Shown here one piece after another: positions 1 through 64,000 of a stretch of DNA of 64,000 nucleotides. Under the pieces are notes generated by a model that worked only from the letters and a program-made list of their open reading frames with translations, ran no database searches and was not told the origin of the DNA. The stretch is taken from contig BPGK01000001.1 in NCBI GenBank assembly GCA_026002995.1, positions 1,426,001 through 1,490,000 on the forward strand, read 5' to 3'. Position numbers and translations under genes: made by a program. The DNA comes from Gaiellaceae bacterium (GTDB lineage Bacteria > Actinomycetota > Thermoleophilia > Gaiellales > Gaiellaceae). How positions within the stretch are numbered: position 1 is the stretch's first letter; each line of letters opens with the position of its first letter.

Positions 1-2
1 TC

Positions 3-668
3 GCGGGCGAGGCGCAGGTGGCGACGCCCCCGACGACCGACCACGAGACCGTGAGGGCGGCCGTTGACAGCATCGACTCGTTCTTCGTCTTCGGCGGCAC
101 GGCGATCGGCGACGCCCTCGCGCGCGCCGTCGACGTCGCACGCAGGGCAGTCGACGAACCGCCGCGCTCCGGGGAGGAGATCTCGCTCGTCCGTAGCGAG
201 CCCGAGCGGATGCTCGCGCAGGCGGCCGGGTGTGCGGAGGAGTCCCCGGCGTCGATCCTCTTCCTCTCGGACGGCGCCCAGACCCGCGGCGTGCTCCAGC
301 CGCTCGAGGGCGCCGAGCTCGCCGCGTCGGCCTGCATTCCCGTCTACACGGTCGCGCTCGGCACCCCGGAGGGGACGATCGATCGCGGCGCCTTCGGCTT
401 CGGCTTCGTCGACCCGACGCAACTCCCTCAGCGCATCCCGGTGCCGCCGGATCCCGAGACGCTCCGGCAGATCGCCGAGCGCACCGGCGGCGAGTTCGCG
501 GAGGCCCGCACCGCCGAGGCGCTCGAGAGCGCGTACGCGCGCCTCGGTTCGAGGCTCGGACGGGAGCCCGGCGAGAGCGAGGTCACGTTCCTCCTCGTCG
601 CGCTCGCAGCCGCGCTCCTCGTCGCCGCGGGTGTCGCCTCCGCGCTCGTCCAGCCGCGGCTTCCGTAG
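3..668 (+). CDS. VWA-domain (BatA-like) membrane protein, 3' part only
   Basis: The reading frame is open from the window edge (first full codon at position 3), so the N-terminus lies outside. The visible 221 residues begin with the end of a von Willebrand factor A fold, continue through a Rossmann-like stretch around ILFLSDGAQTRG, and end in one hydrophobic helix (about 22 residues rich in L, A and V) before a stop at 666-668. This is the layout of BatA/'Ca-activated chloride channel' proteins, in which an extracytoplasmic or cytoplasmic VWA domain is anchored by C-terminal helices. These proteins often act with MoxR ATPases, but no MoxR gene is visible here. The specific partner and role are not known. 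Confidence 0.75.
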   Translation, partial: AGEAQVATPPTTDHETVRAAVDSIDSFFVFGGTAIGDALARAVDVARRAVDEPPRSGEEISLVRSEPERMLAQAAGCAEESPASILFLSDGAQTRGVLQPLEGAELAASACIPVYTVALGTPEGTIDRGAFGFGFVDPTQLPQRIPVPPDPETLRQIAERTGGEFAEARTAEALESAYARLGSRLGREPGESEVTFLLVALAAALLVAAGVASALVQPRLP

Positions 669-674
669 AGCCCT

Positions 675-1130
675 CTACACGACGACGACCGTGAACGGGC
701 GATCTTCGTTGTCGCGGATCCCGAGTGCGTGGAGCGAGACTCGGATGACGCCATCCGGCAGCACCTCCGCAGACATCTGCGGAGCCCCCGACGAGGCGAG
801 GATGGTCGGTGTCGCGATGCCGGGGAAGCGAACCTCGTAGACGCCCAGGCCTGCGCGACGCACCTGGACACCCTTGCCCGTGCAGTTGAACCGACGCGAG
901 AACAGGACAGGCGCGCTCGTGAAGGTGCCGGGGATGTTCGCGATGCCCTCTCTCGGGTTGCCGGTGACGGCCGCGATGCCGCGGACGGCTCCGGTCGCGC
1001 AGCGCTTCTGGGGAGCGAGGGTGGCGTGCACGCGCTCGCCGATCGCGAAGGCGGATCCGCCGAGCGCGAAGAACAACGCGGCGAGCGAGATCGCGGTGGC
1101 GGGCGTAGCAAAGAGCTTCTTGGTCGTCAT
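675..1130 (-). CDS. Secreted protein of unknown function
   Basis: This codes for 151 residues. An N-terminal signal peptide has a lysine pair (MTTKK) and a hydrophobic core ending ALGGSAFA, the predicted signal peptidase I site near residue 29. That signal-peptide style is very common in Thermoleophilia exported proteins. The ATG at 1130 is preceded by a strong Shine-Dalgarno sequence (GGAGG) about 6 bases upstream, which fixes the start and makes this one of the few clearly SD-led genes in the area. Two cysteines in the mature part could form a disulfide. I recognise no domain. It converges with the VWA gene, the stops being 6 bp apart. Confidence 0.7.
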   Translation of the reverse strand: MTTKKLFATPATAISLAALFFALGGSAFAIGERVHATLAPQKRCATGAVRGIAAVTGNPREGIANIPGTFTSAPVLFSRRFNCTGKGVQVRRAGLGVYEVRFPGIATPTILASSGAPQMSAEVLPDGVIRVSLHALGIRDNEDRPFTVVVV

Positions 1131-1235
1131 CTGATCCTCCGGATTCGGAATCTGCCTGTAGCTTCCACCCGCTGTCGGACGGTGCCGTCCCTCGAGGGCG
1201 GGGTTCTCCAGTCGCGCTTCGGCCGGGAGAGCAGG

Positions 1236-1241
1236 TACCGT
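1236..1241 (+). promoter_or_regulatory. -10 hexamer TACCGT for a leaderless start
   Basis: TACCGT is followed by exactly 6 bases and then the GTG at 1248. This fits transcription starting at the start codon and supports that GTG as the CAP protein start. Confidence 0.45.
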
Positions 1242-1247
1242 TACGCA

Positions 1248-1832
1248 GTGATCTCTCGGCAGGGCGTCGGCTCGCCCGCGCGACGGGTAGGTGTCGTTGT
1301 GTGCACGGCGATCGCAGCCGTCGCTTTGCTCGTCGCGCCGGCGGCCGCGGGCGAGGGCGACTGGCGCTCCTACCTCGCTCCGGCGGACGCGTGCCGCGGA
1401 GCTCGGGATCCGTCTGCCGTCCCGTCCGTGCAACGACGAGCGATCCGCTGTCTCGTCAACTGGGCTCGTGCGCGCGCCGGGCTTCCACGCCTCGCTCCCT
1501 CTCGTGCGCTCTGGCGTGCGGCGGTGTTGAAGGGGGAGCATGTCGCTGCGTGCCAGCGGCTCTCGCACACGCCGTGCCAGGAGGATCTCACAGCGGCGGT
1601 TCGCGCCTCGGGCTATCGGTTCACCGTGTTCGGTGAGAACCTCTTCGCCACGACGCGGCCGGCCACGTCGGCTCGCTCGGTCGTCGCTGCTTGGCTTCGC
1701 TCGGAGACACACCGCCGCACGCTCCTGCACGGCGCGTTCCGGGAGCTCGGCGCTGCCCGCGTCGATGCTCCTCGCCTCCTCGAGGATCGGCCCGGTATCG
1801 TCTGGGTAACCACGTTCGCGGCGCCTCGGTGA
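1248..1832 (+). CDS. Secreted CAP-domain (SCP/PR1-like) protein
   Basis: This codes for 194 residues. The GTG at 1248 gives a short arginine-containing n-region, then a hydrophobic signal segment ending VAPAAAGEG. A CAP/SCP domain follows, recognisable from the pattern NWARARAGLPRLAPS, a histidine in LSHTPC, the motif GENLF, and the late WLRSETHRRTLLHGAFRELGAA block typical of bacterial CAP proteins. Four cysteines suggest disulfides in the exported form. Bacterial CAP proteins are extracellular and mostly of unknown function. A TAnnnT hexamer 6 bases upstream agrees with the start; no good Shine-Dalgarno sequence is seen. Confidence 0.75.
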   Translation: MISRQGVGSPARRVGVVVCTAIAAVALLVAPAAAGEGDWRSYLAPADACRGARDPSAVPSVQRRAIRCLVNWARARAGLPRLAPSRALWRAAVLKGEHVAACQRLSHTPCQEDLTAAVRASGYRFTVFGENLFATTRPATSARSVVAAWLRSETHRRTLLHGAFRELGAARVDAPRLLEDRPGIVWVTTFAAPR

Positions 1833-1878
1833 GGGAGAGCGGAAGGAGTCCCGGGGTGGGCGCTGAACGACGCCCAAC

Positions 1879-2097
1879 GTGGGCGAGCAGAGCCACGTCG
1901 AGGCGATGCGGGCCGCGATCCGCGGCGACTTCGAGCGGCTGGAGCGACGGCGCGGCACGCAGGAGCTGATGCGCATCTCGCCCACTCCCACGGGCACGAC
2001 CGAGCGCGACGTCGAGGCGCCAGAGTCGCCAGCTCCGACAGCGTCGTCTCCGGCGCCCGCTCGGCAAAGCTGGCTCGACAGACTGCTCTCTCGCTGA
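1879..2097 (+). CDS. Small hypothetical protein
   Basis: A possible 72-residue protein starting at GTG 1879. The first half is a charged, probably helical segment (EAMRAAIRGDFERLERR). The second half is rich in Pro, Ala, Ser and Thr and ends WLDRLLSR. The composition looks like a cytoplasmic helix plus a flexible tail. There is no clear Shine-Dalgarno sequence or -10 hexamer, so it is weaker than its neighbours. It sits between the CAP gene and an unknown gene on the same strand. Confidence 0.4.
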   Translation: MGEQSHVEAMRAAIRGDFERLERRRGTQELMRISPTPTGTTERDVEAPESPAPTASSPAPARQSWLDRLLSR

Positions 2098-2110
2098 GCT
2101 TCCGAGCGTC

Positions 2111-2125
2111 GGCTTCAATGAAGCC
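2111..2125 (+). promoter_or_regulatory. Perfect 7-bp-arm palindrome abutting a start codon
   Basis: GGCTTCA-A-TGAAGCC is a perfect inverted repeat with a 1-base centre. Its last base is directly followed by the GTG at 2126. It could be an operator or a small hairpin controlling translation of the next gene. Confidence 0.35.
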
Positions 2126-2650
2126 GTGGCGCGAGGGGAGCCAGAGCGGATCCTGCGGCAGGGTGTCGTCCTGCCCGAGACACCGCGCGAGCGACGGGAG
2201 CGCGCGACTCTCGACGACGACCTCCGGCAGATCGCCTCGGGGGGTCGTGTCCGCCTCCGCCTGCGGAGCTTCCGGCCGAGCGCGGACACCTACCTCGCAG
2301 CCTCGCGCGGCCCCCTCCCGTACATGGTGCGGCTGCACGAGATCGAGCGACGGCTGGAGGCGCTCGAGGAGCGGCTGGGAGAGGAGTGGCGAGGGCTCGC
2401 GCTCGCCGAGCCCGATTCCGAGCGTTTCCGCCAGGCATGGTCGGCGTACGCGGCGTCTCTCGAGCTCGACGAGCTGAACGATCTCATCGAGCGCCACAAC
2501 CGCTGGTACCCGATCGAGGCTCGTCTCCCGATGGATCCGGCGACGGGTGACTTCGTGCTCGTCAACGGGCGTGACTACCGGCTGCGCCCGCTCGATGCGA
2601 GCTGGGTCTTCGAGCGGTTTCCGCCCCGCCGCTCCGCTGCCCTCCCCTAG
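2126..2650 (+). CDS. Conserved-looking hypothetical protein
   Basis: A 174-residue soluble protein, GTG start at 2126. It is strongly charged and probably mostly helical (for example LHEIERRLEALEERLGEEW around residues 69-87, which could form a short coiled coil). It ends with a less charged part containing LNDLIERHNRWYPIEARLPMDP and GDFVLVNGRDYRLRPLD. The mixed helical/beta pattern and normal codon use argue for a real gene. I do not recognise the family. It converges with the methyltransferase gene, the two stops being adjacent at 2650/2651. Confidence 0.6.
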   Translation: MARGEPERILRQGVVLPETPRERRERATLDDDLRQIASGGRVRLRLRSFRPSADTYLAASRGPLPYMVRLHEIERRLEALEERLGEEWRGLALAEPDSERFRQAWSAYAASLELDELNDLIERHNRWYPIEARLPMDPATGDFVLVNGRDYRLRPLDASWVFERFPPRRSAALP

Positions 2651-3250
2651 TTAGCGCTCCGCGGGCCGGACGGCACGGACGAGCGCGTCGACCGCAGGTC
2701 GTTCCGCGCCATCGAGCTCTCGCCGGACCCGCTCGGCCTTCTCGACGACGAGACCGGGAAGCTCCGCGGCGATCTCGTCCGGGGTGTAGAGGACGGCCGG
2801 GTCGCTCGGGCCGCCCGTTCCCTCGGAGAGGTTCAGGCTGTCGTGGCCGACGAGGAGGAGCCTCCCGCCCGGGACGAGGGCGTCGGCGGCGCGATCGAGC
2901 ACGACACGTCGGGCCGGAGCGGGGAGGTGGAGGTAGAAGACGAGCACGAGATCGAACGAGCGGTGCGGCGGCCGGTAGTCGAGCAGGTCGGCCAAGACGA
3001 GCTCGAGCCCGACGCCCTCGTGCTCCGCGCGCCTGCGCGCCTTCTCGAGGGCGACCGCGGAGAAGTCGACCCCGACGACGTCCCAGCCCCGGCGGGCAAG
3101 CCAGATAGCGTTGCGACCCTCGCCGCAGGCGAGGTCGAGCGCGCGACCCGGCGGGAGGCCCTCGACCTCGGCAACGAGGAACCGGTTCGGCTCCGCGCTC
3201 CAGACGAGCTCGGCCTCGCGGTAGCGCGCGTCCCAGTCCTCACGCCTCAC
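2651..3250 (-). CDS. Class I SAM-dependent methyltransferase (TehB-like)
   Basis: A 199-residue protein starting MRREDWDARYREAELVWSAEP, an opening typical of small class I methyltransferases related to tellurite-resistance TehB and thiopurine methyltransferases. Motif I is DLACGEGRNA near residues 39-48, the acidic residue after beta-2 is in VVGVDFS, and motif IV is FDLVLVFYLHL. The substrate cannot be told from sequence. The first codons overlap the end of the MFS gene by 11 bp on the same strand, so the two are cotranscribed and probably coupled. Confidence 0.75.
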   Translation of the reverse strand: MRREDWDARYREAELVWSAEPNRFLVAEVEGLPPGRALDLACGEGRNAIWLARRGWDVVGVDFSAVALEKARRRAEHEGVGLELVLADLLDYRPPHRSFDLVLVFYLHLPAPARRVVLDRAADALVPGGRLLLVGHDSLNLSEGTGGPSDPAVLYTPDEIAAELPGLVVEKAERVRRELDGAERPAVDALVRAVRPAER

Positions 3251-4403
3251 GGGGGCCCATTCTCCCCGGTACGAGCCGGAAGGAGGCGAGGAGGGTGAGG
3301 AGACAGAGGCCCGCGCCGGCGAGGTAGGGGAGCTCGTCCCCGTACGGCTCGGCGAGGATCCCCGCGAGGCCCGGGCCGACCATGTGCCCGAGCGCCCACG
3401 CGCTGTTCATGATCCCGAAGGCCAGGCCCTGAGCGATTCCGGCGGCGTCGGCTCGATGCGACGTGAGCACCATGCCGGGCGTGTAGAGCGCCCCGAAGGT
3501 GATCGCTGCAGCGCAGACGAGCGCCGCGATGGCGGCTCCGCTCCGGACGCCGGCGAGGAGGACTGCCACGACGATCGAGCCTCCGAGCGCTGCCCGGATG
3601 GGGAGCAGTCGACCGACGCGGTCGGTCGCGCGCCCGAGGAGGGGGTTGATGACGACCTCTGCGAGCCCGGAGACGAAGAAGAGGCCCGCGATCGCAAGCG
3701 TCGTCCATCCTGCGGCGGCGAGGGCGAGTGGAGCGAGCACGATGAGCACGCCGAACAGCCCCGCCGGGAGCGTGTTGAGCCAGAGGCCCCCGAGGAACCG
3801 CGGGTCGCGGAGCGCACGCCGGAGGCCCCCTGGAGCGGCGCGCGGACTCGGCGCGGGAGAGGCAGTAGCGACTGCGAGCCCCGCGAAGGCGAACGCGACG
3901 AGGCCGACCGCGAGAAACGCCGAAGCGACGCCCACGATCTCCGCGACCCCACCCAGCAGGGGGCCGAGCACCGCCCCCGCGACCGCGAAGCCGAACACCG
4001 TCCCGATCACCTCGCCGCGCCGACCGGTGGGAGCCGCCTCCGCGATCCAGGCGAGCGCCCCGGCCCACGTGACGGTGCTCGCGAACCCTTGTAGGAAGCG
4101 TGCAGCCCCGAGCTCGAGTGCGTCGCCAGCGAGCGCGAAGGCGATGCTCGCGACTCCCAGCACGATGAGCCCACCGATGACCGCGGGCCGAGAGCCGAGC
4201 CGCGCCGCGAGGAGCCCGCCGGGAACACCCCCCACGAGCGCCCCTGCTCCAAAGGCGGCGACGAGCAAGCCGGCGCCCGTCTTCGTCAGGTCGAGCTCGC
4301 GGGCGTAGTCGGGCACGAGTGGCGTGAGAGCGCCGAAGAGCATCGCGTCCACGAACACGATCGAGCAGATGAGAGCGAGGAGTCGGCGCACTCCGCTGAG
4401 CAT
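3240..4403 (-). CDS. Major facilitator superfamily transporter
   Basis: A 387-residue polytopic membrane protein with about 12 hydrophobic helices. The start has the typical MFS pattern FVDAMLFGALTPLVPDYARELDLTKTGAGLL. A loop 2-3 motif (GGLLAARLGSRPAVIGG) and an internal second half beginning after a loop rich in Pro and Ala (residues about 185-200) support an MFS efflux permease. The substrate is unknown. It lies upstream of, and overlaps, the methyltransferase gene. ATG start at 4403 lies just outside a TATGCT-like sequence that overlaps the start codon itself, so the promoter position is unclear. Confidence 0.8.
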   Translation of the reverse strand: MLSGVRRLLALICSIVFVDAMLFGALTPLVPDYARELDLTKTGAGLLVAAFGAGALVGGVPGGLLAARLGSRPAVIGGLIVLGVASIAFALAGDALELGAARFLQGFASTVTWAGALAWIAEAAPTGRRGEVIGTVFGFAVAGAVLGPLLGGVAEIVGVASAFLAVGLVAFAFAGLAVATASPAPSPRAAPGGLRRALRDPRFLGGLWLNTLPAGLFGVLIVLAPLALAAAGWTTLAIAGLFFVSGLAEVVINPLLGRATDRVGRLLPIRAALGGSIVVAVLLAGVRSGAAIAALVCAAAITFGALYTPGMVLTSHRADAAGIAQGLAFGIMNSAWALGHMVGPGLAGILAEPYGDELPYLAGAGLCLLTLLASFRLVPGRMGPREA

Positions 4404-4420
4404 ACGGGCCGGCGGGAACG

Positions 4421-4452
4421 GCCTCTTCGAGGAGAGGCGGCTGCGGCAGCCG
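4421..4452 (-). terminator. Two adjacent small hairpins
   Basis: GCCTCT/AGAGGC (6-bp stem, 6-base loop, 4421-4438) is next to CGGCTG/CAGCCG (6-bp stem, 3-base loop, 4438-4452). They lie between the end of the M48 gene and the start of the MFS gene. There is no clear U-run, so termination is possible but unproven. Confidence 0.3.
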
Positions 4453-4469
4453 TCGTCATCCGGGGCTCG

Positions 4470-5672
4470 TCAGCGCCTCGCCGCTTCCCACGCGCGCGCC
4501 ATCGCCACGCGGTCGACGAGCGGGGGGTGCGTTCCGAGGACGAGCTGCGCCCAGAGCGGCGGATCGGGGTCGCCGAGCGACGTCTCGGCGAACCCGACCA
4601 TGAGCCGCTCGAGGGAGGCAGGGTCGCGAGTCACCTCGAGGGCCACCCAGTCGGCCTCAGCCTCCATTCGCCGGGAGACGAGATTCGCAGCGGGGGCGAG
4701 CGCGAGTTGCAGGCACGCCGCGACGAGAAGCGCGAGCGGCACCGCCTCGGGCGTCCCCAGCCCTCCTCGCCGTCGGGTCGCCCGCATGAGGATCCACGCC
4801 CCTGGAACCGCGAAGAGCGCGAACCAGCCGAGGCCCTCGGGGAGGTGGCGCTGCGAGTGGTGCGCGAGCTCGTGCGCGAGGACGACGCGCTGCTCGCCCT
4901 CGTCGAAGGGCGCCTCCAGGATCGTGTCCCAGAAGACGACCCGCCGCGACGGCCCGATCCCGTACGCGTAGGCGTTCGCCTGTTGCGAGTCGTCGCTCAC
5001 CTCGAGCACGCGCAACGGGATCTCGCCCAGGCCGAGCTCCCGCCGGTACTCCTCGCTCGCCGCGAGGAGCTCTCCGTCGCGGAGCGGCTCCGTCTCGAAG
5101 TCGAGGTACGGAGCGACGAACGCGAACGCCCCCGCGAGGGCGACGAAGACCGCTGCGCCCGGCAGCCACCAGCGCTCGCCGAGCCCTCTGGCGAGCGCCA
5201 TGACGACGAGGAGCGCGAGCGAGATTGCGAGGAACTGCGCCCCGAGCACGGCCCACTCGTCCAGTACGCGGGAGAGGTACCCGGCCTCCGTCAAGTCGTG
5301 CCTGCGCTCCCACCAGTGCGCCGCGAGGCGGAACGGGAGGCCGACGAGCCAGGCGATCCCGAGCCCGAGCATGCCGAGGAGCATCCCCGTGCCGATCGGG
5401 CCCGCCGAGGACTCGCGGGCCAACGCCGCTCCCCGCCGGGCGTAGAGCCCGAGCGTCGCGAGAAGCGAGAGCTGAGCGAGCGCCCAGATCGCGTACAGGA
5501 CGCGCTCGTAACGCTTCGCGTCCGCGACGTGCTCGGCTCCGAACACCTCCCGAGCGTCGACGCTCGGAATGTCGAGGTCGGCGGGGACCGCCGTCGGCGA
5601 GAGGACGATCGCGCCCAGGCCGAGCCCGAGGACGGCAAGGGCGGCGAGAAGGAGCCTCGGACGGGGTCTCAG
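4470..5672 (-). CDS. M48-family membrane metallopeptidase (CTG start)
   Basis: About 400 residues: several N-terminal helices, then a Ste24/HtpX-type zinc protease domain. HELAHH at residues 267-272 supplies the HExxH zinc site, and EAEADWVALE further on supplies the third ligand and catalytic neighbours. The conserved NAYAYG and RRVVFWDTIL segments precede the HExxH as in CAAX-type proteases. No ATG, GTG or TTG fits the N-terminus. A CTG at 5670-5672 overlaps the TGA of the upstream DUF4389 gene (CTGA) and has GGAG 7 bases upstream, so translation most likely begins there by coupling. Such proteases act in membrane-protein quality control; the substrate is unknown. Confidence 0.8.
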   Translation of the reverse strand: MRPRPRLLLAALAVLGLGLGAIVLSPTAVPADLDIPSVDAREVFGAEHVADAKRYERVLYAIWALAQLSLLATLGLYARRGAALARESSAGPIGTGMLLGMLGLGIAWLVGLPFRLAAHWWERRHDLTEAGYLSRVLDEWAVLGAQFLAISLALLVVMALARGLGERWWLPGAAVFVALAGAFAFVAPYLDFETEPLRDGELLAASEEYRRELGLGEIPLRVLEVSDDSQQANAYAYGIGPSRRVVFWDTILEAPFDEGEQRVVLAHELAHHSQRHLPEGLGWFALFAVPGAWILMRATRRRGGLGTPEAVPLALLVAACLQLALAPAANLVSRRMEAEADWVALEVTRDPASLERLMVGFAETSLGDPDPPLWAQLVLGTHPPLVDRVAMARAWEAARR

Positions 5673-6952
5673 AAGGCGTCTCCGGGGAGAAGGAGCGGCT
5701 GCGGCTCTGCCCGCGCCCGGGCGTGGAGCGTGGGCGACGCCGAGGGATAGCGGCCCGTGACGAGCAGCAGGTAGGCGTACGTCTGGGCGCCGTAGCGCAC
5801 GCAGATCGCTCCCAGGTTGCGGAGTCCCTCCGGCACGCGTCCGCAGACGAGCGCGTACCACCACGAGAGCGCCGCGACGACCCAGAGCACGGTTCCGAGC
5901 GCGTTCGCGAGCAGGAGCGCCGGAACGACGAGCAGGAGGCGCGCGAGCACCGAGAGCCGGCGCTGCCGCACGGGCCCCGGGAGGTCGACGTCGACCTCGT
6001 ACGAGCTCGCCCGACCCGTGAACCCGGGGAACGTCCGTCCGACGAGGCTCAGGAACCCGCTGACGTGTGTCGCATAGCGGACGTAGGCGGCGAGGAAACG
6101 GTGGAGCGGCTGCGGCACACGACCCGTCGCGAGGGCAGCGAGCCAGGCGGCGATGACCACGAGCAGCACTCCGAGGCCCCACAGCACGAGCCAGACGAGG
6201 TGGGGGAGCGCGAGCAGCCAGCGGAAGAGGACGAGCAGGCGCGGGCGCATGAGGTCGCCGCCCACCGCGAGGTGGATCGGGTGCTCGGAGAGCTCGGCGA
6301 ACGGCTCGGCGACGGTGGGGTCGGCGGTCGGGTAGCGGCCCGTGAGCAGGAGAGCGTAGCCCGCGGACTGCGCGCTGTAGCCGAGCGCGTACGCGATCAG
6401 GTCGCGGAGGTCCCGCGGCGCGCGCCCGGTCGCGAGGGCGGCAAACCAGACGAGGAGCGCGGCTGTGCCCGCTGCTCCCCCGCCGCTCACGAGGGTCGCC
6501 GCGAGCGCGTACGGCCCGATCAGCGCCGTCCAGGCGAGGCCACCGCCGAGCGCCGCGGCGAGGAGCGCCGCGGGAAGGGCCAAGACGAGCCGGACGAGCG
6601 CCGACCAGCGGCTTTGGCGGGCGGGCGGGTCGACGGCGACGTCCAGCGGGTAGCCGGGGGCGCCGCGGAAGCCGGGGTACGGGTCGGCTGCGAGGAAGAG
6701 GTAGGCGGCGACGTGCGTCGCATAGCGGAGGTAGCCGGCCACGAAGTCGTGGACGCTCGAGGGAGCCCTCCCCTCGATCAGGACGCCGAGCCAGAGCACG
6801 ACGGCAGCGACCGAGGCCGCGAGCCCCCACAGGCCGAGCCAGACGAGGTGGGGGAGCGCGAGCAGGAGCCGGAGGAAGACGGTGAGCCGCCGCCGGCGGA
6901 GCGACGCGTCGCCGACGACGAGGCGGATCGGGCGAGAGCCGTGCGCGTCCAT
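5669..6952 (-). CDS. DUF4389 membrane protein with internal duplication
   Basis: A 427-residue membrane protein made of two similar halves of about 210 residues. Each half opens with [11 protein letters not shown] plus GLWGL/LWGLG, then YLRYATHV or YVRYATHV, then PGF, and repeats a related unit ending LLLTGRYP or LLLVTGRYP. This gives four DUF4389-type units in tandem. The function of DUF4389 is unknown. Its stop overlaps the proposed start of the M48 protease gene, so the two proteins are probably made together. ATG 6952 is chosen because the family motif begins soon after (RPIRLVVGD). An in-frame upstream extension lacks conserved sequence. Confidence 0.75.
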
Positions 6953-6973
6953 CGGCGCATTGTCGTGGACGCA

Positions 6974-6979
6974 TACGAT
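6974..6979 (+). promoter_or_regulatory. -10 hexamer TACGAT for a leaderless start
   Basis: TACGAT followed by 6 bases and ATG 6986, inside the 33-bp gap between divergent genes. Confidence 0.5.
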
Positions 6980-6985
6980 CGCGGC

Positions 6986-7918
6986 ATGGCGATCGCACGC
7001 GACGAGATCCTCCGCGCCCGGGAGCTGATCGGGAGCCGCCTCCATCGCACGCCGACGCTCTCCTGTCGCTCGCTAGGCGCGCACGTCTTCCTCAAGGCCG
7101 AGCTCTTCCAGCGCACCGGCTCGTTCAAGCCGCGGGGAATGCTCGTCGCGTTCGCCTCGCTCTCGCCGGAGCAGCGCTCGCGGGGCGTCGTCACCTGGTC
7201 GGCGGGCAACGCGGCGCAGGGCGCGGCGCTCGCGGCTGCGCAGGAAGGCGTCGCCTGCCGGGTGTTCATGTGGCGGAGGGCCAACCCGACCAAGGTCGCG
7301 GCCACGCGCGCCTACGGCGCGGAGGTCGATCTCGAGGCCGAGGGGCCCGCCCAGGCGCACGAACGGCTCCTCGCCTACGTCGCGAAGACCGGCGCCACCT
7401 TCGTCCACCCCTTCGACGACCCGGCGCTGCAAGCGGGGCACGCGACTCTCGGGCTCGAGGTCGTCGAGGACGTCCCGGACGTCCACACGGTCGTCGTCCC
7501 CGTCGGCGGGGGCGGCCTCATTGCCGGGGTGGCCTCGGCTGTCGGCTGCCGCGTCGTCGGGGTCGAGCCGGAGGGCGCCGCGACGCTCACCGCAGCGCTC
7601 GCCGCCGGCGCGCCCGTCCCGATCGAGCCGCGCACGATGGCCGACGGGCTCGGCGCTCCTATCACGGGGGAGGGGACGCTCGAGATCGTCCGCGAGCGGG
7701 TGGACGAGATCGTGCTCGTGGACGAGGAGGAGATCGCAGAAGGCGTCCGGTTCCTGTACGGGCGCGCGAAGCTCGCCTGCGAGCCCGCCGGCGCGGCTGC
7801 CGTCGCGGCGCTCCTCGCGGGCAAGGTGACGTCGCCTGCCGGGGCACCTGTCGTCGCCGTCGTCTCCGGCGGAAACGCGGATCTGCGGAGCGTGGCTGGT
7901 ATCCTGGCGGGCCGATGA
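6986..7918 (+). CDS. PLP-dependent fold-type II enzyme (threonine/serine dehydratase family)
   Basis: A 310-residue tryptophan-synthase-beta-superfamily enzyme with no ACT domain. The PLP lysine is K48 in TGSFKPRG, the asparagine loop is SAGNAAQG, and the phosphate-binding glycine loop is VGGGGL. It resembles catabolic threonine dehydratase or serine racemase/dehydratase, which produce 2-oxobutyrate or pyruvate plus ammonia. A second, ACT-containing paralogue lies at 17371. The stop overlaps the rpmE start (ATGA). Exact substrate cannot be decided from sequence. Confidence 0.8.
7900..7905 (+). promoter_or_regulatory. -10 hexamer TATCCT upstream of rpmE
   Basis: TATCCT followed by 9 bases and ATG 7915, within the 3' end of the preceding gene. 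It would give rpmE its own leaderless transcript. Confidence 0.4.
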
Positions 7919-8133
7919 AGGCCGACATCCACCCCGACTACGTCTTCGCCCACGTCACCTGCTCGTGCGGCAACGAGTTCTGGACGCGTTCCACGAAGCC
8001 GGAGCTGCACGTCGAGATCTGCGCGGCCTGCCACCCCTTCTACACGGGAAAGCAGAAGCTCGTCGACACGGGCGGCCGGGTGGAGCGGTTCCAGCGCCGG
8101 CTCGAGAAAGCCGGCGGCGCCCGCCGAGGCTAG
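7915..8133 (+). CDS. rpmE: Ribosomal protein bL31, zinc-binding form
   Basis: A 72-residue large-subunit protein beginning MKADIHPDY, the family signature. Four cysteines (C16, C18, C36, C39; CSC and CAAC) make it the C+ zinc-binding type, as opposed to the zinc-free paralogue expressed under zinc limitation. The start overlaps the previous stop. DUF1385 and prfA downstream form the usual rpmE neighbourhood. Confidence 0.95.
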
Positions 8134-8139
8134 CTCCCA

Positions 8140-9066
8140 ATGCGCGTCACCTTCGGCGGGCAGGCCGTGCTCGAAGGCGTGATGATGCGCAGCCCCTCGA
8201 GCTGGGCCGTGGCCGTGCGCACGCCCGAGGGCGAGATCACCGAGGTGGTGCGGGAGATCGAGTCGCCGATGCAGAGACGCAAGCTGTGGCGTCTCCCGGT
8301 CATCCGCGGTGTCGTCGCGCTCGGAGAGTCGCTTGCGATCGGCTTCAAGGCGCTCGCCATCTCCGCGAACGTCGCCTCGCAGGAGCGCGACGAGCACGGA
8401 GAGCTCCAAACACAGATCACGCGCGGCCAGATCATCTTCTCCTTCGCGATCGCGATCGGGTTCGCGCTCATGCTGTTCAAGGTCGGGCCCGCCCTGCTCA
8501 CGAGCTGGCTCCCGATCGAGGGAACGACGCTCTTCGTGATCGTCGAGGGGCTTGTCCGGGTGAGCGTCTTCATCGGCTACATCCTCGTCATCTCCCTGCT
8601 CCCCGACCTCAAGCGCGTCTTCCAGTACCACGGCGCCGAGCACAAGACGATCAACGCGCTCGAGGCAGGGGCCGAGCTCACGCCGCAGAACGTGCAGCGC
8701 TTCAGTGTGATTCACCCGCGTTGCGGAACTGCTTTTTTGCTCTGGGTGATGGTGATCGCGATCTTCGTCTTCGCGTTCGTCGGGCGCCCGGAGTGGTACT
8801 ACCTCGTCCTGAGCCGCATCCTCCTCCTGCCGGTGATCGCGGGCCTCGCCTACGAGGTGATCCGCTACGCGGGCATGCACCAGGACAACCGCCTCCTGAT
8901 GACGCTCCTCGCGCCGGGCCTCTGGCTCCAGCGGCTGACGACGCGCGAGCCGACGGACGACCAAGTCGAGGTGTCGATCCGCGCGCTCGAGCGCGTGCTC
9001 GAGCGCGAGGAGCAGGAGACGCCCGAGCGGCGAGCGCTCGAGTCGCGCGTGGAGGTGATGGCCTAG
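8140..9066 (+). CDS. DUF1385 integral membrane protein
   Basis: A 308-residue protein with the DUF1385 opening GGQAVLEGVMMRSP, then several membrane helices and the conserved FQYHGAEHKTINALEAG and HPRCGTAFLLWV blocks, and a charged C-terminal tail. Histidines and glutamates in HGAEHK could bind a metal. Function is unknown, but the gene is conserved between rpmE and prfA across many Gram-positive bacteria. It starts 6 bp after rpmE, and the last base of its stop is the first base of the next gene's GTG. Confidence 0.9.
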   Translation: MRVTFGGQAVLEGVMMRSPSSWAVAVRTPEGEITEVVREIESPMQRRKLWRLPVIRGVVALGESLAIGFKALAISANVASQERDEHGELQTQITRGQIIFSFAIAIGFALMLFKVGPALLTSWLPIEGTTLFVIVEGLVRVSVFIGYILVISLLPDLKRVFQYHGAEHKTINALEAGAELTPQNVQRFSVIHPRCGTAFLLWVMVIAIFVFAFVGRPEWYYLVLSRILLLPVIAGLAYEVIRYAGMHQDNRLLMTLLAPGLWLQRLTTREPTDDQVEVSIRALERVLEREEQETPERRALESRVEVMA

Positions 9067-9524
9067 TGCCGCGCATCGTCCGCGAGGCCGAGGTCGCCTG
9101 GGAGGGCACAGTCGCGCGAGGCTCCGGGGTGGTCTCCGCTGCGAGCTCGGGCGCGTTCGCGCTCCCGGTGACGATCGCCTCGCGCGTAGGAGACCCGGAG
9201 GGCAAGACGAGCCCGGAGGAGCTCCTCGCCGCGGCCCACGCGACCTGCTTCGTCACCTCGCTCGGAAGCGAGCTCGCCCGGGCGGGGACGCCGCCCGAGC
9301 GCCTGGACGTCCACTGCCTGATCACGATGGACGAGGTCGAGGGTGTCGGACACCGCATCGTCTCCTCGACGATCACCGCCCGGGGCGTCGTTCCGGGCGC
9401 CGATGCGGCCTCGTTCGCTCAGGCGGCGGAGGCGGCCGACGCCGGCTGTCCGTTCTCGGCGCTCATCAAGGCGAGCGCGACGGTGTCCATCGAAGCCACT
9501 CTCGAGGAAGGAGCCTCGCGATGA
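9066..9524 (+). CDS. OsmC/Ohr-family peroxide reductase, copy 1
   Basis: A 152-residue OsmC-fold protein with the two redox cysteines of the family: C61 in AAAHATCF and C128 in DAGCPFS. OsmC/Ohr proteins reduce organic hydroperoxides through this thiol pair and are recycled by lipoylated or other thiols. The pattern KTSPEELLAAAHA is typical. GTG start at 9066 touches the DUF1385 stop, and its own stop overlaps the next ATG (ATGA), so it is translated in an operon with copy 2. Confidence 0.85.
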   Translation: MPRIVREAEVAWEGTVARGSGVVSAASSGAFALPVTIASRVGDPEGKTSPEELLAAAHATCFVTSLGSELARAGTPPERLDVHCLITMDEVEGVGHRIVSSTITARGVVPGADAASFAQAAEAADAGCPFSALIKASATVSIEATLEEGASR

Positions 9525-9949
9525 CGGAACGCACGGCGAACGTGACCTGGACCGGCTCGCTCATGGAGGGCGGCGGCACGATCGAGAGCGTCTCGAGCGG
9601 CGCCTTCGGGCCGCTTGACGTCACCTGGGCCTCGCGCGCGGAGGAGCCTGCCGGGCGGACGAGCCCGGAGGAGCTCATCGCGGCAGCACACGCCGCGTGC
9701 TTCTCGATGGCGCTCTCGCACGGGCTGGCGCAGGCGGGCTCGCCGCCGGACCGGCTCGAGACCTCCGCCACCGTCACCTTCGTCCCCGGCACCGGGATTA
9801 CGAAGGTCGCCCTCCGGGTCCGCGGATCGGTGCCCGGTCTCGACGAGGCGGCGTTCGTGGAGGCGGCCGAGGCCGCGAAGGCGGGCTGCCCGGTGTCGAA
9901 GGCGCTCGCGGGCGTCCCGGAGATCACGCTCGACGCCGCGCTCGCCTGA
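9521..9949 (+). CDS. OsmC/Ohr-family peroxide reductase, copy 2
   Basis: A 142-residue paralogue of the preceding protein, with C60 (AAAHAACF) and C123 (KAGCPVS) in equivalent places and the [13 protein letters not shown] block. A GAAGGAG-like Shine-Dalgarno sequence lies before the ATG. Side-by-side copies suggest an old tandem duplication; sequence similarity is only moderate, so the two may prefer different peroxides. Confidence 0.85.
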
Positions 9950-9979
9950 GCCCCGAGCGGGCGCGGCCGTACGCGCCTC

Positions 9980-9985
9980 TACCAT
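9980..9985 (+). promoter_or_regulatory. -10 hexamer TACCAT for leaderless prfA
   Basis: TACCAT followed by 7 bases and ATG 9993. Confidence 0.45.
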
Positions 9986-9992
9986 CACGGGG

Positions 9993-11042
9993 ATGAGCGC
10001 GATCGAGCAGCTGATCGACGAGCTGGATCGTTCGTACGAAGAGGCGCAGGAGCGTCTGTCCGACCCTGCCGTCTACAACGATCGGCGTCGCGCGGCGGAG
10101 GCCGGACGGCGACTGAAGGAGCTCGAGGGGCCGAAGCGGCTGGCCGACGCCTGGCGGCGGGCGCACGAGGATCTCGAGGCGGCCCGATCGGATCCCGAGC
10201 TCGCCTCGCTCGCCGACGACCTCGAGGCCGAGGTGGCGCGGCTCGAGGAGGAGCTCCGACTCGCGCTTGTCGAGAGAGACCCGGCGGACGCGAAGGACGT
10301 GATCGTCGAGATCCGTCAGGGCGTGGGGGGTGACGAGGCCGCGCTCTGGGCGGCCGACCTCTACCGCATGCTCACGCGCTACGCGGAGCGCAGGGGGTTC
10401 CGCACGGAGACGCTCTCCACGAGCGAGAACGAGGGCGGCGGCGTGAAGGAGGTCGTCTTCGCGGTCAAGGGCGAGGGTGCGTACTCGGTCTTCAAGTACG
10501 AGGGCGGAACGCACCGCGTGCAGCGCGTCCCCGAGACGGAGTCGCAGGGGCGGATCCACACGTCCACCGCGACCGTCGCCGTCGTGCCGGAGGTCGAGGA
10601 GATCGAGGTCGAGATCGCCGACAAGGACCTGAAGATCGACGTCTTTCGCTCGACTGGACCGGGGGGGCAGAGCGTGAACACGACCGACTCGGCGGTGCGC
10701 ATCACGCACCTGCCCACCGGCATCGTCGTCGCCATGCAGGACGAGAAGTCGCAGCTCCAGAACAAGCAGAAGGCGCTGCGCGTCCTCCGGGCGCGGCTGT
10801 ACGAGGCCGAGCGCGCGCGCCAGCAGGCCGAGCTCGCGGCCGCGCGCCGCTCGCAGATCGGAGGCGGCGAGCGGGCCGAGAAGATCCGCACCTACAACTT
10901 CCCCGAGAACCGCGTCACCGACCACCGGATCAAGCTCACCCTCCATCGCCTCGACCAGGTGCTCGAGGGCGACCTCCACGAGCTCACCGAGGCGCTGCAG
11001 GCCGAAGAGCGTCGGCGGGCGCTCGCCGCCGTCTCGGCGTGA
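9993..11042 (+). CDS. prfA: Peptide chain release factor 1
   Basis: A 349-residue class I release factor. The catalytic GGQ is at residues 224-226 in [10 protein letters not shown]; the methylated glutamine is Q226, the substrate of PrmC encoded downstream. It triggers peptide release at UAA and UAG codons. The N-terminal helical domain and the RxVQRVPxTES block ([10 protein letters not shown]) are intact. ATG 9993 is the expected start ([18 protein letters not shown]). The stop overlaps the GTG of an FkbM-type methyltransferase gene that separates prfA from prmC. Confidence 0.97.
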
Positions 11043-11689
11043 CTCGCGTCCTCGACGTGGCACGCCGGGTCGCGCGGCCTCTGCGGCGTCGCCTGCGGCC
11101 GACGGCTAGCGAACGGCGTCTCGCCGATCTCGGCATTCGTCCGGGTGACCTCGCCCTCGACTGTGGCGCGAACGTGGGGACGGTGACAGAAGCACTCGCT
11201 CGCCTCGGTGCGGAAGTTCATGCCTTCGAGCCGAACCCCCACGCGTACGAGGAGCTCGAGCGTCGTGTCGGATCTCTGCCGAACGTGCACCTCCACCCGG
11301 TCGCAGTTCTCGACCGCGACGAAGGCGTCCGGCTGTACTTCCACCGGAACTCGGCCTCCGACGAGGTTGCCTGGTCGGTCGGTTCGAGTCTCGTGCCGAC
11401 GAAAGGAAACGTCGATCCCGACCGGTACATCGAGGTGCGGGGCATCGATCTGGGCCGCTTCGTGCTCGATCTCGAGTGCTCGGTGAAGGTGGCGAAGATC
11501 GACGTCGAGGGCGTCGAGCACATCGTCGTGCACCGGCTGATCGACAGCGGTGCCATCGACCGCATCGAGACCGTGCTCGTCGAGGTTCACGACGCGCATA
11601 TGCCGATGCTCCGAGAGGACACGAGACGTCTCGTCGAGAGGCTGCGCGCCGAGGGTCTCGAGCGGAAGGTGCGCCTGGACTGGAGCTAG
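11039..11689 (+). CDS. FkbM-family SAM methyltransferase
   Basis: A 216-residue methyltransferase. Motif I is [15 protein letters not shown] (about residues 39-53), followed by the acidic [13 protein letters not shown] loop and the late [12 protein letters not shown] block, all typical of FkbM enzymes that O-methylate sugars or secondary metabolites. A basic N-terminus ([13 protein letters not shown]) precedes the domain. It starts at GTG 11039 inside the prfA stop and ends 4 bp before prmC, so it is fully embedded in a housekeeping operon where it is not normally found. The substrate is unknown. Confidence 0.8.
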
Positions 11690-11693
11690 CGAG

Positions 11694-12560
11694 GTGCGCG
11701 TCGACAGTCTGCTTCGAGAGGCCGTTCGGGTTCTCGACGTCGCCGGGTGCGAGACGCCTCGGGTGGATGCCGAGCTCATCCTCGCGCACGTCCTTCGCAC
11801 GACGCGCTCCGCCGTCGTCGCGCAGGGCGAGGCGAGACTCGACGATCGCGCGTCGCAAGAGGTCGAGCGGCTCGTCTCGCGACGCGCGCGCCGCGAGCCG
11901 CTCGCGTACGTGCTCGGGGAGTGGGGCTTCCGGCGGCTCGTGCTCCGCGTCGACCGGCGCGTCCTCGTCCCGCGACCGGAGACCGAGGTCGTCGTCGAGC
12001 GATGCCTCGCACGCCTGTCCGGCCAGGACCGACCCCGCGTGCTCGACGTCGGAACCGGGAGCGGAGCGATCGCACTCGCGATCGCCGACGAGCACCCGGG
12101 CGCCCGCGTCAGCGCCCTCGATGCCTCGGCGGGCGCGCTCGAGGTCGCACGGGAGAACGTCGCGCGCACCCGGCTCGCGGTCGAGCTCCTTCACCACGAC
12201 CTCTTCAACGGCCTCCCGGCGGGGCCTTGGGATCTCGTCGTGTCGAACCCGCCGTACGTATCGCCGGCGGAGCTCGAGGGCCTCGAGCCCGAGGTGCGCG
12301 AGTGGGAGCCGCGGGAGGCGCTCGTCGCGGAGGGGGCGACCGAGGCCGTGGTGCGCTTCGCGCTCTCCGTGCTCCGGCCCGGCGGCGCGCTCGTGCTCGA
12401 GAGCGCCGCGAACGGCGCCGAGCGGGTGGCTCGCCTCCTCGGCGAGCTCGGCTATGCGGAGGTCCGCGTGAGCGCCGACCTCGCCGGGCGGCCACGTGTC
12501 GTCGAGGGCGTGGTTCCGGCCCCGGGTCAGCCGCTCGGCGCGGAGGTGTCGCCCCCGTGA
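11694..12560 (+). CDS. prmC: Peptide chain release factor N5-glutamine methyltransferase
   Basis: A 288-residue HemK/PrmC enzyme. It has an N-terminal helical domain, then a Rossmann methyltransferase with motif I DVGTGSGAIAL and the catalytic NPPY at residues 185-188 that holds the glutamine amide. It methylates the GGQ glutamine of release factors, here the product of prfA two genes upstream. GTG start at 11694 is chosen for the family-like opening VDSLLREAVRVL. The stop overlaps the next start (GTGA). Confidence 0.95.
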   Translation: MRVDSLLREAVRVLDVAGCETPRVDAELILAHVLRTTRSAVVAQGEARLDDRASQEVERLVSRRARREPLAYVLGEWGFRRLVLRVDRRVLVPRPETEVVVERCLARLSGQDRPRVLDVGTGSGAIALAIADEHPGARVSALDASAGALEVARENVARTRLAVELLHHDLFNGLPAGPWDLVVSNPPYVSPAELEGLEPEVREWEPREALVAEGATEAVVRFALSVLRPGGALVLESAANGAERVARLLGELGYAEVRVSADLAGRPRVVEGVVPAPGQPLGAEVSPP

Positions 12561-13165
12561 GCGCGCTCGAGAAGACCGTCGCGGCCGTCTCGGCCGGTGA
12601 GCTCGTCGTCATCCCGACGGACACGGTCTACGGGCTCGCCTGCACTCCGTACGGCGAGGAGCCCGTCCGCCGCCTGTCGGAGCTCAAGGGCCGCTCGCCC
12701 GAGCAACCGATCGCGCTCGTGGCGGCGAGCGTCGACCGACTCCTCGAGCTCGTCCCGGAGCTGCGCGGCCGCAGCGCGGCGGCCGCGCGCGCGCTCCTAC
12801 CCGGCCCCTACACCCTCGTCCTCCCGAACCCGGCCCGCCGGTTCCGCTGGCTCGCCGGCGCGCGACCCCAGACCCTCGGAGTACGAGTGCCGACGCTCGC
12901 TGGCGTCACGGCGACCTTCTTCGAGCGGGTCGGCGCCGTCGCCGCGACGAGCGCGAACCTCCACGGGGGAGCGGATCCTCGCTCCGTGGACGACCTCCCC
13001 GAGGAGATTCGCGAGGGGGTCGCGGCGATCCTCGACGCCGGAGAGCTCCCGGGCACGCCGTCCACGGTGGTCGATCTCACGGAAGACGAGCCTGTCGTGC
13101 TCCGCGAAGGCGCCGTCTCGGCGCGCGAGACGCTCGCCCGCGTGCGCGAGGCGCTCGGGGAGTAG
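12557..13165 (+). CDS. tsaC: L-threonylcarbamoyladenylate synthase (TsaC/YwlC/Sua5 type)
   Basis: A 202-residue YrdC-domain protein. [13 protein letters not shown] near residues 19-31 and the KGR..QPIALV block ([13 protein letters not shown]) are the nucleotide and threonine binding signatures, and [12 protein letters not shown] follows. It makes threonylcarbamoyl-AMP for t6A37 in ANN-decoding tRNAs. Length fits the short, single-domain form lacking the Sua5 extension. GTG start overlaps the prmC stop. Confidence 0.9.
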
Positions 13166-13168
13166 CAT
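13163..13168 (+). promoter_or_regulatory. -10 hexamer TAGCAT overlapping the tsaC stop
   Basis: TAGCAT begins with the TAG stop codon of tsaC and is followed by 7 bases and ATG 13176, so glyA can be transcribed as a leaderless message on its own. Confidence 0.45.
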
Positions 13169-13175
13169 CCCGGCG

Positions 13176-14483
13176 ATGGCCGTGGCGCCGCTGACGCTCG
13201 ACGACCTGCGCACCGCGGGTCTCGCCCAGATCGATCCCGAGGTCGCTGACCTCCTCGGGCTGGAGCTCGAGCGCCAACGGGGCGAGATCGAGCTCATCGC
13301 CTCGGAGAACTTCACCTGGCCGGCGATGCTCGAGGCTGTAGGGAGCGTGCCCACGAACAAGTACTCCGAGGGCTACCCGGGCCGGCGCTACTACGGCGGC
13401 TGCGAGGTCGTGGACGAGATCGAGCGCCTCGCGATCGAGCGGGCGAAGGCGCTCTTCGGCGCTGAGCATGCGAACGTCCAGCCGCACGCCGGGGCGCAGA
13501 CGAACATGGCCGTCTACTTCGCCTGCCTCGAGCCCGGCGACACGATCCTCTCGCTCTCGCTCTCGCACGGCGGCCACCTCACGCACGGCCTCGGGGCGAA
13601 CTTCTCCGGGCGCCTGTACACGATCGTCCACTACGGCGTCTCGCGCGAGACGAGCCTCGTCGACTACGACGAGGTCCGCGAGCTCGCGCACGAGCACCGG
13701 CCGCGGCTCATCGTCTGCGGCGGCTCCGCGTACCCGAGGGTCGTCGAGGCGGAGCGCTTCCGCGAGATCGCCGACGAGGTCGGCGCGTACCTCCTGTGCG
13801 ACATGGCGCACTTCTCGGGGCTCGTCGCCGCCGGCCTCGTCCCGAGCCCCGTCCCGCACTGCGACTTCGTGACCTCGACGACGCACAAGACGCTCGCAGG
13901 CCCACGCTCGGGGTTCATCCTCTGCAAAGAGGAGCACGCGCAGGCGCTCGATCGCGCCGTGTTCCCCGGGATGCAGGGAGGGCCGCTCAACCACGTCATC
14001 GCCGCGAAGGCGACGTGCTTCCGGATCGCCGCCTCGGAGCCGTTCCGCGAGTACCAGCGCGCGATTCGCGCGAACGCGGACACGCTCGCAGCGACTCTCG
14101 AGGAGGGAGGACTCGACGTCCTCACGGGCGGGACGGACACGCACCTGCTCCTCGTCGACCTCCGCGCCACCGCGTGGACCGGCAAGGAGGCGGAGGAGCG
14201 CCTGGCAGAGGTCGCCGTCACCGTGAACCGAAACACCGTGCCCTACGACGAGCGCCCGCCGACGGTCGCGTCCGGGCTGCGCCTGGGGACGCCTGCGGTC
14301 ACGATGCGCGGCTTCGACGAGGACGACGTTCGCGAGGTCGGGCGGATCATCTGCGAGGCCCTCGGCCCGAGCCCGGACCTCGACGCGCTGCGCGCACGCT
14401 CCCGGGCGCTCTGCGAGCGCCGCCCGCTGTACCCGGGGCGGCCTGCGTTCGCCACATTGCCGTCGGCGGGATCCGAGGGATGA
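13176..14483 (+). CDS. glyA: Serine hydroxymethyltransferase
   Basis: A 435-residue PLP enzyme interconverting serine and glycine with tetrahydrofolate, the main source of one-carbon units. The PLP lysine is K238 in [28 protein letters not shown] and IELIASENF are the usual SHMT signatures. ATG 13176 is chosen from family length and the -10 hexamer upstream. The stop overlaps the upp start. The uracil phosphoribosyltransferase neighbour links it to nucleotide metabolism. Confidence 0.97.
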
Positions 14484-15133
14484 CCGGGGCCGAGCTGACG
14501 ATGTCGGGAACGGTCGTCGTCGTCAGGCATCCGCTCGTGCAGCACAAGCTCGGGCTCCTGCGCGACGTCACGACGACGACGCAGATGTTCCGGCAGCTCG
14601 TGAACGAGCTGACCCTCCTCCTCACGTACGAGGCGACGAAGGACCTCGCCGACGAGGAGGTCGAGATCGAGACCCCGCTCGAGCGCACGACCGCGCGCCG
14701 CATCTCGGGGAAGAAGGTGGCGGTCTGCCCGATCCTGCGAGCCGGGGTCGGGATGCTCGACGGCGTCCTCTCGCTCGTGCCCGGCGCACGGGTCGGGTTC
14801 ATCGGGCTCTTCCGGGACGAGGAGACCCTCGAGCCGGTCGAGTACTACGTCAAGCTGCCCGGGGACATCGCCGACCGCGACGTCATCCTGCTCGACCCCA
14901 TGCTCGCGACGGGCAACTCGACAGCGGCCGCGATCGAGATCGTGAAGCGCGCGGGGGCGACGTCGGTGCGGCTCATCGCCCTCATCGCCGCACCTGAGGG
15001 CATCGCGCGCGTCCACCGCGACCACCCCGAGGTCACGATCGTCGTCGCCGCCGTCGACCGTGGTCTGAACGAGGTCGGCTACATCCTCCCGGGGCTCGGC
15101 GACGCGGGAGACCGGCTCTACGGGACGAAGTAG
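14480..15133 (+). CDS. upp: Uracil phosphoribosyltransferase
   Basis: A 217-residue enzyme that salvages uracil to UMP using PRPP. The PRPP-binding loop is [10 protein letters not shown], and the opening [18 protein letters not shown] and late [18 protein letters not shown] are diagnostic. ATG 14480 overlaps the glyA stop (ATGA); an in-frame ATG at 14501 is an alternative and would give a protein closer to the usual 208-210 residues. It fits functionally with the nucleoside salvage genes at 42658-52347. Confidence 0.93.
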
Positions 15134-15171
15134 CTGCCCGGGCGCACGGAGGCCATGTCCCCTGGCACGCC

Positions 15172-15177
15172 CATAAT
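15172..15177 (+). promoter_or_regulatory. -10 hexamer CATAAT upstream of a 12-codon ORF
   Basis: CATAAT followed by 9 bases and ATG 15187, the start of a very short ORF that runs into the next gene. Confidence 0.4.
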
Positions 15178-15186
15178 CCCGGGACG

Positions 15187-15225
15187 ATGAGCGTGCCGGA
15201 TCGGTTGAGCGCCCGCGCGCCGTGA
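15187..15225 (+). CDS. Possible 12-residue leader peptide
   Basis: ATG 15187 opens a 12-codon frame (MSVPDRLSARAP) ending in TGA at 15223-15225. The stop overlaps the GTG of the WecA-like gene (GTGA). A -10 hexamer lies just upstream, as for leaderless genes here. It may couple translation of the glycosyltransferase to transcript entry. It may also be chance; a parallel case exists at 44429. Confidence 0.35.
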   Translation: MSVPDRLSARAP

Positions 15226-16364
15226 GTGTCTGGGATCAGCTCCGACTGACTCCAGAGGTTCTCTACGGAGCCGGGATCGCGTTCGCCATCGTCGTGCTCC
15301 TCACTCCGGCCGTCGGTGGCATGGCGCGGCTCCTCGGCGTCGTCGACGAGCCGGACGCGCGCCGCGTCCACCGGCGGCCGATCCCGCGGCTCGGCGGCCT
15401 CGCCATCTTCCTCGGCATCCTCGTCCCGTCGCTCGCCTTCCTCGACCTCACGGGCCCGATGCGCGGGATCCTCCTCGGCGCCGCCGTCGCGACCGTCGTC
15501 GGCGCGATCGACGACTTCCGCGGGCTCTCGCCGCCGGTGAAGCTCCTCGGGCAGGTCGTCGCCGCGTCGATCCCGGCGCTCTTCGGCGTCTGGATCGACC
15601 GCTTCACGTTCCCTTTCCTCGGACGTGTCGAGCTGCCGGCGTGGCTCGGGATCGCGATCTCGGTGTTCTTCATCGTCGCCGTCATGAACATGGTCAACTT
15701 CCTCGACGGCCTCGACGGGCTCGCAGCGGGTGTGTGCGCGATCGCGGGGGCGACGTACGCCGTCCTCGCCCTCTCGCTCGGACGCCCGAACCCGGCGATC
15801 CTGTCGGCGGTCGTCGCCGGCGCCTGCCTCGGCTTCCTCCGCCACAACTTCTTCCCGGCGAGGATCTTCATGGGCGACTCCGGCGCGCTCTGTCTCGGGT
15901 TCGTGCTCGCCGCCGTCTCGATCCAGGGGCTCCTGAAGACCGCCTCGACCGTCGTGCTCGTGCTCCCGCTCCTCGTGCTCGCCGTGCCGATCCTCGACAC
16001 GTCGTTCGTCGTCGCGCGCCGCCTGAAGTACTCGCAGCCGATCTACGCCGCCGACCGCAGCCACCTCCACCATCGGTTCCTGAACATCGGCTTCTCGCAG
16101 CGCCGCGCGGCGCTGACGATGTGGCTGTGGTGTGCGAGCCTCGCCGCCGCCGCGCTCGCGACGCGGTTCGTCTCCCCGCGCCCGAGCGGGGAGTGGGACC
16201 TCGTCGGGACGCTCGTGGTCACGGCGATCGCGCTCGTCGCGCTCGGCTTCTCCGTCTACATCGTCTACCTGCTCGAGATCGTGAAGCTCGCGAACCCCCG
16301 CGCGCGCCGCCGGGAGCGCGAGCTCCGTGACGGCGCGAGCGACGTCCAACGGCAGAGTGCGTAG
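15222..16364 (+). CDS. Undecaprenyl-phosphate sugar-1-phosphate transferase (WecA/TagO type)
   Basis: A 380-residue polytopic membrane enzyme of the MraY/WecA superfamily. The acidic active-site motifs are AIDDFRG (D97, D98), NFLDGLDG (D162, D165) and MGDSGAL. RSHLHHRFLNIG near the C-terminus matches the WecA/TagO HxxHH region, unlike MraY. It is expected to transfer GlcNAc-1-phosphate or a similar sugar from UDP-sugar to undecaprenyl phosphate, starting wall polymer or surface glycan synthesis. The start overlaps a short upstream ORF. Confidence 0.88.
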   Translation: MSVWDQLRLTPEVLYGAGIAFAIVVLLTPAVGGMARLLGVVDEPDARRVHRRPIPRLGGLAIFLGILVPSLAFLDLTGPMRGILLGAAVATVVGAIDDFRGLSPPVKLLGQVVAASIPALFGVWIDRFTFPFLGRVELPAWLGIAISVFFIVAVMNMVNFLDGLDGLAAGVCAIAGATYAVLALSLGRPNPAILSAVVAGACLGFLRHNFFPARIFMGDSGALCLGFVLAAVSIQGLLKTASTVVLVLPLLVLAVPILDTSFVVARRLKYSQPIYAADRSHLHHRFLNIGFSQRRAALTMWLWCASLAAAALATRFVSPRPSGEWDLVGTLVVTAIALVALGFSVYIVYLLEIVKLANPRARRRERELRDGASDVQRQSA

Positions 16365-16394
16365 ATGACGGCCCGAGCCGACGCACCGAGCCTC

Positions 16395-16400
16395 TAAGGT
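16395..16400 (+). promoter_or_regulatory. -10 hexamer TAAGGT for leaderless meaB
   Basis: TAAGGT followed by 6 bases and GTG 16407; no Shine-Dalgarno sequence is seen. Confidence 0.5.
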
Positions 16401-16406
16401 CTCGCC

Positions 16407-17387
16407 GTGGCGCGCAGGGAGTGGTCGCTCGGGGAGCTGACGTCCGGCGTTCGCGCGTGCGACGCCCGCGCGCTCGCCCGCGCGATCTCGCTCGTCGAGA
16501 ACGGAGACCCGCTCGCGTACCCGCTCGTCCGCGAGCTCTACCCGGAGACGGGGGCGGCGGCCGTGATCGGCGTCACCGGCCCTCCGGGTGTAGGCAAGTC
16601 GTCGCTGATCGGGGCGCTCGTGGGGCTGCTCCGCGGCGAGAGCCGTGCGGTCGGCGTCGTCTCCGTCGACCCCTCGAGCCCCTTCTCCCGCGGGGCGCTC
16701 CTCGGGGACCGCATCCGCCTCGCGGAGCACTTCCTCGACGAGGGCGTCTTCATCCGCTCGATGGGGACCCGCGGCCACCTCGGCGGCCTCGCCGAAGCCA
16801 CGCTCCAGACGGTGCTGCTGCTCGACGCGGCCGGCAAAGAGGTCGTGTTCGTCGAGACCGTCGGCGCCGGGCAGAACGAGGTCGAGGTGACGGGAATCGC
16901 GGACACAGTGCTGCTCGTGCTCATGCCGGGCTCGGGAGACTCGGTGCAGGCGCTCAAGGCGGGCATCATGGAGATCCCAGACGTCATCGCGATCAACAAG
17001 GCCGATCACCCGTCCGCGAAGACGATGCTCGGCGAGGTGCGCGCAATCATCGGCTTGGCCGAGCCAGAGCGTCGCCCGACGATCGTTCTCACCGACGCGC
17101 TGCGGGGAGAGGGCGTCCCGGAGCTCTGGCAGGCGCTCTCCGAGCACCGCGCTCGGCTCGAGTCGGAGGGCCGCCTCGAGGAGCGGCGACGGGAGAACCT
17201 CGCGCGCGAGGTGTTCGCGGTCGCCTCCAGCCGAGCGAAGGCGCGGCTCGAGGCTGCGGTCGCAGACGATCCCGAGCTTCGTCGGCTGCTGGACGCCGTG
17301 CAGCGCCGCGAGCTCGACCCGCTGAGCGCCGTGCGCGAGATCATGGAGAAGGTGTTCGGGATGCGAGACGATGCCCTCGCTCGCTGA
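16407..17387 (+). CDS. meaB: MeaB/ArgK-type GTPase, methylmalonyl-CoA mutase chaperone
   Basis: A 326-residue G3E GTPase. Walker A is GPPGVGKSS at residues 58-66, the magnesium and switch region includes DPSSPFSRGALLGDR, and NKADH is the base-specificity motif. It protects and loads adenosylcobalamin on methylmalonyl-CoA mutase. The mutase itself is not in this window, but acyl-CoA carboxylase genes are, which suggests propionyl-CoA oxidation. The last 17 bp overlap the threonine dehydratase gene. Confidence 0.92.
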   Translation: MARREWSLGELTSGVRACDARALARAISLVENGDPLAYPLVRELYPETGAAAVIGVTGPPGVGKSSLIGALVGLLRGESRAVGVVSVDPSSPFSRGALLGDRIRLAEHFLDEGVFIRSMGTRGHLGGLAEATLQTVLLLDAAGKEVVFVETVGAGQNEVEVTGIADTVLLVLMPGSGDSVQALKAGIMEIPDVIAINKADHPSAKTMLGEVRAIIGLAEPERRPTIVLTDALRGEGVPELWQALSEHRARLESEGRLEERRRENLAREVFAVASSRAKARLEAAVADDPELRRLLDAVQRRELDPLSAVREIMEKVFGMRDDALAR

Positions 17388-18552
17388 CGTCCGGCTTGCG
17401 CGGGAGCGTCTCGCCGGCGTTGCCCGCGTCACCCCCCTCTACCCGACGGAGACGTTCACGCGCCTGTGCGGACGCCCCGTGCTCCTGAAGGCGGAGAACC
17501 TCCAGCGCACGGGCTCGTTCAAGATTCGCGGCGCGTACAACACGATCGCGACGCTCGGCGAGGCGGAACGCCGGGCGGGTGTCGTCGCCGCAAGCGCGGG
17601 GAACCACGGACAGGCGGTGGCGTGGGCAGCTCGGGAGGCGGGGATCGCGGCGACCGTCTTCATGCCGCAGGACGCGCCGATGGCGAAGGTCGAGGCGACG
17701 CGCTCGTACGGGGGCCACACCGAGCTCGTCGGCGAGGGCTTCGAAGAGGCGGTGGCAGCGGCGCGGGCTTACGCCGAGGAGACGGGGGCGACGCTCGTGC
17801 ATGCCTTCGAGGACGAGCGGGTCATCGCCGGCCAGGGCACGATCGGGCTCGAGCTCGCCGAGCAGGCGGCCGAGGCCGAGACCGTCCTCATCCCGGTCGG
17901 TGGCGGCGGCTTGGCGGCGGGCATCTCGCTCGCTCTCCGCGAGCTCGGCCTGCGGGCGCGGATCTTCGGTGTGGTCTGCCAACCGGGCCTGACGATCGCC
18001 GACGGCATCGCGGTCAAGCATCGCGGCGAACTCGCCGGGGCGATCTTGGAGCGGACGCTCGAAGGCACGATCGAGGTCTCGGACGAGGAGATCTCCGAGG
18101 CGCTCACGCTCTGCCTCGAGCGGACGAAGCTCCTCGTCGAGGGCGCCGGGGCGGTGGGGCTCGCGGCGCTCCTCGCGGGCCGCGTCCCGGGCTCCGGCTC
18201 GGTCGCGGTCGTCCTCTCGGGCGGGAACATCGACGCGACGACGCTCATCTCCGTCGTGCGCCACGGGCTGACGCGATCGGGGCGCTTCCTCGCCGTGCGC
18301 ATGCTCATCCCCGATCGGCCGGGCGAGCTGCGGAACGTCCTCGACATCGTCGCCGCCCGGCGAGGGAACGTCGTCAGCGTCGATCACCGACGCGAGGGCA
18401 CGACGACGACGGCGCTCCAGACCGAGGTCGAGATCGTCGTCTCGACTCGGGACGAGGCGCACTGCCGCGAGCTGCTCGAGGCGCTGCGAGCGACAGGGCA
18501 CGCAGTCGAGCGCCTCGGCCCGCCGGCGTCGCGGGTCTCCCGAAGCGAGTGA
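17371..18552 (+). CDS. Threonine dehydratase with C-terminal ACT domain
   Basis: A 393-residue PLP enzyme forming 2-oxobutyrate from threonine. K51 in TGSFKIRGAYN is the PLP lysine, SAGNHGQ and VGGGGL are the other cofactor motifs, and residues about 305-385 form one ACT-like domain. That length and single ACT domain fit the TdcB/short IlvA type. Because 2-oxobutyrate is a source of propionyl-CoA, its overlap with meaB is metabolically sensible. Whether it serves isoleucine synthesis or catabolism is not clear. Confidence 0.85.
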   Translation: MPSLADVRLARERLAGVARVTPLYPTETFTRLCGRPVLLKAENLQRTGSFKIRGAYNTIATLGEAERRAGVVAASAGNHGQAVAWAAREAGIAATVFMPQDAPMAKVEATRSYGGHTELVGEGFEEAVAAARAYAEETGATLVHAFEDERVIAGQGTIGLELAEQAAEAETVLIPVGGGGLAAGISLALRELGLRARIFGVVCQPGLTIADGIAVKHRGELAGAILERTLEGTIEVSDEEISEALTLCLERTKLLVEGAGAVGLAALLAGRVPGSGSVAVVLSGGNIDATTLISVVRHGLTRSGRFLAVRMLIPDRPGELRNVLDIVAARRGNVVSVDHRREGTTTTALQTEVEIVVSTRDEAHCRELLEALRATGHAVERLGPPASRVSRSE

Positions 18553-18586
18553 CCGTCACTTGCGCAGATCCGAGTGAGGCATCCGC

Positions 18587-19900
18587 TCAGCATCCGGGCG
18601 CGCGATCGCGGAGGTCGTCGCTGCCGCCCGGCCAGACCGCACGGGCGTCGTAGCCGCGGGCGGCGAGCACGCTCGCGGCGACCACCGCACGCGGGCCGGA
18701 CTCGCAGATCGTGACGAGGGGGCGGTCGCGAGGAAGCGGGAGCACGCCGTGCGCGAGCTCGCGGTAGGGGAGGACGAGGCTGCCCGGGAGCGGGGCGAGC
18801 GCAGCCTCGTCGGGCTCGCGCACGTCGACGAGCTGCGCGCCGCTCGAGAGGTGCTCGCGGAGCGCGGCCGGAGGGATGAGCTCGAGCCGTTCCGGCCCCT
18901 CCGCAGAGACGGTGCCCGCGAGCTCGAGGAAGCCGACCGCGCGGAGACCGCGCGTCGCCTCCGCGATCTCGGCCTCGCTCGCGGCTGCGACGACGAGCGG
19001 CCGCTCCGCGTCGAGAACGAAGGCCGCCTTCGTCGGGAAGCGACTGCCGGCGACGGGGACGTTGATCGCGCCGGGGAGGTGCCCTCGAGCGAACTCCTCG
19101 ACGCCTCGCACGTCGAGGACCTGGGCTCCCGGAGGCGGAGCGACGAGAGGTGCGGGGTCCGCCGGAGCGCCGACGAACGGCCCGCGATTGAGCTCCACTA
19201 TCCGCTCCATGTTAGGCGGCCGGGGGGTCGTGACGGCCGCGGTGTCGGCGACGAACACCGCGACGTCGGAGGCCGCGAGGGCCGGGTTGAACCGTCGCTC
19301 GAAGCCGATCGTCGTCGATGCCTTCGAGCTCATCGCCTTCCCGCACAGGGAGCCGGCGACGTGACCCGGGAACACCTCGACGCCGTCACCGAGCGCGAGG
19401 AGCCTGCGCAGCGAGGAAAAGAGCGCCTCGGCGCCTGCCCGTGCCTCGACGGCGAGGTCCGGCCGGGCGACGTCGCCGACGAAGAGCGAGTCGCCGGTGA
19501 GGATGAGCCACGGCTCGTCCGCGCGCGTCCGGTCGAGCACGGCGAGACACGTGTGCTCGGGCCGGTGGCCGGGGGTGTGCAGGGCGCGGAGCGCAACAGC
19601 GCCGAGCGCCACCTCCGTACCGTCCTCGAGCGGGTCGAAGGGGAACTCGGGCGCCGCGAGCGGGTGGATGGAGACGGGGAGCCCGTGCTCGAGCGCGAGC
19701 CGTCCGTGGCCGGAGAGGTGGTCGGCGTGCGTGTGGGTCTCGAGCACGCGAACGAGCCGAACGCCTCGCCGCCTCGCCTCCTCGAGAACCGGCTCGATCG
19801 CAAACGGGGGATCGACGACGACCGCGTCCCCCGAGTCCTCGTCTCCGATGAGGTAGGAGGCGCATCCGAGGGCGTCGTCGACGAACTGGGAGAAGATCAT
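18587..19900 (-). CDS. MBL-fold hydrolase fused to two rhodanese domains (persulfide dioxygenase-like)
   Basis: A 437-residue protein. Residues 1-200 are a metallo-beta-lactamase domain with HTHADHLSG (HxHxDH), HTPGHRPEH and GDSLFVGD. Two rhodanese domains follow. The first lacks the catalytic cysteine (VVAAASEAE where a C is expected). The second has it (ICESGPRA). This layout matches bacterial persulfide dioxygenase/rhodanese fusions that oxidise glutathione or other thiol persulfides. A -10 hexamer lies 8 bases before ATG 19900. Confidence 0.85.
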   Translation of the reverse strand: MIFSQFVDDALGCASYLIGDEDSGDAVVVDPPFAIEPVLEEARRRGVRLVRVLETHTHADHLSGHGRLALEHGLPVSIHPLAAPEFPFDPLEDGTEVALGAVALRALHTPGHRPEHTCLAVLDRTRADEPWLILTGDSLFVGDVARPDLAVEARAGAEALFSSLRRLLALGDGVEVFPGHVAGSLCGKAMSSKASTTIGFERRFNPALAASDVAVFVADTAAVTTPRPPNMERIVELNRGPFVGAPADPAPLVAPPPGAQVLDVRGVEEFARGHLPGAINVPVAGSRFPTKAAFVLDAERPLVVAAASEAEIAEATRGLRAVGFLELAGTVSAEGPERLELIPPAALREHLSSGAQLVDVREPDEAALAPLPGSLVLPYRELAHGVLPLPRDRPLVTICESGPRAVVAASVLAARGYDARAVWPGGSDDLRDRAPGC

Positions 19901-19908
19901 CGACTGCG

Positions 19909-19914
19909 ACGCTA
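19909..19914 (-). promoter_or_regulatory. -10 hexamer TAGCGT (minus strand)
   Basis: On the minus strand TAGCGT is followed by 8 bases and the ATG at 19900. Confidence 0.4.
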
Positions 19915-19922
19915 GCAGCGAG

Positions 19923-20477
19923 TCACCCGTCCGCTCCTCCCTGGGCGCGGACCCCGCGGCGCCAGGCGATGGAGACGACGAGCGCGATCACGAGCAGACC
20001 GACGAGCCCGACGACGAGCGCCGCTCCGAGGTTCTGGTCGGCCGTGCCAGAACCGGGGACGACGGTGAGCGGAACCTGCCAGCGCACGATCTCTCCTTCC
20101 GGGTAGCGCTGCTCGGCCTCGAGCGCGACGGGGCCGGGAGCGGCGGTCGCCTCGAGCTCGACGCGGAAGGAGACCTCCTCGTTTGGCGGCAGCGAACCAC
20201 CGACCCAGACCGTCTGTGTGGCGGTGCGCTCGACGACGCGCCAGGTGCCGGTCGGCTCGGCGTCGACGATGCGGATGCCCTCGGGCGCGCGGATCGCGAA
20301 GCCGGTCATCGGCCCAGCTCGCTCGTTCGGGCCCGCGAGCTCGACGACGGTGACCGCCCCGGACTCGACGAACGAGGGAGAGGGGACGACGTGCGCGGAC
20401 GAGGCGTCGGCGCGGAGCGCCACGAGCGTGACCGCGAGAAGCAGCGAAGCGCCGAGTCGGAGTACGGGACGGGGCAC
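19923..20477 (-). CDS. YcnI-like (DUF1775) exported membrane-anchored protein
   Basis: A 184-residue protein with a signal peptide (LGASLLLAVTLVALRADASSA) followed directly by HVVPSPSF, the N-terminal histidine of mature YcnI-type proteins that can bind copper. The domain contains GPMTGFAIRAPEGI and ends with a C-terminal helix and basic tail (IAWRRGVRAQ). The usual CopC/CopD partners are not adjacent. GTG 20477 is chosen because the signal peptide begins there. It lies 8 bp downstream of the acyl-CoA dehydrogenase stop, in the same direction. Confidence 0.72.
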   Translation of the reverse strand: MPRPVLRLGASLLLAVTLVALRADASSAHVVPSPSFVESGAVTVVELAGPNERAGPMTGFAIRAPEGIRIVDAEPTGTWRVVERTATQTVWVGGSLPPNEEVSFRVELEATAAPGPVALEAEQRYPEGEIVRWQVPLTVVPGSGTADQNLGAALVVGLVGLLVIALVVSIAWRRGVRAQGGADG

Positions 20478-20485
20478 GCTGCGGC

Positions 20486-21622
20486 CTACGGGAGGCCGAG
20501 GTGGCGGGCGATCACCATCCTCTGCACCTCGTTCGTCCCCTCGCCGATCTCGAGCACCTTCTGGTCGCGGTAGAGCCGCGAGATCGCCGACTCCTCCATG
20601 AATCCGTACCCCCCGTGGATCAGGAGCGCAGCCGAGGCGACGCGTGCGGAGAGCTCGCCCGTGTAGAGCTTCGCCATGGCCGCTTCGCGCGCGAAGGGAC
20701 GGCCTTGGTCTTTGAGCCACGCAGCCCGATACACCATCCCGCGCGCCGCCTCGATCTCGGTTGCCATGTCGGCGAGCCGGAACTGCACGGCCTGGAACGA
20801 CGAGATGGGCCTTCCGAACTGCTCGCGCTCGCGCGCATACGCGAAGGCGAGCTCGTAGGCGCCCTCGGCGAGCCCGAGACCCATGGCGGCGACGGAGATC
20901 CGACCGCCGTCGAGGATCTCGAGGAACTGCCGAAAGCCGGCGCCGCGCTCACCGAGCAGGTTCCCCTCGGGGACGACGCAGTTCTCGAACGAGAGCTCGC
21001 GCGTGTCCGAGGCGCGCCAGCCGAGCTTCTTCATCGGGGGGGAGATCCCGTACCCCGGCGTGCCGGTCTCGACGACGAGACTCGAGATCTCGTCCTCGCC
21101 GGTGCGTGCGGTGATCGTGACGCCCCACGTGATGTCGGTGCCGGCGTTCGTGATGAAGATCTTCGAGCCGTTCACGACCCAGGTGCCGTCGCGGAGCTCG
21201 GCTGTGGTGCGGGTGTTGCCGGCGTCGGAGCCGGCGCCCGGCTCGGTGAGCCCGAAGGCCGCCAGGCGCCGTCCCGCCGCGAGGTCGGGGAGCCAGCGCT
21301 CCCGCTGCTCGTCGGTGCCGAAGAGGAGGATCGGCATCGTGCCGAGCGAGGTGTGGGCCGCGACCGTGATCGCGAGCGACGAGTCGACGCGCGCGAGCTC
21401 CTCGATCGCGAGCGCGTACGAGACCGTGTCTCCCCCGGCGCCGCCGAAGCGCTCCGGAATCGGGATCCCCATCAACCCGAGCTCGCCGAGCTCGGCGACG
21501 AGCTCGTAGGGGAAGCGTCCCTCCCGGTCGAGCTCGGCCGCGACGGGCTGCACCCGGTCGCGCGCGAAGGTGCGCACGGTGTCGCGGATCAGCTCCTGCT
21601 CGGGGGTGAGGTCGAAATCCAC
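20486..21622 (-). CDS. Acyl-CoA dehydrogenase
   Basis: A 378-residue FAD flavoprotein of the acyl-CoA dehydrogenase family, which introduces the alpha-beta double bond into acyl-CoA. FGLTEPGAGSDAG is the FAD/substrate signature and ALLIHGGYGFMEESAISRLYRDQKVLEIGEGTNEVQRMVIAR the C-terminal signature, with the catalytic glutamate in YGFMEE or GEGTNE context depending on subfamily. GTG 21622 gives the standard opening DFDLTPEQELIRDTVR. Chain-length preference is unknown. It is divergent to an SCP2-domain gene. Confidence 0.92.
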   Translation of the reverse strand: MDFDLTPEQELIRDTVRTFARDRVQPVAAELDREGRFPYELVAELGELGLMGIPIPERFGGAGGDTVSYALAIEELARVDSSLAITVAAHTSLGTMPILLFGTDEQRERWLPDLAAGRRLAAFGLTEPGAGSDAGNTRTTAELRDGTWVVNGSKIFITNAGTDITWGVTITARTGEDEISSLVVETGTPGYGISPPMKKLGWRASDTRELSFENCVVPEGNLLGERGAGFRQFLEILDGGRISVAAMGLGLAEGAYELAFAYAREREQFGRPISSFQAVQFRLADMATEIEAARGMVYRAAWLKDQGRPFAREAAMAKLYTGELSARVASAALLIHGGYGFMEESAISRLYRDQKVLEIGEGTNEVQRMVIARHLGLP

Positions 21623-21634
21623 GCGCCGCCGCGG

Positions 21635-21640
21635 ATCGTA
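21635..21640 (-). promoter_or_regulatory. -10-like TACGAT (minus strand)
   Basis: TACGAT lies 12 bases before the GTG at 21622, a longer spacing than at most other starts here, giving at most a very short leader. Confidence 0.3.
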
Positions 21641-21694
21641 TCGGCGCGGTAGGCTCCGCTCGTTCCGCAAGCGAGCGAGGGAGAGAGCGAGACC

Positions 21695-22000
21695 ATGGGC
21701 AGCGTGCAGGAGTTCTTCGAGGGGCTTCCCGGGCGGGTCGATGCCGACCGGATCGCCGGCATGAACAACACGTACGTCTTCGAGATCGACGGCGCGGGCA
21801 CGTGGACGGTGGCCATCGCCGACGGGCAGATCACGGTGAGCGAGGGCGCCGGGGACGCGGACTGCACGTTCTCGGCGAGCGCGGAGAGCTTCGAGAAGAT
21901 CGTCTCGGGCGAGCAAAACCCGACGACCGCGTACATGACCGGCAAGCTGAAGATCAAGGGCGACATGGGCGCGGCCATGAAGCTCCAGAAGCTGTTCTGA
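21695..22000 (+). CDS. SCP2 sterol/lipid-binding domain protein
   Basis: A 101-residue stand-alone SCP2-like domain: short helix FFEGLPGRVDADRIAGMN, central strands (YVFEIDG, WTVAIADG), and the conserved GEQNPTTAYMTGKLKIKGD segment that lines a lipid pocket. Such small proteins bind fatty acyl-CoA or sterol-like lipids. The divergent acyl-CoA dehydrogenase supports a lipid role. ATG 21695 has an AGGGAG Shine-Dalgarno sequence; a TAGGCT hexamer at 21650-21655 could be its -10. Confidence 0.85.
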   Translation: MGSVQEFFEGLPGRVDADRIAGMNNTYVFEIDGAGTWTVAIADGQITVSEGAGDADCTFSASAESFEKIVSGEQNPTTAYMTGKLKIKGDMGAAMKLQKLF

Positions 22001-22053
22001 TCTCGGACGGGGGGCTCGGGCGCGTCGTCGCGGCGCCGTCTCGCTGCGGACGG

Positions 22054-22059
22054 TAGGCT
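22054..22059 (+). promoter_or_regulatory. -10 hexamer TAGGCT for a leaderless start
   Basis: TAGGCT followed by 6 bases and ATG 22066. Confidence 0.5.
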
Positions 22060-22065
22060 GCGCCG

Positions 22066-22434
22066 ATGCCGATCGTGGTCCGGCTCCTCGTCCTCTGGGG
22101 GATCAACACCCTCGCGCTCATCGTCGTCGACTGGCTCTTCGGCGGCGTCGAGATCGGCGGCTGGGGCCCGCTCCTCCTGGGCGCGGCGGTGCTGACGATC
22201 GGCAACGCGATCGTGAAGCCCGTCCTCGCGCTGCTCACGCTCCCGCTCATCGTCGTGACCTTCGGGCTTGCGTACTTCGCGATCAACGTCGCGATGCTCG
22301 CCCTCGCCGAGTGGGTTGCACCCGACTTCTCGATCGACGGGTTCTGGACGTACGTCGGGGCGACGATCGCCGTCTGGGTCGTGAACGTGCTCGTCGGCTG
22401 GCTGCTCGAGCGGGTGCAGCGCGTGACCGCCTGA
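22066..22434 (+). CDS. Phage-holin-family (PF04020-like) small membrane protein
   Basis: A 122-residue protein with four hydrophobic helices and the family block AVLTIGNAIVKPVLALLTLPL. This chromosomal family is named after holins but is widespread and not evidence for a prophage. Function is unknown. It converges with the biotin carboxylase gene. A second relative lies at 24161 on the far side of that gene. Confidence 0.8.
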   Translation: MPIVVRLLVLWGINTLALIVVDWLFGGVEIGGWGPLLLGAAVLTIGNAIVKPVLALLTLPLIVVTFGLAYFAINVAMLALAEWVAPDFSIDGFWTYVGATIAVWVVNVLVGWLLERVQRVTA

Positions 22435-22443
22435 CGAGCTACG

Positions 22444-22454
22444 GGGTCTGACCC
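22444..22454. repeat. Short palindrome GGGTC-T-GACCC
   Basis: An 11-bp near-perfect palindrome (5-bp arms) in the 39-bp gap between two convergent genes. It resembles the element at 36493-36507 (AGGTGTC-T-GACACCT) in having GTCTGAC at its centre. Confidence 0.35.
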
Positions 22455-22473
22455 ACCTCCACCTCGTCGTCCT

Positions 22474-24114
22474 TCAGGCCTCGAGCTCGACGAGCACCGT
22501 CCCGCCGGCGACCCGGTCACCAGGGGCGACGTGCACCGCGCGCACCGTCCCCTCGAACGGCGAGTGCACGGGGATCTCCATCTTCATGGCTTCGAGCACG
22601 ACGAGCGGCGCGCGCGCCCGAACAGCGTCCCCAGGGCGTACGTGAACCCCGATCACCGTCCCCGGCATGGGGGCGGCAACGGCGCTCTCCGCGTGCCCGG
22701 GCCCGTGGCGGTGGAGCTCTGCGTCGGCGTCCGGCGGCGCGGAGGGCGCAGGAGGTGGCAGGTTGAGGCGCCACGGCTCCCGCCAGGGCGACGCGGGCAG
22801 GCGAAGGGGAACCTGCGAGAGCGGGGGGTGCTCGACGAGAAAGGCGGTCGTCGCCTCGCCTGCCCGGACGACCGGGTGCGAGACGAGCCAGCGGAGGAAG
22901 GGGAGGTTCGTCGTCACCCCCGACACCTCTGTCTGCGCGAGCGCGCTCGCGAGCAGCGCGAGCGCCTCGTCGCGGTCGCGGCCGTGAGCGATGAGCTTCG
23001 CCAGGAGCGGGTCGTAGGCGAGACCGATCGTGTCGCCTTCCGCGACGCCCGCGTCGACGCGCACGCCGCTTTCGGCTCGTGGAAGGTCGTCACCCGGGAG
23101 CACGAGGCGCTCGATCGTTCCGGTCTGCGGGAGGAACGTTCGTGGATCCTCGGCGTACAGACGCGCCTCGACCGCGTGACCCACCACCGGGGGGCGATCC
23201 GGCAGGAGCGGCTCCCCAGCGGCGATGCGGAGCTGCTCGGCGACGAGGTCGAGCCCCGTGACGGCCTCCGTCACCGGGTGCTCGACTTGGATGCGACCGT
23301 TCAGCTCGAGGAAGTACGCCTCCTCGCCGTCCACGACGAACTCGACGGTGCCCGCGTTCCGGTAGCCGATCGCCCGCGCGAACGCGACCGCGGACTCGAG
23401 GAGACGCTCGCGCAGCCGATCCGGGAGGCGCGGGGCAGGGGCCTCCTCGAGCACCTTCTGATGGCGGCGCTGAACCGAGCAGTCACGCTCGCCGAGCGCG
23501 ACGACCGCCCCGTGCGCGTCGGCGAGGATCTGCACCTCGACGTGGCGCGGCCGTTCGAGGTAGCGCTCGCAGTAGAGCGTTCCGTCTCCGAACGCGCCCT
23601 TCGCCTCGCGCTCGGCGGCGGCAAGCGCCTCTGGGAGCTCGGCGCGAGAGCGGACGACCCGCATCCCCCGGCCGCCGCCACCGGCCGCCGCCTTCACGAC
23701 GAGCGGGAACCCGACCTCCTCTGGCGCCCCGTCGGGGAGAACCGGAACGTTTGCCTCCCGTGCGATGCGCTTCGCGGCGAGCTTGTCTCCGCCGAGCTCG
23801 AGAGCGGAGGCCGGCGGGCCGACCCAGGCGAGCCCGGCCGCGGTGACCGCTTCGGCGAAGTCGGCGCGCTCGGCGAGGAACCCGTAGCCGGGATGGATCG
23901 CGTCGGCGCGGGCCTCCCTCGCGGCCCGGACGTGCTCGTCGGCGTGCAGGTAGCTCGAGATCTCGATCGCGGCGTCCGCGCTCCTGGCGTGGAGGGAGCC
24001 GGCGTCGTCGGGCGCGAAGACGGCGACAGTCTCCACTCCCAGCTCACGGCAGGTGCGGAAGACGCGGAGCGCGATCTCGCCCCGATTCGCCACGAGGACG
24101 CGCTCGAAGGGCAC
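22474..24114 (-). CDS. Acyl-CoA carboxylase alpha subunit (biotin carboxylase plus BCCP)
   Basis: A 546-residue fusion. Biotin carboxylase domains span residues 1 to about 440 (opening VLVANRGEIALRVFRT, ATP-grasp glycine loop AAAGGGGRGM, ELNGRIQVEHPVTE). A linker rich in Pro follows, then a biotinyl domain with EAMKM, where K511 is the biotin lysine. It is shorter than typical 590-660-residue actinobacterial AccA/PccA proteins because the middle linker domain is reduced. Partner carboxyltransferase is encoded at 26495. GTG 24114 has a -10 hexamer 6 bases upstream. Substrate (acetyl- or propionyl-CoA) is not certain. Confidence 0.9.
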   Translation of the reverse strand: MPFERVLVANRGEIALRVFRTCRELGVETVAVFAPDDAGSLHARSADAAIEISSYLHADEHVRAAREARADAIHPGYGFLAERADFAEAVTAAGLAWVGPPASALELGGDKLAAKRIAREANVPVLPDGAPEEVGFPLVVKAAAGGGGRGMRVVRSRAELPEALAAAEREAKGAFGDGTLYCERYLERPRHVEVQILADAHGAVVALGERDCSVQRRHQKVLEEAPAPRLPDRLRERLLESAVAFARAIGYRNAGTVEFVVDGEEAYFLELNGRIQVEHPVTEAVTGLDLVAEQLRIAAGEPLLPDRPPVVGHAVEARLYAEDPRTFLPQTGTIERLVLPGDDLPRAESGVRVDAGVAEGDTIGLAYDPLLAKLIAHGRDRDEALALLASALAQTEVSGVTTNLPFLRWLVSHPVVRAGEATTAFLVEHPPLSQVPLRLPASPWREPWRLNLPPPAPSAPPDADAELHRHGPGHAESAVAAPMPGTVIGVHVRPGDAVRARAPLVVLEAMKMEIPVHSPFEGTVRAVHVAPGDRVAGGTVLVELEA

Positions 24115-24120
24115 GGGGGC

Positions 24121-24126
24121 ACTCTA
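24121..24126 (-). promoter_or_regulatory. -10 hexamer TAGAGT (minus strand)
   Basis: TAGAGT followed by 6 bases and the GTG at 24114 on the minus strand. Confidence 0.5.
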
Positions 24127-24148
24127 CGCGGGGAGTGGCCGCATGCGG

Positions 24149-24154
24149 TAGGGT
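24149..24154 (+). promoter_or_regulatory. -10 hexamer TAGGGT for a leaderless start
   Basis: TAGGGT followed by 6 bases and GTG 24161; it shares a 46-bp divergent gap with the promoter of the carboxylase gene. Confidence 0.5.
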
Positions 24155-24160
24155 CGCCTG

Positions 24161-24553
24161 GTGGTTCGTCTGCTCGTCCGCACCGCGATCGCGTTGCTCG
24201 CGAATGCGATCGGCCTGATCGTCGCGGCGGCGCTCCTCGACGGGTTGCGGCTCGACGTCTCGGGCTTCGTCGTCGCGGTCGTGGTCTTCACGGTCGTCTT
24301 CGCGTTCGTCCAGCCGTTCCTCGTCAGCCAGCTCCGGCGAAGCGACGCCGCGGCGAAGCTCCTCGGCGGGGTCGCGCTCCTCGCTACCCTCGCCTCCCTC
24401 GTCGTGACGACGCTCGTCACCGACGGGCTCTCGATCAGTGGCGGCGGCACGTGGATCGCAGCGACGGTGATCGTCTGGCTCGCCGCGGTTCTCGCGACCT
24501 TCCTCCTCCCGCTCCTCGGGCTCAAGAAGTTCCTGGAGGAGCGGAGCGGGTAG
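24161..24553 (+). CDS. Phage-holin-family small membrane protein, second copy
   Basis: A 130-residue membrane protein with four predicted helices, the third preceded by a basic loop (QLRRSDAAAK). Layout resembles the 22066 protein, but the central motif is less conserved (FTVVFAFVQPFLVSQL). It is divergent from the acyl-CoA carboxylase gene by 46 bp. GTG start follows a -10 hexamer. Function unknown. Confidence 0.7.
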   Translation: MVRLLVRTAIALLANAIGLIVAAALLDGLRLDVSGFVVAVVVFTVVFAFVQPFLVSQLRRSDAAAKLLGGVALLATLASLVVTTLVTDGLSISGGGTWIAATVIVWLAAVLATFLLPLLGLKKFLEERSG

Positions 24554-24564
24554 ATCCGAGAGGC

Positions 24565-24584
24565 GGGCGACTCGCGGGTCGCCC
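24565..24584. terminator. Hairpin between convergent genes
   Basis: GGGCGAC-TCGCGG-GTCGCCC forms a 7-bp stem with a 6-base loop in the 83-bp gap between the holin-like gene and the enoyl-CoA hydratase gene. It could end transcripts from both sides. A second inverted repeat, CCCTACG/CGTAGGG, encloses 24582-24612. Confidence 0.4.
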
Positions 24585-24636
24585 TACGGCCCTCCCTCGA
24601 TCGCTTCGTAGGGACGAGGCGTGACTCGCCCTCGTG

Positions 24637-25383
24637 TCAGTCGCGCTCGAGCCAGCCCGGGGCTCGACGCTCGAGGAAGGCACGCAAGCCGTCCTGGCCC
24701 TCGTCGCTCGCTCGACGGGCGGCCGCGATCCGCGCGGTCGCCTCGCCCCCAGGCCGCTCGCGCACGAGCCGCTTGGCCTCGCGGACGGCGATCGGGCCAC
24801 CGCGGAGGAGGTCTTCCACGACCCCTTCGCACGCGCTCCCCGCGTCCTCGGAGACCGCGGAGACGAGCCCGATGCGGAGCGCCGTCTCCGCGCCGAAGCG
24901 CTCGCCCGTGAGGAAGTAGCGGCGCGCGTGGGCCCCGATGCGGGCAAGGACGAACGGGGAGATGACCGCGGGGACGATCCCGAGCCGCACCTCGGTGAAG
25001 CCGAAGACCGCGTCAGGCCACGCGATGGCGATGTCGGCGCAGGCCACGAGGCCCGATCCCCCGCCGAGGGCGTAGCCGTGAACGCAGCAGACGACGGGCG
25101 CCGGGCACGAGTCGATCGCCTCGAGCATCCGGTAGAGCGCCATCGCGTCGGCGACGTTCTCCTCGTAGGAGAGGTCGATGGAGGAGCGCTGCCATTCGAC
25201 ATCCGCGCCCGCGCAGAAGCTCGGCCCCTCGCCGGAGAGCACGACGGCTCGTGCGTCCCCGACGTCCGAGAACGTCTCGTGCAGCTCGTCGATGAGCGCA
25301 GCGTCGAAGGCGTTCCGGCGCTCCGGACGAGCGAGGGTCACGCGGAGGACGTGGCCGTCCCGCTCGACCTTCAGCGCGCTCAC
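24637..25383 (-). CDS. Enoyl-CoA hydratase/isomerase family protein
   Basis: A 248-residue crotonase-fold protein. The oxyanion-hole segments are SFCAGADVEW and HGYALGGGSGLVACAD, and the later FGFTEVRLGIVPAVISPFVL block is typical. The second catalytic glutamate region (TEVRLG) has E in place. It would hydrate enoyl-CoA esters or perform a related crotonase reaction. GTG 25383 shares an extremely short divergent region with the next gene. Confidence 0.88.
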   Translation of the reverse strand: MSALKVERDGHVLRVTLARPERRNAFDAALIDELHETFSDVGDARAVVLSGEGPSFCAGADVEWQRSSIDLSYEENVADAMALYRMLEAIDSCPAPVVCCVHGYALGGGSGLVACADIAIAWPDAVFGFTEVRLGIVPAVISPFVLARIGAHARRYFLTGERFGAETALRIGLVSAVSEDAGSACEGVVEDLLRGGPIAVREAKRLVRERPGGEATARIAAARRASDEGQDGLRAFLERRAPGWLERD

Positions 25384-25391
25384 GGAGAGGG

Positions 25392-25397
25392 AGACTA
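25392..25397 (-). promoter_or_regulatory. -10 hexamer TAGTCT (minus strand)
   Basis: TAGTCT followed by 8 bases and the GTG at 25383. It overlaps the plus-strand hexamer at 25396-25401. Confidence 0.5.
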
Positions 25398-25401
25398 GTG
25401 T
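25396..25401 (+). promoter_or_regulatory. -10 hexamer TAGTGT (plus strand)
   Basis: TAGTGT followed by 6 bases and ATG 25408. It shares two bases with the minus-strand hexamer, within the near-palindrome AGACTAGTGTCT. Confidence 0.5.
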
Positions 25402-25407
25402 CTCGCC

Positions 25408-26289
25408 ATGCTCCATGGCGCTCTCGCCGCCTCCGTGACCCCGCTCGCCGCCGGCGGCGGGCAGCTCGACGAGGACGCGTTCACGCCCCTCGTCGACTTC
25501 TACGTCGAGGCCGGTCTCGATGGCGTCCTCGCCCTCGGGACGGCGGGGGAGGGAATCCTGCTCTCGGCGACGGAGCGACGGCTCGTCGCCGACCTCTTCC
25601 TCCAGGCTGCGGACAACCGGCTCGACGTCGCCGTCCACTGCGGCGCGCAGACCACCGCGGACACGGTCGCGCTTGCAGCCCACGCGGCCGAGGTGGGCGC
25701 CGACGCAGTGGTCGTCATCGGCCCTCCGTACTTCAAGCTCGACGAGCGCGCGCAGTACGCTCACTTCTACGCCGCCGCCTGCGCGTGCGCGCCGCTCCCG
25801 TTCTACGTGTACGAGTTCGCGACAACGACCGGGTACCCGGTCGCGCCGACGGTCGTGGAGCGGCTGCGCGACGAGCTCGACAACGTCGTCGGGCTGAAAG
25901 TCTCGGACACGCCATTCGAGGCATTCCGCCGGTACCTGCTCCCCGGGCTCGACGTCTTCGTCGGGCCGGAGGCGCTCATCCACGACGGAATGGCGAACGG
26001 CGCGATCGGGGCTGTCTCGGCGCTCGCCTCGGCGCTGCCGGGCGAGGTCGCAGCGGTCGTGCGAGACCCGACCGCCGACGGTGCGGCGCGACTGGGCGAG
26101 CTGCGCTCGGCGGTCGAGCGCTTCCCGCGGCAGGCGGCGTTGAAGCGACTGCTCGCTCGGCAGGGAGTTCCCGTTCGCGAGGACGTGCGCCCGCCGCTCC
26201 GCGTCCTCACGGCGGAGGAGCGCGCCGAGCTCGACGCCTGGCACGACACGCTCCTCGCTCAGAGCGAGAGCACGTCGAACTCCTCGTAG
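25408..26289 (+). CDS. Dihydrodipicolinate synthase-family aldolase/lyase
   Basis: A 293-residue TIM-barrel Schiff-base enzyme. K164 (GLKVSDT) is the catalytic lysine, Y135 (YVYEF) the partner tyrosine, and GTAGEG at 44-49 the phosphate/carboxylate loop where true DapA has GTTGES. A dedicated dapA lies at 39466, so this paralogue more likely acts on another pyruvate-derived keto acid, for example as a sugar-acid aldolase or N-acetylneuraminate lyase relative. Neighbours in acyl-CoA metabolism give no firm clue. Its 3' end overlaps the convergent small gene by 31 bp. Confidence 0.82.
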   Translation: MLHGALAASVTPLAAGGGQLDEDAFTPLVDFYVEAGLDGVLALGTAGEGILLSATERRLVADLFLQAADNRLDVAVHCGAQTTADTVALAAHAAEVGADAVVVIGPPYFKLDERAQYAHFYAAACACAPLPFYVYEFATTTGYPVAPTVVERLRDELDNVVGLKVSDTPFEAFRRYLLPGLDVFVGPEALIHDGMANGAIGAVSALASALPGEVAAVVRDPTADGAARLGELRSAVERFPRQAALKRLLARQGVPVREDVRPPLRVLTAEERAELDAWHDTLLAQSESTSNSS

Positions 26290-26492
26290 ACGGCGGGCTC
26301 GGCGCCGATGAGGTCGGCTGCGTCGCCGACCGCCTCGGGCAACTCGTCGCCGAAGGCAACGAGACCGAAGCGCTCGCTCGCCTCGCTCCAGATCCAGGCG
26401 CTCGGCGGCTCGAGGTCGGGGAGCGCATCTCGGAGCTCGTCGATCGTCGTCTTCGAGTCGAAGAGGCTCCAGATGAGGATGCGGACGACCAC
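26259..26492 (-). CDS. Small unknown protein cotranscribed with carboxyltransferase
   Basis: A 77-residue acidic protein beginning VVVRILIWSLFDSKTTIDELRDALPDLE and ending YEEFDVLSL. It starts 2 bp after the carboxyltransferase stop on the same strand, so it is almost certainly in that operon. Actinobacterial carboxylases often have a small epsilon subunit encoded here, but I do not see the usual epsilon motifs; the alternation of hydrophobic strands and helices suggests a small alpha/beta fold. Function unknown. Confidence 0.6.
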   Translation of the reverse strand: MVVRILIWSLFDSKTTIDELRDALPDLEPPSAWIWSEASERFGLVAFGDELPEAVGDAADLIGAEPAVYEEFDVLSL

Positions 26493-26494
26493 GC

Positions 26495-28051
26495 CTACAT
26501 ACGGAACACGCCGAACGTCGTCTCGGGAACGGGGGCGTTCGCGGCCGCAGCGAGCCCGAGCGCGAGGACGCGACGCGTGTCGAGCGGGTCGATGATGCCG
26601 TCGTCCCACAGACGCGCGGTCGAGTAGTAGGGGCTCCCCTCTCGCTCGTAGGTCGCGCGGATCTCGTCGGGATCGGCATCGCCCACCATCGTCAGCACCG
26701 TCGCCGCCTGGTCGCCGCCCATGACGGAGATGCGCGCGTTCGGCCACATCCAGAGCTGCCGGGGCTCGTACGCGCGTCCGCACATGGCGTAGTTACCGGC
26801 GCCGAAGGAGCCGCCGATCACGACCGTGAACTTCGGCACGTCCGCGCACGCGACGGCCGTCACGAGCTTGGCGCCGTCGCGCGCGATCCCGCCCTCCTCG
26901 TACTCCTTGCCGACCATGAAGCCGGTGATGTTCTGGAGGAAGACGAGCGGGATCCGGCGCTTACAGGCGAGCTCGACGAAGTGCGCCCCCTTCCGTGCCG
27001 ACTCGGCGAAGAGTACTCCCTGGTTGGCGAGGATCCCGACCGGGTAGCCCTCGATCCTCGCGAAGCCGCAGACGAGGGTCTCGCCGTAGAGCGCCTTGAA
27101 CTCGTGGAACCGGGAGCCGTCCACGATCCGGCCGATCACCTCTCGCGCGTCGAGCTCGTGGCGGAAGTCCTCGGGGACGAGCCCGTACAGATCGGCGGGG
27201 TCGAGCGCGGGGGGCTCGGGAGGCGTGAGCTCCCAGGGTGGAGGCGGAGGGGGGTCGAGGTTGCGGACGATCTCGCGAGCGATCGCGAGCGCGTGCTCGT
27301 CGGAGGTCGCGTAGTGGTCGGCGACGCCCGAGCGCCGGGCATGGACGTCCGCGCCGCCGAGCTCTTCCGCCGTCACATCCTGGCCGGTCGCCGCCTTCAC
27401 GAGCGGTGGCCCGCCGATGAAGATCGTCCCCGTGCCGCGGACGATCACCGTCTCGTCGGACATCGCCGGCACGTACGCGCCGCCGGCCGTGCACGAGCCC
27501 ATGACGACCGCGATCTGCGGGATGCCGAGAGCAGAGAGACGCGCCTGGTTGAAGAAGATGCGGCCGAAGTGGTCGCGGTCCGGGAAGACCTCGGCCTGGA
27601 GCGGGAGGAACGCACCGCCCGAGTCGACGAGGTAGATGCAGGGGAGCCGGTTCTGACGGGCGACGTCCTGGGCCCGCAGGTGCTTTTTTACGGTCAGCGG
27701 GTAGTACGAGCCTCCCTTCACGGTCGCGTCGTTCGCGACGATCACGCACTGCCTGCCCTCGATCACCCCGATGCCGGTGACGATCCCCGCGGACGGCGCG
27801 TCTCCGTCGTACAGATCCCAGGCCGCGAGCGCGTTCAGCTCGAGGAACGCGGTACCCGGGTCGCACAGACGGTCGATCCGCTCGCGGGCCGGGAGCTTCC
27901 CTCGCGAGCGGTGGCGCTCGAGCGCCTTCTCGCCGCCGCCCCGCGCGACGAGCGCGGTGCGCTCGCGGAGCTCGTCCACGAGCGCCTCCATGTGCGCGCG
28001 CCGGCGCTCGAAGGTCTCGTCCCGGACGAGCTGGGTCGTGAGCACCCCCAC
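26495..28051 (-). CDS. Acyl-CoA carboxylase carboxyltransferase (beta) subunit
   Basis: A 518-residue crotonase-type carboxyltransferase with N- and C-terminal halves. [19 protein letters not shown], the [17 protein letters not shown] oxyanion region and the later [17 protein letters not shown] and [16 protein letters not shown] blocks match methylcrotonyl-/propionyl-type subunits; the sequence especially resembles methylcrotonyl-CoA carboxylase beta. It pairs with the biotin subunit at 22474. GTG 28051 follows a -10 hexamer by 8 bases; a second GTG 6 bp later is possible. It lies just downstream of the cox/xdh remnant. Confidence 0.9.
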
Positions 28052-28059
28052 GCCGCGGG

Positions 28060-28065
28060 AGCCTA
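28060..28065 (-). promoter_or_regulatory. -10 hexamer TAGGCT (minus strand)
   Basis: TAGGCT followed by 8 bases and the GTG at 28051. The hexamer lies immediately beyond the end of the cox/xdh remnant. Confidence 0.45.
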
Positions 28066-28071
28066 GCTCGC

Positions 28072-28356
28072 CTACCCGCTCGCCAGGTAGGAGGCCGGAT
28101 CGCGCTCGAAGCGGGCCTTGCAGCTCGAACGGCGACCCTGGCCGCGATCGGGCCCAGGCGACGAGCTCGGCAAGGACGGCGACCGCGATCTCGCGTTGCG
28201 GGAGCGGACCGAGGTCGAGGCGAAGCGGAGCTTGAGGAGCGGGAGCAGGCTCTGGCCGCCCGCGAGCACCTTGGCCTCGTCTCCGTGCTCGACCAGTGTC
28301 GCGAGCGCCTCCTCGAGCGTCGTGGGTGCGGTGTCGGCGAATCGTGCGGGGTACAA
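28072..28356 (-). pseudogene. Remnant of a cox/xdh operon: CoxM N-terminus joined to XdhC C-terminus
   Basis: From TTG 28356, with AGGAGGG 7 bases upstream, the first 46 residues match the start of the FAD-binding medium subunit of CO/xanthine dehydrogenases ([30 protein letters not shown]). After about 28219 this frame loses sense and ends at 28072. In the next frame, from 28219 to about 28148, the sequence reads [22 protein letters not shown], which matches the C-terminus of XdhC-type maturation proteins. The simplest reading is a deletion that removed the body of the operon and joined its two ends. The promoter-like TATGAT at 28407-28412 is still present. Confidence 0.65.
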
Positions 28357-28406
28357 CGATGGTCCCTCCTCTCGCCGGTTGTCGTGCCACCCGAGGCGTG
28401 CCTTCA

Positions 28407-28412
28407 ATCATA
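28407..28412 (-). promoter_or_regulatory. -10-like TATGAT upstream of the remnant
   Basis: TATGAT on the minus strand, about 50 bases before TTG 28356, with a good Shine-Dalgarno sequence in between. It looks like the retained promoter of the lost operon. Confidence 0.35.
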
Positions 28413-28507
28413 GGACACCCCGGTCTCTCGCGCCTCTGCGGTTCCGGGTTGCCGATTGCCGGGGCGTGGGGGAGACTCCCGGTGCGACCCAACGTAAGGA
28501 GAGGGAG

Positions 28508-29872
28508 ATGAGCGACACGGTCAAGTACGTCCTCGACGAGAGCCGTCTGCCGGAGGCCTGGTACAACATCGCCGCCGACCTGCCGGAGCCGCCGCCGCCG
28601 GTGCTCCACCCGGGAACGGGTCAGCCCGTCGGCCCCGACGACCTCGCGCCGCTCTTCCCGATGCAGATCATCCTGCAGGAGGTCTCGACCGACCGCTTCA
28701 TCGCGATCCCCGAGGAGGTGCGATCCGTCTACCGGCAGTGGCGGCCGACGCCGCTCTTCCGCGCCCGTCGGCTGGAGGCGGCGCTCGAGACCCCGGCGCG
28801 CATCTACTACAAGTACGAAGGCGTCTCGCCGACGGGCTCGCACAAGCCGAACACCGCCGTCGCCCAGGCCTACTACAACAAGGCCGAGGGCGTGAAGCGT
28901 CTCACCACCGAGACGGGAGCCGGGCAGTGGGGCTCCGCGCTCGCGTTCGCGGGCCGCATCTTCGGCCTCGAGGTCGACGTCTGGATGGTGAAGGTCTCCT
29001 ACGAGCAGAAGCCGTACCGCCGGGCCCTCATGGAGACGTTCGGCGCCCGCGTCGTGGCGAGCCCCTCGGGGGAGACGGCAGCAGGCCGCGCGATCCTCGC
29101 CGAGCACCCCGACTCGACCGGCAGCCTCGGGATCGCGATCTCCGAGGCCGTCGAGGCCGCGGCGCCGCGCGAGGACACGAAGTACTCGCTCGGCTCGGTG
29201 CTCAACCACGTGCTCATGCACCAGAGCGTCATCGGCGAGGAGGCCATCCTGCAGCTCGAGCTGGCGGAGGACTACCCGGACATCGTCATCGGCTGCACGG
29301 GCGGTGGCTCGAACTTCGCGGGACTGTCCTTCCCGTTCATCGGCCGAGCCCTGCGCGAGGGCTCGTCGATCCGCGTGATCGCGGTCGAGCCCGCTGCCTG
29401 CCCGAGCCTGACGAAGGGCACGTACGCCTTCGACTTCGGCGACACGGCCCACCTGACGCCGCTCGTGAAGATGCACACCCTCGGCTCCACCTTCGTGCCC
29501 CCGCCGTTCCATGCCGGCGGGCTGCGCTACCACGGCATGGCGCCGATGGTGAGCCACCTCAAGGAGCTCGGCCTCATCGAGGCGCGCGCGTACACGCAGA
29601 CCGAAGTCTTCGCCGCGGGCGTCGAGTTCGCGCGCTGCGAGGGAATCGTGCCGGCGCCCGAGGCAAACCACGCCGTCAAGGCGACGATCGACGAGGCCGT
29701 CCGCTGCCGCGAGGAAGGCGTCTCGCAGTCGATCCTCTTCAACCTCTGCGGCCATGGCCACTTCGACATGCAGGCCTACAGCGACTACTTCGCCGGCAAC
29801 CTCGTCGACCACGAGTACTCGGAGGACGAGGTCGCGATGGCGCTCGCCGGGCTCCCGAGCGTCGCCGCGTGA
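28508..29872 (+). CDS. TrpB2-type tryptophan synthase beta-like protein
   Basis: A 454-residue PLP enzyme of the TrpB2 group, longer at the N-terminus than TrpB1. K113 in GSHKPNTA is the PLP lysine, [13 protein letters not shown] replaces the TrpB1 equivalent, and GCTGGGSNF is the phosphate loop. It joins indole and serine (or O-phosphoserine in some relatives). No trpA or other trp gene is nearby, as is common for TrpB2. ATG 28508 has AAGGAGAGGG just upstream. A strong hairpin follows the stop and a tRNA-Trp gene lies beyond. Confidence 0.9.
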
Positions 29873-29880
29873 GAGACCGC

Positions 29881-29912
29881 GGTGCCCAGGCGCCTTCCCG
29901 CGCCTGGGCACC
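29881..29912 (+). terminator. Strong hairpin after trpB2
   Basis: GGTGCCCAGGCGC and its exact complement form a 13-bp stem with the 6-base loop CTTCCC, 8 bp after the stop. There is no U-tract, but stem strength suggests transcription termination or 3'-end protection. It could also stop transcripts from the tRNA-Trp side. Confidence 0.6.
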
Positions 29913-29969
29913 TCCTGCTGCGACTAGGGCGGCGAAGCCGCCCGCTTCAGGGCTCTTCCGCGCGCAAAG

Positions 29970-30042
29970 CAGGGGCGACAGGACTCGAACCTGCAACCCC
30001 CGGTTTTGGAGACCGGTGCTCTACCAATTGAGCTACGCCCCT
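29970..30042 (-). tRNA. tRNA-Trp (anticodon CCA)
   Basis: Read on the minus strand, AGGGGCG pairs with CGCCCCT across a 7-bp acceptor stem. The anticodon loop is CTCCAAA with anticodon CCA, the D-loop has AATTGGTAGAG, and GGTTCGAGTCC is the T-arm. The discriminator base is G and the 3' CCA is not encoded. A -10-like TACCAT lies upstream. Confidence 0.95.
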
Positions 30043-30056
30043 GGGCTGCGGGGCGA

Positions 30057-30062
30057 ATGGTA
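30057..30062 (-). promoter_or_regulatory. -10 hexamer TACCAT of tRNA-Trp
   Basis: On the minus strand TACCAT is followed by 14 bases and the first base of tRNA-Trp. Confidence 0.4.
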
Positions 30063-30092
30063 CCCCCGTCCGGACCGAGCCTCTCTCGCTGG

Positions 30093-30098
30093 CATGAT
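30093..30098 (+). promoter_or_regulatory. -10 hexamer CATGAT for a leaderless start
   Basis: CATGAT followed by 6 bases and ATG 30105. Confidence 0.35.
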
Positions 30099-30104
30099 CG
30101 AGCG

Positions 30105-30278
30105 ATGCACCGGCGGGCGCTCGGGCTCCTCTTCCTCGTGCTCGCGGGCGGGCTCGCGCTGATCGCGCTGCTCTCGGCGCGTCAGGGGGGCGGGGCGTGG
30201 GTGATCGCGTTCGCTGCGGCGGCGCTGGCCCTCTGGATGGGCGACCTCGCGCGTCGCATCCTCGTTCGGCGGCGCTGA
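30105..30278 (+). CDS. Small two-helix membrane protein
   Basis: A 57-residue protein: basic start (MHRRALG), helix LLFLVLAGGLALIALL, short loop ARQGGGA, helix WVIAFAAAALALWMGDLA, basic tail RRILVRRR. The symmetric basic ends suggest both termini in the cytoplasm. No family recognised. It is the first gene of a short plus-strand run leading to the sigma factor. Confidence 0.6.
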   Translation: MHRRALGLLFLVLAGGLALIALLSARQGGGAWVIAFAAAALALWMGDLARRILVRRR

Positions 30279-30299
30279 GGAGTTCGGGCCCGCGCAGCG

Positions 30300-30305
30300 T
30301 ATTCT
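30300..30305 (+). promoter_or_regulatory. -10 hexamer TATTCT for a leaderless start
   Basis: TATTCT followed by 6 bases and GTG 30312. Confidence 0.5.
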
Positions 30306-30311
30306 CCCGTC

Positions 30312-31094
30312 GTGGCTGCGGTGGACGAGACGCAGGCGTTGTGGCAGGCCTACCGCGCGTCGGGTGATCAGGAGGCTCGGGATCGACTGATCCTGACGTA
30401 CGCGCCGCTCGTGAAGTTCGTCGCCGGGCGCGTCGGGGCCTCGCTTCCCTCGCACGTCGACGAGCAGGACCTCGTCTCGTACGGCTTGCTCGGCTTGATC
30501 GGCGCGATCGAGCGCTTCGATCCAGACCGCGAGATCAAGTTCGAGACCTTCGCCATTGCCCGCATCCGCGGCGCCATCATCGACGAGCTCCGCTCGCTCG
30601 ACTGGGTGCCGCGCTCCGTACGCACTCGCGCGCGCCAGATCGAGCAGGCGATCGCAGCTCTCGAGAAGGAGCTCCTCCGTGCTCCAACGGACGAGGAGAT
30701 CGCGAAGAAGCTCGGCATCTCGTTGGCCGAGCTCGAAGAGAGCCTGCGCGAGATCTCACGGACGTCCGTGGCTGCGCTCGACGAGCTCTGGTCCCCGTCC
30801 GGGACGGGAGACCAGGTCTCGCTCATCGACACGATCGAGGACGAGTCGGGCCCCGATCCCGAGCTCTCGCTCGAGCAGACCGAGGTGAGGGAAGCCCTCG
30901 CGGAGGCGATCTCCGGTCTCCCGGAGCGCGAGAAGCTCGTCGTGACGCTCTACTACTACGAGGAGCTCACCCTGCGCGAGATCGGGGAGGTGCTCGGCGT
31001 CACCGAGTCGCGCGTCTCGCAACTCCACACGAAGGCGATCCTGCGCATGAAGGCGCACCTCTCCGGCGTCCAGCGCGAGCACTCGGACGCGTAG
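30312..31094 (+). CDS. FliA/WhiG-family RNA polymerase sigma factor
   Basis: A 260-residue group 3 sigma factor. Region 2 has LVKFVAGRVGASLPSHVDEQDLVSYGLLGLIGAIERFDP and FETFAIARIRGAIIDELRSLDWVPRSVR, region 3 follows, and region 4 has the helix-turn-helix LTLREIGEVLGVTESRVSQLHTKAI. In flagellated bacteria FliA controls late motility genes. In streptomycetes WhiG controls sporulation. No anti-sigma (FlgM/RsiG) gene or motility gene is nearby. GTG start with no Shine-Dalgarno sequence. Confidence 0.9.
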   Translation: MAAVDETQALWQAYRASGDQEARDRLILTYAPLVKFVAGRVGASLPSHVDEQDLVSYGLLGLIGAIERFDPDREIKFETFAIARIRGAIIDELRSLDWVPRSVRTRARQIEQAIAALEKELLRAPTDEEIAKKLGISLAELEESLREISRTSVAALDELWSPSGTGDQVSLIDTIEDESGPDPELSLEQTEVREALAEAISGLPEREKLVVTLYYYEELTLREIGEVLGVTESRVSQLHTKAILRMKAHLSGVQREHSDA

Positions 31095-31185
31095 ACGCTC
31101 GTCGCAAGCGACCGGCTCCCCCAGGGCGCCGACTAAGCTTCTCGCCCGGAGTTTCGCCCGCAACGCCGAGGAGGAGACCGAGCCC

Positions 31186-33225
31186 ATGCCCGAGCCCGCC
31201 AGGATCCGCAACGTCGCCGTCGTCGGCCACCGCGGGACGGGAAAGACGTCGCTCGTCGAAGCGCTCCTCTACCAGTCGGGCGCGATCAACCGACTCGGGA
31301 CGGTCGAGGCGGGCACCACGGTGACCGACTCCGACGACGACGAGCACGAGCGCCAGCTCTCGATCTCGCTCGCGCTCGCGCACGCGAGCTGGCAAGAGCG
31401 GAAGCTGAACCTGATCGACGTCCCTGGTGACCCGAGCTTCCAGGGCGAGCTCCGCACCGCTGCGCGGGTCGTCGAAGGGATGCTGGTGACGGTCTCGGGC
31501 GTGATGGGCGTCGAGGTCGGCACCTCGCGCGCATGGAAGCTCGGCGACGAGCTCGGGCTCGCGCGGGTCGTCTTCGTCAACATGCTCGACCGGGAGCGCG
31601 CCGACTTCTTCCGAACCCTCGAGCACTTGCGCGCGCAGCTCGACTCGAACTGTGTCGCCGTCCACCTCCCGATCGGCTCGGAGCACGAGCTCACCGGGAT
31701 CGTCGATGTCCTCCACATGTGCGCCTACACGAGCCCGGAAGGTGCCCGTGAGGCCGACCCCGCGCCGATTCCCGACGAGATGTCCGAGCTTGTGGCCGAG
31801 TACCGCGAGAAGCTCCTCGACTCCGTGGTCGAAACAGACGAGGGGCTCATGGAGCGCTACCTCGAGGGCCAAGAGCTTGGCGCCGACGAGGTCGCGCATG
31901 CCCTCAAGGAGGCCGTGACGCGCGGCGAGATCTTCCCCGTCGCCTGCGGCGTCGCGACGAAAAACCTCGGCACGCACGCGCTCCTCGACCTGCTCGTCGA
32001 GGGCGTGCCTTCGCCGGCGAAGAAGGGCTCGCCGATCGACGTCGACGGCGCCTCGACGGCGGCGTTCGTCTTCAAGACGCTCGCCGATCCCTTCGCCGGG
32101 CGGATCAACCTCTTCCGCGTCCTGAAGGGGAGAGTCTCCGCCGACACCACGCTCGTGAATCTGCGCTCCAAGGCGAAGGAGCGGATGGGGACGCTCCTCG
32201 AGGTGCAGGGCAAGGAGCACAAGCCGGCGCTCGACTTCGCCGAGGGCGACCTCGGCGCCGTCGCGAAGCTGAAGGAGGCGCAGACCGGAGACCTGCTCGC
32301 CGACAAGGAGATCGAGGTCGAGGTGCCCGACTTCGGGTTCCCCGAGCCGGTGATGAGCTTCGCCATCACCCCGAAGGCGAAGGGCGACGAGGAGAAGATG
32401 GCGAACGCGATCCGTCGGCTCGCCGAAGAAGATCCGACGCTTCGCCTCCGACGCGACCCGCAGACGGGCGAGGAGATTCTCTCGGGGATGAGCCAGATGC
32501 ACGTCGAGGTCGCCCTCGAGCGGGCGAAGAGACGGTTCGGCGTCGACATCGAGCTCCATCCCCCGCGGGTGCCGTACCGCGAGACCATCCGCGCCCAGGC
32601 GCGTGCGCGGCACCGCTACAAGAAGCAGACGGGTGGCCGCGGCCAGTTCGGCGACTGCGAGATCGTCATCGAGCCGCTCCCCGACGGCGTCGGCTACGAG
32701 TTCGTGGACGAGATCGTCGGCGGCGTCATCTCGCAGGGCTATCGACCCGCCGTCGACAAGGGCATCCAGGAGGCGATGCAGCACGGCGAGCTCGCGGGCG
32801 CGCCGGTCGTTGGGGTGCGTGTGCGGCTCGTGGACGGGCAGGAGCACTCCGTCGACTCGTCCGAGATGGCGTTCAAGATCGCCGGCTCGATGGCCTTCAA
32901 GGAGGCCTACGCGAAAGCGCAGCCGACGCTGCTCGAGCCGATCATGGAGCTCGAGGTCACCGTTCCCGATGAGGCGGTGGGAGCCGTCAACGGCGACCTC
33001 AACGCGCGTCGCGGCCGGCTCCAGGGGATGGAGCCGCTCGGCGGGATGACGACGATCAAGGCGGAGGTTCCGCTTGCGGAGCTCCTGACCTACGCCCAGT
33101 CCTTGACCTCGATGACCGGTGGACGCGGTGAGTACACGATGCACTTCCTCCGCTACGAGGAGGTGCCGGCGCACGTCGCGCAGAAGGTGATCGAGGAGGC
33201 AAGGCGCGAGCGGGAGGCGACGTAG
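31186..33225 (+). CDS. EF-G-like translation GTPase paralogue with altered G motifs
   Basis: A 679-residue protein with all five EF-G domains. G1 is GHRGTGKT (14-21) where EF-G has AHIDAGKT. G3 is DVPGD (78-82) where EF-G has DTPGH. G4 is NMLDRE (132-137) where EF-G has NKMDR. This pattern marks the EF-G-like/FusA2 subgroup of actinobacteria, whose function is not settled; GTP hydrolysis may be reduced because the catalytic histidine of G3 is absent. ATG 31186 has GAGGAGG upstream. Loops of a palindromic repeat begin at its stop codon. Confidence 0.85.
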   Translation: MPEPARIRNVAVVGHRGTGKTSLVEALLYQSGAINRLGTVEAGTTVTDSDDDEHERQLSISLALAHASWQERKLNLIDVPGDPSFQGELRTAARVVEGMLVTVSGVMGVEVGTSRAWKLGDELGLARVVFVNMLDRERADFFRTLEHLRAQLDSNCVAVHLPIGSEHELTGIVDVLHMCAYTSPEGAREADPAPIPDEMSELVAEYREKLLDSVVETDEGLMERYLEGQELGADEVAHALKEAVTRGEIFPVACGVATKNLGTHALLDLLVEGVPSPAKKGSPIDVDGASTAAFVFKTLADPFAGRINLFRVLKGRVSADTTLVNLRSKAKERMGTLLEVQGKEHKPALDFAEGDLGAVAKLKEAQTGDLLADKEIEVEVPDFGFPEPVMSFAITPKAKGDEEKMANAIRRLAEEDPTLRLRRDPQTGEEILSGMSQMHVEVALERAKRRFGVDIELHPPRVPYRETIRAQARARHRYKKQTGGRGQFGDCEIVIEPLPDGVGYEFVDEIVGGVISQGYRPAVDKGIQEAMQHGELAGAPVVGVRVRLVDGQEHSVDSSEMAFKIAGSMAFKEAYAKAQPTLLEPIMELEVTVPDEAVGAVNGDLNARRGRLQGMEPLGGMTTIKAEVPLAELLTYAQSLTSMTGGRGEYTMHFLRYEEVPAHVAQKVIEEARREREAT

Positions 33226-33378
33226 CTGGGGTCAGGTCTTCCACGTTCCGCTCTGAAAGCGGAACGCGTAGCTGGGGTCAGGTCTTCCACGTTCCGCTCT
33301 GAAGGCGGAACGTGGAAGACCTGACCCCAGTCTCCGACGTTCCGCTCTCAAGAGCGGAACGTGGAAGACCTGACCCCA
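33221..33378. repeat. Palindromic repeat cluster A (TGGGGTCAGGTC ends)
   Basis: Three related hairpins lie in 158 bp. The central one is perfect: a 25-bp stem (33273-33297 with 33305-33329) around the 7-base loop TCTGAAG. The left copy (33227-33266) keeps the full left arm but only the inner 9 bp of the right. The right copy (33337-33378) has the full right arm but only the inner 12 bp of the left. 33221-33266 and 33267-33312 are a 46-bp direct repeat with one mismatch that includes the last bases and stop of the EF-G-like gene. It could also serve as a terminator. No transposase is adjacent. The outer 12 bp recur at 52698-52825. Confidence 0.85.
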
Positions 33379-33390
33379 AAAAATCCCTGC

Positions 33391-33396
33391 TAGGGT
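33391..33396 (+). promoter_or_regulatory. -10 hexamer TAGGGT for a leaderless start
   Basis: TAGGGT followed by 7 bases and ATG 33404, 13 bp beyond the repeat cluster. Confidence 0.5.
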
Positions 33397-33403
33397 CCGG
33401 TTC

Positions 33404-34009
33404 ATGCGCGTGACGAAGGTGAGCGTGCGCCGGACCTGCGCCGTCTGCGAGCGTACGCTGCTCCAGGGCGAGCACGCATACCGCTTCTCGCCGGACGGTG
33501 TCGAGTTCGTGGACGTCTGCCCGCTCTGCCAGGAGGTCGCGCTCGACTACGGCTGGGCGCGTGAAGGTGGGCCGATGTCGCCAGTACTCACGCCGCGCGG
33601 CCGGCGTAGGCGATCTCGCTGGGCACAGCTCCTCGGCGGTGGGAACGGCGAGACGAAGCCGGTCGTCCCCGAGCCCGTCCTCCGGCGGCTGTCGGAGTCC
33701 GAGGCCGCGCTCGTCGAGGCAGCCGACCTCTTCAACGCAAGCCTGTTCACGCGCACTGTTCAGGGCGTCGCGCGTGCGCTCGGCTCGCCGCTCGTCTCCA
33801 TCGTGCCGCTCTCAGGCGTCACCGGCGAGGTCGTGCTCACCTTCGCCTGGGAGATCACCTGGTACCAGTACCGCATCGTCCCGGAGGCGCCGCAGCCGGT
33901 TCGGCTCGAGGAGCGTGGAAGCGATCTCTCCGAGATCGAGGCCGCGTTCACGAGCTGGAACGCGCAGCTCGACGAGTCGGGACGCGTCGTTCCCGACGTC
34001 GCCAGGTAG
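33404..34009 (+). CDS. Zinc-ribbon protein of unknown function
   Basis: A 201-residue protein. The N-terminus carries two CxxC knuckles (CAVC near residue 12 and CPLC near residue 39), a likely zinc ribbon. A basic, flexible segment (PRGRRRRSRWAQLLGGG) follows. The C-terminal half is an alpha/beta domain with ASLFTRTVQGVARALGSP and LTFAWEITWYQYRIV. The layout suggests nucleic-acid or protein binding with a separate ligand or partner domain. I recognise no characterised family. Confidence 0.65.
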   Translation: MRVTKVSVRRTCAVCERTLLQGEHAYRFSPDGVEFVDVCPLCQEVALDYGWAREGGPMSPVLTPRGRRRRSRWAQLLGGGNGETKPVVPEPVLRRLSESEAALVEAADLFNASLFTRTVQGVARALGSPLVSIVPLSGVTGEVVLTFAWEITWYQYRIVPEAPQPVRLEERGSDLSEIEAAFTSWNAQLDESGRVVPDVAR

Positions 34010-34072
34010 TCCGCAGCCGCCGGGGCGCGGGCTGCGCCCGGCGCTCCGGAGAGAAGCACGCGACGTCGGGCG

Positions 34073-34078
34073 TATGAT
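34073..34078 (+). promoter_or_regulatory. -10 hexamer TATGAT for a leaderless start
   Basis: TATGAT followed by 7 bases and ATG 34086. Confidence 0.5.
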
Positions 34079-34085
34079 CGGACCC

Positions 34086-35576
34086 ATGGCTACCACGCTG
34101 ACACACCACCGGAACTACATCGACGGGGAGTGGGTCGTCGCCGCCTCCGGCGAGACCTTCGACTCCACGAGCCCTGCCGACGGCGAACACATCGGAACGT
34201 TCCCGCGCTCGGGTGCCGAGGACGTCGACCGTGCTGTCGCGGCTGCGAAGGCGGCATTCGACGAGTGGCGTCTCGTGCCGGCCCCGAAGCGTGGGGAGAT
34301 CCTCTTCCGCTTCGCGCAGCTCCTCGTCGAGCAGAAGGACGCCCTCGCCGATCTCATGACCCACGAGATGGGGAAGGTGAAGGCCGAAGCCGGCGGCGAT
34401 GTCCAGGAAGCGATCGACATGAGCTACTACATGGGCGGAGAGGGCCGTCGCCTGTTCGGGCAGACGACGCCGTCCGAGCTGCGCGACAAGTTCCAGATGT
34501 CGGTGCGGATGCCCATCGGGGTGATCGGCGCGATCACGCCGTGGAACTTCCCGATTGCGATCCCGTCGTGGAAGATCGCGCCGGCCCTCGTCGCCGGGAA
34601 CACCGTCGTCTTCAAGCCCGCTACGGACACACCTGCGCTCGGCCAGCGCTTCGTCGAGCTGCTCGTCGAGGCTGGCGTCCCGAAGGGAGTCGTGAACATC
34701 GTGCACGGCGGAGGCGGCGCGGTCGGTGAGCGTCTCGTCCGACATCCGGACGTGCGGGTGATCTCCTTGACCGGATCGCGGGAGACCGGGGTAAAGGTGC
34801 TCCACGCCGCGGCAGACAGTCTCAAGCACGTGCACCTCGAGCTCGGCGGCAAGAACGCGGTCATCGTCATGGAGGACGCCGACCTCGATCTGGCCGTCGA
34901 CGGGATCATCTGGTCGGCGTTCGGGACGTCTGGGCAGCGCTGCACGGCGGCGAGCCGCGTCATCGCGCACGAGTCCGTCTACGATGCGCTCGCGTCCCGA
35001 CTCGTCGCGCGCGCGGAGTCGCTCCGACTCGGGGTCGGCTGGGACGACGCGACCGACGTCGGCCCGGTGATCAACCGCGCCGCGCTCGAGAAGATCCACT
35101 CGTACACGCAGATCGGTATCGACGAGGGCGCCACGCTCCTGACGGGCGGCGAGATCGCGACCGAAGGCGACCTCGCCAAGGGCTTCTACTACCGACCGAC
35201 GATCTTCGGCGACGTCGACCCACAGATGCGGATCGCACAGGAGGAGATCTTCGGGCCGGTGCTCTCGCTGATCAGGGCACGCGACGAGGCCGACGCGATC
35301 CGCATCTCGAACGGGGTGCGGTACGGCCTCTCGTCCTCGATCTTCACCCGCGACGTGAACCGTGCCTTCCGTGCGATGCGCGACCTCGAGGCAGGGATCA
35401 CGTACATCAACGCGGGAACGATCGGCGCCGAGGTGCATCTGCCCTTCGGTGGCGTCAAGGAGACCGGCAACGGCCACCGCGAGGCCGGTCAGGCCGCACT
35501 CGACGTGTTCACCGAGTGGAAGTCGGTCTACGTCGACTACTCGGGGATGTTGCAACGCGCCCAGATCGACACGTAG
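34086..35576 (+). CDS. NAD(P)-dependent aldehyde dehydrogenase
   Basis: A 496-residue enzyme. The catalytic cysteine is C286 (SGQRCTA), the general base is E252 (LELGGKN), and PWNFP near residue 155 lies in the cofactor site. The overall sequence (RNYIDGEWV opening, FQMSVRMPIGVIGAITPWNFP) resembles aminoadipate- or 2-oxoglutarate-semialdehyde dehydrogenases. Exact substrate is unknown. It has its own leaderless promoter and is followed 9 bp later by a small NIF3-related gene. Confidence 0.9.
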   Translation: MATTLTHHRNYIDGEWVVAASGETFDSTSPADGEHIGTFPRSGAEDVDRAVAAAKAAFDEWRLVPAPKRGEILFRFAQLLVEQKDALADLMTHEMGKVKAEAGGDVQEAIDMSYYMGGEGRRLFGQTTPSELRDKFQMSVRMPIGVIGAITPWNFPIAIPSWKIAPALVAGNTVVFKPATDTPALGQRFVELLVEAGVPKGVVNIVHGGGGAVGERLVRHPDVRVISLTGSRETGVKVLHAAADSLKHVHLELGGKNAVIVMEDADLDLAVDGIIWSAFGTSGQRCTAASRVIAHESVYDALASRLVARAESLRLGVGWDDATDVGPVINRAALEKIHSYTQIGIDEGATLLTGGEIATEGDLAKGFYYRPTIFGDVDPQMRIAQEEIFGPVLSLIRARDEADAIRISNGVRYGLSSSIFTRDVNRAFRAMRDLEAGITYINAGTIGAEVHLPFGGVKETGNGHREAGQAALDVFTEWKSVYVDYSGMLQRAQIDT

Positions 35577-35585
35577 AGGCGAAGC

Positions 35586-35921
35586 GTGCCTCGCCCCCGT
35601 CCGCCGACACGGTGCAAGCTCGTCTGGTTCGTGCCCGAGGACGCGCTCGACGCGACGCGCGATGCCGTCTTCGCCGCGGGCGCCGGGCGGATCGGCGACT
35701 ACGCGCGTTGCTCCTGGTACGCGGCGGGCACAGGGACATTCCTCGGCGGCGAGAGCACCGCGCCCGCTGTCGGAGAGCGGGGGAGGGAGGAGCGGGTTGC
35801 CGAGCTCCGCGTCGAGACCGTCGTTCCCGCCGACCGGCTTGCGGCGGTCGTGGCCGCGCTGCGCGCAGCGCACCCGTACGAGGAGCCGGCCTACGACATC
35901 TACCCGCTTCTCGACGTGTGA
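35586..35921 (+). CDS. Stand-alone NIF3/YqfO PII-like domain protein
   Basis: A 111-residue protein with CKLVWFVPEDALDATRDAVFAAGAGRIGDY at the start and AHPYEEPAYDIYPL at the end. These are the hallmarks of the CutA/PII-like insert domain of NIF3/YqfO proteins, here without the surrounding metal-binding NIF3 domains. Free-standing copies are known in many bacteria but their role is unclear. GTG start 9 bp after the aldehyde dehydrogenase stop. Confidence 0.75.
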   Translation: MPRPRPPTRCKLVWFVPEDALDATRDAVFAAGAGRIGDYARCSWYAAGTGTFLGGESTAPAVGERGREERVAELRVETVVPADRLAAVVAALRAAHPYEEPAYDIYPLLDV

Positions 35922-36021
35922 CCACGACAAGCGCCCCAGCGTGTTGCAGGGTCGCCTCGTGCCGGCCGCTAAGCGCTCTAGTACGTCCCCGGTACAGCCT
36001 GTTGTAGGGCGGGGATACCTG

Positions 36022-36426
36022 GTGAAGGCGAAGCTCTACACAGATGGTGGCTCCCGCGGAAACCCCGGGCCCGCGGCGTACGCGTACGTGCTCGAGACCG
36101 AGGACGGCGCCGTGCTGGATGCGCGCAGTGAAGCGATCGGCGTCGCCACGAACAACGTCGCCGAGTACCGTGGGCTCGTCGCCGGTCTGGAGCGAGCCGT
36201 GGAGGCAGGGGTGGACGAGCTCGAGGTGGTCTCCGACTCGGAGCTGCTCGTGAAGCAGATGCGGGGCGAGTACCGAGTCAGGAACCGCGGACTCCACCCG
36301 CTCTTCCTCCAAGCCTCGCGGCTCGCGCGCCAGATCCAACGGGTCACCTACACGGCCGTGCGCCGCGAGCACAACGAGCTCGCAGACCGCCTCGTGAACG
36401 AGGCGCTGAATCGCGCCGCGTCCTGA
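36022..36426 (+). CDS. RNase HI-family (reverse-transcriptase-like) protein
   Basis: A 134-residue RNase H fold. The acidic active-site residues are in place: D8 (YTDGGSRGNPG), E48 (NNVAEYRGL), D72 (VSDSELL) and a late aspartate in NELADRLVNEA. It would cleave RNA in RNA-DNA hybrids. It is the short form without the N-terminal hybrid-binding domain. GTG 36022 has only a weak GGGG upstream, and no good -10 hexamer is seen, so the start is moderately sure. Confidence 0.85.
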   Translation: MKAKLYTDGGSRGNPGPAAYAYVLETEDGAVLDARSEAIGVATNNVAEYRGLVAGLERAVEAGVDELEVVSDSELLVKQMRGEYRVRNRGLHPLFLQASRLARQIQRVTYTAVRREHNELADRLVNEALNRAAS

Positions 36427-36492
36427 GGACGTGTCCAGACTGGACGCGTCCGAACCCGGCGCGAAGCCAGCCAGCGAGCGACCTGCGACGAG

Positions 36493-36507
36493 AGGTGTCT
36501 GACACCT
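36493..36507. repeat. Short palindrome AGGTGTC-T-GACACCT
   Basis: A 15-bp perfect palindrome (7-bp arms) in the gene-free stretch before tRNA-Gly. It shares the centre GTCTGAC with the element at 22444-22454. It could be part of a dispersed family. Confidence 0.4.
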
Positions 36508-36609
36508 TGTCCACAGCGGAGCGACCACGAGGAGCGCGTGCGTACGGTGGCCCCCCAACGCCGTGTCGGAACGCCCCCTCTGGCGTCGGATCTCGGGCGG
36601 AACCCCGGC

Positions 36610-36615
36610 TATACT
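36610..36615 (+). promoter_or_regulatory. -10 hexamer TATACT of tRNA-Gly
   Basis: TATACT lies 11 bases before the tRNA-Gly 5' end. Confidence 0.45.
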
Positions 36616-36626
36616 GGCTAGCGCGT

Positions 36627-36700
36627 GCGGATGTAGCTCAGTTGGCTAGAGCGTCTGCTTGCCATGCAGAAGGTCGTGGGTTCGAGTCCCATCATCCGCT
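36627..36700 (+). tRNA. tRNA-Gly (anticodon GCC)
   Basis: GCGGATG pairs with CATCCGC across the acceptor stem. The D-arm GCTCAGTTGGCTAGAGC, the anticodon stem TCTGC/GCAGA with loop TTGCCAT (anticodon GCC), and the T-arm GTGGGTTCGAGTCCCAT are all present. The discriminator is T and CCA is not encoded. Confidence 0.96.
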
Positions 36701-36999
36701 CTCAGGGAGGATCTGGCGGAGATCGGGCCGTTTATCAGGGGGTAACGTCCTCTCTGTGACAGGCATTTTCGCCCGTCCGCCACCCAATCGTTGCGCGATC
36801 CGATCGCCGGCCCCGGAGCCGTTGACACCCGGGTGTTCGCGGGGCTTGCGCGGCCGCACGGGCAGAGGCAGAGGCAGGGTAGATCCCGCAGCTGGGGCAG
36901 CCTCCGTACGAGACCACACTCGCAGCGGTCGAGCTCGGCATCGGGGTGCTCCGCTCGACGAGCAGGCGCCGGCTAGCGTGAGGGCTACGATCCTGCCGC
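36701..36999. other. Intergenic stretch without a convincing gene
   Basis: The 299 bp between tRNA-Gly and the M16 protease gene hold no supported gene. Open frames here are short or derive from the tRNA. A frame at about 36893-36979 reads as a plausible C-terminal fragment (PQLGQPPYETT... RRRLA, then stop) but has no start, so it may be a gene remnant or chance. Its end precedes the protease promoter. Confidence 0.5.
36986..36991 (+). promoter_or_regulatory. -10 hexamer TACGAT for a leaderless start
   Basis: TACGAT followed by 8 bases and ATG 37000. Confidence 0.5.
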
Positions 37000-38283
37000 A
37001 TGGCGAAGCATCGCCTCTCCGAGCTTCCGACCGGCGAGCGCGTGGTCAGCGAGCGCCTGCCGGGCGTCCGCTCCGTTGCGCTCGGGCTCTGGGTCGGAAC
37101 CGGCTCGCGGGACGAGCCGGAGGCACGCGCGGGCGTCGCGCACTTCATCGAGCACCTGCTCTTCCGCGGCTCATCCCGCTACTCCGCCCTCGAGATCGCG
37201 GAGATCTTCGACGCGCTCGGCGGGGAGCTGAACGCGGCCACCTCCCGCGAGACGACCGCCGTCTACGCGCGCGTCGCCGACAGTCATCTCGAGACCGCCC
37301 TCGACGTGATGGCGGACATGGTCTACCGGCCGACGTTCGCAGACGTCGATCTCGAGCGGGAGGTGGTTCTCGAGGAGATCGCGATGGTGGACGACACCCC
37401 GCACGACCTCGTCCACGACCTGGCCGCGGAGGCGGTGTTCGGAGGCCACCCGCTCGGCCGCCCCGTGATCGGACGAGCCGAGGTCATCGCGTCGGTGTCG
37501 CGCCGCGCGCTCAGCGCATACCACAAACGGGCATATGCCGGTCCTCGGGTCGTACTCGCAGCGGCTGGGAGCGTCGCGCACGAGCGGCTCCTCGAGCTCT
37601 TCGCGGCGCGGATCGCAGGGCGCGCGAGCGTCGACGGCCTCCGCCGGAAGCCGCTGCGTCGGCTGCCGGCGCCGAGCACGCGCTTCCTGCGGAAGGACAC
37701 CGAGCAGTACCACGTCTGCCTCGCCGGGCCCGGACTCGCGCGGAACGACGAGCGCCGCTTCGCTGCTGCGTTGCTCGACGCGATCGTCGGTGGGTCTGCG
37801 TCCTCCCGCCTCTTCCAGGAGATTCGCGAGAAGCGAGGCCTCGCGTACTCCGTCTATAGCTACACCTCGCAGTACGAGGAGACGGGGCAGATCGGACTCT
37901 ACGTCGGCACGCGTGAGGAGCACCTCGCCGAGTGCCTCGCCATCGTCGTGGAGTGCCTAGCCGATGTCGCCGCCGGCAACGTCTCGGCAGCCGAGCTCTC
38001 CCGGGCGAAGGAGAACGTCAAGGGGCGGCTGCTCCTTTCCCTCGAGTCGACCTCGAACCGGATGACGCGGCTCGGCCAGGCAGTCGTCACAGGGGTGCCC
38101 ATCCTCGGTGTCCCGGAAGTCGTTCGCCGCACCGAGGCCGTGACAGGCGCGGACGTCGCCGACCTCGCAAGCGAGCTCTTCGACCCCGAGCGGCTGTCCG
38201 TCGCGGGCATCGGCCCGAGCGAGGAGGCGTTCGAGGCCGCTGTCGCCGGCATCAGCTCGGCGCTCATCCCGAGGGCGGCGTGA
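37000..38283 (+). CDS. M16-family zinc protease (processing-peptidase-like)
   Basis: A 427-residue single-unit M16 protease. The inverted zinc motif HFIEH (residues 48-52, HxxEH) is present with the third ligand in LEEIAM near 125. The later R/Y motif (REKRGLAYSVYSY) completes the active site. In many bacteria this gene lies between pnp and dapB; here pnp is missing and a tRNA gene lies upstream. The stop overlaps the dapB start by one base. Confidence 0.92.
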   Translation: MAKHRLSELPTGERVVSERLPGVRSVALGLWVGTGSRDEPEARAGVAHFIEHLLFRGSSRYSALEIAEIFDALGGELNAATSRETTAVYARVADSHLETALDVMADMVYRPTFADVDLEREVVLEEIAMVDDTPHDLVHDLAAEAVFGGHPLGRPVIGRAEVIASVSRRALSAYHKRAYAGPRVVLAAAGSVAHERLLELFAARIAGRASVDGLRRKPLRRLPAPSTRFLRKDTEQYHVCLAGPGLARNDERRFAAALLDAIVGGSASSRLFQEIREKRGLAYSVYSYTSQYEETGQIGLYVGTREEHLAECLAIVVECLADVAAGNVSAAELSRAKENVKGRLLLSLESTSNRMTRLGQAVVTGVPILGVPEVVRRTEAVTGADVADLASELFDPERLSVAGIGPSEEAFEAAVAGISSALIPRAA

Positions 38284-38903
38284 TGCGCGTCGCGTTGTAC
38301 GGCGCGGGAGGCAAGGTCGGGTCGCTCCTCGTCCCTGCGCTCGAAGCTGCGGGCCACGACGTCGTCGACGCGCGCGCGTCGGGCCCGAGCGGCTGTGGCG
38401 CAGCGATCGACTTCACGCGCCCAGACGCCGTCGTCGCGAACGTCCACGCATGCCTCGCGGCTGGCGTGCCCGTCGTCGTAGGAACGACGGGGTTCGATCT
38501 CGACGAGCTCGACCGTGCGGCGCGCGCCGCCGGCATCCCGTGCTTCCATGCGCCGAACTTCGCGCTCGGCGCCGTGCTGATGATGCGCTTCGCCGAGGAG
38601 GCTGCCCGCACCTTTCCGCGGGCGGAGATCGTCGAGCTCCACTTCGAGGGCAAGCGCGACGCACCCTCGGGCACGGCGAAGGCGACGGCGGCGCGTATGG
38701 GCACGAATCCCGTCATCCACTCCGTCCGGCTCCCTGGGCTCGTCGCCCACCAGGAGGTCATCTTCGGCGGCCGAGGCGAGACACTGACGATCCGGCACGA
38801 CACGACATCCCGGGAGGCCTTCGTCCCAGGCGTCCTGCTCGCCCTCGAGCGGGTGCGCGACCTGCCCGCTGGCCTGACCGTCGGACTCGAGGAGCTCCTG
38901 TGA
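38283..38903 (+). CDS. dapB: 4-hydroxy-tetrahydrodipicolinate reductase (short form)
   Basis: A 206-residue reductase, shorter than the usual 240-270. The N-terminal Rossmann motif is GAGGKVG, then VVGTTGF, and the substrate-binding ELHFEGKRDAPSGTA block. In E. coli this block is HHRHKVDAPSGTA; here one histidine and the catalytic lysine remain, and the second histidine is replaced by F. It reduces the DapA product with NAD(P)H in lysine/diaminopimelate synthesis. It overlaps the M16 and macro-domain genes on each side. Confidence 0.88.
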   Translation: MRVALYGAGGKVGSLLVPALEAAGHDVVDARASGPSGCGAAIDFTRPDAVVANVHACLAAGVPVVVGTTGFDLDELDRAARAAGIPCFHAPNFALGAVLMMRFAEEAARTFPRAEIVELHFEGKRDAPSGTAKATAARMGTNPVIHSVRLPGLVAHQEVIFGGRGETLTIRHDTTSREAFVPGVLLALERVRDLPAGLTVGLEELL

Positions 38904-39382
38904 TCACCTTCGTCGTCGGCGACCTCACCGAGCAGCGCGTGGACGCGATCGTCAATGCAGCCAACGAGCAGCTCGCTCCGGGAGGGGGCGTCTGCGGGGC
39001 GATCCGACGTGCGGGCGGCGACGAGATCTTCGAGGAGTGCGCGCGGCTCGGCGGCTGCGCGACCGGGGATGCGAAGGCGACCGGGGCGGGGCGTCTTCCC
39101 GCGACGTACGTCATCCACGCCGTCGGGCCCGTGTGGCGGGACGGCTTGAGCGGCGAGCCGCAGCTTCTCGCCTCCGCGTACCGGCGCTCGCTCGAGGTGG
39201 CCGCCGAGCTCGGCTGCCGCACGATCGCCTTCCCGGCCCTCTCGACGGGAATCTACGGCTATCCGCCCGAGCTCGCGGCGCCGATCGCGGTCGCGGCCGC
39301 ACGAGAGCTCGAGGATCGCTTCGACGAGATCCGCTTCGTCTTCCTCGACGAGGCGACGAGGGACCTCTACGCGAGCTCGTAG
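38900..39382 (+). CDS. Macro-domain protein (MacroD/YmdB type)
   Basis: A 160-residue macrodomain. DAIVNAANEQLAPGGGVCGAIRRAGG is the ADP-ribose binding signature, and STGIYGYP the later loop that closes over the ligand. Macrodomains of this class bind ADP-ribose and remove O-acetyl- or mono-ADP-ribose. GTG 38900 overlaps the dapB stop (GTGA), so it is translated with lysine genes although no metabolic link is obvious. Confidence 0.9.
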   Translation: MITFVVGDLTEQRVDAIVNAANEQLAPGGGVCGAIRRAGGDEIFEECARLGGCATGDAKATGAGRLPATYVIHAVGPVWRDGLSGEPQLLASAYRRSLEVAAELGCRTIAFPALSTGIYGYPPELAAPIAVAAARELEDRFDEIRFVFLDEATRDLYASS

Positions 39383-39451
39383 GATCGGAGCCGCTGGCAG
39401 GTACATGACGAGCTCTCAGCGAGCGGGACTGCGCCTCTCCCTCCCGTGACG

Positions 39452-39457
39452 TAGGAT
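39452..39457 (+). promoter_or_regulatory. -10 hexamer TAGGAT for leaderless dapA
   Basis: TAGGAT followed by 8 bases and GTG 39466. Confidence 0.5.
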
Positions 39458-39465
39458 CGAGGGTC

Positions 39466-40347
39466 GTGCTGGGCGAGATCCTGACGGCGATCGTCACGCC
39501 CTTCCGGGCCGACGGGTCGGTAGACCTCGGCCGCTTCCGTGCGCTCGCCTCCTACCTCGTCGACAACGGCTCGGATGGCCTCGTCGTCACAGGGACGACC
39601 GGCGAGTCACCCACCCTCTCCGACGCCGAGCGCTTGGCGCTGTACGAGGCGGCGCTCGACGAGGTCGGCGACCGGGCGAGCGTGGTCGCGGGCACCGGCA
39701 CGTACTCGACTGACCATTCAGTCGACCTCACGGAGCGCGCCCATGAGCTCGGCGTGCACGGCTTCCTCGTCGTCACGCCCTACTACTCGAAGCCACCCGC
39801 GCGGGGGATCGTCCGCCACTTCGAAGCGATCGCCTCGGTGACTGACCGTTCAGTCATCGTCTACAACATCCCCGGCCGCGTCGTCCTGAACCTCGACACC
39901 GAGACGATCGCGCGTCTCGCGGAGATCCCGAACGTGACCGCGGTGAAGCAGGCCAACCCCGATCTCGACCAGGCGCGAGCGATCGTCGAGCTCGGGCTCG
40001 ACCTCTACGCGGGTGACGACGATCTCGTCTTCCCGTTCCTCGAGCTCGGTGGCGTGGGGGGAATCTGCGTCCACACCCACGTGGTCGGCCCACGCGTGAA
40101 GGAGATGGTGCGGCGCTACCGGACAGGCGACGTCGACGGCGCTCGGGCGCTCGACCGCGAGCTCGCGCCGGCGATCGACCTCCTGCGCGTGGTCGTGAAC
40201 CCGATCGCGATCAAGTGCGCCCTGAACCTCCTCGGCCACGAGGTCGGTGGCCTGCGCCTCCCGCTCGTCGAGGCGACGGAGGAGGAACGCGCGGAGGTGC
40301 GCGCGTGCCTCGAGCGCCTAGGCCTGCTCGCGCCGGCGACGGTCTGA
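39466..40347 (+). CDS. dapA: 4-hydroxy-tetrahydrodipicolinate synthase
   Basis: A 293-residue TIM-barrel aldolase condensing pyruvate and aspartate semialdehyde. K161 (TAVKQAN) is the Schiff-base lysine, Y133 (IVYNIPGR) and the GTTGES loop (43-48) complete the active site, and R138 in NIPGR binds the substrate carboxylate. This is a canonical DapA, unlike the paralogue at 25408. Two TetR-operator-like palindromes lie inside its coding sequence (39706 and 39839). Confidence 0.95.
   Translation: MLGEILTAIVTPFRADGSVDLGRFRALASYLVDNGSDGLVVTGTTGESPTLSDAERLALYEAALDEVGDRASVVAGTGTYSTDHSVDLTERAHELGVHGFLVVTPYYSKPPARGIVRHFEAIASVTDRSVIVYNIPGRVVLNLDTETIARLAEIPNVTAVKQANPDLDQARAIVELGLDLYAGDDDLVFPFLELGGVGGICVHTHVVGPRVKEMVRRYRTGDVDGARALDRELAPAIDLLRVVVNPIAIKCALNLLGHEVGGLRLPLVEATEEERAEVRACLERLGLLAPATV
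39706..39725. promoter_or_regulatory. Operator-like palindrome 1 inside dapA
   Basis: TCGACTGA-CCAT-TCAGTCGA has perfect 8-bp arms around a 4-base centre. It shares the core GACTGACC.TTCAGTC with the second copy 133 bp downstream and resembles operators of TetR-family repressors. Confidence 0.4.
39839..39856. promoter_or_regulatory. Operator-like palindrome 2 inside dapA
   Basis: TGACTGA-CCGT-TCAGTCA has perfect 7-bp arms around a 4-base centre, the same spacing and core as the copy at 39706-39725. Confidence 0.4.
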
Positions 40348-40371
40348 GGCGGCGCGGTCGTCCGGCATCCG

Positions 40372-40377
40372 TAGACT
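40372..40377 (+). promoter_or_regulatory. -10 hexamer TAGACT for a leaderless start
   Basis: TAGACT followed by 9 bases and ATG 40387. Confidence 0.45.
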
Positions 40378-40386
40378 CGACGCGAC

Positions 40387-42036
40387 ATGAGCGATGCGCT
40401 CCGGATCATCCCGCTCGGCGGGCTCGGCGAGGTCGGGAAGAACATGACCGTGTACGAGACGGGTGGCGAGCTACTCGTCGTCGACGCAGGGATCGCCTTT
40501 CCGCGCGACGAGCATCTCGGCGTCGACCTGCTCCTCCCCGACATCGGCTACCTGCGGGGGCGCACGGTTCGCGCCGTCGTGCTCACGCACGGTCACGAGG
40601 ATCACGTCGGCGGCCTGCCCTACCTCCTGCGGGAGGTCACCGTCCAGGCAGTGATCGCCACGCGGCTCACGCTCGCGCTCGTCAAGGCCAAGCTCGACGA
40701 GCACCGAGTCGGTGACACGACCGACCTCATCGAGGCCGCTCCCGGGGACGAGCCGCTCGAGCTCGGACCCTTCCGCCTCGAGCTCGTCCGGGTCGCGCAC
40801 TCGATCCCCGACTCCGCCGCGCTCGTGATCGAGACCGCTGCCGGACGCGTCGTGCACACGGGCGACTGGAAGCTCGACCATACGCCGGTCGACGGCCTCA
40901 AGACGGACGTCGGCCGACTCGCCGAGATCGGCAACCGCGGCGTCGACCTCCTCCTCGGCGACTCGACGAACGCCGAGCGGCCCGGACACACCGGGTCGGA
41001 GCGCCTCGTGGGCGAGGCCTTTCGGACGATCTTCCCGCTGCGCCGGGGCAAGATCCTCGTCGCCTCCTTCGCATCGAACGTCCACCGGATGCAGCAGGCG
41101 GCCGAGGTCGCGATCGAGTACGGCCGCAAGGTGACCGTCGTGGGCCGCTCGATGCGCAGGAACATGAACATCGCGCGCAGCCTCGGCTACGTCTCGTTTC
41201 CCGACGAGGCGCTCGTCGGCGCCGACGTCGCCGCGCAGCTCCCGCCCGACGAGGTCCTCGTCCTCTGCACGGGGAGCCAGGGGGAGCCGATGTCCGCGCT
41301 CACGCGCATCGCCTACGGCGACCACCGGGCCGTCTCGGTCGAGCCCGGCGACACGGTGATCATCTCCGCGAAGCCGGTGCCGGGCAACGAGCTGCGCGTC
41401 CACGACTCGATCAACCAGCTCGCCAAGGCGGGCGCGGAGGTGCTGCACGAGGAGATCGCGCCCGTGCACGTGTCGGGCCACGCGCACGAGGAGGAGCTGC
41501 GCACCATGCTCTCCTTGCTGCGACCCCGTCATGTGATGCCGATCCACGGCGAGTACCGGATGCTGGCGGCCCACGCGAAGCTGGCGCGCGAGGCGGGCGT
41601 GCCCGAAGACCGGATCCTGCTCGCGGAGAACGGCGCCGTGGTCGAGCTCGCCCGCGGAAGCGCGCGGATCGTCGACCACGTCGCGGCGGGTGTGACGTTC
41701 GTCGACGGCCTCCGCGTGGGAGACGTCGCCGACGTCGCCCTTCGTGACCGCCGCAAGCTTTCGGAGGACGGCGTCCTCATCGTCGTGACGACGCTGACGC
41801 TCGCCAACGGCGGAGAGATCTCCCCGCCCGAGCTCATCGCGCGCGGGCTCGGGGACGACCCGGCGCTCCTCGACGAGCTTCGGGACGAGGCGGGCCGGGT
41901 CGTGCGCGAGCTGGGAGAGCAACACGTCACGGAGATCAAGCTCCTCCAAGAGCACATCCACGATGCGGTGGGGCAGGTCGTGTACGACCGCACGCGACGG
42001 CGGCCGATGATCTTGCCCGTCGTCATCGAGGTATGA
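40387..42036 (+). CDS. rnj: Ribonuclease J
   Basis: A 549-residue metallo-beta-lactamase/beta-CASP nuclease. HGHEDH at residues 68-73 is the zinc motif, with HTGDWKLDHTP, GSQGEPMSAL and SGHAHEEEL as later motifs. It has 5'-3' exonuclease and endonuclease activity in RNA maturation and decay, and partners with RNase Y encoded at 57184. The dapA-rnj order is conserved in many Gram-positive bacteria. Its stop overlaps the next ATG (ATGA). Confidence 0.95.
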   Translation: MSDALRIIPLGGLGEVGKNMTVYETGGELLVVDAGIAFPRDEHLGVDLLLPDIGYLRGRTVRAVVLTHGHEDHVGGLPYLLREVTVQAVIATRLTLALVKAKLDEHRVGDTTDLIEAAPGDEPLELGPFRLELVRVAHSIPDSAALVIETAAGRVVHTGDWKLDHTPVDGLKTDVGRLAEIGNRGVDLLLGDSTNAERPGHTGSERLVGEAFRTIFPLRRGKILVASFASNVHRMQQAAEVAIEYGRKVTVVGRSMRRNMNIARSLGYVSFPDEALVGADVAAQLPPDEVLVLCTGSQGEPMSALTRIAYGDHRAVSVEPGDTVIISAKPVPGNELRVHDSINQLAKAGAEVLHEEIAPVHVSGHAHEEELRTMLSLLRPRHVMPIHGEYRMLAAHAKLAREAGVPEDRILLAENGAVVELARGSARIVDHVAAGVTFVDGLRVGDVADVALRDRRKLSEDGVLIVVTTLTLANGGEISPPELIARGLGDDPALLDELRDEAGRVVRELGEQHVTEIKLLQEHIHDAVGQVVYDRTRRRPMILPVVIEV

Positions 42037-42575
42037 CCGACCCGAGCTGGGAGGGCGTGCTCCGCGGGCACGCCGCGAGCAACAGAACCGCGGAGCGCTT
42101 GGTGACGCAGCTCCGGGGCTGCGAGGCGGCGGCGCTCGCGTTCTGCCGGCTGCTCGAGCGCTGGGGTCGAGGAGAGGCGGTGCCGGCGACGGCCGGCGGT
42201 CGCGCCGCCGCCCTGCGCCGTGCCGCAGACCGCGTCGAGACGGCGCTCGCCGGCCTCGAAGTACCGCTCACGCGATACCTGCTCGAGCTCGATGCGGACC
42301 GGGCCGAAGGTCGCTCGTGGTACCTCGGGGCGGGCGCTGCGGAGCTCGTCGAGTGGCGCCCGGTGCTCGACCGCGCGGGCGTCCGCGCCTGTCCCGACCG
42401 CGTCGCCGCCGTCTACCTCGAGCTCGCGGTGCTCCTGCGCGCGCTCGAGGGCCTCTCGACCGCCGCACGCCTGGAGACCCTGCCCGACCGCTCGTCGCTC
42501 TGGGCGGGCCTCTTCGACCTCCGCGACACGCTCCTCGGCTCGACGGTCGACGACCTCCGCGCCCTCGCCTCCTGA
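42033..42575 (+). CDS. Hypothetical helical protein after rnj
   Basis: A 180-residue, largely alpha-helical soluble protein (LVTQLRGCEAAALAFCRLLERW, AALRRAADRVETALAGLEVPLTRYLLELD). The start overlaps the rnj stop, so it is cotranslated with RNase J. I recognise no family. The operon position makes a link to RNA metabolism possible but not shown. Confidence 0.65.
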   Translation: MTDPSWEGVLRGHAASNRTAERLVTQLRGCEAAALAFCRLLERWGRGEAVPATAGGRAAALRRAADRVETALAGLEVPLTRYLLELDADRAEGRSWYLGAGAAELVEWRPVLDRAGVRACPDRVAAVYLELAVLLRALEGLSTAARLETLPDRSSLWAGLFDLRDTLLGSTVDDLRALAS

Positions 42576-42657
42576 CCCACGAGTCGGCGCTCGCGCGCCG
42601 GCTCCGGTGGAGCCCGTCCGCGCAGAGCCCACGGCCGGAGCGTGCGAGGATGCCGGC

Positions 42658-43491
42658 GTGCCGAGAACCGGAGCACCCCGCCGCCCTCGGATCGTCGTCG
42701 TCGGCTCGATCAACCTCGACCTCGTCGCGCGCTGCGAGCGACTCCCGCGACCGGGCGAGACCGTCGGCGGCGCGACGCTCTCGAGGTTCCCGGGCGGGAA
42801 GGGCGCGAACCAGGCTGTCGCGTGCGCCCGGCTCGGCGCCGAGGTGACGCTCATCGGCGCCGTTGGACGGGATGTGCTCGCCTCCGAGGCGCTCGTGGGC
42901 CTCGTCGAGGCGGGTGTCGAGCTGCGCCTCGAGGAGGTGGACGCGCCGACGGGGGTCGCGCTCGTCGCGATCGACTCGACCGGCGAGACGGCGATCGTCG
43001 TCTCGCCCGGCGCGAACGCAGCGCTCCGCGTCGCCGAGCTCCCCCCGCACGATGCGGTGCTCTGCCAGCTCGAAGTCCCCGACGAGGCCGTCCTCGGAGC
43101 GTGGGAGCTGTGCGAGGGGCTCTTCTGCCTGAACGCAGCCCCGGCGCGCCCGCTCTCGGTCGACGCGGACCTGACCGTGGTCAATCGGCACGAGCTCGAG
43201 TCCCTCGCGCGCCGCGACGGCCTCGTCGCGCTCACCCTCGGAGAAGAAGGCGCACTCGTGCTCGACGACGGGGAGGAGATCGCGCGTGCCACGCCGCCGC
43301 GCGTCCAGGCCGTCGACGGGACAGCCGCCGGAGACGCCTTCACCGCCTGTCTCGTCGTCTCGCTTCTCGAAGGGCGAAAGCTCGACGAGTCGCTCGCGCG
43401 CGCCTGCGCTGCGGGCGCCCTGGCCGCGTCTCGTCTCGGCGCGCAGCCGTCGCTGCCCACCGCCGACGAGGTGGACGCCCTCGTCCCGTAG
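42658..43491 (+). CDS. Ribokinase (PfkB family)
   Basis: A 277-residue PfkB kinase. VVVGSINLDLVARCERLPRPGETV is the ribokinase opening, PGGKGANQAVACARLGA the N-terminal signature, and DGTAAGDAFTACL the C-terminal signature with the catalytic aspartate. It would phosphorylate ribose to ribose-5-phosphate. The next gene encodes a nucleoside hydrolase, which releases ribose, so the pair forms a salvage step. GTG 42658 is chosen because GAGG lies upstream and the fold begins soon after. Confidence 0.88.
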   Translation: MPRTGAPRRPRIVVVGSINLDLVARCERLPRPGETVGGATLSRFPGGKGANQAVACARLGAEVTLIGAVGRDVLASEALVGLVEAGVELRLEEVDAPTGVALVAIDSTGETAIVVSPGANAALRVAELPPHDAVLCQLEVPDEAVLGAWELCEGLFCLNAAPARPLSVDADLTVVNRHELESLARRDGLVALTLGEEGALVLDDGEEIARATPPRVQAVDGTAAGDAFTACLVVSLLEGRKLDESLARACAAGALAASRLGAQPSLPTADEVDALVP

Positions 43492-43495
43492 CGCC

Positions 43496-44419
43496 GTGTC
43501 GATTCCTGTCCTCCTCGACTGCGACCCCGGGCACGACGACGCGATCGCTCTCCTGCTCGCGCTCGCGAGCCCCGAGGTCGACCTGCTCGGCGTGACGACG
43601 ACCTACGGCAACCAGACGCTCGAGAAGACGACGGCGAACGCGCTGCGGGTGCTCGAGCTCGTCGGGCGAGAGGACGTCCCGGTGGCCGCAGGCGCCGCGG
43701 CCCCGCTCAGGCGGCAGCTCGTCGTCGCGGCGCACGTGCACGGCGAGAGCGGGCTCGACGGACCGGCGCTGCCGCCGCCGCGCACGGCCCCGGTGTCCGA
43801 CGACGCCGTCACCTTCCTCGCCGACCGAATCGCAGCCGCGCGGCGGCCGGTGACGCTCGTGCCGACGGGGCCGCTGACGAACGTCGCTCGCTTCCTCCGC
43901 GCCCACGGTGGCGACGGCGTCGACCGAATCGTCCTCATGGGCGGCGCCATCGCGGAGGGCAACATGACCCCGGCTGCCGAGTTCAACATCTGGGCGGACC
44001 CGGAAGCCGCGGCGATCGTCTTCGCGAGCGGCCTCGAGATTCACATGCTCGGCCTCGACGTCACGCACCAGGCTCTCCTCGGGCGCGCCGAGGAGGAGCG
44101 ACTCCGGCAGGCCGGCCGGGTGGGCTGCTTCGTCGCCGACCTGAACGTCTTCTTCACGCGCTACCACCGCGAGACGTACGGCTGGGACGGCGCGCCGATC
44201 CACGATGCGGTCGCGCTCGCACACGCGATCGTGCCCGGTCTCGTGGAGACGGTGCACTGCAACGTCGAGATCGAGCGCGAGTCGGAGCTCTGCCGTGGGC
44301 GCACCGTGGTGGACCGCTGGCATCGAACCGAGCGACCGGCGAACGCCCACGTCGGGGTGGCGCTCGACCGCGAGCGCTTCTTCGGTCTCCTCATCGAGCG
44401 CGTCGGCTCGCTCGGCTAG
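43496..44419 (+). CDS. Inosine-uridine-type nucleoside hydrolase
   Basis: A 307-residue hydrolase with the calcium- and ribose-binding DCDPGHDDA motif at residues 8-16, the conserved TTTYGNQTLEKTTANALRVLEL block, and GGAIAEGNMTPAAEFNIWADPEAA in the central region. It cleaves ribonucleosides to base plus ribose. GTG start lies 4 bp after the ribokinase stop. The BMP-type nucleoside transporter downstream (47279-52347) could supply its substrate. Confidence 0.92.
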   Translation: MSIPVLLDCDPGHDDAIALLLALASPEVDLLGVTTTYGNQTLEKTTANALRVLELVGREDVPVAAGAAAPLRRQLVVAAHVHGESGLDGPALPPPRTAPVSDDAVTFLADRIAAARRPVTLVPTGPLTNVARFLRAHGGDGVDRIVLMGGAIAEGNMTPAAEFNIWADPEAAAIVFASGLEIHMLGLDVTHQALLGRAEEERLRQAGRVGCFVADLNVFFTRYHRETYGWDGAPIHDAVALAHAIVPGLVETVHCNVEIERESELCRGRTVVDRWHRTERPANAHVGVALDRERFFGLLIERVGSLG

Positions 44420-44422
44420 TCT
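44417..44422 (+). promoter_or_regulatory. -10 hexamer TAGTCT overlapping the hydrolase stop
   Basis: TAGTCT includes the TAG stop of the nucleoside hydrolase and is followed by 6 bases and GTG 44429, start of a 14-codon ORF. Confidence 0.4.
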
Positions 44423-44428
44423 CGCGCC

Positions 44429-44473
44429 GTGTCCGGCCATGTCGTCGCGCCCGTCGAGGTCACGGGGTCGTGA
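44429..44473 (+). CDS. Possible 14-residue leader peptide
   Basis: GTG 44429 opens a 14-codon frame (VSGHVVAPVEVTGS) ending TGA at 44471-44473, which overlaps the GTG of the HAD gene (GTGA). It has the same design as the short ORF at 15187: leaderless promoter, tiny ORF, overlap with the next start. It may couple or regulate translation of the phosphatase gene. Confidence 0.35.
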   Translation: MSGHVVAPVEVTGS

Positions 44474-44934
44474 CGATCGCGGTGGACATCCCCGGGCGAG
44501 GAGCGCTCCGCCTCGAGCACCTCCTCCTCGACGTCAACGGCACGCTCACGCAGCGTGGGAAGCTCGTCGACGGGGTCGTCGAGCGGATCGCCCGCCTCCG
44601 TGGGGCGCTCGACGTGCGGCTCCTCTCCGCCGACACGTTCGGGTCGCTCGCCGAGGTCGCAGCGACCCTCGGCACGGAGGCCGAGCGGGTCGTTTCCGGC
44701 GACGACAAGGCCGCAGTCGCGGCGGCGCTCGGACTGGAGCGCTGTGCGGCGATCGGAAACGGCGTGAACGACGCCGCACTGCTCGCGTCCGTGGCGCTCG
44801 GCATCGCCGTCATCGGCGGGGAGGGGGCGTCGGGAGTCGCCGTCCGAGCGGCCGACATCGTGTGCGCGTCGGTCGTCGAGGCACTCGACCTCCTGCTCGA
44901 CGATCGAGCGCTCGTCGCGACGCTCCGCTCGTAG
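44470..44934 (+). CDS. HAD-like hydrolase (P-type-ATPase phosphatase-domain type)
   Basis: A 154-residue HAD-fold protein. The nucleophile motif is LLLDVNGTLT, where the second acidic residue of DxDGT is asparagine; P-type-ATPase-like soluble members often have DKTGT or DxNGT here. The late GNGVNDAALLASVALGIAV matches motif IV of that group. It lacks the cap domain. Substrate unknown. GTG 44470 overlaps a short upstream ORF. Confidence 0.75.
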   Translation: MTIAVDIPGRGALRLEHLLLDVNGTLTQRGKLVDGVVERIARLRGALDVRLLSADTFGSLAEVAATLGTEAERVVSGDDKAAVAAALGLERCAAIGNGVNDAALLASVALGIAVIGGEGASGVAVRAADIVCASVVEALDLLLDDRALVATLRS

Positions 44935-44997
44935 CCGGGGACCGTCGCAGCGAGGCGCCAGAGAGGAGCCTGCCGCCGCGCGGCGAAACGTGCCGTC

Positions 44998-47196
44998 GTG
45001 GCAGCCCGCCGGAAGAAGCGGCCGCTTCGTCCGCGCGTCCCCGCGCGCGTCCGGAAGCGACGGAAGCGGCACGCGTCGCACCACGAGAACGAGCTCCTCG
45101 GGCTCGGCCTCGCCGCGCTCGGGCTCGTCCTCGCAGCGATCCTCTACGCGGGGCTCGACGGTGGCGCCGTCGGCTCGTGGCTCGCGCGGACGCTGGACGA
45201 CGCCATCGGCGACGCCGCGTACGCGGTCCCGCTCGCTCTCGTCGCGGTCGGAGGGCTCCTGCTCGCGAAGAGCGACCTGCTCGACGTGCGGCCGTTTCGG
45301 CTCGGCCTCGGCGTCGGCTTCCTCGGGCTCATGACCCTCCTCGGCAGGGACTCCGGCGGCTGGCTCGGACTCGCGCTCGGCGGGACGCTCGCCGCCCTCA
45401 TCGGCCAGACCGGCGCCGCGATCGTCGGCGGCGCCCTCGTGCTCGCCGGCCTCCTCCTCGTGAGCGGCGCCTCGACGGGTGCGATCGTGCGTCGCACGGG
45501 CCACGTCGTGCGACGGGCGGGCTCGGAGGCGCGGCGTGCGCTCGAGTGGACCTCGGGAGAAGCGCCGTTCGAACCGGTGGAGGCCGGACGAGCCTCTCTC
45601 GACCCCGAGCCGCAGCGGGTCGAGCCGGCACGGCTCCTCGACGGAGCCGAAGCCTACCCCGACCTCGTCGGCGCCGAGATCTCGGGCGATCCCGCGCCCG
45701 TGCTCGTCCCGGAGCCGGAGCCGGAGACGGCCGAGAACGTGTTCGAGACAAGCTCCGAGCACGCCGACTACCGGCTTCCCGACCGCTCACTCCTCAAGAC
45801 CTCGCCCGCGGTCGCGGCGACGAGCGCAGACAGCGGAGCGCGAACTGCGGAGCTCCTCGTCCGCACGCTCTCCGAGTTCGGGGTCGAGGCCACCGTCGTC
45901 GGCCAGATCGCCGGGCCGCGCGTCACGCGGTACGAGCTCCAGCTCGCGCCGGGCACGAAGGTCTCGAAGGTCGCCGGGCTCCGAGACGACCTCTCGTACG
46001 CCCTCGCGACGACCGAGATCCGGATCCTCGCTCCGATCCCGGGCAAGCAGGCGGTCGGCGTCGAGGTTCCGAACCTCTCGCCGAGGCTCGTGACACTCGG
46101 CGACATCTACGACGACCTTCCCGCATCCGCGAGCCCGCTCGCGGTCTGGCTTGGCAAGGACATCTCCGGGAACGCCGTCTGGACCGACCTCGCCCGCATG
46201 CCGCACCTCCTGATCGCGGGCACGACCGGATCCGGGAAGTCCGGCTGCATCAACACGATCCTCGTCTCGACCCTCCTCCGCGCCACGCCGGACGAGGTGC
46301 GCATGATCCTCATCGACCCGAAGCGCATCGAGCTCGGGTACTACGAGTCGATCCCGCACCTCCTCACCCCGGTCGTGTCGAGCCCGAAGGACGCGGCGAC
46401 GGTGCTCATGAACGTCGTCGCCGAGATGGAGCGCCGCTACGAGCGCCTCTCGCTCGTGCGTGCCCGCAACCTCCCCGAGGCGAACCGCGCCTTCCGCGCC
46501 CGGGGGGAGGCGCCGCTCCCCTACCTCCTCGTCGTCATCGACGAGCTCGCCGACCTCATGATGGTCTCCCCGCAGGCGGTCGAGGACTGCGTCATCCGGC
46601 TCGCTCAGAAGTCGCGCGCGGTCGGAATCCACCTCGTGCTTGCGACGCAGCGTCCGTCTGTCGACGTCATCACCGGGATGATCAAGGCGAACGTCCCCTC
46701 GCGGATCGCGTTCGCGGTCTCGAGCCAGACCGACTCGCGCGTCATCCTCGACACCGCCGGAGCCGAGAGCCTCCTCGGTCAGGGCGACATGCTGTTCAAG
46801 CCGCTCGGCACCTCTCGGCTCCAGCGCGTGCAGGGGGCGTACGTCTCCGAGGAGGAGATCGCCCTCATCGTCGAGCAGTGTCGGACGCAGCGTGAGCAGG
46901 AGCTCGACGAGTCCCTGCTCGAGGCCCGCGAGCTCGAGGGCGCGGAGCTCGAGGACGGCGACGAAGGATTCGACCCGGACGAGGACCCGCTGCTCGACAG
47001 CGCGATCGAGATCGTCGTGCAGACGCAGACCGCGTCCGTCTCGCTCCTTCAGCGCCGGCTCCGCGTCGGGTACACGCGCGCGGGACGCCTCATCGACATG
47101 CTCGAGCGCCGCGGCATCATCTCCGGCTACGAGGGGTCGAAGCCCCGTCGCGTGCTCGTGTCCGAGGCCGAGCTCGAGCGCGTCGTCTCGCGCTGA
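44998..47196 (+). CDS. ftsK: FtsK/SpoIIIE-type DNA translocase
   Basis: A 732-residue protein. The N-terminus is very basic (AARRKKRPLRPRVPARVRKRRKRH), then four membrane helices, a short acidic linker, and the motor domain: Walker A GTTGSGKS at residues 408-415, Walker B LLVVIDEL. The C-terminal winged-helix gamma domain (SVSLLQRRLRVGYTRAGRLIDML) reads KOPS/SRS polarity sequences. It pumps DNA at the division septum. It sits between nucleoside salvage genes, unlike the usual position directly upstream of rodZ. GTG start. Confidence 0.95.
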   Translation: MAARRKKRPLRPRVPARVRKRRKRHASHHENELLGLGLAALGLVLAAILYAGLDGGAVGSWLARTLDDAIGDAAYAVPLALVAVGGLLLAKSDLLDVRPFRLGLGVGFLGLMTLLGRDSGGWLGLALGGTLAALIGQTGAAIVGGALVLAGLLLVSGASTGAIVRRTGHVVRRAGSEARRALEWTSGEAPFEPVEAGRASLDPEPQRVEPARLLDGAEAYPDLVGAEISGDPAPVLVPEPEPETAENVFETSSEHADYRLPDRSLLKTSPAVAATSADSGARTAELLVRTLSEFGVEATVVGQIAGPRVTRYELQLAPGTKVSKVAGLRDDLSYALATTEIRILAPIPGKQAVGVEVPNLSPRLVTLGDIYDDLPASASPLAVWLGKDISGNAVWTDLARMPHLLIAGTTGSGKSGCINTILVSTLLRATPDEVRMILIDPKRIELGYYESIPHLLTPVVSSPKDAATVLMNVVAEMERRYERLSLVRARNLPEANRAFRARGEAPLPYLLVVIDELADLMMVSPQAVEDCVIRLAQKSRAVGIHLVLATQRPSVDVITGMIKANVPSRIAFAVSSQTDSRVILDTAGAESLLGQGDMLFKPLGTSRLQRVQGAYVSEEEIALIVEQCRTQREQELDESLLEARELEGAELEDGDEGFDPDEDPLLDSAIEIVVQTQTASVSLLQRRLRVGYTRAGRLIDMLERRGIISGYEGSKPRRVLVSEAELERVVSR

Positions 47197-47230
47197 TGCG
47201 TCACGTCGGCGTCCGCGCCGTCGACCGGGT

Positions 47231-47236
47231 TAGTAT
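47231..47236 (+). promoter_or_regulatory. -10-like TAGTAT upstream of the BMP gene
   Basis: TAGTAT lies 12 bases before ATG 47249 and 42 before GTG 47279, which has its own Shine-Dalgarno sequence, so this transcript probably has a leader. Confidence 0.4.
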
Positions 47237-47278
47237 CAGCGCGCAGGGATGGTGCGGTCGATTCGGAGAGGAGGGAAC

Positions 47279-48307
47279 GTGAACAGGAGCGGGTGGCTCG
47301 TCCGCATGACGGTGTTCGGAGTGGTACTCGCACTCGCCGCCGTCGCCGCAGGGTGTGGCGGTGGCGACGAGGGTGGCGGTGGCGAGGGCATTCGCGTCGG
47401 GCTCGTGACGGACATCGGCGGGCTCGACGACAAGAGCTTCAACATGCTCGCGAATCAGGGCCTCGAGCGCGCGCGCGACGAGCTGGGGGTCGAGATCCGC
47501 GTCCTCCAGTCGCAGTCGGACGCGGACTACGTGCCGAACTTGTCGACGCTCGCGGAGGAGGGGTACGACCTCGTCATCTCCGTCGGCTTCCTCATGGGCG
47601 AGGTCACCGAGCAGGTCGCGAAGGAGTACCCGGACACGAACTTCGCGATCATCGACTACGCGTACGAGAGTCCGCCGTCCAACCTCCAGGGGCTCGTGTT
47701 CAAGGAACAGGAGACGGGCTACCTGGCCGGGTACCTCGCCGGGCTCATGACCACCTCCGATCTCGAGCGGACGAATCCGGAGGCGGTCGTCTCGACGGTC
47801 GGCGGCCAGAAGATCCCTCCCGTCGACCGGTTCATCGCGGGCTTTCAGGCGGGCGCCAAGGCAGCGAATCCCGACGTGGAGACGCTGAACGCGTACTCAC
47901 AGGACTTCGTCGATCAAGCGAAGTGCAAGGAGGTCGCGCTCGACCAGATCTCGAAGGGGTCGGACGTCGTGTTCCAGGTCGCGGGTGGCTGCGGCCTCGG
48001 CGCCCTCGATGCTGCAAACGAGCGCGGCGTGTGGGGGATCGGCGTCGACGCCGACCAGTCCCACCTCGGCGAGCACATCCTCACAAGCGCGATGAAGCGC
48101 GTCGATCAGGCGGTCTTCGCGACCATCGAGGCGGTCGTGAACGGCGAGTTCACCGGGGGCGGGGTCACCGTCTTCGGCCTCGCCGAGGACGGCGTGGGGC
48201 TGGGCGAGATCAGCCCGGTCGTCCCGCAGGAGATGCTCGACCAGGTCGACGACGTCCGGCAGCAGATCGTCGACGGCGAGATCGAGATCCCGGAGACCGT
48301 CTCGTAA
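47279..48307 (+). CDS. BMP-family lipoprotein, nucleoside-binding (BmpA/PnrA-like)
   Basis: A 342-residue exported lipoprotein. The signal is VVLALAAVAAGC, with the lipobox cysteine near residue 26, then a GGGDEGGGGEG spacer. The mature domain is Bmp/PnrA-like: VGLVTDIGGLDDKSFN, SVGFLMGEVTEQVAKEYPDTNFAIIDY, and KGSDVVFQVAGGCGLGAL. Relatives bind purine or general nucleosides for ABC import. GTG 47279 has GGAGAGGAGG upstream; ATG 47249 is an alternative. The ATPase and two permeases follow, separated by a strong hairpin. Confidence 0.9.
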   Translation: MNRSGWLVRMTVFGVVLALAAVAAGCGGGDEGGGGEGIRVGLVTDIGGLDDKSFNMLANQGLERARDELGVEIRVLQSQSDADYVPNLSTLAEEGYDLVISVGFLMGEVTEQVAKEYPDTNFAIIDYAYESPPSNLQGLVFKEQETGYLAGYLAGLMTTSDLERTNPEAVVSTVGGQKIPPVDRFIAGFQAGAKAANPDVETLNAYSQDFVDQAKCKEVALDQISKGSDVVFQVAGGCGLGALDAANERGVWGIGVDADQSHLGEHILTSAMKRVDQAVFATIEAVVNGEFTGGGVTVFGLAEDGVGLGEISPVVPQEMLDQVDDVRQQIVDGEIEIPETVS

Positions 48308-48331
48308 AGGCGCCTCGCAGGGTCGGGCTTC

Positions 48332-48363
48332 GCGGAGGGCGGGGGTTGTAGCCCGCCCTCCGC
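48332..48363 (+). terminator. Strong hairpin between binding protein and ATPase genes
   Basis: GCGGAGGGCGGG and its exact complement form a 12-bp stem with an 8-base loop (GGTTGTAG), 24 bp after the BMP stop. This position in binding-protein-first operons usually causes partial termination or protects the upstream mRNA, giving excess binding protein. Confidence 0.55.
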
Positions 48364-48401
48364 CGCCCGCTGCCAGGGACGCTCCCCACCGTCGAACGCC
48401 G

Positions 48402-49919
48402 ATGACCGAGGCTCCTGTCCTCGAGTTGCGCGGAATCACGAAGCGCTTCCCCGGCGTCCTCGCGAACGACGACATCCACTTCGACCTCCGCCGGGGGGAA
48501 GTCCACGCCCTCCTCGGGGAGAACGGCGCCGGCAAGTCGACCCTCATGAACATCCTGTACGGGCTCTACCGTCCCGACGCCGGACAGATCCTCTTGAACG
48601 GGAGTCCGGTCGAGATCGACTCGCCGCGTGCGGCCATCGACCACGGGATCGGGATGGTGCACCAGCACTTCATGCTCATTCCCGTGATGACGGTGGCGGA
48701 GAACATCGTCCTCGCCGCCGAGCCGACCGTGGGAGGGGTGTTCCTCGACACCGCAGCCGCGCGCTCCAGGGTCGAGCAGCTCGCCGACCGCTTCTCGTTC
48801 GCGATCGACCCGGATGCCCGCGTCGAGAACATCTCGGTCGGGCAGCAACAACGGGTGGAGATCCTCAAGGCGCTCTACCGACGAGCGGACATCCTCATCC
48901 TCGACGAGCCCACCGCAGTGCTCACTCCTCAGGAGTCACAGGAGCTGTTCGCGATTCTCCAGGAGCTGCGGAAGGAGGGGATGTCCATCATCTTCATCTC
49001 GCACAAGCTGAACGAGGTTCTCGAGATCGCGGATCGGATCACGGTGCTCAGGCGCGGGAGGAGGATCGACACGCTCGCCGCCTCGGGTGCGACGGAGACC
49101 GAGCTCGCACGCCTCATGGTAGGACGCGAGGTCCTGCTCGAGGTGGAGAAAGCGCCCGCGAGCCCAGGCGAGGTCCTGCTCGAGGCCGAGGGCCTTCGCG
49201 TCCTCGACGATCGCGGCCTCGAGGCCGTCCGCGGCCTCTCGCTCGCGATCCGAGCCGGGGAGATCCTCGGCGTGGCGGGAGTCGACGGCAACGGGCAGAG
49301 CGAGCTCATCGACGCGCTCTCCGGTCTGCGGAAGACGGTCGCCGGGCGGGTGCGGCTCCTCGGGCGCGACGTCACGGACGCGAGCGCCGATGAGCGCCTC
49401 GAACGCGGCCTCGGTCACATCCCAGAGGACCGCCAACGACGGGGGCTCGTGCTCGACTTCACGATCGCCGAGAACGTCGTCCTCCACGACTACGACAAGC
49501 CGCCGTTCGCGCGAGCCGGATGGACGTTCCCTCGACAGATGACCGAGCGCGCGAGGGCGCTCATCGAGGAGTTCGACGTCCGTGGCGGGGGGCCCGAGAC
49601 GCTCGCGCGCTCTCTCTCGGGCGGGAACCAGCAGAAGGTGATCCTCGCTCGCGAGGTCGCGCGGGAGCCGTCCGTGCTCCTCGCTGCTCAGCCGACTCGT
49701 GGGCTCGACGTCGGCGCGATCGAGTTCATCCATCGGCGGCTCGTCCGCGAGCGGGATGCTGGGCGGGCGATCCTGCTCGTCTCCTTCGAGCTGGACGAGA
49801 TCCTGTCGCTCGCGGACCGGATCGTCGTCCTCTATGAGGGGCGCATCGTCGGGGAGTACGGGCCAAACGTCTCCGAGCATGAGCTCGGCATCGCGATGAC
49901 GGGCGGACGGGCGGCGTGA
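48402..49919 (+). CDS. ABC transporter ATP-binding protein (NupO/YufO-like, double ABC)
   Basis: A 505-residue protein with two ABC domains, the type used with BMP binding proteins and RbsC-type permeases. The first site is complete (Walker A GENGAGKST at 39-47; signature VGQQQRVEI; Walker B LILDEPTAVL). The second site is degenerate (GVDGNGQSE in place of Walker A; AAQPTRGLDVGA), which is normal for this group. It powers nucleoside import with the two permeases encoded next. Its stop overlaps the first permease start. Confidence 0.92.
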   Translation: MTEAPVLELRGITKRFPGVLANDDIHFDLRRGEVHALLGENGAGKSTLMNILYGLYRPDAGQILLNGSPVEIDSPRAAIDHGIGMVHQHFMLIPVMTVAENIVLAAEPTVGGVFLDTAAARSRVEQLADRFSFAIDPDARVENISVGQQQRVEILKALYRRADILILDEPTAVLTPQESQELFAILQELRKEGMSIIFISHKLNEVLEIADRITVLRRGRRIDTLAASGATETELARLMVGREVLLEVEKAPASPGEVLLEAEGLRVLDDRGLEAVRGLSLAIRAGEILGVAGVDGNGQSELIDALSGLRKTVAGRVRLLGRDVTDASADERLERGLGHIPEDRQRRGLVLDFTIAENVVLHDYDKPPFARAGWTFPRQMTERARALIEEFDVRGGGPETLARSLSGGNQQKVILAREVAREPSVLLAAQPTRGLDVGAIEFIHRRLVRERDAGRAILLVSFELDEILSLADRIVVLYEGRIVGEYGPNVSEHELGIAMTGGRAA

Positions 49920-51136
49920 GCAGGCCAGGCGCAGAGGGCGGGGACGGCCGCCCGCGCACCGTCGAGGTGCTGACCGCCTGGTTCGAGACGCGGGCGGGCG
50001 GCCTCCTCGTGCCGCTCGCGGCGGCGATCCTCGCCTTCCTCGCTGGCGGCCTCGTCGTTCTCTTCACCGGGAACAACCCGCTCGGTGTGTACAAGGCGAT
50101 CTTCGACGGTACAGGACTCACCTACCTCTTCCCGTGGGTGCAGGGCAGCGAGCGGGCGACGGCGGCCCGGAACCTCCAGCAGACGCTCCTGGTGGCGACG
50201 CCACTCATGCTGACGGCGATCGCCGTCGCCTTCGCCTTCCGCTGCGGGATGTTCAACATCGGCGGACAGGGTCAGTACTGGATCGGGTTGATCGCGGCTC
50301 TCGTCGTCGGCACCCACGTGGACCTGCCACCGGCGCTGCACGTCCCGGCGTGCATCCTCGCGGCGATCGTCGCCGGCGCGATCTGGGGCGGAGTCGCCGG
50401 GGTACTGAAGGCGACAGTCGGCGCCCACGAGGTCATCTCGACGATCATGCTCAACTGGATCGCGATCTTCGGCGGGAAGTACCTCTTCGAGCTCGGCGGC
50501 CCGTTGCAGGGCGAGGAGGAGTTCATCCCCCGCTCGAACGACGTCACCGCGTCGGCGAAGCTCCCGGCGATCTGGGGCACGCTCCAGCCCTTGCACGCGG
50601 GGATCTTCGTCGCGCTCGCGGCGCTCGTCGTCTACCACCTACTCCTCAACCGGACGACGCTCGGCTACGAGGTGCGCGCGGTCGGGTTCAATCCGGAGGC
50701 CGCCCGCTACGGCGGGATCTCGGTCTCGCGGAACTACTTCCTGGCCATGGCCATCGCGGGGACGTTCGCCGGCCTGGCCGGGGCGCTCGATCTCCTCGGC
50801 TGGAAGTTCCGCGTGGCGACGAACGACTTCGACGTCGGCATGCTGGGATTCATCGGTATCGCCGTCGCCCTCCTCGGTCGGAACAAGGCCGTCGGGATCC
50901 TGTTCGCTGCGCTCTTCTTCGCGGCGCTCCAAGTCGGCACTTCCACGCGCCAGCTCGATCCCACGGTCTTCCCGCCGGCGCTCGCGGTCAACCTCGCGAC
51001 GATCATCCAGGCCCTCATCATCCTCTTCGTGGGCGCGGAGATCCTCATCGTCTCGCTCTGGGGCGCTCGGCGGTACGTGCGACGCGGCCGACGCGTGCGC
51101 GCGCAGCCCGCGGGAGGATCGGGAGGGGCCGCGTGA
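49916..51136 (+). CDS. ABC transporter permease 1 (nucleoside uptake)
   Basis: A 406-residue membrane protein of the RbsC/YufP type. The family-typical block FRCGMFNIGGQGQYWIGLIAA is near residues 108-128, and VGFNPEAARYGGISVSRNYFLAMAIAGTFAGLAGAL is the later coupling region. An extra N-terminal cytoplasmic segment (RPGAEGGDGRPRTVEVL) is charged. GTG 49916 overlaps the ATPase stop and the stop overlaps permease 2 (GTGA). Confidence 0.9.
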   Translation: MSRPGAEGGDGRPRTVEVLTAWFETRAGGLLVPLAAAILAFLAGGLVVLFTGNNPLGVYKAIFDGTGLTYLFPWVQGSERATAARNLQQTLLVATPLMLTAIAVAFAFRCGMFNIGGQGQYWIGLIAALVVGTHVDLPPALHVPACILAAIVAGAIWGGVAGVLKATVGAHEVISTIMLNWIAIFGGKYLFELGGPLQGEEEFIPRSNDVTASAKLPAIWGTLQPLHAGIFVALAALVVYHLLLNRTTLGYEVRAVGFNPEAARYGGISVSRNYFLAMAIAGTFAGLAGALDLLGWKFRVATNDFDVGMLGFIGIAVALLGRNKAVGILFAALFFAALQVGTSTRQLDPTVFPPALAVNLATIIQALIILFVGAEILIVSLWGARRYVRRGRRVRAQPAGGSGGAA

Positions 51137-52347
51137 GCACGGGGCGAACGATGCTCGCTCACGGACGGACGGCTCTCGAGCCGCGTCGGCTCGCGATCAT
51201 CGGAATCGCGCTCGCGGCTCTCGCCGTGTGGACGGCGCTCCCGCCTTGGATGATCCGCTGGGAGGGAGTCCCGGTGGCGCTCGGCCTCCTCGCCGCGGCC
51301 GCCGGTCTTGCGGCCGTCACGCGCGGCGAGCGACGACTCGGATCGTGGGCGCTGGCCCTCGCCGGCGTCGCGACCGTAGCCGCGATCTGGGCGCAGACGA
51401 AAGACGAGTCGAGCCTCGGTGCCGTTCTCAACACCGGCCTCCTCGCTGCCACCCTCCGCTTTGCGACTCCGCTCGCGTTCGCCGCCCTCGGCGGGCTCTT
51501 CTCCGAGCGGAGCGGCGTCGTGAACATCGGTCTCGAGGGGATGATGCTCATGGGCGCCTTCTTCGGAATCTGGGCAACGATCTGGAGCGGGTCATGGGTC
51601 GTCGGCGTCCTCTGCGCGATGGTCTTCGGTGGACTCCTCGCAGCCGTCCATGCGGTCTTCTCGATCCACCTCCGCGCCGACCAGATCGTGAGCGGCTTTG
51701 CGATGAACTTCCTCGCACTCGGGCTCACCGGGTACCTGTTCATCTCCATCTACGGGCTCCAGGGAACACCGCCCGGCGTCGACCGCATCCCGGACGTCCA
51801 CCTCGGCTTCCTCCACGACCTTCCGGCGCTCGGCGGACTCCTCGGCCCGGTCTTCGGACAGCTCAACCTCCTCATCTGGGTCGTGCTCGCGCTCGTCGTC
51901 ATCGTTCACGTCGTCATCTTCAGGACCGCCATCGGGCTCCGGATCCGCGCCGTCGGCGAGCACCCGCGGGCCGCAGACACCGTCGGCATCTCCGTGTCTC
52001 GCGTTCGCTACGGGGCGGTCATCCTCTCGGGGATGCTCGCCGCGCTCGGCGGCGCCTACCTGTCGGTGGGCTTCGTCGGCTCTTTTGGCCAGAACATGAC
52101 CGCCGGACGTGGGTTCATCGCCCTCGCCGCCCTCATCTTCGGGAAGTGGAAGCCCATTCCCACGTTCGGGGCCTGCCTCCTGTTCGGCTTCGCGAGCGGC
52201 CTCGCGCAGCGCCTGCAAGCCGAGGCCGACATCTCGGCGAACCTCATCTCCACGCTGCCGTACATCCTCGTCCTCGCGGCGCTGGTCGGCGTCGTCGGCC
52301 GATCCGTGCCTCCCGCCGCCGTCGGGCGGCCGTACGTGAAGCAGTAG
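51133..52347 (+). CDS. ABC transporter permease 2 (nucleoside uptake)
   Basis: A 404-residue membrane protein, partner of permease 1. ALGGLFSERSGVVNIGLEGMMLMGAF and GEHPRAADTVGISVSRVRYGAVILSGMLAALGGAYLS are the YufQ/NupQ-type signatures. It begins with two or three extra helices not shared with permease 1. GTG 51133 overlaps the previous stop. With the BMP protein and ATPase it completes a nucleoside importer. Confidence 0.9.
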   Translation: MSTGRTMLAHGRTALEPRRLAIIGIALAALAVWTALPPWMIRWEGVPVALGLLAAAAGLAAVTRGERRLGSWALALAGVATVAAIWAQTKDESSLGAVLNTGLLAATLRFATPLAFAALGGLFSERSGVVNIGLEGMMLMGAFFGIWATIWSGSWVVGVLCAMVFGGLLAAVHAVFSIHLRADQIVSGFAMNFLALGLTGYLFISIYGLQGTPPGVDRIPDVHLGFLHDLPALGGLLGPVFGQLNLLIWVVLALVVIVHVVIFRTAIGLRIRAVGEHPRAADTVGISVSRVRYGAVILSGMLAALGGAYLSVGFVGSFGQNMTAGRGFIALAALIFGKWKPIPTFGACLLFGFASGLAQRLQAEADISANLISTLPYILVLAALVGVVGRSVPPAAVGRPYVKQ

Positions 52348-52348
52348 C

Positions 52349-52684
52349 GTGGCGCGGGACGGACGGATCGCCTGGGGGGCGCTCGCGGCCGGCATCGCCT
52401 CCGTCCTCGCACTTCCGATCGCGATCTACCTCACGCGCTTCAGCGACGCGTACGAGCTTCTCCACGCGAGTGTTGCGATCCCTGTTGCCGGGCTCCTGGG
52501 GGTAGCCGCCATCTCGCTCGCGGCCCGCGCGCAGCGCCGATCGCCCGCACTGCTGCGCACTCGCGCCGGTGTGCGCGGGGCGATGCTCGCACGCGTGCTG
52601 GGCGTCGTCGGCGTCTGCCTGGCGGCGTCGGCGCTCGTCGCTCTCGGCGTGTACGGGCTCCTCGAGTACGCCGGGACGCGGTAG
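52349..52684 (+). CDS. Small membrane protein at the end of the transporter operon
   Basis: A 111-residue protein with three or four hydrophobic helices and a central basic loop (ARAQRRSPALLRTRAGVRG). The GTG start is 1 bp after the permease stop, so it is in the operon. I recognise no family; it could be an accessory or chaperone-like subunit. Repeat cluster B begins 13 bp after its stop. Confidence 0.7.
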   Translation: MARDGRIAWGALAAGIASVLALPIAIYLTRFSDAYELLHASVAIPVAGLLGVAAISLAARAQRRSPALLRTRAGVRGAMLARVLGVVGVCLAASALVALGVYGLLEYAGTR

Positions 52685-52697
52685 GCCCACCGAGGCT

Positions 52698-52825
52698 GGG
52701 AGCCTGGGGTCAGGTCCCTCGGGGAGCCTGGGGTCAGGTCCCTCGTGTTGCACGCGGCGCGTGCAACACGAGGGACCTGACCCCACCGTTGACGCGGCGC
52801 GTGCAACGCGAGGGACCTGACCCCA
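52698..52825. repeat. Palindromic repeat cluster B (TGGGGTCAGGTC ends)
   Basis: A 24-bp direct repeat (52698-52721 and 52722-52745) ends in TGGGGTCAGGTCCCTCG. Then a perfect 27-bp palindrome follows: 52729-52755 with 52759-52785 around the loop GGC. A third, incomplete element has the full right arm at 52799-52825 with one changed base and a damaged left arm. The arrangement left, left-right, right equals cluster A at 33221, and the outermost 12 bp are identical there, but the inner stem (GTGTTGCACGC) is unrelated. No transposase is adjacent. Confidence 0.85.
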
Positions 52826-52867
52826 TCGTTGACCCCAACGTCGACGGAAGAACCGACCCCAAGCGTC

Positions 52868-52873
52868 TACACT
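52868..52873 (+). promoter_or_regulatory. -10 hexamer TACACT for a leaderless start
   Basis: TACACT followed by 8 bases and GTG 52882. Confidence 0.45.
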
Positions 52874-52881
52874 TCGCGCGC

Positions 52882-53592
52882 GTGTTCGACATCGGCTCCA
52901 GCCTGCGCGATGCCCGCCTGCGGCAGGGCCTCGACTTCCCCGAGCTCGAGGAGCGGACGAAGATCCGCCCGAAGTACCTGCGCGCGCTCGAGGACGAGCG
53001 GTTCGACATCCTGCCCGCCCCGACGTACGTCCGGGGGTTCCTGCGCTCGTACGCGGAGGCGCTCGGGCTCGAGGGACAGCCGTTCGTCGACGAGTACAAC
53101 TCCCGCTTCGCAGTCGGCGAGGACGAGACGCTCATCCGGACGCGGCGTACGCCGACCCGCGCAACACGACGGGAGCCTCGCCAGTCTCGACTCGCCGTGC
53201 TCGTCGTCCTCGCGATCGCGGTCGTCACCGCGCTCGTCATCGCCGCCTGGCGCTTCGGAGGCCCGGAGGACGAGAGCGTCCCCGGGCTCGCGACACCGTC
53301 GCAGCCGACGGCGCCCGTCGCGGCCGGGATGCGCGGGGTCGCGCGGCTGACCGTCTCGGCGCGCGCTGGCGCGTCCTGGATGGAGGTGCGGGCGGGGCTC
53401 GCGGATGGGCGGCTGCTGTACAGCGGAACGCTCGAGCGCGGGCAGACGATCGTCTTCCAGGGCAAACGCCTGCGGCTCGCCCTCGCCGAGCCAGAGAACG
53501 TCGTCGTGCGCCTGAACGGCTCGCGCGTCGACCTCCCCGCGGGAACGACGTTCTCCGTGACCCCGACGCGGATCGTCCGCTCGTCGCCTTGA
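52882..53592 (+). CDS. RodZ-like helix-turn-helix membrane protein
   Basis: A 236-residue protein. Residues 1-70 form the Xre-like HTH of RodZ (GSSLRDARLRQGLDFPELEERTKI...RALEDERFDILPAPTYVRGFLRSYAEAL). One transmembrane helix spans about 104-123, and an extracytoplasmic DUF4115-type beta domain follows (ARAGASWMEVRAGLADGRLLYSGTLERGQT). RodZ-like proteins link MreB/cell shape or membrane events to the cell pole in other bacteria. GTG start with no Shine-Dalgarno sequence. It leads the cinA-recA run by overlapping stop/start codons. Confidence 0.85.
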   Translation: MFDIGSSLRDARLRQGLDFPELEERTKIRPKYLRALEDERFDILPAPTYVRGFLRSYAEALGLEGQPFVDEYNSRFAVGEDETLIRTRRTPTRATRREPRQSRLAVLVVLAIAVVTALVIAAWRFGGPEDESVPGLATPSQPTAPVAAGMRGVARLTVSARAGASWMEVRAGLADGRLLYSGTLERGQTIVFQGKRLRLALAEPENVVVRLNGSRVDLPAGTTFSVTPTRIVRSSP

Positions 53593-54860
53593 GCCGCCCC
53601 CGCGCGGCGATCGTCGCGACGGGCAGCGAGCTCGTGCGTGGCGAGCGGCAGGATCGGAACGGCCCGTTCCTCGCCGCCGAGGTGGTACGCCTCGGCCTCG
53701 AGCCGTGGCGCATCACCATCGTCGGGGACGTGCCCGATGCGCTCGAGCAGGCCCTTCGCGAGGCGTTTTTCGCCGATCTCTGCCTCGTCTCCGGAGGACT
53801 CGGGCCGACGCACGACGATCGCACGGTCGAGCTCGTCGCCCGGGTCGCCGGCCGTGAGCTCATCGTCGACCCCGTGCTCGAGAGGAAGATCGGCGAGATC
53901 TCCCGGGGCATCGCCGAGCGCCTCGGTCGTCCGTACGCGGACTTCGCAGCCGGTGTCCGCAAGCAGGCGACGCTGCCCGCGGGAGCGATCTCGCTCGGTC
54001 TCGCCGGGACCGCGCCCGGGCTCGTGCTCGACACCGGCTCCTGCGTGGCCGTCGTGCTCCCGGGCCCACCGCGGGAGCTCCAGCGGCTGTGGCCGCGCGC
54101 GCTCGAGACGGCACCGGTGCGGCGCGTGCTCGAGCGGGCGCCGGCGCTGCGCCGGAGGACGCTCCGCTTCTTCGGTACGCCGGAGTCCGCGGTCGCGCAG
54201 GCGCTCGAGCGCGCGGGCGGAGACGGCGATGGGGTGGAGGTCACGATCTGCGCTCGCGAGTTCGAGATCCACGTCGACCTCCTCGCCGAACCGGCCGCCG
54301 ATGCGCGCGCCGGCGCACTCGCGGAGGCGCTGCGCAGCGAGCTTGCGGACTACCTGTTCAGCGAGGACGAGCGACCCGTCGCCGAGCTCGTGCTCGAGCT
54401 GTGCGAGGAGCGCGGGTACACGCTCGCCACTGCGGAGTCCTGCACCGGCGGCCTCGTCTCCGGGCGCCTGACGAGCGTCCCGGGTGCGAGCCGCACGTTC
54501 CTCGGCGGCGTCGTCGCGTACGGAAACGACGTCAAGGCTTCCGAGCTCGGCGTGCCCCAGGACGTGCTCGAGCGCCACGGCGCGGTCTCGGCCGAGGCCG
54601 CCGCAGCGATGGCGCACGGCGTGCGGGAGCGACTCGGCGCAGATGTGGCGGTCGCCGTCACCGGGATCGCCGGGCCGACCGGAGGCACCCCGGAGAAGCC
54701 GGTTGGCCTCGTGTTCGTGCATGCGTGCACGCCGGATGACGAGAGCGGGATCCGGAGCGAGTTGCCGGGAGACCGCGAGCTCGTGCGGGGACGCGCGACC
54801 GCGCTCGCCCTCCACACCACGCGCGCTCTTCTGGCACGCACCCGTCACACACCCGTGTGA
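53589..54860 (+). CDS. cinA: CinA-family nicotinamide-nucleotide amidohydrolase
   Basis: A 423-residue two-domain protein. The N-terminal MoeA/Mog-like domain (IVATGSELVRGERQDRNGPFLA, SGGLGPTHDD) is linked to a C-terminal CinA/PncC domain with TAESCTGGLVSGRLTSVPGASRTFLGGVVAY. It deamidates NMN and may hydrolyse ADP-ribose. The start is TTG 53589 overlapping the RodZ stop (TTGA). In many actinobacteria pgsA and rimO lie between rodZ and cinA; both are absent here. Confidence 0.93.
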   Translation: MSRPRAAIVATGSELVRGERQDRNGPFLAAEVVRLGLEPWRITIVGDVPDALEQALREAFFADLCLVSGGLGPTHDDRTVELVARVAGRELIVDPVLERKIGEISRGIAERLGRPYADFAAGVRKQATLPAGAISLGLAGTAPGLVLDTGSCVAVVLPGPPRELQRLWPRALETAPVRRVLERAPALRRRTLRFFGTPESAVAQALERAGGDGDGVEVTICAREFEIHVDLLAEPAADARAGALAEALRSELADYLFSEDERPVAELVLELCEERGYTLATAESCTGGLVSGRLTSVPGASRTFLGGVVAYGNDVKASELGVPQDVLERHGAVSAEAAAAMAHGVRERLGADVAVAVTGIAGPTGGTPEKPVGLVFVHACTPDDESGIRSELPGDRELVRGRATALALHTTRALLARTRHTPV

Positions 54861-55432
54861 GTACCGCGGCTACCGTCGCAGGAGATGAGCGGCTCAGGCT
54901 CTTCCTCGCTCTCGAGCTCCCCGCCGACGTCGTCGCAGCGCTCGCGACCTGGGGAGAGCGTCACCTGTCGGGAGGGCGGCGCGTCAGCGTACCGCACATC
55001 ACCCTCGCCTTCCTCGGCACGCAGCCGAGGACGGCGCTCGACGATGTCCTGCGCACGCTGCGCGCCTGCGCTGCGGAGGCCGTGCCGTTCACGCTCGAGG
55101 CGATCCGCTACCGGGAGACGCGGTCGGTGGGAATGCTCGTTCTCGACGATCCGAGCGGGGAGGCGACGCGCTTGGCCACGGCGCTGCACGAACGGCTCGA
55201 GGCGCTCGGCCTCTACCGACGGGAGCGGCGACCGTGGCTTCCGCACGTCACGGTGCTCCGGTTTCGCGAGCCGCCTCGGCTCCGGCCGCCGCTGCCCGAG
55301 ATCGGCCCGTTCGTGCCGTCCGGAGCGGCTGCTTTCCTATCTCGTCTGTCCCCGTCCGGGGCGCGGTACGAGGTCCTCGAGTCGTGTGCGCTAGGAGTGC
55401 CAGAGTCGGAAGGTTCGAAGTCGGGAGGATGA
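54857..55432 (+). CDS. thpR: RNA 2',3'-cyclic phosphodiesterase (2'-5' RNA ligase family)
   Basis: A 191-residue 2H phosphoesterase. The two HxT motifs are HIT at residues 47-49 (PHITLAFLG) and HVT at 130-132 (PHVTVLRF). GTG 54857 overlaps the cinA stop (GTGA). ThpR/LigT enzymes open 2',3'-cyclic phosphates or join 2'-5' bonds in RNA. This gene is a common neighbour of cinA and recA. Confidence 0.9.
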
Positions 55433-55436
55433 GCGG

Positions 55437-56525
55437 ATGAAGCGGGAAGAAGCGCTCGACGTCGCGCTCGGACAGATCGAGCGTCAGTTCGGGAAGGGTG
55501 CAGTCATGCGGATGAGCGACCGCCCGCAGGTCGCGGTCGGAGCGATCTCGACGGGCTCGCTCGCGCTCGACCTCGCGCTCGGCATCGGCGGGCTCCCGCG
55601 CGGCCGGATCGTCGAGATCTTCGGCCCCGAGTCCTCGGGCAAGACGACGCTCGTCTACCACGTCATGGCCGAGGCACAGCGGCGTGGTGGCATCTGCGCG
55701 TTCATCGACGCCGAGCACGCCATGGACCCGGCGTACGCGCGCCGCATCGGCGTTGACATCGACCAGCTCCTCGTCTCGCAGCCGGACACGGGTGAGCAGG
55801 CGCTCGAGATCGTCGAGCTGCTCATCCGCTCGGGCGCGCTCGACGTCGTCGCCGTCGACTCGGTCGCCGCGCTCGTCCCGAAGGCCGAGATCGAGGGCGA
55901 GATGGGCGACTCCCACGTCGGCCTGCAAGCGCGACTCATGAGCCAGGCGCTCCGGAAGCTCGCCGGCACGCTCAATCGTACGGACACGATCGCGATCTTC
56001 ACGAACCAGCTGCGCGAGAAGATCGGCGTCATGTTCGGGAATCCCGAGACGACGCCAGGAGGGCGCGCGCTGAAGTTCTACTCCTCGGTCCGGCTCGACA
56101 TCCGGCGTATCGAGACGCTCAAGGACGGCGCCGAGGCCATCGGCAACCGCGTGCGCGTGAAGGTCGTGAAGAACAAGGTAGCGCCGCCTTTCAAGCAGGC
56201 CGAGTTCGACATCGTCTACGGGTCCGGGATCCCCTGGGAGGGCACGGTGCTCGACGTCGCACTGGAGAAGAAGATCGTGCAGAAGGCAGGCTCCTACTTC
56301 AGCTTCGGTGACGAGCGACTCGGACAAGGACGCCAGAACGCCACCGCCTACCTCGCCGAGAACCCGGACGTCGTCCAGCAGATCCTCCAGCGCATCCAGG
56401 CCGACGCCCCCGAGGACCAGATCATCTCGGCGCGTCTACTCCCTGCCAGCGCCGGAAGCTTGTCGACGTCACAGGCGCCGGAGGCCCAGGAGCCCGTCGG
56501 GGAGGCCGTACCGGTCGACGGCTGA
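55437..56525 (+). CDS. recA: DNA recombination and repair protein RecA
   Basis: A 362-residue recombinase. Walker A is GPESSGKT at residues 63-70, and the [18 protein letters not shown] ([17 protein letters not shown]) L2-region signature is intact. It coats single-stranded DNA, drives strand exchange and activates LexA cleavage. GGGAGG lies about 9 bases before ATG 55437. No SOS box is evident before it. It is followed by recX. Confidence 0.98.
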
Positions 56526-56529
56526 GGAC

Positions 56530-56952
56530 GTGTACGACGCGTACGAGCTCGCGCTTCGCCTCCTCCGCCACCGCGACTACGCGGCCCGTGAGCTCGCACG
56601 GCGGCTCGCCGAGCGGGGCATCGCGGAGGAGAGCGTCACGAGCGCGCTCGAGCGCCTGCGCGCGGCCGGGCTCGTCGACGACGCGCGGTACGCCCGAGCG
56701 CGGGCCCGGTCGCTCGCGGAGCGAGGAGCAGGCGACGCGCTCATTCGGCACGATCTGGAGCGGGCCGGCGTCTCCGCGGAGGATGCCGGCGGGGCGCTCG
56801 CGAGCATCCCCGCAGAGGTGGAGCGCGCCTCCGCCATCGTCCGGCGGCGTGGCGACGGGCCCCGTACCGCGCGCTACCTGCGCGCGAAGGGGTTCGACGC
56901 CGAGGTCGTGGCGGGCCTCGTTGCGGGAGGCCGCGAGACCGAGCTAGGATAG
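56530..56952 (+). CDS. recX: RecA regulator RecX
   Basis: A 140-residue, highly helical protein. The opening YELALRLLRHRDYAARELARRLAERG and the following ERLRAAGLVDDARYARARARSLAERGAGDALIRHDLERAGVS are the three-helix RecX repeats. It inhibits RecA filaments. GTG 56530 lies 4 bp after the recA stop, so expression is coupled. At 140 residues it is at the short end of the family. Confidence 0.9.
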   Translation: MYDAYELALRLLRHRDYAARELARRLAERGIAEESVTSALERLRAAGLVDDARYARARARSLAERGAGDALIRHDLERAGVSAEDAGGALASIPAEVERASAIVRRRGDGPRTARYLRAKGFDAEVVAGLVAGGRETELG

Positions 56953-57183
56953 TCGAGCTTCACCCGTACGTTTTTCCTGCACGAACACGCATTTCCGAAA
57001 CGATGACCCCGCGTCCCATCCCGATCCGAGCAGCTGTCCCCGAGTCGAGACGAGAGGAGCTCGAGACCTCCCGAGCGCGGATGGGGTCGTCGTAGGTTCC
57101 GCGCGCGGCCGTGCAGGCCGGGCGGACGGGTGTGAGCGACCGCGGCGCGTGCCGCGGCCAATCGAACCTCTACGGAGGCTCCC

Positions 57184-58716
57184 ATGCCCACCGCCGCTGC
57201 GGCGCTGATCGGAATTCTCGTCGGTTTCCTCGGGGCCTTCCTGGTGCTGACCGCCTTCTCCCGGTCGCGCGTGCGCGCAGCCGCGGACGAGCGGGCGCGC
57301 ATCCTCTCCGACGCCCAGCGCGAGGCCGACGCGATCCGACGGGAGGCGCACGTCGAGGCCCGGGAGCAGGCGCTCCAACTGCGGGCCGAAATCGAGGCCG
57401 ACGTGCGCGAGCGGCAACTCCAGGTCATGAAGATCGAGGAGCGCGTCCTCGCCCGTGAAGAGGAGATCCAGGCGAAGCTCGACGAGCTCGACCGCCGCGA
57501 GCAGGGGCTCGGCGATCGCGAGACCCACGTGCGAGCGCTCCAGGAGGAGCTCAAGGAAGCCCACCGCAAGGCCGTGGCAGCGCTCGAGCGCATCTCCGGC
57601 ATGACGGCACACGAGGCGCGCCAGCAGCTCATCGAGCGCTCGAGGGATCTCATCCGCCATGAGCTCGAGCGCGAGGCGCGACGGATGGAGGAGGAGGCGC
57701 GAGCCGACTCCCGCCGCCGCGCGCGCGCGCTCGTCGCCGACGCGCTCCAGCGGGTCGCCGCGAGCCACACCGCCGAGGTCACGGTGTCCGTCGTCGAGCT
57801 CGCCTCGGACGACCTCAAGGGCCGGATCATCGGGCGCGAGGGCCGGAACATCCGCGCCCTCGAGCACCTCACCGGGGTCGACTTCATCATCGACGACACA
57901 CCGCACGCGGTCGTGCTCTCCTCGTTCGACCCCTTGCGACGAGAGGTGGCTCGCCTGACGCTCGACAAGCTGATCGAGGACGGGCGGATCCATCCCGCTC
58001 GGATCGAGGAGATGTACTACCAGTCGAAGGCGGAGCTCGAGGATCACATCAAGCTCGCAGGCGAGCAGGCCGTCTACGAGGCGAACTGCGGCACGTTCCA
58101 CGAGGAGCTCGTGAAGATCCTCGGACGGCTGAAGTTCCGGACGAGCTACGGGCAGAACGTCCTCAAGCACACGCTCGAGGTCGTACACCTCGGGGGCATC
58201 ATGGCCGCCGAGCTCGAGGCCGGGGTGAAGACGACGAAGCGCGCTGCGCTCCTGCACGACATCGGGAAGGCCGTGAGCCACGAGGTCGAGGGCTCGCACG
58301 CGCTGATCTCCGCCCAGCTCGCGCGCCGGTACGGCGAGTCCGAGGGGGTCGTCCACGCCATCGAGGCGCACCACTACGAGGTGCAACCCCAGACCGTGGA
58401 GGCTGTGCTCGTGATCGCCGCCGACGCGATCTCGGCCTCGCGCCCGGGCGCGCGCGGAGAGAGCTTGGAGAACTACATCAAGCGGCTCGAGTCCCTCGAG
58501 GAGATCGCGACGAGCAAGCCGGGGGTCGCCAAGGCGTACGCGCTCCAGGCCGGCCGGGAGATCCGCGTCATCGTCGAGCCGAGCCAGGTGGACGACAACG
58601 GCGCCGTGCTGCTCTCGCACGAGATCGCCCGCGAGATCGAAGACCAGCTCGAGTACCCGGGCCAGGTGAAGGTCATCGTCATCCGCGAGTCGAGAGCGGT
58701 CGAGGTCGCGAAGTGA
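57184..58716 (+). CDS. rny: Ribonuclease Y
   Basis: A 510-residue membrane-anchored endoribonuclease. A single N-terminal helix (residues 4-22) is followed by a long coiled coil, the KH domain (LKGRIIGREGRNIRALEHLTGVDFIID) and the HD domain (HTLEVVHLGG and ALLHDIGKAVSHEVEGSHALI). It starts mRNA decay and pairs with RNase J. ATG 57184 has CGGAGG upstream. The 231-bp gap before it contains a TAGGTT hexamer at about 57097 and may hold a long leader. Confidence 0.95.
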   Translation: MPTAAAALIGILVGFLGAFLVLTAFSRSRVRAAADERARILSDAQREADAIRREAHVEAREQALQLRAEIEADVRERQLQVMKIEERVLAREEEIQAKLDELDRREQGLGDRETHVRALQEELKEAHRKAVAALERISGMTAHEARQQLIERSRDLIRHELEREARRMEEEARADSRRRARALVADALQRVAASHTAEVTVSVVELASDDLKGRIIGREGRNIRALEHLTGVDFIIDDTPHAVVLSSFDPLRREVARLTLDKLIEDGRIHPARIEEMYYQSKAELEDHIKLAGEQAVYEANCGTFHEELVKILGRLKFRTSYGQNVLKHTLEVVHLGGIMAAELEAGVKTTKRAALLHDIGKAVSHEVEGSHALISAQLARRYGESEGVVHAIEAHHYEVQPQTVEAVLVIAADAISASRPGARGESLENYIKRLESLEEIATSKPGVAKAYALQAGREIRVIVEPSQVDDNGAVLLSHEIAREIEDQLEYPGQVKVIVIRESRAVEVAK

Positions 58717-60038
58717 TGAAGCGCTACTACGTGACGACCTTCGGTTGCCAGATGAACGCGCACGACTCCGAGCGCATCAAAGGAATGCTCGAGTCGCTCG
58801 GGCTCGGCGAGGCGACGTCGCCCGAGAGTGCAGACGTGCTCGTCTACAACACGTGCACGATCCGGGAGAAGCCCGACACCCGGCTCGCGGCGTACCTGGG
58901 CAACGCAGCCGCTTGGAAGCGGGAGCGCCCCGATCTCGTCATCGCCGTCGGCGGCTGCTACGCGGAGGCGCAACGCGAGGCCCTCTTCGAGCGCTACCCG
59001 TTCGTGGACGTCGCCTTCGGACCCGGGTCGATCCCGCACCTCGCCGAGTGGATCGGCGCGGGGGGAGTGGGGGTCGCGAGGGGCCGCTTCGGCTCGCACG
59101 ACTCGTTCGCAGCCGAGCTCCCGGCGCGCCGAGAGCGACGGTTCCAGGCCTGGGTGCAGGTCTCGATGGGCTGCAACTCGGCGTGCGCGTACTGCATCGT
59201 GCCCGCCGTCCGCGGGCGCGAGCAGAGTCGGCGGCCGGGGGAGATCGTGGCCGAAGTGAGCGCGCTCGCCGCGCAGGGCGTCAAGGAGATTACCCTTCTC
59301 GGGCAGAACGTGAACTCGTGGGGGCGCGACCTCGCTCCGGCCGTGCGGACCGACTTCGGCGAGCTCCTGCGGGCCTGCGACGCGGTGGAGGGCATCGAGC
59401 GCATCCGCTTCACGAGCCCGCATCCGAAGGACTTCCGCGAGCCGGTCATCGCAGCGATCGCCGAGTGCGCCGCCGTCTGTGAGCACGTCCACCTCCCGCT
59501 CCAGTCGGGCTCGTCCCGCATCCTCAAACGCATGCGGCGCACCTACGACCGTGACCGCTACCTGGCGCTCGTCGAGCGACTGCGCGACGCCGTGCCCGAC
59601 CTCGCGCTCGGCACGGACATCATCGTCGGCTTCCCAGGCGAGAGCGACGAGGACTTCCTCGCCACTCTCGAGGTCGTCGAGCTCGTGCGCTTCGAGAGCG
59701 CATTTACGTTCATCTACTCGCCTCGTGCGGGGACCGAAGCGGCGGCGATGGCAGACCAGGTGCCCGAACACGTCAAGCACGAGCGGCTGGAAGCGCTCGT
59801 CGAGGTCGTACAGCGCATCGCGCGCGAGCGAAACGAGGAGCGAATCGGTCGCGTGGAGGAGGTGCTCGTCGAGGGCGTCAGTCGAACCGATCCCGGTCGG
59901 CTGCGCGGTCGCACCAGGCGGAACACCACCGTGAACTTCGTGGGCACAGCTCGCCCGGGAGATCTCGTCGATGTCGTCGTGGAGGCGGCGTCCTCTACGA
60001 CCCTGTCGGGTCGGGAGGCCGCGCTCGCCGTCGTGTGA
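58716..60038 (+). CDS. miaB: tRNA-2-methylthio-N6-dimethylallyladenosine synthase
   Basis: A 440-residue radical-SAM methylthiotransferase. The N-terminal domain has TFGCQMNAHDSE and NTCTIRE (cysteines for the first cluster). The radical-SAM CxxxCxxC is CNSACAYC. The C-terminal TRAM domain ends the protein. It adds the methylthio group to i6A37 in tRNA, after MiaA. ATG 58716 overlaps the rny stop by one base; a GTG 3 bp upstream is possible and would add one residue. Confidence 0.95.
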   Translation: MKRYYVTTFGCQMNAHDSERIKGMLESLGLGEATSPESADVLVYNTCTIREKPDTRLAAYLGNAAAWKRERPDLVIAVGGCYAEAQREALFERYPFVDVAFGPGSIPHLAEWIGAGGVGVARGRFGSHDSFAAELPARRERRFQAWVQVSMGCNSACAYCIVPAVRGREQSRRPGEIVAEVSALAAQGVKEITLLGQNVNSWGRDLAPAVRTDFGELLRACDAVEGIERIRFTSPHPKDFREPVIAAIAECAAVCEHVHLPLQSGSSRILKRMRRTYDRDRYLALVERLRDAVPDLALGTDIIVGFPGESDEDFLATLEVVELVRFESAFTFIYSPRAGTEAAAMADQVPEHVKHERLEALVEVVQRIARERNEERIGRVEEVLVEGVSRTDPGRLRGRTRRNTTVNFVGTARPGDLVDVVVEAASSTTLSGREAALAVV

Positions 60039-60094
60039 GCGCTTCGGCACGGTCTCGGCACGCCTCTGGGAACCACACGTATGCACTTCCTCGG

Positions 60095-60100
60095 TACGCT
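60095..60100 (+). promoter_or_regulatory. -10 hexamer TACGCT upstream of miaA
   Basis: TACGCT followed by 8 bases and GTG 60109, in frame with miaA. This supports the GTG as start over the ATG at 60136. Confidence 0.4.
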
Positions 60101-60108
60101 TGCAGCGG

Positions 60109-61020
60109 GTGGTGGGCCGGGGTGCCCCACGGGAGATGTCGCGAACCCCTGAGGTCGTCGCGCTCTTCGGCCCCACCGGCTCAGGGAAGACCGCGATCGC
60201 CGAGTCGGTCGCGGATGCCCTCGGCACCGAGGTCGTGTCCGCCGACGCGCTCCAGGTGTACCGCGGGCTTCCGATCCTTACGAACCAGCCTCACCGTCCG
60301 ACCCACCTCGTCGCGATTCGCGACCTCGCCGACGAGATGTCGGTCGGAGAGTACGCCGAGCTCGCCCACGCCGCGATCGATGCGCTCGTCGCGGCGACCG
60401 GACGCGCCGTGCTCGCCGGCGGCACGGGGCTCTACCTCCGTGCCGCGCTGTGCGACCTCCACGTCCCGCCCGCGGTCGACCGAGACCTGCGGGTCCGGCT
60501 GGAGCAGGAGTACGACACGGGGCCTCTTGCCATGTACGAGCGGTTGCGCGCGCTCGACCCCGTCGCGGCCTCCAGAGTGCACCCGAACGATCGACGGCGC
60601 GTTGTCCGCGCCCTCGAGCTCGCGACGGTCGGACGCTCGCTGGCTCCGGAACGCGATCGCCTGTGGTCGGCCGAGACTCGGCGGCCGACGCTCCTCGTCG
60701 GCCTCGAGCTCCCGCGCAGCCGCCTCGAGGAGCGCATCCGCAAGCGGACGCGAGCGATGTTCGAGCGGGGCGTCGAGGCCGAGGTGGCTCGCGCGCTCCG
60801 CAGCCGCATCTCCCGAACTGCAGCGAGTGCGCTCGGCCTCCGGGAGCTCGCGGAGCTTCCCGCCGAGGCCGCGTTCGAGGCCATCGTCACGCGGACCCTC
60901 CGCTACGCCTCGTACCAGCGGAAGTGGATGCGTCGTATTCCCGGCATCGTGCTCCTCGATGCCGATCGCCCGGCCGGGGAGGTGAGCCGTGAGATCGTCG
61001 ACCTGGCAGGCGCTCGGTAA
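60109..61020 (+). CDS. miaA: tRNA dimethylallyltransferase
   Basis: A 303-residue enzyme (294 if ATG 60136 is used). Walker-like GPTGSGKTAIAESVA is near the start, then SADALQVYRGLPILTNQP and HLVAI, and LAGGTGLYLRA, all diagnostic. It adds dimethylallyl to A37 of tRNAs reading U-initial codons, giving MiaB its substrate. Some relatives have a longer DxxQxYxG region. The last 32 bp overlap dapF. Confidence 0.93.
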   Translation: MVGRGAPREMSRTPEVVALFGPTGSGKTAIAESVADALGTEVVSADALQVYRGLPILTNQPHRPTHLVAIRDLADEMSVGEYAELAHAAIDALVAATGRAVLAGGTGLYLRAALCDLHVPPAVDRDLRVRLEQEYDTGPLAMYERLRALDPVAASRVHPNDRRRVVRALELATVGRSLAPERDRLWSAETRRPTLLVGLELPRSRLEERIRKRTRAMFERGVEAEVARALRSRISRTAASALGLRELAELPAEAAFEAIVTRTLRYASYQRKWMRRIPGIVLLDADRPAGEVSREIVDLAGAR

Positions 61021-61690
61021 CGTCTACGTGCTCGTCGAGCCGCGAGCATCGCGTCTGGATGCAGAGGCTGTCCGGTCGCTCGTCGGCGAGGCGGACGGCG
61101 TCCTGGAGGTGGTCGCGCACGACGACGAGGGCCTCGAGGTCGTGATCTGGAACCCGGACGGGTCGCGCGCGGAGCTCTCCGGCAACGGGACGCGGATCGC
61201 CGCGAGCTGGCACTTCGAGCAGACGGGGACGCAGAGCGTCCGTGTGCTCGTTGCCGGCCGCAGTGTCGCGGCGCGCCGCCTCGACGACGGGCTGGTCGAG
61301 CAGGAGCTCGGCCCCGTGCAGGTCGCCCCGCCCGAGGTGATCGGTCGCTGGACGGTCACTCCCGTCTCGGTCGGGAACCCGCACGCGGTCGTCCTCGGCG
61401 ACCCCGCTGAGATCGCCACCGTCGGTCCGGCGCTCGAGCGGCACGAGCGGTTTCCCGAGCGCACGAACGTCCAGGTCGCGCGTATCGACGGACCCGGCGT
61501 CGTGACCGCGCGCGTCTGGGAGCGCGGAGTGGGGGAGACCGCTTCGTCCGGGACGAGCGCGGTCGCCGTCGCCGCCGCCACCCACGGCGAGGGGGAGGTG
61601 CTCGTGCGTTTCCCCGGCGGCGACCTGCGCGTGCGCATCCACGGCGGACGGGCGTTCCTCATCGCTCCCCTGGCGACGAGAGTCGCGTGA
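60989..61690 (+). CDS. dapF: Diaminopimelate epimerase homologue with Ser in place of both catalytic Cys
   Basis: A 233-residue DapF-fold protein with the expected two-lobed signatures: NPDGSRAELSGNGTR (55-69), VGNPHAV (128-134), TNVQVARI and ERGVGETASSGTSA (178-191). In characterised DapF the first signature reads MCGNG and the second ACGTG; both active-site cysteines are here serine (S64 and S187). GTG 60989 overlaps miaA, the usual DapF neighbour. dapD and dapE converge from the other side. The fold assignment is strong; epimerase activity is uncertain. Confidence 0.85.
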   Translation: MRSSTWQALGNVYVLVEPRASRLDAEAVRSLVGEADGVLEVVAHDDEGLEVVIWNPDGSRAELSGNGTRIAASWHFEQTGTQSVRVLVAGRSVAARRLDDGLVEQELGPVQVAPPEVIGRWTVTPVSVGNPHAVVLGDPAEIATVGPALERHERFPERTNVQVARIDGPGVVTARVWERGVGETASSGTSAVAVAAATHGEGEVLVRFPGGDLRVRIHGGRAFLIAPLATRVA

Positions 61691-61726
61691 GCTCTGTGCG
61701 TTGGCGCCCGGTCGCCCCGCGCGCTC

Positions 61727-62524
61727 TCAGGTCGCGATCTCGAACTCGCGCAGGACGTCGTTGAGAGACGTCTTGAGGTCGGTCGACGCGCTCCGCTCGC
61801 CGACGATGAGGGCGCACGGGAGCTCGTACGTCCCGGCCGGGTAGGTCTTCGGCCGCGTTCCCGGGAGGACGACAGCTCGCGGCGGCACGACGCCGCGGTG
61901 CTCCACGGGTGTGCTCCCCGTGACGTCGATGATGGGCACGGACGCGGAGAGGACGACGTTGGGCGCGATGACCGCGCCCTCGCCGACGAGAACGCCTTCG
62001 ACGATCACCGCGCGGGAGCCGATGAACGCCCCGTCCTCGACGATCACCGGCCGCGCCTGCGGCGGCTCGAGCACGCCGCCGATCCCCACACCCCCGGACA
62101 GGTGCACGTCGGCGCCGATCTGGGCGCACGACCCGACCGTCGCCCAGGTATCGACCATCGTGCGTGGGCCGACCCAGGCGCCGATGTTCACGTACCCGGG
62201 CATGAGCACCACGCCCTCCGAGAGGAAGGAGCCGTACCGCGCGACACCCGGAGGAACGACGCGAACGCCGCGCGCCGCGTAGTCGGTCTTGACCGGGATC
62301 TTGTCGAGGAAGTGCAGCCCGCCCACCTCCATGGGCTCGACCTTGCGGAGCCGGAAGTAGAGGAGGATCGCCATCTTCACCCACTCGTTCACCTGCCACT
62401 CGCCGTCACGCCGCTCGGCGACGCGGAGCTCGCCCGCATCGAGGAGGCGCACGGCCTCCTCGATCGGGGCAGGGTCGAGGATCCCGGTCTCCCACGAGCG
62501 CTCGATCGCGGCCCGAAGCTCCAT
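61727..62524 (-). CDS. dapD: Tetrahydrodipicolinate N-succinyltransferase
   Basis: A 265-residue left-handed beta-helix enzyme. The repeats VGPRTMVDTWATVGSCAQIGADVHLSGGVGIGGVLEPPQA and the loop MVDTWATVGS are typical of DapD. It succinylates tetrahydrodipicolinate, so this organism uses the succinylase branch. ATG 62524 overlaps the dapE stop (TGATG), forming a dapE-dapD operon. The gene converges with dapF, 36 bp apart. Confidence 0.93.
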   Translation of the reverse strand: MELRAAIERSWETGILDPAPIEEAVRLLDAGELRVAERRDGEWQVNEWVKMAILLYFRLRKVEPMEVGGLHFLDKIPVKTDYAARGVRVVPPGVARYGSFLSEGVVLMPGYVNIGAWVGPRTMVDTWATVGSCAQIGADVHLSGGVGIGGVLEPPQARPVIVEDGAFIGSRAVIVEGVLVGEGAVIAPNVVLSASVPIIDVTGSTPVEHRGVVPPRAVVLPGTRPKTYPAGTYELPCALIVGERSASTDLKTSLNDVLREFEIAT

Positions 62525-63621
62525 CAGCCTCCATCCTCGCCGATCGGGGCGGACGCCGTCACGAGCTCTCGCAACACCTCGTAGCAGCGGACGAGCGCGG
62601 CGACCTCGACCTGCTCGTCGCGACGGTGTGCGAACGCGGGGTCTCCGGGCCCGAAGTTGACCGCGTCGATCCCGTGCGCCGTGAAGTCGGCGACGTTCGT
62701 CCACGCCTGCTTCGGCTCGACCTCGGCGAGGCCGGCCGCGGCCCGTAGAGCCAGGACGAGGGGGGAGGCGACGGTCACCCGTCCCGCCGGCGCGTGGCTT
62801 GCCACCTCGACCTCCACACCGTCCGGGAGGAGCGCCCGGAGCGCCGCTTCGGCCTCCGTCGGGGAGCGATTCGGCGCGTACCGGAAGTTCACGGTCGCGC
62901 TCGCCTCCCCCGGGATGACGTTGTCTGCGATTCCCGCCTGCAGGCGAGTGACGGCGAGCACCTCCACGAAGGTCAGGCCCTCGACGACCACCTCTCGCGA
63001 GGGGTGCGCGAGGAGCGGCCGGATCCCCTCGACCGCACGGGCGAGCGCGCTGTCTGCGAGCCACGGCCGTGCGGAGTGGCCGCTCCTGCCGTGGAAGACG
63101 AGACGGGCGATGAGGTTGCCGAGGCACCCTGCCTGGATGCGGCCGGCGGTGGGCTCGAGCACGATCGCGAGCGCGGTCTCGTGGATCGCCCGGGAGCGCG
63201 CGAAGAGCTCGGGAAGCGGATCGTGCTCGTACGGGAGCTCTTCCTTGCCGAAGAGAAGCAGCGCGACGTCGGCTCGCCCGTGGGGCACCTCCGCGAGGTC
63301 GCGGACGAGCTCGAGCGCGACGGCGAGTCCGCCCTTCATGTCGCTCGCGCCGAGCCCGTGCACACGCCCGTCGGCGATGCGTCCGGGGAGGTTGCCCTGC
63401 GCCGGCACCGTGTCGTAGTGCCCGACGAGCGTCACGAGGGGGGCGTCGGTTCGCCTCGCCGGGACGAAGAAGGCCGCGTCGTCCGAGCGGTACTCGAGGG
63501 CGAGCGAGGGCGGGACGAGCTCGAGGAGCCGTTCGCGAATCCGGGCTTCGTCGCCGCTCTCGGAGGGGATGTCGACGAGCTCGAGCGTTCGCGCGGCAAG
63601 ACGGTCGGCGAGCGCACGCAC
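62524..63621 (-). CDS. dapE: Succinyl-diaminopimelate desuccinylase
   Basis: A 365-residue M20-type metallohydrolase. H68 (GHYDTVPAQGN), D94 (ASDMKGG), E in GKEELPYEHDPL, E in LEPTAG and H in AFAHRRDE are the zinc-site residues. It releases LL-diaminopimelate from its succinyl form, made by DapD. GTG 63621 has a -10 hexamer 6 bases upstream. It heads the dapE-dapD operon, divergent from hflX. Confidence 0.92.
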   Translation of the reverse strand: MRALADRLAARTLELVDIPSESGDEARIRERLLELVPPSLALEYRSDDAAFFVPARRTDAPLVTLVGHYDTVPAQGNLPGRIADGRVHGLGASDMKGGLAVALELVRDLAEVPHGRADVALLLFGKEELPYEHDPLPELFARSRAIHETALAIVLEPTAGRIQAGCLGNLIARLVFHGRSGHSARPWLADSALARAVEGIRPLLAHPSREVVVEGLTFVEVLAVTRLQAGIADNVIPGEASATVNFRYAPNRSPTEAEAALRALLPDGVEVEVASHAPAGRVTVASPLVLALRAAAGLAEVEPKQAWTNVADFTAHGIDAVNFGPGDPAFAHRRDEQVEVAALVRCYEVLRELVTASAPIGEDGG

Positions 63622-63627
63622 CCCGGC

Positions 63628-63633
63628 AGCCTA
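63628..63633 (-). promoter_or_regulatory. -10 hexamer TAGGCT (minus strand)
   Basis: TAGGCT followed by 6 bases and the GTG at 63621 on the minus strand. Confidence 0.5.
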
Positions 63634-63640
63634 CCCGCGG

Positions 63641-63646
63641 CATAAT
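63641..63646 (+). promoter_or_regulatory. -10 hexamer CATAAT for leaderless hflX
   Basis: CATAAT followed by 6 bases and GTG 63653. With the dapE hexamer it fills the 31-bp divergent gap. Confidence 0.5.
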
Positions 63647-63652
63647 CCGCCG

Positions 63653-64000
63653 GTGACCGCGCGCCAGCCCGATCCCATGCCCGGGGCGGAGCCGGAACGC
63701 GGTTTCGTGCTCGGGGTCTTTCCGAAGGGTGTCGACGGCGCAGCCGAGCTCGCCGAGCTGCGCGAGCTCGCGCGGACGGCCGGTGTCGAGACGGTCGGCG
63801 AGCTCGTCCAGCACCGCTCCCGCCCCGATCCGAAGACGTTCGTCGGGAAGGGGAAGCTCGCGGAGCTCGAGGCGGCCTACGCGGCCGCAGGCGCCGAGGT
63901 GCTGCTGGTCGACGACGAGCTCACGCCCACGCAGCAGCGCGCGCTCGAGGACGCGCTCCAAGCCCGGGTGGTCGACCGGACGCAGCTCATCCTCGACATC
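63653..64000 (+). CDS. hflX: HflX ribosome-associated GTPase, N-terminal part
   Basis: An open frame from GTG 63653 runs to the window edge (116 codons). It begins with a short variable segment, then RGFVLGVFPKG, LRELARTAGVETVGELVQHRSRPDPKTFVGKGKLAEL, LLVDDELTPTQQRALEDAL and VVDRTQLILDI, the HflX N-terminal domain. HflX splits stalled ribosomes. The GTPase domain lies beyond the window. It is the usual neighbour of the miaA-dapF region. Confidence 0.92.
   Translation, partial: MTARQPDPMPGAEPERGFVLGVFPKGVDGAAELAELRELARTAGVETVGELVQHRSRPDPKTFVGKGKLAELEAAYAAAGAEVLLVDDELTPTQQRALEDALQARVVDRTQLILDI

What the first reader, a model, noticed from the sequence alone, without database searches (positions are those of the whole stretch)
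60989..61690. DapF homologue with both catalytic cysteines replaced by serine
Known diaminopimelate epimerases use two cysteines in MCGNG and ACGTG. Here these read LSGNG (S64) and SSGTS (S187). Everything around them (NPDGS, VGNPH, TNVQ, ERGxGET) is kept, and the gene lies in its usual place after miaA with dapD and dapE next to it. Matched replacement at both sites argues for a constrained change, not decay. Either a Ser/Ser epimerase works by altered chemistry, or the cell uses LL-diaminopimelate in its wall, or the protein has another role.
Basis: partly seen in the sequence, partly recalled or inferred. Interest (0 to 1): 0.65.

Follow-up and report, generated by a model that had tools for sequence, protein, structure and literature searches.

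The report
Cysteine-free Ser/Ser diaminopimelate epimerase variant
A wall- and lysine-making enzyme that in every studied case works with two cysteines has, in a large group of soil actinobacteria and a few other phyla, swapped both for serine, yet is still the only such enzyme in cells whose walls contain its product.

Summary
The window's DapF (60989-61690, +) has Ser64 and Ser187 (both TCC) where DAP epimerases have cysteines. It is intact, passes the DapF equivalog cut-off, keeps all eight DAP-contacting residues, and is the only DapF in a one-contig genome.

It is not an oddity of this genome. Serine is fixed in every genome checked of six families in this class; six other families are Cys/Cys. 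Of 178 distinct DapFs read, 93 are Ser/Ser, 83 Cys/Cys and 2 mixed. Ser/Ser also occurs in Nitrospirota, Acidobacteriota, 'Deltaproteobacteria' and Chloroflexota MAGs; one Ser/Ser clade is rejected (AU p = 0.008). The second serine has switched between TCN and AGY codons about nine times with no reversion to Cys seen.

The window genome has LysA, a DNPR-type MurE, no second DapF and no diaminopimelate dehydrogenase over cut-off. A genome whose length equals the Conexibacter woesei chromosome has one DapF, Ser/Ser; that species' published wall is meso-DAP. The likeliest reading is a working LL-to-meso-DAP epimerase with serines as acid/base pair; LL-DAP walls are disfavoured. No enzyme was assayed, so activity and chemistry remain inferred. 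I found no published description.

The parts
60989..61690 (+). dapF homologue, Ser/Ser type, 233 aa, GTG start
   Evidence: TIGR00652 117.5 bits against cut-off 114.65; PF01678 101.6 bits
61178..61180 (+). codon 64, TCC (Ser) in LSGNG, at the first catalytic Cys position (Cys73 of H. influenzae, Cys83 of C. glutamicum)
   Evidence: alignment to solved DapFs
61547..61549 (+). codon 187, TCC (Ser) in SSGTS, at the second catalytic Cys position (Cys217 of H. influenzae, Cys221 of C. glutamicum)
61382..61384 (+). codon 132, His of VGNPH; kept here, but Gln in the Solirubrobacterales-type and Asn in the Acidobacteria Ser/Ser enzymes
61520..61525 (+). codons 178-179, Glu-Arg of ERGVGET; bind the distal end of DAP in solved DapFs
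60133..61020 (+). miaA, just upstream and overlapping dapF by 32 bases (start codon uncertain)
   Evidence: TIGR00174 over cut-off
61727..62524 (-). dapD, tetrahydrodipicolinate N-succinyltransferase
   Evidence: NF008808 327.7 bits, cut-off 204
62524..63621 (-). dapE, succinyl-DAP desuccinylase, whose product is LL-DAP, the DapF substrate
   Evidence: TIGR01900 332.6 bits, cut-off 304.2
58713..60038 (+). miaB, upstream neighbour
   Evidence: TIGR01574 over cut-off

Best explanation
The gene encodes a working LL-/meso-diaminopimelate epimerase of the DapF fold in which the usual thiol/thiolate pair is replaced by two serines. DAP is held as in ordinary DapF, with the distal L-centre bound by Asn55, Asn130, Asn160, Glu178 and Arg179 and the reacting carboxylate held at the N-termini of two helices. 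Ser64 and Ser187 face the reacting alpha-carbon from opposite sides, one removing the proton and the other giving one back. It supplies meso-DAP for LysA and for the wall. Shown: sequence, fold prediction, conservation, absence of known alternatives over cut-off. Inferred: epimerase activity and the two-serine acid/base chemistry.
For: Passes the DapF equivalog and Pfam cut-offs; 28 of 28 aligned Ser/Ser members match TIGR00652. AlphaFold2 model pLDDT 96.5; best solved match is a ligand-bound DapF, 9mro, Z 31.1, rmsd 2.0 over 232 residues. The eight substrate-binding residues mutated in C. glutamicum DapF correspond to N11, N55, N66, N130, N160, E178, R179, T189; all but T189 are near-invariant in Ser/Ser groups, and T189 is Thr or Ser. 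One DapF protein per genome in 49 genomes checked (47 of them Ser/Ser, 2 mixed). LysA in G000 and 33 other relatives over cut-off; no Ddh over cut-off in 41 relatives or 47 further genomes. MurE of G000 has the DNPR motif. A contig of 6,359,369 bp equals the published C. woesei chromosome length; its only DapF is Ser/Ser, and C. woesei peptidoglycan is A1gamma with meso-A2pm, diagnostic for the whole order Solirubrobacterales. Serine kept through about nine TCN/AGY box switches; purifying selection. Precedent in the sister superfamily: a Ser-Cys 4-hydroxyproline epimerase.
Against: No Ser/Ser DapF has been assayed. Cys-to-Ser mutants of histidine racemase are strongly slowed, and Cys-to-Ser is used to disable DapF for crystallography. 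The His of GNPH is replaced by Gln in the C. woesei-type enzymes, so the best physiological evidence comes from a subtype that differs from the window enzyme. An unknown non-homologous epimerase cannot be excluded. The wall isomer of the window's own family was not found in the literature searched.
Confidence: 0.75

Rival explanations
1. The protein is no longer a DAP epimerase. It binds DAP or a related amino acid in another role, and meso-DAP comes from an unrecognised enzyme.
For: The cysteines are lost, and Cys-to-Ser or Cys-to-Ala mutants of relatives are slow or nearly dead. The Solirubrobacterales-type enzymes also lose the His of GNPH. DapF-like proteins with other substrates exist, such as histidine racemase. 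Two Nitrospira genomes carry a Ddh-like protein under the cut-off.
Against: Every DAP-contact position is kept. In G000 only one PF01168 protein and one glutamate racemase are found, and both have expected essential roles of their own. No Ddh over cut-off. The replacement would have to hold in at least two separate Ser/Ser groups, each without a second DapF.
Confidence: 0.14
2. These bacteria use LL-DAP in the wall, so meso-DAP is not needed and the epimerase has been relaxed or repurposed.
For: DapD and DapE make LL-DAP next to dapF; the wall isomer of the window's own family is not known to me.
Against: Meso-DAP is the wall amino acid of C. woesei and diagnostic of Solirubrobacterales, and is found in Solirubrobacter; Solirubrobacterales MAGs and the genome matching C. 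woesei carry Ser/Ser DapF. LysA, which decarboxylates meso-DAP (established knowledge), is present in G000. dN/dS shows constraint, not relaxation.
Confidence: 0.05
3. The serines are not the working groups: they are converted after translation, or recoded to cysteine, so the mature enzyme is of the ordinary kind.
For: It would explain full function with serine codons.
Against: Both serine codon boxes are used at the sites, which argues against recoding of one codon. Glutamate racemase in the same genomes keeps ordinary cysteines. No such system is known to me.
Confidence: 0.02
4. Pseudogene, assembly error or sequencing error.
For: None found.
Against: Intact ORF, conserved place, 93 distinct Ser/Ser sequences from many assemblies, and dN/dS well below 1.
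Confidence: 0.01

Closest known systems
Diaminopimelate epimerase DapF (TIGR00652, PF01678; solved examples 9MRO, 5M47, 2GKE, 1GQZ)
   Same: Same fold, gene neighbourhood and pathway, same DAP-contact residues; scores over the curated cut-offs.
   Different: Both catalytic cysteines are serine; part of the Ser/Ser enzymes (not this one) also have GNPQ or GNPN for GNPH. In the window's subgroup several loops are shortened (233 aa).
Ser-Cys 4-hydroxyproline 2-epimerase and Ser-Thr trans-3-hydroxyproline dehydratase of the proline racemase superfamily (Zhao et al. 2014, PMC4113996)
   Same: Same overall fold class; serine stands naturally at one catalytic Cys position in an enzyme with shown epimerase activity.
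   Different: Different family and substrates; only one serine in the epimerase, and the Ser-Thr pair is a dehydratase, not an epimerase.
Engineered Cys-to-Ser mutants of DapF (2Q9H, 2Q9J) and histidine racemase (9CR1, 9CR6)
   Same: Serine at one of the same two positions.
   Different: Man-made single mutants, slowed or used as disabled forms; here both positions are natural serine and under selection.

Membership tests
DapF, by sequence family | Score over the curated cut-offs of TIGR00652 (equivalog) and PF01678 | tested here: met
   117.5 against 114.65 bits; 101.6 against 34.7 bits
DapF, by sequence family | Two-domain DapF fold | tested here: met
   Predicted model pLDDT 96.5; Z 31.1, rmsd 2.0 to 9mro
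DapF, by sequence family | Residues that bind DAP (C. glutamicum N15, N74, N85, N159, N194, E212, R213, T223) | tested here: met
   N11, N55, N66, N130, N160, E178, R179, T189 in the window protein
Two-cysteine (thiol/thiolate) DAP epimerase | Catalytic Cys in CGNG and CGTG | tested here: not met
   Ser64 and Ser187, both TCC. So it is filed as a Ser/Ser variant of the DapF family, not as an ordinary two-cysteine epimerase
DapF, by function | Interconverts LL-DAP and meso-DAP | not testable with these tools
   No assay possible; inferred from pathway content and from the meso-DAP wall of C. woesei
DapF, by pathway | Sole DapF, no Ddh over cut-off, LysA present in the same genome | tested here: met

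The most novel reading that the evidence does not exclude
DapF has repeatedly, and under selection, replaced both catalytic cysteines by serine and works by a different acid/base chemistry (serine hydroxyl/alkoxide with help from the substrate or a conserved Glu), giving a thiol-free, oxidation-insensitive amino-acid epimerase.
Probability: 0.4. Interest if true: 0.75.

Novelty: new variant of a known kind. Interest (0 to 1): 0.62.

Why it matters
Cofactor-independent amino-acid racemases are textbook two-cysteine enzymes, and how a thiolate removes a proton of pKa about 29 is a standing question. A large natural family that does the same job with two serines would give an evolved comparison in place of crippled mutants. 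It would also be insensitive to the active-site disulfide that switches off C. glutamicum DapF, and would probably escape thiol-directed DapF inhibitors such as aziDAP. Annotation pipelines already call these proteins DapF without noting the missing cysteines.

Tried and rejected
Second Cys/Cys DapF: none in G000 or in 49 checked genomes. Diaminopimelate dehydrogenase as bypass: none over cut-off; two Nitrospira genomes have a weak full-length relative. Extra Alr-type racemase in G000: only one PF01168 protein. General avoidance of cysteine in racemases: rejected, because glutamate racemase keeps both cysteines in G000 and in nearly all checked genomes. Single origin of all Ser/Ser: rejected (p-AU 0.0076); a single origin within the class is not rejected (p-AU 0.40), and two further AU tests did not finish. 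Codon recoding: disfavoured by use of both serine codon boxes. MurE motif as a test of LL versus meso: DNPR found, but to my knowledge it does not tell the two isomers apart. Literature searches found no description of Ser/Ser DapF, but only open-licence papers are held, so this is weak evidence of novelty.

Full report
OBSERVATION. The ORF at 60989-61690 (+) begins with GTG and encodes 233 aa. Codons 64 and 187 are both TCC (Ser), where DapF has its two catalytic cysteines; the alignments to solved DapFs show both positions. The protein passes the NCBIfam DapF equivalog cut-off narrowly (117.5 against 114.65 bits) and Pfam PF01678 well (101.6 against 34.7 bits). Neighbours are miaB, miaA, dapD and dapE. 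The genome is one contig of 2,622,036 bases at 97% completeness and holds no other DapF.

HOW FAR IT SPREADS. All 21 DapFs of the window's own family f1 that were first aligned are Ser/Ser, as are the five of family f2 in the same order; families f3 and f4 of that order are Cys/Cys. Across 399 genomes of the class, the second site is a TCN serine in 221. The family f10 genomes without TCN that were checked carry AGC or AGT serine instead; about 18 such genomes were not checked. In sum, families f1, f2, f8, f10, f11 and f12 are Ser in all genomes checked, and f3, f4, f5, f6, f7 and f9 are Cys. Family f1 includes 'Candidatus Gaiellasilicea maunaloa' (its contig of 83,702 bp appears in both collections), so the window most likely belongs to Gaiellaceae. 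Outside the class, Ser/Ser DapFs appear in Nitrospira and other Nitrospirota, two 'Deltaproteobacteria', a Chloroflexi and two Acidobacteria MAGs.

THE TWO SITES CHANGE TOGETHER. Among 178 distinct sequences with both sites read, 93 are Ser/Ser, 83 Cys/Cys and 2 mixed. The mixed ones are single MAGs: L159 (Ser/Cys) and L170 (Cys/Ser).

IT IS UNDER SELECTION. dN/dS for ten close Ser/Ser pairs is 0.12-0.42; synonymous distances near 1 make some of these rough. At the second site 71 of 93 use TCN and 22 AGY. On the tree this needs at least nine box switches. A switch takes two substitutions with Cys or Thr as the one-step intermediates. Ser codons of both boxes lie one step from Cys, yet no Ser/Ser clade shows a return to Cys at both sites. 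Glutamate racemase, another two-cysteine racemase, keeps its cysteines in the window genome and in nearly all others checked, so the change is particular to DapF.

ORIGINS. With the three trait columns removed, a single Ser/Ser clade is rejected (p-AU 0.0076), so at least two origins, or one origin with reversals, are needed; starred branches force at least three changes. A single Ser/Ser clade within the class is not rejected (p-AU 0.40).

THE ACTIVE SITE OTHERWISE. The residues whose alanine mutants were tested in C. glutamicum DapF (N15, N74, N85, N159, N194, E212, R213, T223; PMC5296763) correspond to N11, N55, N66, N130, N160, E178, R179 and T189 here. All are kept in the window protein, and they are essentially invariant in Ser/Ser and Cys/Cys groups alike, with Ser for Thr at 189 in some. 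The predicted structure is confident (pLDDT 96.5) and is closest to ligand-bound, closed DapF 9mro (Z 31.1). His132 of GNPH is kept in the window's group, f2 and the Nitrospira group, but is Gln in all 46 Solirubrobacterales-type enzymes and Asn in the two Acidobacteria ones. This His therefore cannot be a general requirement of the Ser/Ser enzymes.

DOES IT STILL EPIMERISE DAP? The evidence is indirect. DapD and DapE lead to LL-DAP. LysA, which needs meso-DAP (established knowledge), is in the window genome and in most relatives. No diaminopimelate dehydrogenase passes the cut-off. Each of 49 genomes (47 Ser/Ser, 2 mixed) has exactly one DapF protein. The strongest link is Conexibacter woesei. 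Genome G217 has a contig of 6,359,369 bp, equal to the published chromosome (PMC3035278). Its single DapF is Ser/Ser. The same paper states that C. woesei peptidoglycan is A1gamma with meso-A2pm and that meso-DAP is diagnostic for all Solirubrobacterales. Solirubrobacter likewise has meso-DAP in whole-cell hydrolysates (PMC10722151).

MECHANISM. In ordinary DapF one cysteine thiolate removes the alpha proton and the other thiol gives one back; both sit at helix N-termini (PMC12039745). I infer that Ser64 and Ser187 take these two places. How a serine is made basic enough is not shown. Candidates are the helix dipoles and backbone amides, the zwitterionic substrate, and the invariant Glu178 or Glu183. 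A natural Ser-Cys 4-hydroxyproline epimerase in the related proline racemase superfamily (PMC4113996) shows that one serine is compatible with epimerisation. Single Cys-to-Ser mutants of histidine racemase are strongly slowed, so a simple swap in a cysteine enzyme is not enough, and the Ser/Ser enzymes must either be adapted or tolerate low turnover.

WHY IT MIGHT HAVE HAPPENED. C. glutamicum DapF is reversibly switched off by a disulfide between its two cysteines. A serine enzyme could not form it. This is speculation; retained cysteines in glutamate racemase argue against a general retreat from cysteine.

VERDICT. A real, widespread, selected Ser/Ser variant of DapF; most likely a working DAP epimerase; chemistry open. 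I found no prior description in the open-licence papers searched.

Noticed in passing
L261 (G082, family f10): Glutamate racemase reads GSTHYP instead of GCTHYP at its second catalytic cysteine; all other glutamate racemases read here keep Cys.
   Followed up: no
L167 and L225 (Acidobacteria MAGs): Ser/Ser DapF with GNPN instead of GNPH and a Cys three residues after the second serine (SGTCS).
   Followed up: partly
L159 (Chloroflexi MAG) and L170 (Acidimicrobiia MAG): The only two mixed DapFs: Ser/Cys and Cys/Ser, possible intermediates.
   Followed up: no
L244:1492-2364 (-), Nitrospira genome G403; also G404: A full-length relative of diaminopimelate dehydrogenase below the cut-off (112.6 against 180.6 bits) in genomes with Ser/Ser DapF.
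   Followed up: partly
L141 and L142 (G285, family f1): Two separate Ser-type DapF pattern matches on two contigs of one 78%-complete genome: a paralogue or contamination.
   Followed up: no
L085-L125 (Solirubrobacterales-type DapFs): The otherwise universal His of GNPH is Gln in all 46 Solirubrobacterales-type Ser/Ser DapFs aligned.
   Followed up: yes
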